Assembly: GCA_023380675.1 (NCBI GenBank)
Contig: JAMCRS010000246.1
Span: 1 to 25,898, forward strand
DNA length: 25,898 nucleotides
Reading direction: 5' to 3'
Origin: Chloroflexota bacterium
Lineage (GTDB): Bacteria > Chloroflexota > Anaerolineae > UBA4142
A program made the translations under genes and the position numbers. Positions 1-25,898 of the stretch are shown in pieces. Positions within the stretch are counted from its first letter, which is position 1. Each line of letters opens with the position of its first letter. Under the pieces are notes generated by a model, which worked only from the letters and a program-made list of their open reading frames with translations, did not search any database and was not told the DNA's origin.

Positions 1-1664
1 CCCGCGCGGCAAATCCGGCCTTTGCGCTGACGGAACAAAATGCCCTCGCGGTCGCGCAGATCTGCCGGAGCCTGGACGGCATTCCGCTCGCGATCGAGCT
101 GGCCGCCGCACGCATCAAGGCGTTCTCCGCGGAGGAGATCGCCGCGCGCCTGGACGACCGATTCCCGTTTCTCACCACCGGGAGCCGCTTGGCCCTCCCG
201 CGCCAGCAGACGCTGCGCGCTCTGATCGACTGGAGCCACGATCTCCTCTCTGGCGAAGAGAAAATGCTCTTCCGCCGATTGGCCGTTTTCAACGGCGGCC
301 TGACGCTCGAGGCCATCGAAGTAGTCTGCTCCGGCGACGGCATCCGGAAGGAGCAGGTTCTCGACGTGTTGGCACGCTTGATCGACCAATCGCTGCTCTT
401 CTCCGAAGAGCGAGATCACGCGACCGTCTATCGCCTGCTCGACACGATCCACCAATACGCCGGCGCAAAATTGTCCGAGTCCGGCGAGCTGGGCACCCTC
501 CATGATCGGCATCTCCGCTATTTCATCGCGCAAGCCGAGGCGGCGGAGCCGAATCTGGCGGGACCGGCGCAAGGCCTTTGGCTCGACCGGCTGGAGTCGC
601 AGCGTCACAACCTGCGCGCCGCGCTCGACTGGACTCTCAGCCTCCAGCCGCGCGAGGACGGAGTGGAACGTGATCGAGCGGCCGGGCTCAGTCTGGCCGG
701 TGCGCTGTACTGGTACTGGGTGATACGCGGGCCGCTGAGCGAAGGCAGACGATGGCTCGAGACCGCGCTCGCGCTCAATCCCGCCGAGCGGCGCGACGCC
801 GCACGCGCCAAGGCGTTGGCGGGGCTGGGCGAGATCGCGTGGGACCAGACGGACATACCGAATGCACGAGCGAGTTATGGCGAGAGCCTCGAGATTTGGC
901 GCGAGCTCAAGAACGATTGGTGGACGGCCTTCGGTTTACTCTGCATGGCCTATGTGCTCCTGTACGAAGACCATATTTCGGAATCGAAGCAAACGTTCGA
1001 CCAGGCGGTCGCGCTCGCGCGCGCGAACGGAAATAAATCGCTGCTCGGACGCGCGCTGCGCGGGCTCGGCAACGCGCTCATGCGGTCGGACATGGCCGCG
1101 GCTGCGCGCGTCCTGGAAGAGAGCGCCGCCCTCTTTCGGCAAGTCGGCGACAAGCTGCGGCTGGCGTACGTTCTGGACGCACTCGGGGGCGTCGCACTGT
1201 TCGATCAGGAGTATCGCCGAGCTGTCACTTTGTGTGAGGAGAGCGTTGACTTGCTAAAGCAAATCGCCGACCGGGTGAACCTCGCTGGACCGGTCCACAG
1301 CCTGGGCCAGGCGGTCCTCGGCTGCGGCGACGACCGGCGCGCCCAGGACCTCTTCGTCGAAGGGCTCGTGCTCGCGCAGCAAGCCAACGATCGGCTATTG
1401 GTCGCGCTGAACGTAATGGGAATGGGGGCAGTCGCCCTGGTCCGCGGTCGCGCCAAACGGGCCGCGCGCCTTTTATCCGCCGGCGAGGCGCTCTTATCGG
1501 ATCTCCCCACTTCGGTTTGGCGGCGCTACCACGTCAACTTTGAAAGACAGGTTGACGCCGTTCGCGGACAATTGGACGCGGTGACGTTCGAGGCCGCGTG
1601 GCGGGAAGGACGCTCGACGACGCTTGAGCTAGCGGTCCACTTTGCGATGAGCGACGAAGACTAG
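1..1664 (+). CDS. STAND-type ATPase/TPR transcriptional regulator, C-terminal part
   Basis: This gene enters from the left edge; the open frame runs from base 3 with no start codon in view. The first codons read like the end of an NB-ARC/AAA-type ATPase of the LuxR/AfsR regulator class: a GIPLAIELAAAR motif, then LPRQQTLRALIDWSHDLL and a winged-helix-like stretch to about codon 155. After that come roughly 330 codons of helical, Ala/Leu-rich TPR-like repeats (for example ARALAGLGE-type and RALRGLGNALM segments). Such proteins use ATP-dependent switching, with the TPRs sensing a partner or ligand. The C-terminus ends in SDED without a LuxR-type DNA-binding helix-turn-helix. The effector domain must therefore be at the missing N-terminus, perhaps a winged helix, SARP/BTAD or nucleotide cyclase domain. 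An ATG at 189 is internal to the conserved domain and is not the start. The class is fairly certain; the target is unknown. Confidence 0.85.
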   Translation, partial: RAANPAFALTEQNALAVAQICRSLDGIPLAIELAAARIKAFSAEEIAARLDDRFPFLTTGSRLALPRQQTLRALIDWSHDLLSGEEKMLFRRLAVFNGGLTLEAIEVVCSGDGIRKEQVLDVLARLIDQSLLFSEERDHATVYRLLDTIHQYAGAKLSESGELGTLHDRHLRYFIAQAEAAEPNLAGPAQGLWLDRLESQRHNLRAALDWTLSLQPREDGVERDRAAGLSLAGALYWYWVIRGPLSEGRRWLETALALNPAERRDAARAKALAGLGEIAWDQTDIPNARASYGESLEIWRELKNDWWTAFGLLCMAYVLLYEDHISESKQTFDQAVALARANGNKSLLGRALRGLGNALMRSDMAAAARVLEESAALFRQVGDKLRLAYVLDALGGVALFDQEYRRAVTLCEESVDLLKQIADRVNLAGPVHSLGQAVLGCGDDRRAQDLFVEGLVLAQQANDRLLVALNVMGMGAVALVRGRAKRAARLLSAGEALLSDLPTSVWRRYHVNFERQVDAVRGQLDAVTFEAAWREGRSTTLELAVHFAMSDED

Positions 1665-1690
1665 CGCGCGCCGAATTGGACGTGCGGACA

Positions 1691-1726
1691 AAGCTGCGGT
1701 TGGAGCATCTCCAACCGCAGCTTTTT
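1691..1726 (+). terminator. Rho-independent terminator after the TPR regulator
   Basis: A perfect 14-bp stem (1691-1704 with 1710-1723) encloses a 5-nt loop, and the T-run extends through 1726. It begins 27 bases after the stop codon at 1664. It should end transcription of the regulator gene and insulate the lipoprotein gene downstream. Confidence 0.92.
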
Positions 1727-1868
1727 TGGATCCGCATCAGCGCGGTGCGATCGCCGACCCGATTTGAAGGCGCGATCGTGAATCGAACCCGCGGGCCTGA
1801 TCGAGTTTAACGGTGATTTTGCGCCCCACTCATAGAATGCGTGAAAGATTGACGGAGGAGGAACCCAA

Positions 1869-2390
1869 ATGCGAAATCGAATCAGGCACGATGCGGTCGT
1901 CTTGGCGACTCTCGCTTTCGCCGTCGTCGTGCTGAGCGCGTGCGGCATCGGCGGCGCGCCGAGCGTGGCCGGGCTCGTCCCGAACGCGAGCGCGCAGCAA
2001 ATGTGGCCGGACGTGCCGGCATTTCAGGGCGCAACGCAAGACCCTAAAGAAGCGCTAGGGACTTCGCTCTTTAACCAGGCGCAAGCAGACCAGAAGAGCA
2101 AAATGGAGACGATGATCTTTAGAACGTCGCGCGCGCCCTCCGAGGTCGCCGACTTTTATACGGCCGACCTCATGAAGACGAACGGCTGGGACGTCAGCGA
2201 GACGAGTTTCTCGCCGACCGGCTGCTCGCAGGACCATTACGAGAACCAGCCGCGTACCATTTGCTCGTTCTCCAAGAAGAACGAGGAAGGCCGTGAGATC
2301 GACCTCAGCATCGACGCGCGCGCCGATCCCCAGGCCAATAATACGCGCCTCATCTATACTCGGATCACGGGCTCGCTCGTCACGCCGTAG
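1869..2390 (+). CDS. Small lipoprotein, function unknown
   Basis: This 173-residue protein begins with a lipoprotein signal: charged MRNRIRH, a hydrophobic stretch (residues 9-22), then the lipobox L-S-A-C with Cys25 as the likely lipidated residue. The mature part has no family I recognise. It contains a segment of the type APSEVADFYTADLMKTNGWDV, a pattern common in small secreted proteins where a fold of about 100 residues follows the signal, and two later cysteines (in GCSQ and TICS) that could form a disulfide. The start is chosen because a strong GGAGGAGG Shine-Dalgarno sequence lies just before the ATG at 1869. It opens a same-strand run of three small envelope-type genes. It is likely anchored on the outer face of the membrane. 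Confidence 0.85.
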   Translation: MRNRIRHDAVVLATLAFAVVVLSACGIGGAPSVAGLVPNASAQQMWPDVPAFQGATQDPKEALGTSLFNQAQADQKSKMETMIFRTSRAPSEVADFYTADLMKTNGWDVSETSFSPTGCSQDHYENQPRTICSFSKKNEEGREIDLSIDARADPQANNTRLIYTRITGSLVTP

Positions 2391-2549
2391 CCTGCGTCGT
2401 CGGTCCACCGGATATGCCCGCGTGTGCCGCAGCCCGATTGCGGCGTACGCGCTGGTCACGAGGCAGATGACGTTCAGCGCGGCCGGCGTAAAGCTTGGGT
2501 TCGTCGGAGTGACCGGAGAGGGGTCGACCGAACGAGGAGGACTGTGCAA

Positions 2550-2942
2550 ATGAGACGTACAGTGGGTTGTCTCGGCGTCGGCGGGTGTATTAGCGGGATC
2601 TTGGTCATCTTGGTTGTCGCCATGATCGTCGGAGGCGTGTTCTACCTGATCATGGGGAGCTTTAAATCGTCGCCGGTCTATCTTGAGGCGATGAAGGCTG
2701 CCCAGGCCAATCCCGACGTCGTGCAGGCGCTCGGCTCGCCAATCCAATCGGGCTTGCTGGTCACCGGCTCGATCAGTGAACAGGGCATTTCCGGCGACGC
2801 GAGCCTCGTGATTCCGATTTCAGGCCCACGCGGCAACGGCACGCTGTATGCGTCGGCCCGCAAAGGGAATGGTGTCTGGCGGTTTTACACTCTCGCCGTT
2901 CAGGTCGACGGTCAAGATCAATTGATTGCTCTGCCATACTGA
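2550..2942 (+). CDS. Coa1-like small membrane protein
   Basis: The 130-residue protein resembles the cytochrome oxidase assembly factor Coa1 family: an N-terminal Gly/Val/Ile-rich membrane segment (about residues 7-34) followed by SSPVYLEAMKAAQANPDVVQALGSPI and the ISGPRGNGTLYASA motif, then WRFYTLAVQVDG near the end. In bacteria most members are uncharacterised and occur without cytochrome oxidase genes nearby, as here, so a role in respiration is not implied. The frame is open further upstream to 2424. The ATG at 2550 is chosen because a GAGGAGG ribosome site (2534-2540) precedes it and the membrane segment follows directly. It lies between a lipoprotein gene and a DUF3592-like gene. Confidence 0.85.
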   Translation: MRRTVGCLGVGGCISGILVILVVAMIVGGVFYLIMGSFKSSPVYLEAMKAAQANPDVVQALGSPIQSGLLVTGSISEQGISGDASLVIPISGPRGNGTLYASARKGNGVWRFYTLAVQVDGQDQLIALPY

Positions 2943-3091
2943 ATGCAGCCGAGATTGGCGCGTCACACCGACGCCGCACGCCGCCGTCCTGTGCGGTGGC
3001 TGTTGAATTCTATCCACAAGGCTGAGTGTTCAATCCAACCATTCGTCCGCTCGAGAGAGCGGATGCAGAACGCAAAGAAAGGAAGGCAAAC

Positions 3092-3817
3092 GTGCCCGAC
3101 AATCTGATGTTTCTGACGATCGCCCTGCCACTCCTTATTGGGGGCGTGGTCGTCGTGATCGCCGCGATCTTCGTAGGCGGTCTGGTGATGAATGGGATGA
3201 AAAACCGCCAACTGCTCTCCAAGGGCGTGTCCGCACCGGCGGTCATTCTCAAAGTCTGGGAAACCGGCGTCGTGATGAATGAGATCAATCCTCAGATCGG
3301 TCTCTTGCTGGAGGTCCGTCCGCAGAAGGGTGCGCCGTTCCAGGCCGAAACCAAGATGTTCATCTCGATGATCCAGGTCCCGCAGTTCCAGCCGGGCGTC
3401 ACGCTGGCGGTCAAGTACGATCCGGCCGATCCGCGCAAGGTGGCGGTCGATCCTACGGGCGGCACCGCGCTCGGCGGTTCGCCGGCGGGCTCGGCGCCGT
3501 CGGTCGATCCATCGCGCACTCAGGCCGTGCAAGCGATGCTCGAGCAGATGAAGAGCTTTGAGGAGGACATGCGGGCGCGCGGCGTAGCCGCACCCGCCAA
3601 GATCCTCACCGCCGGCGACATGGGGGTGCGCGTGAACGGCGACAATCCCTTGATGACGATGCAGCTTCAAGTCGAGGCGTCCGACCGCGCGCCTTTCCAG
3701 GCCATGGCCCAGGGTGTAGTGGCCGCCACGGCGGTCGGCAAGTACCAGCCCGGCGCCAAGGTCTGGGTCAAGTACGACCCGAATGATCCGACCAAGGTCA
3801 TGCTCGACCACTCGTAG
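3092..3817 (+). CDS. DUF3592-like membrane protein with internal duplication
   Basis: I place the start at the GTG at 3092, preceded by GGAAGG at 3081-3086; the frame is open further upstream (GTG at 3026) but without a ribosome site. The 241-residue product has one N-terminal membrane segment (about residues 5-33), then two copies of a module of about 75 residues. The copies share the order GV(S/A)APA-IL, a TG- or MG-V-N turn, a (L/M)QLQVE/LLLEVR strand, APFQA, a QPG(V/A) turn and VKYDP-DP-KV near the end. These are hallmarks of DUF3592-like domains, which usually occur singly. The linker between the copies is Gly/Ser/Pro-rich. Function is unknown; the soluble modules probably face outside or the cytosol next to the membrane. 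Terminated by the hairpin at 3867-3905. Confidence 0.82.
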   Translation: MPDNLMFLTIALPLLIGGVVVVIAAIFVGGLVMNGMKNRQLLSKGVSAPAVILKVWETGVVMNEINPQIGLLLEVRPQKGAPFQAETKMFISMIQVPQFQPGVTLAVKYDPADPRKVAVDPTGGTALGGSPAGSAPSVDPSRTQAVQAMLEQMKSFEEDMRARGVAAPAKILTAGDMGVRVNGDNPLMTMQLQVEASDRAPFQAMAQGVVAATAVGKYQPGAKVWVKYDPNDPTKVMLDHS

Positions 3818-3866
3818 AGTGCTAGTCGCCGTCGACTGACGGCGCAGATAAACGGGACGATTCAAA

Positions 3867-3905
3867 ACGACGGCGAAATCTCGTTGTGCGGGATTTCGCC
3901 GTCGT
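3867..3905. terminator. Shared hairpin between convergent genes
   Basis: A perfect 14-bp stem (3867-3880 with 3892-3905) and an 11-nt loop lie between the stops of the + gene ending at 3817 and the - gene ending at 3935. On the minus strand the stem ends in a short T-run, which favours termination of the leftward gene. On the plus strand no T-run follows, so rightward termination is less sure. Confidence 0.7.
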
Positions 3906-3934
3906 CGCATTGGCATGGAGTCAGGTGTCGGTGG

Positions 3935-4354
3935 TCAGGACAAAGGTCTAAGCACCACGATCGGAATCCGGCGCTTGAGCCCTTGTTGATACTTGCTGTA
4001 TTGCGGGTTCCGAGCAGACACGAGGGCCCACAGGCGTGGATACTCGCCGTCGCCGGCCGGATGTGCTTCAACCTGCAACACCCTATCCTTGACCTGAATG
4101 CTGACCTTGGGCTGGCGCAAGAGATTCAAGAACCAGGCCGGCTCCATTTCCTTTCCCCAATTCGAGGCAACCACGAGGTAATCGTCCTCATCCCGGTAGT
4201 AGGACAAGGGGGTGACACGCTCTTTCCCGGACTTGCGGCCGACCGTGCGCAAGAGGAGAACGGACTGGCCTCCCATTCGGCTGCCCAAACGCCCTCCGCT
4301 GAGCCGATAAAGTGACTTGTTGAATTCGATGAAAAGCTTGATCAAGGCGTCCAA
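3935..4354 (-). CDS. Deazaflavin (F420)-dependent nitroreductase-family protein
   Basis: The 139-residue protein matches the Ddn-like split-barrel family of deazaflavin-dependent nitroreductases/quinone reductases. Visible family features are LLLRTVGRKSG-ERVTPL at residues 32-50, YLVVASNWGKE, PAWFLNLLRQP and the late PYFWALV-like segment (here YPRLWALV). Family members bind reduced F420 and pass hydride to quinones or xenobiotics, so the host probably makes F420; no F420 biosynthesis gene is in this window. The start is a TTG at 4354 with a GGGAG ribosome site about 8 bases before it; no ATG exists near the N-terminus. Its 3' end abuts the shared hairpin terminator. The substrate cannot be read from the sequence. 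Confidence 0.88.
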   Translation of the reverse strand: MDALIKLFIEFNKSLYRLSGGRLGSRMGGQSVLLLRTVGRKSGKERVTPLSYYRDEDDYLVVASNWGKEMEPAWFLNLLRQPKVSIQVKDRVLQVEAHPAGDGEYPRLWALVSARNPQYSKYQQGLKRRIPIVVLRPLS

Positions 4355-4418
4355 TCGTTATCTCTCCCTGACGCGCCGGCGTGGACGACGAATGTCCTGG
4401 GATGGCATCAAATTCCTA

Positions 4419-4446
4419 TTGTGCCCGGCCCGGGTTATGCTACAAT
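4419..4446 (+). promoter_or_regulatory. Sigma70-like promoter of the 46-residue membrane peptide
   Basis: TTGTGC at 4419-4424 and TACAAT at 4441-4446 are separated by 16 bases. A TG dinucleotide one base before the -10 box makes it an extended -10. The start codon at 4467 is 20 bases further on, with a GGAGG ribosome site in between. Confidence 0.65.
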
Positions 4447-4466
4447 GGGATTGACTGGAGGCTCGC

Positions 4467-4607
4467 ATGGAACTCTTGATCGTGGCGGCATTTGTCGCAG
4501 GCGTGTTGGTCGGCACCTTCGTCGGCACGCTCGTGATATCGCTGTGCGCCATGGCCGGACGTGAAGAAAGGGTGCTCGATCCGGTCCTGGCAACCCAGGC
4601 GGAATAG
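4467..4607 (+). CDS. 46-residue single-pass membrane peptide
   Basis: This small gene is missed by a 60-residue cutoff. ATG at 4467 follows a good GGAGG ribosome site at 4457-4461, and a promoter-like pair lies at 4419-4446. The product is 46 residues: one hydrophobic helix (about residues 3-30) with small-residue spacing (FVAGVLVGTFVGTLV), then a charged tail starting GREER. The pattern resembles the very short DUF3789-like membrane peptides found in many bacteria, but the match is by impression only. It stands alone between leftward genes. Function unknown; it may sit in the membrane as a modulator of a larger protein. Confidence 0.65.
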   Translation: MELLIVAAFVAGVLVGTFVGTLVISLCAMAGREERVLDPVLATQAE

Positions 4608-4889
4608 CATCGTCTCCGATCTTCGTTGTACAGGCCGCGCGCCGCATGTGTGCGCCGCTGTCGTGCGAAGAGTCGCCGTCTGTCTCGACGTTCTGAGACA
4701 GCCGTGATCGTCGTGTCTTGCCTGCCGCCAAGTCCAGTCTAGTCCTCGACGCGTTCGCCTGCTCGAATCCCCTATTTTGCGTTGTCCGAGAATTCTCCTG
4801 ATTGTAAGTCGAATTCCTACTTGAAACGCACGCTCGATTTTGCGAGCCCGGTCTTGGTCCCGTTCTTGTTTTTTTGAGGCTGTCGCCGC
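4608..4889. other. Intergenic spacer without a convincing gene
   Basis: About 280 bases between the small peptide gene and the stop of the dienelactone hydrolase. I see a 6-bp inverted repeat (TGTCTC at 4681-4686 and GAGACA at 4695-4700) and a T-run near 4869-4875, but no clear terminator or promoter. The open frames crossing it have no ribosome site and unlikely composition. Confidence 0.5.
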
Positions 4890-5660
4890 CTAGCTCTTCG
4901 CGATTGGCGTGCCCAGAAACGCGAGCATTCGTTTCCACGCGTCTGCTGACTCCGCCGCAAATTCCGCGTTGCGCCGGTCGAAAAAGCTGTGGGTCGCGCC
5001 GGGATAGGCAACGATCTCGTGTTTAACCCCCGCGGCGCTCAATTGCTCGTTGAGTCGATCCCGATCGGTCTGCGGGATAGAGGCGTCGGCGCCTCCAAAC
5101 AGCCCGAGCACGGGAAAGCGGTTCTTGCCCGCCTGTTCGAGCGTCGTCCCTTTCGCGCCCGGCACGGGCCGGCTCAGCCCCGCGTAGAACGCGATCACCC
5201 CGGCCAGATCGAGCGCCTCTGCGCCGGCGTGAAGAGAGAGTGTTCCGCCGCGGCAGAAACCTACCAGGAACGTCGGTCGCGGGGTCTTGGATCGATCGCG
5301 CAGGTGGGTGAGCGCTGCGTTCAGGTCGTCGAGGAAGGTCGGGATTGTCATCTTCTCGACGTGCGGGGCGTATTCAAACGACTCGTCGCGCGGCGTGGTT
5401 CCCGCCGTTCGGCCGAAATAGTCGATGGCCAACGCGCGTACTCCAACCTCGGCAAAGCGGAGTGCGAGTTCCTTGTAGAAGGTGTGCAGCCCGCGCACGT
5501 CCGGCAGGACCACGATTTGTGGCCCGTCCGGCCGGGTCGAATACGCGATATAGGCTGCAAATCGATTGCCGTCCCGCGCGGTCAGGACGATGTCCTCACC
5601 GTCCGCCGCGCCCCCCGAAATCGGCGGAACGGGCGGCCGCGCGTCAAGATCGTAACACAT
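4890..5660 (-). CDS. Dienelactone hydrolase family protein
   Basis: An alpha/beta-hydrolase of 256 residues with the dienelactone hydrolase catalytic set: the nucleophile Cys136 in GFCRGG, Asp192 in GGADASIP and His224 in GATHSFF. VVLPDVRGLH (residues 50-59) and IDYFGRT (79-85) are further family marks. Members hydrolyse lactones and esters, classically dienelactone in aromatic ring breakdown, but many have other substrates; no aromatic pathway genes are nearby. The start is the ATG at 5660, preceded by GGAAGGAG. The frame stays open far upstream through dapB, which is fortuitous. It lies 77 bases behind dapB on the same strand and may be cotranscribed. No signal peptide, so cytoplasmic. Confidence 0.92.
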   Translation of the reverse strand: MCYDLDARPPVPPISGGAADGEDIVLTARDGNRFAAYIAYSTRPDGPQIVVLPDVRGLHTFYKELALRFAEVGVRALAIDYFGRTAGTTPRDESFEYAPHVEKMTIPTFLDDLNAALTHLRDRSKTPRPTFLVGFCRGGTLSLHAGAEALDLAGVIAFYAGLSRPVPGAKGTTLEQAGKNRFPVLGLFGGADASIPQTDRDRLNEQLSAAGVKHEIVAYPGATHSFFDRRNAEFAAESADAWKRMLAFLGTPIAKS

Positions 5661-5737
5661 ATACGTTCTCCTTCCGATCAGTTCTGGTCTGGCGGATCGC
5701 TTTGGATCCGGCTTCCGATTGCCGTATCGAGACGGCG

Positions 5738-6541
5738 CTACAAGTCGATCAGGCTGTCCAGACCCCGCTTGAGTCCGACAAACGTGCCGACGCCGCGTAT
5801 CGCGGCGAGCCCGCCGGCGACGTACGGCTCGGGACTGGAGCCGGCTTCGTAGTGAATGGACAGTTTTTCGTCCAACGCGCCAAAATGCACCTGCGCGCCG
5901 AGCACGTGGCCGGGCAGCCGGATCGAGTGCACCTGCATGCCGTGCAGGGTCGCGCCGCGGCTCTCTGGCATCCCCTGCGTTTGGTCGACCGGCACCGGTG
6001 CGTCGGGACGGTGCACCTGAGCGAGCTTCCAGGCCAGCTCCCGCGCGGTCCCGCTCGGCGCATCCGGCTTGTCGGCCGAAGCCAGGTCGACGATTTCCCA
6101 CTGGGCGAGATGCTGGGCCGCCAACAGAGCACACTTGGTCAGGATGACGGTCGTCATGCTCAAGTTGCCGGCCGCGAGCACCCCAACGCCGCGCTGCAGC
6201 GCCGCACGCCCCAATTCTTCCAGGTCCTCGTCAGACAGGCCGGACGTTCCGATCACGACGTGTGCGCCGCTGGCGATCGCGGCCGCGACGTTTGACTTGG
6301 CGACCTCGGGGCGGGTGTATTCGAAAAAGACGTCGCACCCGGTCTTGAGCGCCGCTTGACTCGTCGCGCTGACGACGACATCGTTCAGGCTCGAATTCTT
6401 CAGGACCTCTCCCAGCCTCCGCCCGGCGCTCTTGCGCGAGACTGCGGCGACCAGCGAGAGGTCTCGAGACTGCGCGATGGCGTGCGCCAGCGCAGACCCA
6501 GCCCAACCGGTCGCGCCGGCAAGGCATACTCGAATCGGCAT
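5738..6541 (-). CDS. dapB: 4-hydroxy-tetrahydrodipicolinate reductase-like protein (DapB family)
   Basis: The 267-residue protein has the DapB fold signature. A Rossmann GATGWAG (residues 9-15) binds NAD(P)H, FEYTRPE (73-79) and VVIGTSGL (95-102) follow, and KPDAPSGTA (158-166) is the substrate-binding loop. DapB reduces the dapA product in lysine/diaminopimelate synthesis, which feeds peptidoglycan. Length is normal. The odd point is the catalytic segment: in the E. coli enzyme a His-His pair four and three residues before the Lys acts in catalysis, but here the residues are Ala154 and Ser155, with Lys158 kept. It may be a divergent DapB or a paralogue with another substrate. ATG at 6541 has a GGAGG site, and a near-consensus promoter lies upstream. 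No other dap gene is in the window. Confidence 0.85.
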   Translation of the reverse strand: MPIRVCLAGATGWAGSALAHAIAQSRDLSLVAAVSRKSAGRRLGEVLKNSSLNDVVVSATSQAALKTGCDVFFEYTRPEVAKSNVAAAIASGAHVVIGTSGLSDEDLEELGRAALQRGVGVLAAGNLSMTTVILTKCALLAAQHLAQWEIVDLASADKPDAPSGTARELAWKLAQVHRPDAPVPVDQTQGMPESRGATLHGMQVHSIRLPGHVLGAQVHFGALDEKLSIHYEAGSSPEPYVAGGLAAIRGVGTFVGLKRGLDSLIDL

Positions 6542-6725
6542 TGTACCTCCAAGCTAACGGGCATCGAAGGGATTTCGACCGCCAAGCTCGAATGGCGCTC
6601 GGGGCTTGCAGGGGTATGGAGCGCGGACTCTACGCCTTCATACTGTCAAGTACGGTAACATTGTTGCCGGCCGTCCGCAGGCATCCACCGTGCGACACGA
6701 GCGCGCAATCGGTCGAACGGTTGCG

Positions 6726-6754
6726 AGTATAGCAGAAACGCCGACCCCGGTCAA
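6726..6754 (-). promoter_or_regulatory. Near-consensus promoter for dapB
   Basis: Read on the minus strand: TTGACC (6754-6749), a 17-base spacer, then TATACT (6731-6726). Transcription would start near 6719, about 178 nt before the dapB ATG. Confidence 0.75.
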
Positions 6755-6771
6755 CGGATGTTTCAGGGCTA

Positions 6772-6799
6772 TTGCAAAACCCGGCATTGTAGTTATAAT
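6772..6799 (+). promoter_or_regulatory. Promoter for the STAS-domain gene
   Basis: TTGCAA at 6772-6777 and a perfect TATAAT at 6794-6799 are separated by 16 bases. It fires away from the dapB promoter and would give a leader of about 95 nt before the ATG at 6901. Confidence 0.75.
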
Positions 6800-6900
6800 T
6801 GTCGCGCTCGAATCGGGCTGCCGGTCAACGCAATTGGGCCGGCGGCAATTCGCCGGACGCGGACCTCGGTCCGACCGGTCGACTCCAGGAGGAAGATCAA

Positions 6901-7293
6901 ATGGAGATTTCGGTTACACAAGAGCAAGGGCGCGTTCCCGTTACGGTTCTTCAACTCAAGGGGGATTTGAATGCCGCGACGTGTGACGCGCTTCAGACGA
7001 AGGCGAAAGAAGTGATCGACGCCGGGAGCCGCAACGTCGTCGTCGACCTGAGCGGCGTCGGCTATATGAGCAGCGCCGGAATGCGCACGCTCAACCAGAT
7101 GTTCACCTGGCTGACCAGCTCGGCCGCCGAGGGCGAAGCGATCAGAAAGGGAATTGCGAGCGGCAAGGCAAAGTCGCCGCATCTCAAGTTGGTCAACCCG
7201 ACACAGCGAGTGCTGGAGGCGCTCAAGCTCGCCGGTTTTGATATGTTCCTGGAGATTCACCCCAACGCCAAACAAGCGATCGCGTCGTTCTGA
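6901..7293 (+). CDS. STAS-domain anti-sigma factor antagonist
   Basis: The 130-residue protein is a single STAS domain. LKGDLNAATCDAL (residues 19-31) is the first strand-helix unit, and VVVDLSGVGYMSSAGMRTL carries the conserved Ser-Ser-Ala-Gly site, where a serine kinase normally phosphorylates such antagonists. LKLVNPTQRVLEALKLAGFDMFLEIH forms the C-terminal half. In SpoIIAA/RsbV-type switches the unphosphorylated form binds the anti-sigma kinase and frees a sigma factor. No kinase, phosphatase or sigma gene is adjacent, so the partner is elsewhere. An insert of about 15 residues after the phosphosite helix (SSAAEGEAIRKGIASGKAKS) makes it longer than the classic form. AGGAGG lies just before the ATG at 6901, which fixes the start. 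Confidence 0.9.
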   Translation: MEISVTQEQGRVPVTVLQLKGDLNAATCDALQTKAKEVIDAGSRNVVVDLSGVGYMSSAGMRTLNQMFTWLTSSAAEGEAIRKGIASGKAKSPHLKLVNPTQRVLEALKLAGFDMFLEIHPNAKQAIASF

Positions 7294-7335
7294 GTTCCGG
7301 ACGCAGTCGACGCGCGCCGAAGGAAACCAAACGAA

Positions 7336-7367
7336 AACGCGGAAGGGGCTATTGCCTCTTCCGCGTT
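7336..7367. terminator. Bidirectional hairpin between convergent genes
   Basis: A 10-bp perfect stem (7336-7345 with 7358-7367) extends inward through a G-T pair to a tight TATT loop. It separates the STAS gene (ending 7293) from the leftward acetyltransferase (ending 7388). On the minus strand a T-rich tail follows the stem; on the plus strand the tail is poor. Confidence 0.75.
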
Positions 7368-7387
7368 GCTGTGTCTCTCCAACCTCA

Positions 7388-7870
7388 TTACGGCGCTAGT
7401 CTCTTGCGGTAGATGACTTTGCCCTCGCCCTCGGCGTAAAAATCCTTGAGGTGGGCGATCACCTCATAATCGTTCCGCTGGTAGAACGCCCTTGCCGGCG
7501 CGTACGCCTCCGAATCCGACGTCTCCAGGTAGATCGCCCTGCCATTGCACGCTCGCACGTTCTGTTCGACCCGCTTCAGCAGTTCTTTCCCAATTCCTCG
7601 CCGCTGCTCAGCGCGGTCCACGCAGATCCAGTACAGGTCCCAGACGCGCTCGGCGAGGGGGGTGGGACCGTAACACGCAAATCCGGAAATGGAATTGGGA
7701 GAACCGTCGCGGTAAATAACGAAGGTGTGGTCGTCCCGTGCGTCGGGGTGAAAATAACCGTCGAGCATTTCGCCGACGATGCGGACTTCTTCCGAGTTGA
7801 AGACACCTGCGCCAACGGACAGGTGCGCAATCGCCGGCGCGTCGTCGGGCCGGGGGCTCTCAATGGGCAT
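7388..7870 (-). CDS. GNAT family N-acetyltransferase
   Basis: This protein of about 160 residues has the GNAT fold. An N-terminal IESPRPDDAPAIAHLS strand-helix is followed by a central SGFACYGPTP-type strand, WDLYWICVDRAEQRRGIGKELL (the Q/RxxGxG/A acetyl-CoA loop is RRGIGKEL), then IYLETSDSEAY and ARAFYQRNDYEV at the end. It transfers acetyl from acetyl-CoA to an amine; the substrate is unknown. The chosen ATG at 7870 lies 7 bases after the stop of the ATP-grasp gene on the same strand. There is no clear ribosome site, so translation is probably coupled to that gene. A longer reading from 7939 would overlap the upstream gene by about 60 bases with an unlikely Pro/Arg-rich start. Confidence 0.88.
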   Translation of the reverse strand: MPIESPRPDDAPAIAHLSVGAGVFNSEEVRIVGEMLDGYFHPDARDDHTFVIYRDGSPNSISGFACYGPTPLAERVWDLYWICVDRAEQRRGIGKELLKRVEQNVRACNGRAIYLETSDSEAYAPARAFYQRNDYEVIAHLKDFYAEGEGKVIYRKRLAP

Positions 7871-7877
7871 AAGTGTG

Positions 7878-9032
7878 TTAGGCGGCGGCGACGCCCGCGA
7901 CCTGGGCCGGGGCGCGTTTAATGCGGGTCGAGCGCTCACTTGCCGGCGCCAGCGCGCTCACCGGTATCGAATAGACTCCGTCCGCGCCCACGCTGCGCGC
8001 CCGGAGCTCGTACGAGACGATGCGGGGGCGGGCGAACCCCTTCGTCCGGCTGCGCCGCGCGGCGAGACGCACGATCTCGTCTGCCAGATCGCCGTACGTC
8101 ATGCCGGCCACACGCGCGGCGCGCGCGATGCCGGCGTCCGCCGACAAATCCGCGTTGGGGTTGACCTCCAAAACGTACGGCGTCCCATTCTTCACGCGGA
8201 GATCGACCCGCCCATAGTCCTGCAGCCCCATCGCCATATAGGCGCGGCGCGCCACGTCCTCGATGCGGCCTTTGACCGCGTCGCTCACGCGCGCCGGGCA
8301 AGTCGGCGGGGTCCCCAGGTACTCGTCGGAGTTGGGCACCCACTTGGCGCGGAACGAGACGATGCGCGCGAATGGATTTTGAATGCGGCGGAAATTGATC
8401 TCGGAGAGCGGAAGGACCCGCGGCGACTCGTCTCCGAGGAGGGTGACGTTGAATTCACGCCCCTCGACGAACTCCTCGACGAGCGCTGGCTGATGGTACA
8501 TCTCCCAGATAAAGCGCACCTGCCGGCGGAGCGACCGATCGTCGTGCACGACGGAATCGAGCGTGATCCCGATACTCGCGTCCTCGGAGATCGGTTTGAC
8601 GAACAGGGGGAATTCGAGTTGACGCTGGATGTTCCAGGGGGTGAGGATCTGGTACGCCGCCGTGGGAATGCCGTGTGCCTTGAGCACTTCTTTCGCACGC
8701 GCCTTGTTGAGGCACTTGGCCAGCGTGCGTCGATCGGAGCCGGTGTATCTAAAACCCAGATGCTCAAAGACCGATATGATGTACGGCTCGAGGTAGGTCT
8801 TGTTCCGGATGCTCTCGCACAGATTGAAGATGAACCATTCGCTTGGATCGTATTCTTTCAGCGGTCCCCACAGGTCGTCGTTGATCGGGACCGCCGCCGT
8901 CGTGTGACCGTGCTCCTGCAGCGCCTTCTCGATATCTCGTTCGACTAAAACGATTTCCTGTTCGGCAAATAGATCGTCATCTGAGCCTTGTTCCAATTTA
9001 TCGACGACGTTATAAACGACCAAGATCTTCAC
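7878..9032 (-). CDS. ATP-grasp ligase, D-Ala-D-Ala ligase-like
   Basis: The 384-residue protein has an ATP-grasp fold like D-alanine-D-alanine ligase. An N-terminal KILVVYN strand leads into the preATP-grasp domain. FNLCESI and YTGSDRRTLAKCLNKARAKEVLKAHGIPT follow, where the ligase family has a similar pre-ATP helix, then FVKPISEDASIGI (ATP lysine and Gly-rich loop), VEEFVEGREFNVTLLG and LEVNPNADLS, which carries the Mg-binding Glu and Asn. It should join a carboxylate to an amine using ATP. The substrate is unknown, and it need not be a peptidoglycan enzyme. The start is placed at the GTG at 9032, since a -10 box at 9096-9101 makes a more upstream start unlikely. GAGGG lies close before. It is followed tightly by a GNAT gene. 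The C-terminal 50 residues are a basic tail unlike the family. Confidence 0.88.
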   Translation of the reverse strand: MKILVVYNVVDKLEQGSDDDLFAEQEIVLVERDIEKALQEHGHTTAAVPINDDLWGPLKEYDPSEWFIFNLCESIRNKTYLEPYIISVFEHLGFRYTGSDRRTLAKCLNKARAKEVLKAHGIPTAAYQILTPWNIQRQLEFPLFVKPISEDASIGITLDSVVHDDRSLRRQVRFIWEMYHQPALVEEFVEGREFNVTLLGDESPRVLPLSEINFRRIQNPFARIVSFRAKWVPNSDEYLGTPPTCPARVSDAVKGRIEDVARRAYMAMGLQDYGRVDLRVKNGTPYVLEVNPNADLSADAGIARAARVAGMTYGDLADEIVRLAARRSRTKGFARPRIVSYELRARSVGADGVYSIPVSALAPASERSTRIKRAPAQVAGVAAA

Positions 9033-9091
9033 GACACCCTCGTCCCGGAGTGATTGTGATCGACGCAATCGCGCGTAGAATTTTTCTTCAT
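9029..9091 (-). CDS. Possible 20-residue leader peptide upstream of the ATP-grasp gene
   Basis: On the minus strand an ATG at 9091 opens 20 sense codons that end with TGA at 9031-9029. That stop overlaps the ATP-grasp start in the four bases GTGA. The ATG lies only 5 bases after the -10 box TATAAT (9101-9096), so the mRNA would be nearly or fully leaderless and the peptide would couple translation to the ligase gene. The peptide begins with a basic MKKNSTR and is otherwise polar. This may be chance. Confidence 0.3.
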   Translation of the reverse strand: MKKNSTRDCVDHNHSGTRVS

Positions 9092-9095
9092 TTCC

Positions 9096-9101
9096 ATTAT
9101 A
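9096..9101 (-). promoter_or_regulatory. -10 box for the ATP-grasp/GNAT pair
   Basis: A perfect TATAAT reads leftward at 9101-9096, about 64 bases before the chosen GTG start. No good -35 hexamer is seen 16-18 bases upstream, so an activator or a weak -35 would be needed. Confidence 0.5.
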
Positions 9102-9183
9102 CACTACTATTGATGGAATCAGACCTTAAAGTTTCCGCGCGGCGTGTTTTCGAAACGCGCGGAGCGAATTCGCGCGCGTCGCC

Positions 9184-9203
9184 CCGCGACGACGTCGTCG
9201 CGG
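9184..9203. repeat. 20-bp perfect palindrome
   Basis: The ten bases CCGCGACGAC at 9184-9193 are followed at once by their exact complement in reverse (9194-9203). With no loop it is a candidate operator for a dimeric regulator rather than an RNA hairpin. It is about 240 bases before the glycosidase promoter and about 85 bases upstream of the leftward -10 box. Confidence 0.6.
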
Positions 9204-9422
9204 CCTCGCGGACCTGCGCGCCGATCTCGCGGCCTCGCGTCGAGCTCGCGGTGCGCGGGCGCTCGACTCAACGCACCGCGCTGGTCTTGTCCGGTTCTAC
9301 AGCCGATCGCTCGCGAACTCGCGCCGCATCCTGGGTCGCGTTGGATGGAGCGGCGGTCCGCGCGTTCGCGGCGCGGCGCGCACAGTGCGTTCTCTCGCGC
9401 GGCAGCGCCGGATCGCATTCGC

Positions 9423-9451
9423 TTGCTAAATTGACCGAGCATCGGTATAAT
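9423..9451 (+). promoter_or_regulatory. Promoter of the glycosidase operon
   Basis: TTGCTA at 9423-9428 and a perfect TATAAT at 9446-9451 have a 17-base spacer. A better -35 look-alike (TTGACC, 9431-9436) is too close to pair with this -10. The leader before the ATG at 9514 would be about 56 nt. Confidence 0.7.
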
Positions 9452-9513
9452 CCGACGCGTCGAGGCGCTTTCTCCCGTTGCCCATCGACTGCTCCCCACG
9501 GAGGCGAGAAGCG

Positions 9514-11802
9514 ATGCCCTCAAAGCTTTCGGTCCACTTGAGCGGTTACCCCAACAACTCGTTCGATATCCTGGGCAAGATCCAACCCAGCGTCGTCAAA
9601 GTCTTCAATCAGTCGAGCGAAATGAACGTGGACGAGATCCGTCGCCGCTGCGGCGCACTCATCATCTACCGCGAGTTCGTCGACGTCGACTATCACACTT
9701 CGGCCGATACGTTCTATTTCAAGATGAAGAACTCGCTCGACAAGCTGCGCGGGCGGGGGATCATTTGGGAGGGCCTCAACGAGCCGGTGACGGACTCCGT
9801 CGACGACGCCAAAGCCCTCAACGCCTGGTACGTGCGCTTTGCGGAGATCATGCATGCGGAGGGAGAGCTGGTGGCGGGATTTTCGTGGTCGACCGGCAAC
9901 CCGACGCCCGCCAAATGGAACTCGATCCTTCCCTATATCGTCGACGCCGCCGCGGCGACCGACGTGCACGCCTTTCACGAATACTATAGCCGTGTCGGCC
10001 TCGGGCGGGACTGGGGCCTCTATCGGACCTTCGAGCAAGCGTTGCCGGCCAGCGCACGCAAGCCGGTCGTCGTCACCGAAGCCGGCTATGACGACAACGG
10101 CCAGCCGAATGGCGGTTATCTCGGCAAGATAACCGCTGCGCAATACCTGGAGATTCTCAAGCAGTACGATCAGGTGCTGCTCCAGGACCCGTACGTCCTC
10201 GGCGCGACGATCTTCCAATGGGGCGACGGGAGCTGGCCTTCGTTCGATCTTTCGCCGGAGATCAAACTGCTTTCGGATTATATCGTCTCGGTCGGCCAGG
10301 GCGCTCCCGTGTCCAAGCCGTGGACGATTCCCTCGTTCGGACCCGTGGTCGCTTTCGCGGCGTCTCCCGCGGCCATCTACGCGGGCCAGCAGTCCACGCT
10401 AACCTGGAACGTCGCAAGCGCGCAAACGGTCACGCTCGACGGCCAGTCGGTTGCGGCGAGCGGCTCGACGTCGGTCGCGCCGGCGGCGACGACCACGTAT
10501 ACTCTCCACGTCGTCTTTTCCGACGGGAGCACGCAGGACCTGACCGCGACGGTGACGGTGACGACGAGCACGGCCCCCCTGATCTTGCAGGCGACCTTGA
10601 GCCCGTCCACCTTGCAGAGCGGCGACCTGCTCAACGTGAGCGTGACGGTCAAGAACGACACCACGGCGACGATTGCGACGGAAGGCCCGGACCCCGGATT
10701 CGTGTACGACGAAGGGGATACGTTCTATGCGCGCGGCTACCCCGATGTCGGGGGCGCTCTCCGCGTGGGCGTGGATTTCGAAGGTCATTCCGGTATCGAT
10801 CATCCTTATCGTTGGGGACTAGGCGCTCCGCTCACTCCCGGTCAAAGCGTGACCGTCACGGGCGCGATTCGCCTCAAGACGGCCGGTGCGGTCCGTTATT
10901 GGGTCGGTCTCGTTCGCGAGCAGGTGGAGTGGCTCGAGGACAATCAGGGCGCCGGCACGGTCACGGTAAAGCCCGCTCCCGCCAACGTGGTCCAGATCAC
11001 GCGGGTCTCCATCACACCCGCGACGTTGAACGCCGGCCAGGTCTTGAACGTGAGCATCACCGTGACCAACAATACCGCCAATCCGTTGACGACGCAGGGA
11101 CCCGACCCGGGCTTTGTCTACGACGAGGGCGATACCGTTCAAACGCGCGGTTTTTCGGAGCAGCGCGGGGCATGCCGCGTCGGAATCGATTTCGACGGTC
11201 GCACCGGGATCGACCATCCCTATCGCTGGGGTTTGGGAACGCCCCTTGGAGCGGGATCGAGCGCCGCGATCACCGGCGCCATCCGCCTCAGGACTCCCCA
11301 AACGATAAACTATTGGGCCGGCCTGGTCGACGAACAGATTGCATGGCTGCAGGACGGCCAGGGCAAGCTGGCCGTGGCGGTCGGCGCCGCGCCCCGTGCG
11401 GTCCAGATCGTCAGCGCCGTGTTCTCTCTTCAGACGGGCCCGTCCGGCGCGGTGCTGAACGTCGCGATCACTGTCTTTAACAATACGAGTCAGACGATCA
11501 CGACCCAAAACCCCGATCCGGGACAGGCGTATGCGGAAGGCGATACGTTCTACACACGCAATTTCCCCGATGTCGGCGGCGCGTACCGGGTTGGCGTCGA
11601 TTTCGACGGCCGTACCGGCATCGACCATCCCTATCGCTGGGGGCTGGGCGGTTCGTTGGCGGCGGGTCGAATCGCGACGATCACCGGGACCATAGCGCTG
11701 AGCAAGCCGCAGACGGTCCGCTATTGGGCCGGTCTCGTGCGCGAGCAGAACGTCTGGCTGCAGGACAACGTCGGCACGACAACGATCACGGTGACGTCTT
11801 AG
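9514..11802 (+). CDS. Modular glycoside hydrolase-like protein with Ig and three unnamed repeat domains
   Basis: This 762-residue protein starts at ATG 9514 after GGAGGCGAG. Residues 1-265 form a TIM-barrel of clan GH-A type: the acid/base Glu90 sits in WEGLNEP and the nucleophile Glu189 in VVTEAGYDDNG, with AFHEYYS between. Residues about 280-350 are one Ig-like module. Then come three copies of a module of about 136 residues starting near 357, 492 and 629. Each has LNVSITV-type strands, (G/N)PDPG, a Y(D/A)EGDT turn, RVG(V/I)DF, DHPYRWGLG and YW(A/V)GLV. No signal peptide or membrane segment is visible, odd for a protein expected to act on external glycans. The next gene, 28 bases on, repeats the catalytic domain. 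The family is inferred from motifs; the substrate is unknown. Confidence 0.85.
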   Translation: MPSKLSVHLSGYPNNSFDILGKIQPSVVKVFNQSSEMNVDEIRRRCGALIIYREFVDVDYHTSADTFYFKMKNSLDKLRGRGIIWEGLNEPVTDSVDDAKALNAWYVRFAEIMHAEGELVAGFSWSTGNPTPAKWNSILPYIVDAAAATDVHAFHEYYSRVGLGRDWGLYRTFEQALPASARKPVVVTEAGYDDNGQPNGGYLGKITAAQYLEILKQYDQVLLQDPYVLGATIFQWGDGSWPSFDLSPEIKLLSDYIVSVGQGAPVSKPWTIPSFGPVVAFAASPAAIYAGQQSTLTWNVASAQTVTLDGQSVAASGSTSVAPAATTTYTLHVVFSDGSTQDLTATVTVTTSTAPLILQATLSPSTLQSGDLLNVSVTVKNDTTATIATEGPDPGFVYDEGDTFYARGYPDVGGALRVGVDFEGHSGIDHPYRWGLGAPLTPGQSVTVTGAIRLKTAGAVRYWVGLVREQVEWLEDNQGAGTVTVKPAPANVVQITRVSITPATLNAGQVLNVSITVTNNTANPLTTQGPDPGFVYDEGDTVQTRGFSEQRGACRVGIDFDGRTGIDHPYRWGLGTPLGAGSSAAITGAIRLRTPQTINYWAGLVDEQIAWLQDGQGKLAVAVGAAPRAVQIVSAVFSLQTGPSGAVLNVAITVFNNTSQTITTQNPDPGQAYAEGDTFYTRNFPDVGGAYRVGVDFDGRTGIDHPYRWGLGGSLAAGRIATITGTIALSKPQTVRYWAGLVREQNVWLQDNVGTTTITVTS
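10588..11799 (+). repeat. Three tandem protein modules of about 136 residues
   Basis: Within the first glycosidase gene three consecutive coding repeats start near 10588, 10987 and 11398. They are clearly homologous at protein level (PDPG, EGDT, VDF-G-(S/T)GIDHPYRWGLG, YW-GLV-EQ-WL(E/Q)D) but diverged in DNA. I know of no named domain for this unit. Confidence 0.85.
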
Positions 11803-11830
11803 CTGCGCTCCCACGCGGAGAGGTGAGACC

Positions 11831-14800
11831 ATGCCTTCAAAACTCTCGATTCATCTGAGCGCGTACCCGAGCCGGGTGTTCGACGTTCTCCAAAAGATGC
11901 AGCCGAGCGTCGTCAAGGTCTATAACTTTTCGAGCGAGATGAATATCGACGAGGTGCGCCGCCGCTGCCCGAACGTCGTGATCGTGTACCGGCAGTACAC
12001 CAATCAGGATTTCCGCGCACCCGCCGATGCGTTCTTCGCCGAGATCGGCGACACGCTCATCAAGCTCCGAGGGCGCGGGATCTATTGGGAAGGGCTCAAC
12101 GAGCCGGTCGTCAAGTCCGTCGACGACGCCAAGGCCCTGAACGCGTGGTACGTTCGATTTGCGGAGCTGATGCACGCGCAGGGAGAGAAGGTCGCCGGGT
12201 TTTCGTGGTCGACCGGCAATCCAACGCCGGACGTGCAGAGCGCGATCGTCCCTTTCCTCGTCGACGCCGCGGCGGCGGTCGACGTTCACGCGTTCCACGA
12301 ATACTACAGTCGCGCCGGCGAGGGCAAGGATTGGGGTTGCTACCGCACGTTCGAGCAGGCCCTGCCGCAAGCCGCCCGCAGACCCGTTGTCATTACAGAG
12401 GCCGGCCTCGACGACAACGGAGACCCGTACATCGGCGGTTGGCGCGGCCACAAGACTCCGCAAGAGTACCTCGAGATCCTCAAGGGCTACGACGCGATCC
12501 TGCTTCAGGACCCGTACGTCCTGGGCGCAACTCTGTTCCAATGGGGAGACTACGGCTGGCCTTCATTCGAGCTGACCAACGTCATCGATCTGCTCACCGC
12601 CTACGTTCAATCCGCCGGCGGCGGCGCCGCGATTCCACAGCCCTGGCCCGTGCTCGAGACGCCGGCGGTCCCGGTCTATTCCTTCTCGGTTAGTCCAGAC
12701 ACGATCCAGGTCGGCCAGTCCGCCGAGCTCAAGTGGGATGTCGACGGAGCCAAGTCGGTAATGCTGGACGGTCAGGCGGTGGCCGATCATGGCACCTGGG
12801 CCGTCACCCCGACTCAAACCACTACTTACACGCTCCGCCTGGAATTCTCTGATGGGTCCGCCAAAGAACTGTCCACGACGGTGACTGTTCAAGCTCCGCA
12901 AGCGACCTACACTTTCTCGTCGACGCCGGGCATGATCCAGGCCGGCGAGTCGTCCGTGCTGAGCTGGGATGTGCAAGGGGTCAGATCGGTCGCGTTGGAC
13001 GGGCAGGCCGTCGCCGGGCACGACACGCGCACCGTTACGCCGGCCAAGACCACCACCTACACGCTCCAGCTCGTCTTGTTTGACGGGTCGACGAAGGACT
13101 TGCAGGCGACGGTGACCGTTCAGATCCCTCAGGCGATCTACGCTTTCTCGGCAACGCCGGAAACGATCCTGTTGGGTCAGTCCACCGTTCTCAAGTGGGA
13201 TGTAGAAGGGGTCAAATCGGTTGCGTTGGATGGCCAGGCCGTGGCCGGGCACGACACGCGTACGGTCACGCCGGCGCAGACCACTACCTATGTGATGCGT
13301 CTCGGCTTGTATGACGGGTCGACGAAGGACTTGCCAGTTACGGTGACCGTTCAAATCCCGCAGGCGATCTACGCTTTCTCGGCAACGCCGGAAACGATCC
13401 TGTTGGGTCAGTCCACCGTTCTCAAGTGGGATGTAGAAGGGGTCAAGTCGGTTGCTTTGGACGGGCAGGCCGTGGCCGGGCACGACACGCGTACGGTCAC
13501 GCCGGCGCAGACCACTACCTATGTGATGCGTCTCGGCTTGTATGACGGGTCGACGAAGGAATTGCCAGTTACGGTGACCGTTCAAATCCCGCAGCCGACC
13601 TACGCTTTCTCGGCGACGCCGGCGACGGTTCAGTCGGGTCAGTCCTCCGTGCTAGAGTGGGACGTGGAAGGGTACAAGTCCGTCGCATTGGACGGCCAGG
13701 CCGTCGACGGACACGACACGCGTACGGTCACGCCGGCTCAAACCGCTACCTACACGCTGCAACTGGTCCTGCACGACGGTTCGACGAAAGACCTGCCGAC
13801 GACCGTTACCGTCGAGATCCCACCCACCTACGCTTTCACGGCGACGCCGGCGACGGTCCAGTCCGGCCAGTCCGTCGCACTCAACTGGGATGTCGAGGGA
13901 GTCAAATCAGTTGCGTTGGACCATGAGACCGTCGAGGGGCATGGCACGCGAACGGTCAAACCGACCCAAACAACCATCTACGTGCTGCACTTGGAGTTCT
14001 TGGACGGGACGGCCAAGGACTTGGCGGCGACGGTACTGGTGCAGCCGCCGCGTCAGCCCACCACCTCCAGTTTTTCGGTCGAACCGGCGTCGATCACTGC
14101 CGGGGCGCAGGCGACCCTCAAATGGGCGACGCAGGGCGCGAGTCGAATCACGCTAGACGATCGACCAGTAGCGGCGAGCGGAACGGAGACCGTTTCGCCG
14201 ACCGTGACGACGGTTTACGGCCTACACGTCGAATTCGTCGACGGCTCCACGCGCGACCTCACGGCGCTCCTCACCGTCCAGCCACCGCCCCTGGAGAAGG
14301 GTGCCACCTTTGCGGTCGATCCGAACACGATAGTCGGCGGCGGCCCGGCGACCTTGACGTGGGCGACCAAAGGGGCGACTGTCGTACTGCTCAATGGACA
14401 GGCAGTCGCTACATCCGGCTCGCAAATGGTTGCGCCGGCGCAAACGACGACGTACACGCTGCACGTCGAATTCGAAGACAAAACCGTCAAAGACCTCACG
14501 GTTGCCGCGACCGTGGCGCCAACACTTGTGACGGGCCCCACTCGATCGCCGACGGTGGTGTTGACAGCGCAAAACGTGGCGCAGCTCAAGACCTATCCGC
14601 GTCCCGTCCAGGACAATGGGCGCGGGCTGCACTTTACCATCGACCTGCGCGATTCGCTCATCGCCAGCACGGTCCAGAACCTCAATTCCATCCGCTGCAA
14701 GTGGACTATGATCTATGCTCAGGACGAGCTGCAGGCCGGCCGTGCGGCCAAAGCGTGCTGGAACGCCGGCATCATGCCGGTCGTGCGGATCGGCAAAAAG

Positions 14801-16192
14801 ATCGACGAACCCTTCGATCCGGCGGCGTACGTCAAGGCGCTCACATCGGTCGGCGCACCCCCCTACGTCCAGCTCTACAACGAGCCGGGCGATTCGCGCG
14901 AGTGGAACCACCTTCCGGCGAGCCAGGATCTGAATCACATATTTGGCGGTCGGTGGGCAGCCGGTGCCCAGGTGATCTTTGAGGCCGGAGGTTACCCGGG
15001 TATCCAGTGCCTCGACCCGATGGAACTCAAGGCGGCCGTCGAGAGCGCCGGCAAATCGCATCCGCTTTGGCAAAAGGCGTTCTTCGTCCAACACAACTAT
15101 GGGGCGAACCATCCGCCGGCGTATCCCTACGACGCGCGCAACCAGCAAGACCACCCCAATGCGACGATCTTAGACGACAACGTCGGGGTGCTGGCCTTCC
15201 TCGACATCGCGCACTGGATGATGGAATACTTGGGGTTTGTCATTCCGATCGTCGGCGGCGAGGGAGGCTGGGAGTACGGCGCCGACCAGGACAATCGCTA
15301 TCCCAAGGCCGAGCAGCCGTACCACGCACGATATCACGCGGAGATGTTCGAGTGGTTCCAGACCGGCGTGCTGTCCAACGGAGAGCCGCTGCCCGACTAT
15401 GTGTTCAGCATAACGCCGTGGATCGCCGGGGGCTGGGGCGCCGACGATTGGTGGGGCGGTGTGCTGGGGGACAAGACCGAGACGATAAACGCGGTTGCCG
15501 CGCTTGTGCCGTTCGTGCGCAAGTTCAGCTGGGACGCGGCGGCGACGACACCTAATCTGTCTTTCACCGCTGCGCCGGCCAGCCTGGCGGTCGGCGCGTC
15601 AGCGACGCTCGACTGGCAGGTCGACGGCGCGGACAAAGTCACGCTCGACGGAGCGGCGGTCGCGGCGTACGGAACCCGCATCGTCACGCCGGCGACGACG
15701 ACGACGTACGTCTTGCACGTCGCTTTCCCGGACGGAACGTCCCACGACCTGAGCGCCACCGTGACCGTCGCGGTGCCGGCACCGCCTACCGGAGTACAGT
15801 GGGACTCGCGCCTGGATGGATTGGGGGTCAAGGTCAAAGCGTCCGAAGCGGCGCATTCATGGCGAGTCGTCGCGGCGCAATTAGAGGACCCGGGCCAGAC
15901 GGGCCAAAATCACCACGTCTACCTCAAGGCGCAAAGCGCCGATGGATCGCCCGCTGCGGGAATCCCCTTTGTAATCGATTGGGTCGGCCGCGATCAGGGC
16001 GATCAACCGGCTACTGTCACGACCGACTCCAAGGGCGAGGCCAACTGTCCTCTCTGGGCCACCTTTTCGCCCTCGCTCAAGAACGGAATCTACTCAGTGA
16101 CGACGGCAAAGGAAGCCGGCGACGCGGTGAGTGGGATGGGCCTGCCGGACGCTCGGCACGTCAACTTTATTCTGACCTTCAAGCACGGTTGA
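11831..16192 (+). CDS. Giant modular protein: two glycosidase-like domains and nine Ig-like modules
   Basis: The 1453-residue product starts at ATG 11831 after GGAGAGGTGAG. Order: residues 1-265, a GH-A-type barrel close to that of the preceding gene (Glu91 in NEP, Glu190 in ITEAGLDDNG). Residues 282 to about 900 are eight tandem Ig-like modules of about 77 residues (F-x-P, LxWDVxG-(K/R)SVxLDGQAV, TTTYxL-L-DGSxKDL, TVTV). Residues 912-1237 are a second, different barrel-like domain (GLHFTIDLRDS, VQLYNEPGDS with Glu1018, IPIVGGEGGWEYG with Glu1144). Then come a ninth Ig module (about 1242-1317) and a C-terminal beta domain (NHHVYLKAQSADG-PAAGIPF). There is no signal peptide, anchor or sorting signal. 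It is probably cotranscribed with the gene before it. It probably binds and cuts polysaccharide; this is inference. Confidence 0.87.
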   Translation: MPSKLSIHLSAYPSRVFDVLQKMQPSVVKVYNFSSEMNIDEVRRRCPNVVIVYRQYTNQDFRAPADAFFAEIGDTLIKLRGRGIYWEGLNEPVVKSVDDAKALNAWYVRFAELMHAQGEKVAGFSWSTGNPTPDVQSAIVPFLVDAAAAVDVHAFHEYYSRAGEGKDWGCYRTFEQALPQAARRPVVITEAGLDDNGDPYIGGWRGHKTPQEYLEILKGYDAILLQDPYVLGATLFQWGDYGWPSFELTNVIDLLTAYVQSAGGGAAIPQPWPVLETPAVPVYSFSVSPDTIQVGQSAELKWDVDGAKSVMLDGQAVADHGTWAVTPTQTTTYTLRLEFSDGSAKELSTTVTVQAPQATYTFSSTPGMIQAGESSVLSWDVQGVRSVALDGQAVAGHDTRTVTPAKTTTYTLQLVLFDGSTKDLQATVTVQIPQAIYAFSATPETILLGQSTVLKWDVEGVKSVALDGQAVAGHDTRTVTPAQTTTYVMRLGLYDGSTKDLPVTVTVQIPQAIYAFSATPETILLGQSTVLKWDVEGVKSVALDGQAVAGHDTRTVTPAQTTTYVMRLGLYDGSTKELPVTVTVQIPQPTYAFSATPATVQSGQSSVLEWDVEGYKSVALDGQAVDGHDTRTVTPAQTATYTLQLVLHDGSTKDLPTTVTVEIPPTYAFTATPATVQSGQSVALNWDVEGVKSVALDHETVEGHGTRTVKPTQTTIYVLHLEFLDGTAKDLAATVLVQPPRQPTTSSFSVEPASITAGAQATLKWATQGASRITLDDRPVAASGTETVSPTVTTVYGLHVEFVDGSTRDLTALLTVQPPPLEKGATFAVDPNTIVGGGPATLTWATKGATVVLLNGQAVATSGSQMVAPAQTTTYTLHVEFEDKTVKDLTVAATVAPTLVTGPTRSPTVVLTAQNVAQLKTYPRPVQDNGRGLHFTIDLRDSLIASTVQNLNSIRCKWTMIYAQDELQAGRAAKACWNAGIMPVVRIGKKIDEPFDPAAYVKALTSVGAPPYVQLYNEPGDSREWNHLPASQDLNHIFGGRWAAGAQVIFEAGGYPGIQCLDPMELKAAVESAGKSHPLWQKAFFVQHNYGANHPPAYPYDARNQQDHPNATILDDNVGVLAFLDIAHWMMEYLGFVIPIVGGEGGWEYGADQDNRYPKAEQPYHARYHAEMFEWFQTGVLSNGEPLPDYVFSITPWIAGGWGADDWWGGVLGDKTETINAVAALVPFVRKFSWDAAATTPNLSFTAAPASLAVGASATLDWQVDGADKVTLDGAAVAAYGTRIVTPATTTTYVLHVAFPDGTSHDLSATVTVAVPAPPTGVQWDSRLDGLGVKVKASEAAHSWRVVAAQLEDPGQTGQNHHVYLKAQSADGSPAAGIPFVIDWVGRDQGDQPATVTTDSKGEANCPLWATFSPSLKNGIYSVTTAKEAGDAVSGMGLPDARHVNFILTFKHG
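12674..14530 (+). repeat. Eight tandem Ig-like coding repeats, unit 231 bp
   Basis: Units begin at 12674, 12905, 13136, 13367, 13598, 13826, 14063 and 14300. The first four steps are exactly 231 bp; later ones are 228-237 bp. Units 3 (13136-13366) and 4 (13367-13597) differ at only a few bases, so they arose by a recent duplication or gene conversion. A ninth, distant copy lies at about 15554-15780. Confidence 0.92.
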
Positions 16193-16239
16193 TCCCGCGC
16201 GACATCCACCTTCGAACCGTGACGCCGGACGCATGTGGC

Positions 16240-17403
16240 CTATTGCAGACCGACGCTGCCGGCCCCGGCCGCATAGCCGGTCATTTCGACGTAACCGCTG
16301 CCTGCGGCGGGAGCTCCGTTCGACGTTCCGTTGACTTGTACCGCGCCTTCCCAGTAGACGATCGAGACGTGCATTTCCTGGTCGGCGACGTACGGCCGGA
16401 GCGTCAACTGTAGATTGGCGGAAGGGACGGAGACGCTCCAGCGTGCGGGATAGTTGCCGCCGGATTCGGGGCTGGTCCAATGATCCAGGACCTGGATATG
16501 GACCTCGTCACGCGTCAGCGCGCGTGAGCTCCCGTCCGGCTCCACCAGCGTGCCGCTCGCAAGCGGCTCGACGCTTCCGTCCTTATCCCGAATCTGAAAG
16601 AACATCACCTCACGCTTGTCGTTCAGTTGGATCGAAAACCAGTCCCAGCCAACGGCATTCGGTCCCAACACGGTCGTGCTGAATTCGTGGTCCATCCAGG
16701 ATAGGCCGCTCACGGCATAGCTCTCGCCCCCCGACGTAATCGTCCCCGTCGTCGCAAGTCGAGTGAACGAGTAATAGTAGGACGCATTCCCCTGGCCGCT
16801 GGATTTCTGCGACAGGCCTTGATCACCGTTCAGGACGGCGGGCTTGTCGGCCTTCAGCGTGAGCGCGATCGCATGTCCAGAATCGTCTGCGCGCAACTGG
16901 ACCTGATTCCCCTCGGCATCCAGCGAGGTCACCTCCCAGTTCTCCAACCACACGTGATAAGGGCCGCCGCTTGCGCCGGCGAGACCGGCAGCGCCCCGGC
17001 TATAGCGTTCAGTGGCCCAATGACTGCCGTCGGCGACGTCGGTGATCGCAAAGTGGGCAAAGTAAACTTGATTGGTTCCCCAGTCCGATTGGCGAGGCGC
17101 AGCGGTCGGCGTCAATGCCCGCCGGAAGAAGGTGAGCTGGTAGCCGAAATGCCGGCCGTTCGGCGTTTCGACGTTGCCGGTATAGTACCACCACTCGGTC
17201 TGGAATTCCGGATGCGGCCCGTGGTCGAGCGGGAAACTCCAGTCGCGAACGTGATCGGCTCGCGCAAAGCCGGCGCTGTTCTCCGTCCCCTTCAATCCAA
17301 TGACGTCTGCGCCGATCGCCGGGGGTTGCGCGGATTGGAGCAGCGTAAAAACGAGCCACCCGAGCAAGGCGAGGGCGCCGATAAAGAAAACGATTCTTCG
17401 CAC
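16240..17403 (-). CDS. CrtC/AttH-like lipocalin-domain protein
   Basis: The 387-residue protein belongs to the CrtC/AttH-like lipocalin superfamily, which includes carotenoid 1,2-hydratase and secreted proteins of unknown role. Marks are DWSFPLDHGPHPEFQTEWWYYTG near residue 54, FGYQLTFFRRAL, YFAHFAITD, YSGLSWMDHEF-like (VSGLSWMDHEFST) and a second barrel with WDWFSIQLND and YWEGAVQVNG. Residues 4-24 are hydrophobic and form a signal or anchor, so it acts outside the membrane. Carotenoid genes are absent, so a hydratase role is unsupported; AttH-type proteins often occur with ABC exporters, which are also absent here. The start is GTG at 17403 with a GGAG site 7 bases before. It converges on the giant glycosidase gene with a 47-base gap and no clear terminator. 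Confidence 0.87.
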   Translation of the reverse strand: MRRIVFFIGALALLGWLVFTLLQSAQPPAIGADVIGLKGTENSAGFARADHVRDWSFPLDHGPHPEFQTEWWYYTGNVETPNGRHFGYQLTFFRRALTPTAAPRQSDWGTNQVYFAHFAITDVADGSHWATERYSRGAAGLAGASGGPYHVWLENWEVTSLDAEGNQVQLRADDSGHAIALTLKADKPAVLNGDQGLSQKSSGQGNASYYYSFTRLATTGTITSGGESYAVSGLSWMDHEFSTTVLGPNAVGWDWFSIQLNDKREVMFFQIRDKDGSVEPLASGTLVEPDGSSRALTRDEVHIQVLDHWTSPESGGNYPARWSVSVPSANLQLTLRPYVADQEMHVSIVYWEGAVQVNGTSNGAPAAGSGYVEMTGYAAGAGSVGLQ

Positions 17404-17578
17404 CGAATTCTCCGAGATTTGATCCTACAGTGGCATACCTGACCCGCGTACGGCGCCGCCTGCTCCGGCCATCCCGCAGCGGGGAGGAACCGCAATTTCA
17501 AACGCGCCTCGTGCGGAGCGCGAGGCACGCCGGCGTTCGTACCTTAGCATACTCGCCGGCATCCGTCAAAAATGTGAT

Positions 17579-17607
17579 TTGACTAATTCGGCCATTGCCA
17601 TTACAAT
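17579..17607 (+). promoter_or_regulatory. Promoter of rplY
   Basis: TTGACT at 17579-17584, a 17-base spacer, and TACAAT at 17602-17607. Transcription would start near 17614, about 29 bases before the ATG at 17643. Confidence 0.8.
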
Positions 17608-17642
17608 AGTTCAGCAATTTTTCGAAGAAAGGTTTGTTCAAA

Positions 17643-18335
17643 ATGGCTGAAGAATTTCTCTTGACGGCAGAGCCAAGGACGTTGCTGGGCAAGCAGGTGA
17701 GTCAACTGCGACGCGCCGGCGCGATCCCCGCGGTCCTATACGGAAGTCACGTCGAGAAACCGCTCGCTTTGAAGCTGGAAGAAAAGCTGCTCAAGCAGGT
17801 GGTCGCCAAGGCGGGGCGGAATCGTCTTATCAAATTGACGGTTGATACGGGTGCGGCCCGTCTCGTTCTGACGCGCGAAGTTCAGCGGAATCCGCTGACC
17901 GGTCGGATCGTTCACGTCGATTTCCAAGAAGTGTCGATGACGGAAAAGATCACGACGCCGGTGCAGCTCGTTCTGGTGGGAACCTCGCCGGCGGTGACCC
18001 GCGGCGAAGGCCTTTTGATTCACGGCATCGATACGGTCGAGATTCGCGTGCTGCCTACGGACCTCATACCGCAGATCGAGGTGGACGTCTCGGGCCTGGA
18101 ATCGCTCAACCAGAGCCTCTTCGTGAAGGACCTCAAGCTGGGCGCCACGGTGGAAGTTCTCACGCCGGGAGACGAGATGGTGGCGAAGGTCGTGCCGGTG
18201 AAGGAAGAAGTGATCGCCGTCGAAGCGCCGGTGACCGCGGAAGTCGAAGTGATCGGCAAGGGCAAGAAGGAAGAAGAAGGCGCGGAAGGCGAAGCCCCTG
18301 CTGGCGGCGAAGCCAAAGAAGCCAAGAAAGAATAG
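17643..18335 (+). CDS. rplY: 50S ribosomal protein L25/general stress protein Ctc
   Basis: The 230-residue protein is the long (CTC/TL5) form of L25, which binds 5S rRNA in the large subunit. The N-terminal domain has RTLLGKQVSQLRRAGAIPAVLYG (residues 14-36) and VLTREVQRNPLTGRIVHVDFQEV; the C-terminal beta domain has GEGLLIHGIDTVEIRVLPTDLIPQIEVDVSGLE. The tail (from about 205) is Glu/Lys/Gly-rich and probably disordered. The ATG at 17643 follows GAAAGG with a spacing of about 10. It has its own promoter and a strong terminator, so it is a single-gene unit. In many genomes pth follows; here mreB does. Confidence 0.95.
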   Translation: MAEEFLLTAEPRTLLGKQVSQLRRAGAIPAVLYGSHVEKPLALKLEEKLLKQVVAKAGRNRLIKLTVDTGAARLVLTREVQRNPLTGRIVHVDFQEVSMTEKITTPVQLVLVGTSPAVTRGEGLLIHGIDTVEIRVLPTDLIPQIEVDVSGLESLNQSLFVKDLKLGATVEVLTPGDEMVAKVVPVKEEVIAVEAPVTAEVEVIGKGKKEEEGAEGEAPAGGEAKEAKKE

Positions 18336-18362
18336 CGGGCGCATTAGGCTGTTGGAGTCAAG

Positions 18363-18396
18363 TGGGACGCATGCAGTGTGCAGCGTCCCATTTTTT
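18363..18396 (+). terminator. Rho-independent terminator of rplY
   Basis: An outer 8-bp stem TGGGACGC/GCGTCCCA (18363-18370 with 18383-18390) continues inward as TGCA/TGCA around a GTG loop. Six Ts follow (18391-18396). It starts 28 bases after the rplY stop. Confidence 0.93.
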
Positions 18397-18421
18397 GTCT
18401 TTCGAGGGAATGTGGTATAAT
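18394..18421 (+). promoter_or_regulatory. Extended -10 promoter of mreB
   Basis: TATAAT at 18416-18421 is preceded by TGG, making an extended -10. The -35 is weak (TTTGTC at 18394-18399, spacer 16) and partly overlaps the rplY terminator T-run. The mreB TTG start is 45 bases on. Confidence 0.65.
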
Positions 18422-18465
18422 CACCCATGAGCGCCATTTTTGCATCGTTTTAGGAGCCCCCTGCA

Positions 18466-19527
18466 TTGTTTAGTCCGCTGAATTGGATGTTCGGACTGTT
18501 CTCTCGCGACATCGGCATCGACCTGGGGACGGCTAACACCCTCGTGCTCGTCCGTGGCGTGGGAATCGTGATCAACGAGCCTTCCGTGGTCGCGATCGAA
18601 CGGAAAACCAAGCGAGTTCTGGCGATCGGATCGGAAGCCAAGCAAATGGTCGGCCGGACACCGTCGGACATCGTCGCGATCAGACCGCTCAGGGATGGAG
18701 TGATCTCGGACTTTGACGTTACCGAGAAGATGCTCGAGTACTTTATCAGCAAAGTGCACGATCAGGCGCTCCTGCCGCTCCCGCACCGGCCGCGGATCGT
18801 GATCGGCATCCCCAGCGGCGTGACCGAAGTGGAAAAGCGCGCCGTCCACGACGCCGCCATGAACGCCGGCGCACGTGAGGTGTTCCTCGTCGAGGAACCG
18901 ATGGCGGCCGCGATCGGGGCGGGCCTGCCCATTACCGAATCGATCGGCAGCATGATCGTCGACATCGGCGGCGGCACGACTGAAATGGCGGTCTTTTCGC
19001 TGGGCGGTATCGTCACGAGCCGGTCCATCCGCGTCGCCGGCGACGAGATGGACGACGAGATCATCCGATACGCGCGCGAGAAATACAACGTCCTCGTCGG
19101 CGAACGCATGGCGGAAGAGATCAAAATGAACATCGGTTCCGCCTTCCCGCTCGTGGAAGAGCGGACGGTCATGATGCGGGGTCGCAACCTGATTACGGGT
19201 CTTCCCCAGGAGATCGAAGTCTCGAGCGTAGAGATACGCGAGGCGCTTGCCATCCCACTGAATCAGATCGTCGACGCGCTCAAGACGACCATAGACGAGA
19301 CTCCGCCGGAGCTGGTGTCCGACTTGATGCAGTACGGCATCGCGATGGCGGGGGGAGGTGCGCTGCTCGGCGGTATCGCGGAGCGGCTCAGCCAGGAAAC
19401 CAAGATGCACGTCTATTGCTCGGAAGACCCGCTCACCTGCGTGGTGCGAGGCGCCGGGCAGGTGCTCGAAGAATTGGATACCCTTCACAAGGTCGTGACG
19501 CCCACGCGAAGCAATGCGCGCCGTTAG
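18466..19527 (+). CDS. mreB: Rod shape-determining actin MreB
   Basis: The 353-residue protein is bacterial actin. The phosphate-1 motif is DIGIDLGTANT (residues 15-25), phosphate-2 is VDIGGGTTE (about 165-173) and the adenosine motif is MAGGGALLGG near residue 305. It forms membrane-bound filaments that organise the peptidoglycan elongation complex with MreC, MreD, RodA and PBP2, all encoded downstream. The start is a TTG at 18466 with a GGAG site; the next in-frame ATG (codon 8) has no ribosome site, and the preceding residues FSPLNWMFGLFSRD fit the membrane-binding N-terminal helix of the family. Cytoplasmic face of the membrane. Confidence 0.97.
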   Translation: MFSPLNWMFGLFSRDIGIDLGTANTLVLVRGVGIVINEPSVVAIERKTKRVLAIGSEAKQMVGRTPSDIVAIRPLRDGVISDFDVTEKMLEYFISKVHDQALLPLPHRPRIVIGIPSGVTEVEKRAVHDAAMNAGAREVFLVEEPMAAAIGAGLPITESIGSMIVDIGGGTTEMAVFSLGGIVTSRSIRVAGDEMDDEIIRYAREKYNVLVGERMAEEIKMNIGSAFPLVEERTVMMRGRNLITGLPQEIEVSSVEIREALAIPLNQIVDALKTTIDETPPELVSDLMQYGIAMAGGGALLGGIAERLSQETKMHVYCSEDPLTCVVRGAGQVLEELDTLHKVVTPTRSNARR

Positions 19528-19559
19528 GTCACTCGTAGAACGTCGTTAGCGGATCGCCG

Positions 19560-19592
19560 TCCCGGACGCGATCGCGAAAGTTTGGTCCGGGA
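19560..19592 (+). other. Hairpin immediately before mreC
   Basis: An 8-bp perfect inverted repeat (19560-19567 with 19585-19592) encloses a loop that itself holds the palindrome GCGATCGC. It ends 8 bases before the mreC ATG, where a ribosome site would be expected and none is obvious. It could limit mreC translation relative to mreB or serve as an RNA-processing site. Confidence 0.4.
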
Positions 19593-19600
19593 TCTCACTC

Positions 19601-20545
19601 ATGCTTTACTCCTCGAATCACAATCGTTCCCGGCTCGTCGTCGTACTGGTCGTTCTCGCCCTCTTGGCTCTCGTCCTGCACCAGCTCGGGCAGCTGCAGC
19701 CGCTGGAAAACGTCGCGCTGAACCTGCTTCAGCCGTTTTTGGGCGGCGCCACTCGAATCGGCCAGGACGCCGAGAGCGTGACGGGCGGATTTGGCGACGT
19801 AAACGCCATGCGACAGCGAATCGACGAGCTCCAGGCGCAAGTCAACGAGCTGGCGATCGATCGCGTCCAGGTGACCGAGCTGCAAAAGGAAAATGCGACT
19901 TTGCGCGAACAGCTCGGCTACAAACAGTCCAACCCGGATTTCGACCTGGTCGGCGCGGCGGTCTTGCAGCGCAACCCCGACCAGGCGAACGTGATCGGGC
20001 AGGACCCCACGAACCTCGTTCAGTACGTCGTCGTGGACCAGGGCAGCGCGGACGGCGTCAAAGAGGGCATGCCGGTCGCCACGCCGCAAGGGTTGGTCGG
20101 CCGCGTCACCGAGGTCGGCACTCACTGGTCGAAGGTGCTTCTCATCACCGATCCCTCCAGCTCGGTCAACGGCGTCGTCCAGTCGACCCGCGCCACCGGC
20201 ATCGTCGAGGGTCAGATCGGCAACCTGGTCAGCAAAGACCTCGTCATCAAATACGTGCCGCAAGGAGACGCGATCAAGGTCGGAGATTTGATCTTGACCT
20301 CAGGGCTCGGCGGCACATTCCCCAAACGGATCGTCATTGGTCAGGTGACCGAGGTCCGCAAGCAGGACATCGAGCTCTTTCAGGAAGCGACGATCCATCC
20401 GACGGTCGATTTTACCCGATTGGAATTCGTGCTGATACTGAAAAAGTTCACCCCTTCGGACATTACTCAAGAGCCTACGCCGACGCCGACTCCGACCGTG
20501 ACGCCGACCCGGAAGCCGACGGTGACTCCGACGCCGGCGCAGTGA
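19601..20545 (+). CDS. mreC: Rod shape-determining protein MreC
   Basis: The 314-residue protein has an N-terminal membrane helix (residues 11-28) and a coiled coil (about 68-107, ending in LQKENATLREQLGY). The extracytoplasmic double beta-barrel includes VVVDQGSADGVKEGMPVATPQGLVGRV and LLITDPSSSVNGVV. It links MreB to PBP2 and RodA outside the membrane. The last 23 or so residues (from about 292) form a Pro/Thr-rich tail (EPTPTPTPTVTPTRKP) beyond the usual end of MreC. ATG at 19601 follows the mreB stop by 73 bases, with only a weak ribosome site and a hairpin just before it. Confidence 0.95.
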   Translation: MLYSSNHNRSRLVVVLVVLALLALVLHQLGQLQPLENVALNLLQPFLGGATRIGQDAESVTGGFGDVNAMRQRIDELQAQVNELAIDRVQVTELQKENATLREQLGYKQSNPDFDLVGAAVLQRNPDQANVIGQDPTNLVQYVVVDQGSADGVKEGMPVATPQGLVGRVTEVGTHWSKVLLITDPSSSVNGVVQSTRATGIVEGQIGNLVSKDLVIKYVPQGDAIKVGDLILTSGLGGTFPKRIVIGQVTEVRKQDIELFQEATIHPTVDFTRLEFVLILKKFTPSDITQEPTPTPTPTVTPTRKPTVTPTPAQ

Positions 20546-20600
20546 GCCGCAACGCTCCTGTCGCCCCGCCAAATCGTCGCATCATCGGAACTCCGCCCCA

Positions 20601-21098
20601 ATGATCCTTTGGCTGCTCATCCCATTTCTCCTCGTCGTCGCTGTAGCCCAGACCACCCTCGTTCCTCTCGTCACGATCGCCGGCTACAAGATCGATCTCC
20701 CGTTGATCCTGGTGGTGGCGCAGGGATTGCTCGGTACGTCCGGCAGCGCCGCGCAGTGGGGGTTCATCGTCGGTCTGTTCCTCGACCTGGGGTCTGGCCT
20801 TCCCTTTGGAATTCACGCGATCGGTCTGACCGCCGTCGGCTTTATGATCGACCTGGGACAGAGTATCTCCTTCAGCGGCAACGTGCTCGCGCCGCCGATC
20901 GCGATGTTGGCGGCGACTGTTTTCTACAACACCCTGCTTCTCGCCATCCTTTCGGTCCTCAACTGGCCGGTCAACTGGGGCGACTACCTGGTCGGCATCG
21001 TGCTGCCGTCCGCGATCCTGAACACGGTCGCGATGCCGCTCGCCTTTTTCCCCCTTCGCCGGTTCCATCGCCGAGCGCGGCGGCAATTGGACGTCTAG
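20601..21098 (+). CDS. mreD: Rod shape-determining protein MreD
   Basis: The 165-residue integral membrane protein has about five hydrophobic helices, with the MreD-type pattern LPLILVVAQGLL, WGFIVGLFLDLGSGLPFGIHAIGLTAVGFMI and a basic C-terminus (RRFHRRARRQ). It is part of the elongation complex with MreC. It lies between mreC and mrdA, 55 bases after mreC, in the classic mreBCD order. The upstream ribosome site is weak. A 7-bp hairpin (21101-21107 with 21115-21121) without a T-run follows its stop codon. Confidence 0.94.
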   Translation: MILWLLIPFLLVVAVAQTTLVPLVTIAGYKIDLPLILVVAQGLLGTSGSAAQWGFIVGLFLDLGSGLPFGIHAIGLTAVGFMIDLGQSISFSGNVLAPPIAMLAATVFYNTLLLAILSVLNWPVNWGDYLVGIVLPSAILNTVAMPLAFFPLRRFHRRARRQLDV

Positions 21099-21186
21099 CA
21101 GAGTCCGGTTCCGGCGGACTCCCGCGCGCCGGCGCATGCGTGCGTCCATACCCCTCATCCATTCCGCCGACGATTCCGCCGACGCG

Positions 21187-21215
21187 TTGCCTTTTGCTCC
21201 AAACTAAGGTATAAT
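21187..21215 (+). promoter_or_regulatory. Promoter of mrdA predicting a leaderless mRNA
   Basis: TTGCCT at 21187-21192, a 17-base spacer and a perfect TATAAT at 21210-21215. The mrdA ATG begins at 21222, exactly 7 bases after the last T of the -10 box, which is where the transcript is expected to start. There is no room for a ribosome site in such a transcript. Confidence 0.75.
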
Positions 21216-21221
21216 TTTCGC

Positions 21222-23591
21222 ATGCCCGACCACGGGAACGAATACTCTTTTACTCAAACGATCACCGAAGCCGAACAGCGCCCGCGCGGCAACTTTCGCA
21301 TTTTGCGCCTGTCCATCGTCGCCGCTTTCCTCGTCCTCGCCAGCCAACTTGCGCAAGTCCAGATCGTGCAGGGGGAATACTTTCGCAATGCCGCCGATCA
21401 GAACCGCTTTCGCCTCCTCCAGACCGATGCGCTGCGCGGGATCGTCTACGACCGAACCGGCAAGATTCTGGTCCGCAATATGCCGTCGTTCAACGTCTCC
21501 ATCGTGCCGGCGGACCTGCCGTACGACAATCAGGACGACATCCTCCGCAAGCTCTCGACGCTCTTGAACGTCCCGCTCGACACGATCATTCAGGTTGCTT
21601 CGGCCGACGCCGTCGGGCGCCTGCCCAGCGATATGGACCGGACGGTCGTTCCTCCCAAGCGTGAGCTCGGCCTGCGAGAGATGGTCGCGGAGGGCGAGCG
21701 AGATCCGTATTCTCCGACGGTCGTCAAGACGAATGTCCCGCGCGACGTTGCCTTTTATCTGGAAGAGAACCATCTCGATTTTCCCGGCGTTCAGATTGGG
21801 CTGGACCCGGTCAGGCAGTACGTCGACGGACCGCTGCTCTCGAACATCCTCGGCTACGTCGGTCACATTACGCCAGATACGCTGGACGACTTTGTGAGCA
21901 AAGGCTATTCGCCCAGCGATCAGGTCGGCTTGACCGGCCTGGAGTACGCCTACGAGCAAGACCTGCATGGGACGAAAGGCCGCCGCTATATCGAGGTCGA
22001 CGTGTTCGGCCGCGAGGTGGCGAATCTGGGCGAGCAGGCGCCGGTCCCGGGTCACAACCTCGTCCTCACGATTGACGCCGATTTTCAACAGAAGGTGCAG
22101 GACGCGCTGCTGAAAGGGATGAAGGCGGCGCATTCCAAGCAGGGGGTTGCCATCGCGCTCGATCCCCGCAACGGCGAGATACTGGCAATGGTCTCGCTGC
22201 CGACCTACGACGACAACCTTTTCGCGACCGGCATTTCCGTGGCCGACTACAACAATCTGGCGCAGGACCCGCTTCACCCTATGCTGGACCAGGCGATCAG
22301 CGGCCAGTACCCGCCCGGTTCTACCTTCAAGCTGATTCCGGCGAGTGCCGCGCTGCAAGAACACGTCGTCGACGTCAACACGCGCTATGAAACTCCTGGC
22401 ACGATCTGGGTACCCAACCAGAACTTTCCAGAAGACCTCAAGCTCGCTCAACCCTTTTACGATTGGTACAAACCGGGCTTTGGCTCGCTGAACATACTGA
22501 ACGCCATCCGCGAATCGTCTGACGTGTTCTTTTACAAGTTGGCGGGCGGGGAATACCCGTCATTCGACACCGGCCTGGGCGAAGAACGCCTCGCCGCGTA
22601 CGCGCGTTTGTTCGGCCTCGGCCAAGCGACCGGCATTGATCTGCCGGCCGAAGCCAAGGCACTGGTCCCTGATCCAGCCTGGAAACTAAAGACCGTTGGT
22701 AATGTCTGGACGGTTGGCGATACCTACAACATGGGCATCGGCCAGGGCTATGTACTTGCGACTCCGCTGCAGGTCGCCGATTACACCGCGATCGTCGCAA
22801 ACGGCGGGACGCTTTACAAGCCGGAGCTCGTGCACGCCGTGACCGATTCGCAGGGCCAGATCGTGCGGACGATACAACCGCAGGTGATCCGCCGGCTCCC
22901 GATCGACCAGAATGCATTTACGACCGTGCGCGAGGGAATGCGGCTGGGCGTCACGAGCGGTACGTCGGACCTCGTGAATCTCGCCGACGTGAACGTTGCG
23001 GCCAAGACCGGCACCGCCGAGTATTACGGACCCCGGGTGGATGGTCACCTCCCGACGCACGCGTGGTTCACGGCGTTCGCCCCGTATGAGGACCCGCAGA
23101 TCGTGGTCACCGTTTTCATCTACGGCGGAGGCGAAGGTTCAGCCGTCGCGGCCCCGGTCGCGGCCGATATTCTGCGCGACTATTTCCAGCTGCCGTCGAA
23201 TTCGCCGTTGGTGAGCGCGCCGCCGTCGTTGGCGCCGCCCGTCGTCGTGCATCCCGAGGGAAGCGGGAGCGCCGCGCCGGCGCACAAGTACGCCGGTCGG
23301 TTGCTCGGGACCGACGGCTGGCAAGATGAGCCGCCCGGCATATTCGGCACGGTCGTCGACGTGAACGGACGCGGCGTGACCGGCGTGCGCGTCGTCGCCG
23401 ACAAATGCGACAACAACACCGTCTTTGGCGCGACGACCGATGCGAACGGCGCGTTCAGCTTCAACGCGGTCTATTGGAAAGACTCATCCCGCTGGTGCGT
23501 CCGTACCGTCGCGCCGTCCGATTCCGATCCCTTTGCGATCGACGTGCAGCCGTACAATCGCTACACCATACAGTTCGTGCCGACAGAGTAG
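21222..23591 (+). CDS. mrdA: Penicillin-binding protein 2 with C-terminal beta domain
   Basis: The 789-residue protein is the class B transpeptidase of cell elongation. It has one membrane helix (about 28-45), then a PBP dimer domain with LRGIVYDRTGKILVRN. The transpeptidase domain has Ser367-Thr-Phe-Lys370 (active-site SxxK in PPGSTFK), Ser432-Ser-Asp434 in place of SxN, and Lys595-Thr-Gly597. It crosslinks new peptidoglycan strands made by RodA, encoded downstream. After the usual end (about residue 665) come a Pro/Ala-rich linker and a domain of about 85 residues: GTVVDVNGRGVTGVRVV followed by TDANGAFSFN, typical of carboxypeptidase-regulatory/Ig-like beta domains. That tail is not standard for PBP2. 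The start is the only upstream ATG; its promoter predicts a leaderless transcript. Confidence 0.95.
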   Translation: MPDHGNEYSFTQTITEAEQRPRGNFRILRLSIVAAFLVLASQLAQVQIVQGEYFRNAADQNRFRLLQTDALRGIVYDRTGKILVRNMPSFNVSIVPADLPYDNQDDILRKLSTLLNVPLDTIIQVASADAVGRLPSDMDRTVVPPKRELGLREMVAEGERDPYSPTVVKTNVPRDVAFYLEENHLDFPGVQIGLDPVRQYVDGPLLSNILGYVGHITPDTLDDFVSKGYSPSDQVGLTGLEYAYEQDLHGTKGRRYIEVDVFGREVANLGEQAPVPGHNLVLTIDADFQQKVQDALLKGMKAAHSKQGVAIALDPRNGEILAMVSLPTYDDNLFATGISVADYNNLAQDPLHPMLDQAISGQYPPGSTFKLIPASAALQEHVVDVNTRYETPGTIWVPNQNFPEDLKLAQPFYDWYKPGFGSLNILNAIRESSDVFFYKLAGGEYPSFDTGLGEERLAAYARLFGLGQATGIDLPAEAKALVPDPAWKLKTVGNVWTVGDTYNMGIGQGYVLATPLQVADYTAIVANGGTLYKPELVHAVTDSQGQIVRTIQPQVIRRLPIDQNAFTTVREGMRLGVTSGTSDLVNLADVNVAAKTGTAEYYGPRVDGHLPTHAWFTAFAPYEDPQIVVTVFIYGGGEGSAVAAPVAADILRDYFQLPSNSPLVSAPPSLAPPVVVHPEGSGSAAPAHKYAGRLLGTDGWQDEPPGIFGTVVDVNGRGVTGVRVVADKCDNNTVFGATTDANGAFSFNAVYWKDSSRWCVRTVAPSDSDPFAIDVQPYNRYTIQFVPTE

Positions 23592-23709
23592 CGCCGACGG
23601 CAAGGCGTTGGAGGAGGGCCGGGTGCGGACCGACGTCGGCGCGGCGCGAGCCGCCGGTCGAACTCACGCGCACGGGTTCCGGGCCGGAACGCAACTAGCG
23701 CGGCGCACG

Positions 23710-23735
23710 TGCCGGCCGTACGCGCTCGGCCGGCA
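23710..23735 (+). other. Hairpin upstream of minC
   Basis: A perfect 8-bp stem TGCCGGCC/GGCCGGCA (23710-23717 with 23728-23735) has a 10-nt loop and no T-run. It lies in the 170-base gap between mrdA and minC, which otherwise holds no gene and no clear promoter. It may protect or process the mRNA between the elongation and Min genes. Confidence 0.45.
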
Positions 23736-23761
23736 GACCAATCCCACGGCAACAGAATCAA

Positions 23762-24442
23762 ATGACGATTTCATTCAAGGGCACACGCGAGGGATTGCTC
23801 ATTACGCTCGGCGAGGGGAACTGGCGTGACGTAGTCGACGATCTGAGCGAGCAGCTCAGCCGGCCCAGCGCTCAATCTTTCTTCAAGGGAGCGCGCGTCC
23901 TTTTAGATACCGAGACGCGACTCATCGCCGTTGCCGAGCTGGAAGAACTGATTGCGCTCTTTGCGCAGCACGACATGACGCTGACATCCGTGATGGGCGA
24001 ACAGCAGACACAGGACGCATTCGAACAGGTGCAGGCCGGGATGCCCGCGCCCCCGGAGTCGCTGACGCGTGGGAATCGGGACGGCTCGGAAGAGGAGGCC
24101 ATCCCCGATTCGTCCCGCGCGCTGCTGATCCATCGCACCGTGCGGAGCGGACAGGTGATCCGGCACGCCGGCACGGTGGTCGTGGTGGGGGACGTCAACC
24201 CGGGCGCGGAGATCATCGCCGAGGGGGACGTCATCGTCTGGGGAAAACTGCGGGGCGTCGTGCACGCCGGCGCCTCCGGCAACGAGAGCGCCATCGTCGG
24301 CGCGTTGGTCCTGACGCCGACCCAGCTCCGCATTGGCGGTTTTATTGCGCGAGCGCCGGATGACAAGCGATTGAGCAGCTGGCCCGCCGAAATTGCGCGC
24401 GTGCGCGAAGGGCGCATCATCGTCGAAACCTGGAGCGCGTAG
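23762..24442 (+). CDS. minC: Septum site-determining protein MinC
   Basis: The 226-residue protein has an N-terminal MinC domain (about residues 1-100, ISFKGTREGLLITLGEG and LDTETRLIAVAELEEL), an acidic/Pro linker, and the C-terminal right-handed beta-helix domain. The latter reads HRTVRSGQVIRHAGTVVVVGDVNPGAEIIAEGDVIVWGKLRGVVHAGA, then IGALVLTPTQLRIGGFIAR (here VGALVL). It blocks FtsZ assembly away from mid-cell when recruited by MinD, encoded next. The ATG at 23762 has only a weak ribosome site. Length is normal. Confidence 0.95.
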   Translation: MTISFKGTREGLLITLGEGNWRDVVDDLSEQLSRPSAQSFFKGARVLLDTETRLIAVAELEELIALFAQHDMTLTSVMGEQQTQDAFEQVQAGMPAPPESLTRGNRDGSEEEAIPDSSRALLIHRTVRSGQVIRHAGTVVVVGDVNPGAEIIAEGDVIVWGKLRGVVHAGASGNESAIVGALVLTPTQLRIGGFIARAPDDKRLSSWPAEIARVREGRIIVETWSA

Positions 24443-24486
24443 CCGCGCTTGCGGCCTTGAAGCGGGTACAAGGCCTGGAGGAGAAC

Positions 24487-25281
24487 ATGGGCGGGCAAGT
24501 CGTCACCATCACATCGGGCAAAGGCGGAGTGGGCAAGACCACGACGACTGCCAACCTGGGGGTCGCCTTGGCGCGACGCGGCCAGCGGGTAGCCTGCATC
24601 GACGCCGACATCGGCCTGCGCAATCTCGACGTGGTCATGGGCCTGGAGAACCGCATCGTCTACGACCTCGTGGACGTGCTCGAGGGTCGCGCCAAAATAC
24701 GTCAGGCGCTCATCAAGGACAAACGGCTGCCCGAGCTCCAACTGCTCCCCGCCGCGCAAAAGCGGGACAAGACCGCGGTGACGGATAAGCAGATGATCAA
24801 ACTGTGCGAGGAATTGAAGAAAGAATTCGACTTTGTGCTCGTCGACTCGCCCGCCGGGATCGAGAACGGCTTCAAGTACTCCGTGGCCCCGGCCGACGCG
24901 GTCCTTATCATCGTGACGCCTGAAGTCTCCTCCGTGCGGGACGCGGACCGCGTCATCGGCCTGGTCGAAGCGCAGGAAAAACCCACCCCGCGGCTCGTCA
25001 TCAATCGCATGCGCCCCTCCATGGTCAAGCGCGGCGATATGCTCGCCACCTCCGACGTGCTGGAGATTCTATCGATCGAGCTCGTCGGGATCGTGCCCGA
25101 AGACGAGGCGATCATTACGTCGACCAACAAGGGACACCCGGTCGCGTTGGAAGACCACTCTCCCTCGGGAGCGGCTTTCACTCGCATCGCCCAGCGAATG
25201 CTCGGCGAAGACGTCCCGTTCCAGGTCGTCGACGACTCGGCTGGACTCATGGATCGCTTTTCGCGATTGTTCCGACGCTAG
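24487..25281 (+). CDS. minD: Septum site-determining ATPase MinD
   Basis: The 264-residue ParA-type ATPase has the deviant Walker A motif KGGVGKT (residues 12-18), DADIGLRNLDVVMGLENR near 38-55 and VLVDSPAGIE. The C-terminal amphipathic membrane-targeting helix is basic and hydrophobic (LMDRFSRLFRR). ATP-bound MinD dimerises on the membrane and recruits MinC; MinE triggers hydrolysis. The ATG at 24487 is preceded by GGAGGAG; the frame extends 30 bases further with a TTG, which lacks a comparable site. The gene follows minC by 44 bases and minE follows by 12. Confidence 0.97.
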   Translation: MGGQVVTITSGKGGVGKTTTTANLGVALARRGQRVACIDADIGLRNLDVVMGLENRIVYDLVDVLEGRAKIRQALIKDKRLPELQLLPAAQKRDKTAVTDKQMIKLCEELKKEFDFVLVDSPAGIENGFKYSVAPADAVLIIVTPEVSSVRDADRVIGLVEAQEKPTPRLVINRMRPSMVKRGDMLATSDVLEILSIELVGIVPEDEAIITSTNKGHPVALEDHSPSGAAFTRIAQRMLGEDVPFQVVDDSAGLMDRFSRLFRR

Positions 25282-25293
25282 GCGGGAGACAAA

Positions 25294-25602
25294 ATGGACC
25301 TCATCGACCGCTTTTTTTTGCGCGCGCCGAAGAGCGCGGACACGGCCAGGGAGCGACTGCGCTTTGTCCTCGCCTACGACCGCTCTGATTTTTCGCCCGA
25401 GACGCTGCAAGTCCTGAAGGACGAGATCGTCGGCGTGCTCTCCCGGCACGTCGACGTCGACCGTGACCAGGTCGAGATCAAGGTCTCGCGCGTCGCGAAC
25501 GTCGATCATTTGGTTGCCAGCATTCCAGTCGTCCGGAGCGACCGGCCGCGCGTCAAGGCGGCGCCGCGCCGGACCACTCGGAGGGCTTCGGCGTCCAAGT
25601 AG
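25294..25602 (+). CDS. minE: Cell division topological factor MinE
   Basis: The 102-residue protein shows MinE features: the MinD-activating N-terminal part (SADTARERLRFVLAYDR, residues 15-31) and the topological-specificity domain with LKDEIVGVLSRHVDVDRDQVEIKV. It stimulates MinD ATPase and drives pole-to-pole or local dynamics. The first residues (MDLIDRFFLR) fit the membrane-binding helix. A basic tail of about 20 residues (RVKAAPRRTTRRAS) extends past the usual end. GGGAG lies before the ATG. Confidence 0.95.
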   Translation: MDLIDRFFLRAPKSADTARERLRFVLAYDRSDFSPETLQVLKDEIVGVLSRHVDVDRDQVEIKVSRVANVDHLVASIPVVRSDRPRVKAAPRRTTRRASASK

Positions 25603-25611
25603 CGGCTCGTC

Positions 25612-25898
25612 ATGCAGCAATTGTCTCGTCCTCGCCTGGCCTCGTTCGATTATTGGCTGCTGGGCGCAACGCTCGTCCTCTCGCTCATCGGCATCGCGAT
25701 GATCTACAGCGCGACCGCCTGCATTACGGGCGAGCAGCTCGATTGGGCCAGCCCGGCTCTCCGTCAGGCTCTCTACCTCGTCGTGGGCCTGATCGCCATG
25801 TTCCTCATCGCGCTCGTGGACTTTCGCGCCTACGGAGCGCTGCGCTGGCCGATCTGGATCCTCACCGTCGCGCTCCTCGCCATCGTCTCCGTGATCGG
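25612..25898 (+). CDS. rodA: RodA/FtsW-type lipid II polymerase, N-terminal part
   Basis: ATG at 25612 opens 95 codons that run off the right edge. The visible part has FDYWLLGATLVLSLIGIAMIYSATA (first helix, about residues 12-36), a second helix LVVGLIAMFLIALVDF and the start of a third, matching SEDS proteins. RodA polymerises glycan strands in elongation with PBP2; FtsW does so in division. The context beside mreBCD and mrdA favours RodA, though the visible part cannot separate the two. Nine bases after minE. Confidence 0.88.
   Translation, partial: MQQLSRPRLASFDYWLLGATLVLSLIGIAMIYSATACITGEQLDWASPALRQALYLVVGLIAMFLIALVDFRAYGALRWPIWILTVALLAIVSVI

What the first reader, a model, noticed from the sequence alone, without database searches (positions are those of the whole stretch)
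9514..16192. Two-gene operon of giant modular glycosidase-like proteins without signal peptides
Two adjacent genes share a barrel domain of about 265 residues with intact Glu pairs, but carry different beta-module tails. The second adds a second, unrelated barrel with its own candidate Glu pair. Both begin MPSKLS and show no signal peptide, anchor or sorting motif, although this architecture is normally extracellular. Either export is by an unusual route, or the proteins act inside the cell or after lysis, or the true starts are missed. This is the best candidate in the window for an undescribed polysaccharide-acting system.
Basis: partly seen in the sequence, partly recalled or inferred. Interest (0 to 1): 0.72.

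Follow-up and report, generated by a model that had tools for sequence, protein, structure and literature searches.

The report
Giant leaderless endolysin-like glycosidase pair
Two neighbouring genes in a Chloroflexota bacterium encode very large, probably sugar-cutting enzymes without export signals, built from unclassified catalytic barrels that also occur in wall-dissolving enzymes of phages, which points to a little-known cell-wall lysis toolkit.

Summary
ORF1 (9514-11802, 762 aa) and ORF2 (11831-16192, 1453 aa) share a barrel with intact Glu pairs; ORF2 adds a second. The starts are right. Neither barrel has a Pfam family. A barrel-1 profile finds only clan-GH-A-type glycosidases in the PDB (best E=0.001); a barrel-2 profile finds nothing. 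The pair, with a divergent D-Ala-D-Ala-ligase-like gene, recurs in one other genome, and both ORF2 barrels are under purifying selection.

Likely reason for the missing leader: barrel-1 proteins are mostly leaderless, and those with a recognised partner domain often carry peptidoglycan hydrolases (Amidase_2, GH24, GH25, M23, SLT, SpoIID). Five of 13 phage contigs have such a fusion; one phage protein joins both ORF2 barrels. Chromosomal clusters combine barrel 1, a third barrel and an amidase that share a 66-aa module.

I read the pair as endolysin-type wall glycosidases kept on the chromosome and released by lysis. The peptidoglycan link is weak for barrel 2, and exported relatives exist in other branches. 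New variant of a known kind.

The parts
9514..11802 (+). ORF1, 762 aa, leaderless modular glycosidase-like protein
   Evidence: 35 of 35 closest relatives (P0002-P0036) start at the same residue
9500..9504 (+). Shine-Dalgarno-like GGAGG of ORF1
   Evidence: read from sequence
9514..10323 (+). barrel 1 of ORF1 (E90 at 9781-9783, E189 at 10078-10080)
10351..10565 (+). Ig-like unit of ORF1 (approximate limits)
   Evidence: by eye from the translation
10570..11799 (+). three ~118-aa tandem repeats of ORF1 (approximate limits)
   Evidence: by eye from the translation; no Pfam match above cut-off in ORF1
11831..16192 (+). ORF2, 1453 aa, leaderless protein with two barrels
11817..11827 (+). Shine-Dalgarno-like GGAGAGGTGAG of ORF2
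11831..12640 (+). barrel 1 of ORF2 (E91 at 12101-12103, E190 at 12398-12400)
   Evidence: dN 0.139 / dS 0.941 against the relative in L002
12680..14520 (+). eight Ig-like units (approximate limits); tandem array of period 231 bp at 12701-13958, two adjacent units 97% identical in DNA
   Evidence: Pfam Rib, Gal_mutarotas_3 and COMM score just above cut-off on such units
14522..15547 (+). barrel 2 of ORF2 (E1018 at 14882-14884, E1144 at 15260-15262)
   Evidence: dN 0.164 / dS 1.579
15556..15774 (+). Ig-like unit after barrel 2 (approximate limits)
   Evidence: by eye from the translation
15767..16189 (+). 141-aa C-terminal domain; a homologue forms the N-terminal part of a small protein beside amidase genes in five other genomes
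   Evidence: 34-48% identity, E 4e-17 to 3e-40
7878..9104 (-). D-Ala-D-Ala-ligase-like gene, divergent neighbour of the pair, kept beside it in genome G002
   Evidence: PF07478 E=7e-26; 82% identical in the same place in L002

Best explanation
ORF1 and ORF2 are endolysin-type cell-wall glycosidases without a leader: large proteins whose catalytic barrels (distant clan-GH-A-type glycoside hydrolases, Glu/Glu pair) cut glycan strands of the cell envelope, most likely peptidoglycan or a polymer attached to it. The Ig-like units, the ~118-aa repeats and the C-terminal domain act as spacers and wall binders. The proteins accumulate in the cytoplasm and reach their substrate when the membrane fails or the cell lyses, the way phage endolysins do. 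SHOWN: gene structure, starts, conserved catalytic residues, purifying selection on both ORF2 barrels, a pair conserved in a second genome; barrels of these families fused to or next to peptidoglycan hydrolases in bacteria and phage contigs. INFERRED: GH-A fold (weak sequence profile for barrel 1, motif only for barrel 2), substrate, role of the tails, release by lysis, and purpose (self-lysis, use of sibling or rival walls, or captured phage lysin).
For: Barrel-1 profile against the PDB: 26 distinct sequences at E<=1, all glycosidases of kinds I recall as clan GH-A (GH5, GH51, GH2 beta-glucuronidase, GH158 and others), best E=0.001; in the top alignment NE and TE-G fall on the mannanase's NEP and EEYG. 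Wide barrel-1 search: 100 proteins listed, 17 with a precomputed Pfam domain, all 17 peptidoglycan hydrolases or binders (8 Amidase_2, 3 SpoIID, 1 each GH24, GH25, M23, SLT, SLT_3, LysM). Leader: of 164 barrel-1 proteins among the 194 (window's two included), 155 start at a barrel, 8 have an extension without and 1 with an SP-like stretch. Phages: 13 distinct IMG/VR contigs hold barrel 1 or 2; 5 of 13 have a peptidoglycan hydrolase in the same chain (GH24 L006/L013, GH25 L009, M23 L011, Amidase_2 L101 and L108); in L007 the next gene is an amidase; in L109 an SLT gene lies upstream. L109 encodes barrel 2 and barrel 1 in one chain. Chromosomal clusters L054, L058, L060: barrel-3, barrel-1 and Amidase_2 genes, each ending in the same 66-aa module. 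ORF2's C-terminal domain recurs in a small gene carrying that module, beside an amidase gene or amidase-containing frame, in 5 genomes. Selection and synteny.
Against: Neither window protein carries a recognised peptidoglycan hydrolase, wall-binding domain or the 66-aa module (the module search covered P0001 and P0063, the window's two proteins, among the P set), and no convincing holin-like ORF lies beside them. The window is housekeeping chromosomal DNA. In the length-matched search with ORF1 20 of 62 relatives have a precomputed Pfam domain and only 5 of the 20 are peptidoglycan-related. For barrel 2 the link is weak: 29 of 61 have a Pfam domain and only 2 of the 29 (M23 in P0081, SLT_3 in P0088) are peptidoglycan hydrolases. 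The 'holin-like' phage ORFs rest on hydropathy; only one (L105) has a holin-family match, under its cut-off. Viral scans with the window's own barrels found nothing, and two viral-contig barrels found nothing among 50,697 named phage records. Exported relatives exist: 11 barrel-1 loci (by eye) and 16 of 30 barrel-2-only proteins. Single-sequence PDB searches gave only weak hits: barrel 1 a TPR protein (E=0.07) and beta-agarases (0.18), barrel 2 unrelated proteins (0.14 and above). No structure, no activity.
Confidence: 0.52

Rival explanations
1. The proteins are exported by a leaderless route (for example a contractile injection or other one-step system) and degrade extracellular polysaccharide outside living cells.
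For: Giant modular architecture typical of secreted enzymes (general knowledge); signal-bearing relatives of both barrels; few peptidoglycan partners for barrel 2.
Against: No secretion or injection genes recognised among the window's ORFs, and none noticed by eye in the 20 stretches (gene lists from a crude gene caller, no family search for such genes).
Confidence: 0.22
2. Cytosolic enzymes acting on an intracellular glycan (storage polymer or recycled wall fragments).
For: No leader; divergent neighbour is a D-Ala-D-Ala-ligase-like gene kept in a second genome.
Against: Long Ig-like arrays; fusions of the family to enzymes that act on the wall; phage-contig relatives fused to or next to lysis enzymes.
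Confidence: 0.13
3. Remnants of phage lysis genes left on the chromosome, without a present function.
For: Related barrels in phage contigs; viral-contig and chromosomal barrels interleave on the tree, at least 7 changes.
Against: dN/dS about 0.15 and 0.10 in the two ORF2 barrels against L002; pair and divergent neighbour conserved; no phage genes recognised around it; G+C like its surroundings.
Confidence: 0.07
4. The barrels are wall-binding or inactive GH-A folds that only target the proteins.
For: No activity is known; in many fusions another catalytic domain is present.
Against: Both Glu and their neighbours are almost invariant across diverse members.
Confidence: 0.06

Closest known systems
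Phage endolysins (modular, leaderless, with Amidase_2, GH24, GH25 or similar domains)
   Same: No signal peptide; modular; relatives fused to or next to those domains in viral contigs
   Different: Window pair is chromosomal, very large, has no holin beside it and no classical endolysin domain. The endolysin noted for viral contigs of a Yellowstone mat with Roseiflexus (PMC5017753, passages) is GH108, another family
Clan GH-A glycoside hydrolases (GH5, GH51, GH2 and others)
   Same: NE(P) and TE-G motifs; barrel-1 profile hits only such enzymes in the PDB; Pfam cellulase PF00150 is precomputed for three relatives (P0021, P0043, P0049)
   Different: E-values marginal; window proteins and nearly all tested members have no Pfam family; barrel-2 profile has no PDB hit
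PF11790 Glyco_hydro_cc (from memory, linked to GH128 beta-1,3-glucanases)
   Same: Weak matches in a few relatives: P0048 over its barrel-1 part (19.6 bits, cut-off 21), 1 of 35 barrel-1 rows (E=0.0066)
   Different: The only match above cut-off (P0039, 24.5 bits) lies outside barrel 1 (residues 414-458); window proteins do not match
Catalogued bacterial cell-wall glycosidases (review PMC6403190, passages only: GH3, GH22, GH24, GH25, GH73)
   Same: Some members occur with amidase modules
   Different: The review says only GH25 and GH73 glycosidase domains occur with an amidase domain; a GH-A-type barrel with Amidase_2 is outside that statement

Membership tests
Clan GH-A glycoside hydrolase | Glu acid/base after Asn (NE) and Glu nucleophile, conserved | tested here: met
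   barrel 1 34 and 35 of 35, barrel 2 26 and 26 of 26
Clan GH-A glycoside hydrolase | Sequence relation to known members | tested here: inconclusive
   barrel 1: 26 PDB sequences, best E=0.001; barrel 2: 0 hits
Clan GH-A glycoside hydrolase | (beta/alpha)8 fold with Glu at strands 4 and 7 | not tested
Clan GH-A glycoside hydrolase | Retaining glycosidase activity | not testable with these tools
   needs assay
Endolysin | No signal peptide | tested here: met
   (hydropathy and start check; no SP program)
Endolysin | Hydrolyses the cell wall | not testable with these tools
   needs assay
Endolysin | Encoded by a phage in a lysis module | tested here: not met
   chromosomal housekeeping region, no phage or holin gene recognised; some relatives do meet it
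Endolysin | Known peptidoglycan-cleaving domain in the chain | tested here: not met
   none in ORF1 or ORF2; present in 5 of 13 viral-contig relatives
PF11790 Glyco_hydro_cc | Pfam match at cut-off | tested here: not met
   window none; 1 of 35 barrel-1 rows at E=0.0066
Known anti-phage defence protein | PADLOC model match | tested here: not met
   0 of 6 proteins, both window ORFs among them

The most novel reading that the evidence does not exclude
Anaerolineae and phages of theirs share an undescribed lysis toolkit made of at least three unclassified GH-A-type barrel families, mixed and matched with amidase and other peptidoglycan hydrolases. It includes wall glycosidases of a fold class not known for that job. 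The bacteria keep giant leaderless versions on the chromosome as lysins released by cell death, to open sibling or competitor walls.
Probability: 0.25. Interest if true: 0.85.

Novelty: new variant of a known kind. Interest (0 to 1): 0.6.

Why it matters
It gives a testable answer to why giant glycosidase-like proteins in a major environmental phylum have no export signal. It points to glycosidase-like families, without a Pfam or PHROGs family in nearly all members tested here, that seem to serve as wall-lytic modules of phages and bacteria. More than half of the Anaerolineae-class genomes sampled carry such barrels (178 of 298 for barrel 1; 162 of 298 for barrel 2), mostly in smaller proteins. 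If they cut peptidoglycan they would add a fold class to the lysozyme-like enzymes; if they cut another wall polymer they would be a handle on the poorly known Chloroflexota envelope.

Tried and rejected
Missed start codon: rejected. Prophage island in the window: rejected; neighbours are a D-Ala-D-Ala-ligase-like, a CrtC lipocalin, a dienelactone-hydrolase, MreB and PBP2 gene (Pfam) and, named from memory of their sequences, DapB, L25, MreC, MreD, MinC and MinD. Functional link to the adjacent mre/mrd/min genes: of 18 window neighbours only the ligase-like one was found (tblastn E<=1e-8) in the loci held, in L002 and in L022, another cut of the same genome; many of those loci are short, so this is weak evidence of absence. 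Holin beside the pair: none convincing (two ORFs of 49 and 55 aa lie inside or antisense to the big genes). Contractile injection system: one literature search (one listing, not opened), no genes noticed. Defence: no PADLOC match. PF11790 membership: not met. Named phage records: no match. Viral scans with the window's barrels and with P0055: nothing. A GH25-like tail seen by eye in L012 and a peptidase-like part in L010 had no Pfam match and are not counted. Loci lists hold the same places under two ids. A C-terminal dN/dS figure was out of frame and is discarded. The gene caller often chose the wrong strand in G+C-rich DNA. The module model contained the phage copy it then found; rebuilt without it, L109 still matches at E=1.6e-7.

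Papers: PMC10803476, PMC5017753 and PMC6403190 seen as passages; all others as search listings. Searches that listed no description of such enzymes: (open-access library only).

Full report
What is there. ORF1 (9514-11802) and ORF2 (11831-16192) lie head to tail, 28 nt apart, each behind a good Shine-Dalgarno sequence. Their first ~270 residues are 67% identical. The starts are secure: the frames upstream of the ATGs run only 21 and 12 codons to a stop and are hydrophilic. Of the 62 proteins (the window's own ORF1 included) 60 carry the SK(L)-type motif in the first 9 residues, and 35 of 35 of the closest ones start like ORF1. No hydrophobic leader or sorting motif is present.

Where it is. 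Named relatives are Anaerolineae / Chloroflexota metagenome genomes, and the window's other genes are housekeeping. No whole genome is held for the window. The pair has a divergent D-Ala-D-Ala-ligase-like neighbour, and the same three-gene arrangement is present in the genome of L002, the ligase-like protein being 82% identical. On the tree ORF1's barrel groups with the L002 upstream gene (SH-aLRT 100) and ORF2's with the L002 downstream gene (93), so the pair is older than that split. In the P lists a 764-aa or 765-aa and a 992-aa relative have equal contig lengths twice (P0010/P0022 42,496; P0011/P0026 23,032), which suggests more such pairs; I could not read those contigs. Barrels 1 and 2 of ORF2 have dN/dS of 0.139/0.941 and 0.164/1.579 against L002 (the second dS is near saturation).

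What the barrels are. In ORF1 no Pfam family passes its cut-off; in ORF2 Rib, Gal_mutarotas_3 and COMM pass narrowly, all on Ig-like units; no NCBIfam model passes (best 57 of 60 bits, on Ig-like units). Of 35 barrel-1 members, three Pfam families were each matched by one member at E 0.003-0.008 and one PHROG by one member at 0.0095; of 26 barrel-2 members none matched Pfam. The barrel-1 profile finds 26 distinct PDB sequences at E<=1, all glycosidases of kinds grouped in clan GH-A (clan assignment from memory), best E=0.001. The single ORF1 barrel finds only a TPR protein (0.07) and two beta-agarase sequences (0.18). The barrel-2 profile finds none, the single barrel 2 only unrelated proteins at E 0.14 and above, so its GH-A assignment rests on the NEP ... 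H-Y ... GEGGW pattern.

How common. In 298 genomes drawn from the class of one relative, barrel 1 matches in 178, barrel 2 in 162, and a third barrel type (query from L058) in 160 at E<=1e-20. Most of the barrel-1 matches listed are in frames of some 300-600 aa, not giant proteins.

Leader or no leader. Among the 194 proteins (window's two included; the list may be capped at 100), 164 carry barrel 1: 155 start at a barrel, 8 have an N-terminal extension without and 1 with an SP-like stretch. Of 30 with barrel 2 only, 16 have an SP-like start (hydropathy threshold). In the genome loci 11 barrel-1 proteins (L036, L039-L046, L049, L050) have N-terminal extensions, most looking like Tat or lipoprotein signals followed by Pro/Thr-rich linkers (by eye). 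On the tree the eight of these that were included lie outside the window's supported clade of 31 rows (98), in which no row has an SP-like start (quick tree, deep branches weakly supported). So exported relatives exist, but the lack of a leader in the window's clade is stable.

What the leaderless ones go with. In the wide barrel-1 search every one of the 17 proteins (of 100) with a precomputed Pfam domain has a peptidoglycan-related one. In the length-matched search with ORF1 20 of 62 have a Pfam domain and 5 of those are peptidoglycan-related (LysM twice, GH24, Amidase_2, SLT, four of the five confirmed). With barrel 2 the link is thin: 29 of 61 have a Pfam domain, 2 of those are peptidoglycan hydrolases (M23 in P0081 and SLT_3 in P0088, confirmed).

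Viral contigs. Thirteen distinct IMG/VR contigs hold barrel 1 or 2. I found hallmark genes in four: a virion structural protein in L007, terminase in L008, terminase and portal in L102, portal in L105; the others rest on the collection's own classification, and L009's other neighbours look bacterial to me. L013 (same contig as L006): a PHROG peptidase, then barrel 1 fused to GH24 (PHROG endolysin, E=1e-39), then a membrane ORF. L007: structural protein, barrel 1, then an amidase (PHROG endolysin). L009: barrel 1 with GH25; L011: barrel 1 with M23. L101: two barrel-2-type domains with Amidase_2; L108: barrel 1, Amidase_2 and a weakly matching barrel 3. L102: terminase, portal, another ORF, then barrel 2, then a membrane ORF. 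L105: a gene with a weak holin-family match (PF05105, E=0.0015, under its cut-off) two genes upstream of barrel 1. L109: an SLT gene, then a 939-aa protein with barrel 2, barrel 1 and a module-like tail (E=1.6e-7 by a model that excludes it), then a small membrane ORF. The membrane ORFs are holin-like by hydropathy only; of those put to the family libraries none but L105's has a holin-family match. L109 is thus a phage-contig counterpart of ORF2, with its barrels in the other order. Viral-contig and chromosomal barrels interleave on the tree with at least 7 changes (several long branches; L104 not checked beyond its barrel match).

Chromosomal clusters. In L054, L058 and L060 barrel-3, barrel-1 and Amidase_2 genes lie together on one strand, none with a recognisable leader by eye, and each of the three ends in the same 66-aa module. 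L054 also has a 1138-aa gene with barrel 1 and barrel 3 that lacks the module. L113 and L114 have a barrel-3 and an amidase gene with the module; L111 runs barrel 1, barrel 2, then barrel 3 with the amidase and the module twice. L055 and L057 have the barrel 3 - barrel 1 pair. A 216-220 aa gene carrying the module lies beside the amidase gene or amidase-containing frame in L054, L112, L113, L114 and L115, and its first part is 34-48% identical to the C-terminal domain of ORF2. This links the window pair to the amidase clusters by sequence, although the pair itself lacks module and amidase. A match to this amidase-plus-module protein is found at E<=1e-20 in 20 of 298 genomes (some of those matches are to the module alone).

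Conclusion. The best reading is a pair of endolysin-type wall glycosidases kept on the chromosome. It resembles an endolysin in build, but it is not filed as one, since two defining features (phage lysis module, known peptidoglycan-cleaving domain) were tested and not met. Substrate, release and purpose are inference. No description was listed in nine searches of the open-access library; a review of cell-wall hydrolases (PMC6403190, passages) says only GH25 and GH73 glycosidase domains are found joined to amidases.

Noticed in passing
L058 8413-9693, L054 13097-14305, L060 1217-2428: A third barrel type (FGMHD start, ~320 aa); the L058 member has no Pfam match and the type occurs in 160 of 298 genomes. 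Loci L059 and L061 hold ~1614-aa proteins that appear to carry all three barrel types.
   Followed up: partly
L054, L055, L057, L058, L060, L111-L115: A 66-aa C-terminal module shared by barrel 1, barrel 3, amidase and a small fourth protein in the same clusters: a candidate wall-targeting domain.
   Followed up: partly
L036, L039-L046, L049, L050: Barrel-1 proteins with signal-like N-terminal extensions, another branch of the family, of unknown function.
   Followed up: partly
P0090-P0093, P0095-P0098: Lipoprotein-like proteins with barrel 2 towards the C-terminus; five of the eight have a propeller Pfam hit (PF07494).
   Followed up: no
window 13126-13587: Two adjacent 231-bp Ig-like units of ORF2 are 97% identical in DNA, so the array seems to change by recent duplication.
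   Followed up: no
L002 995-3492: The ORF1 relative is split over two frames in this assembly, while an intact relative (P0003) exists elsewhere.
   Followed up: no
P0017: An ORF1-like protein with a precomputed DUF362 domain (PF04015).
   Followed up: no
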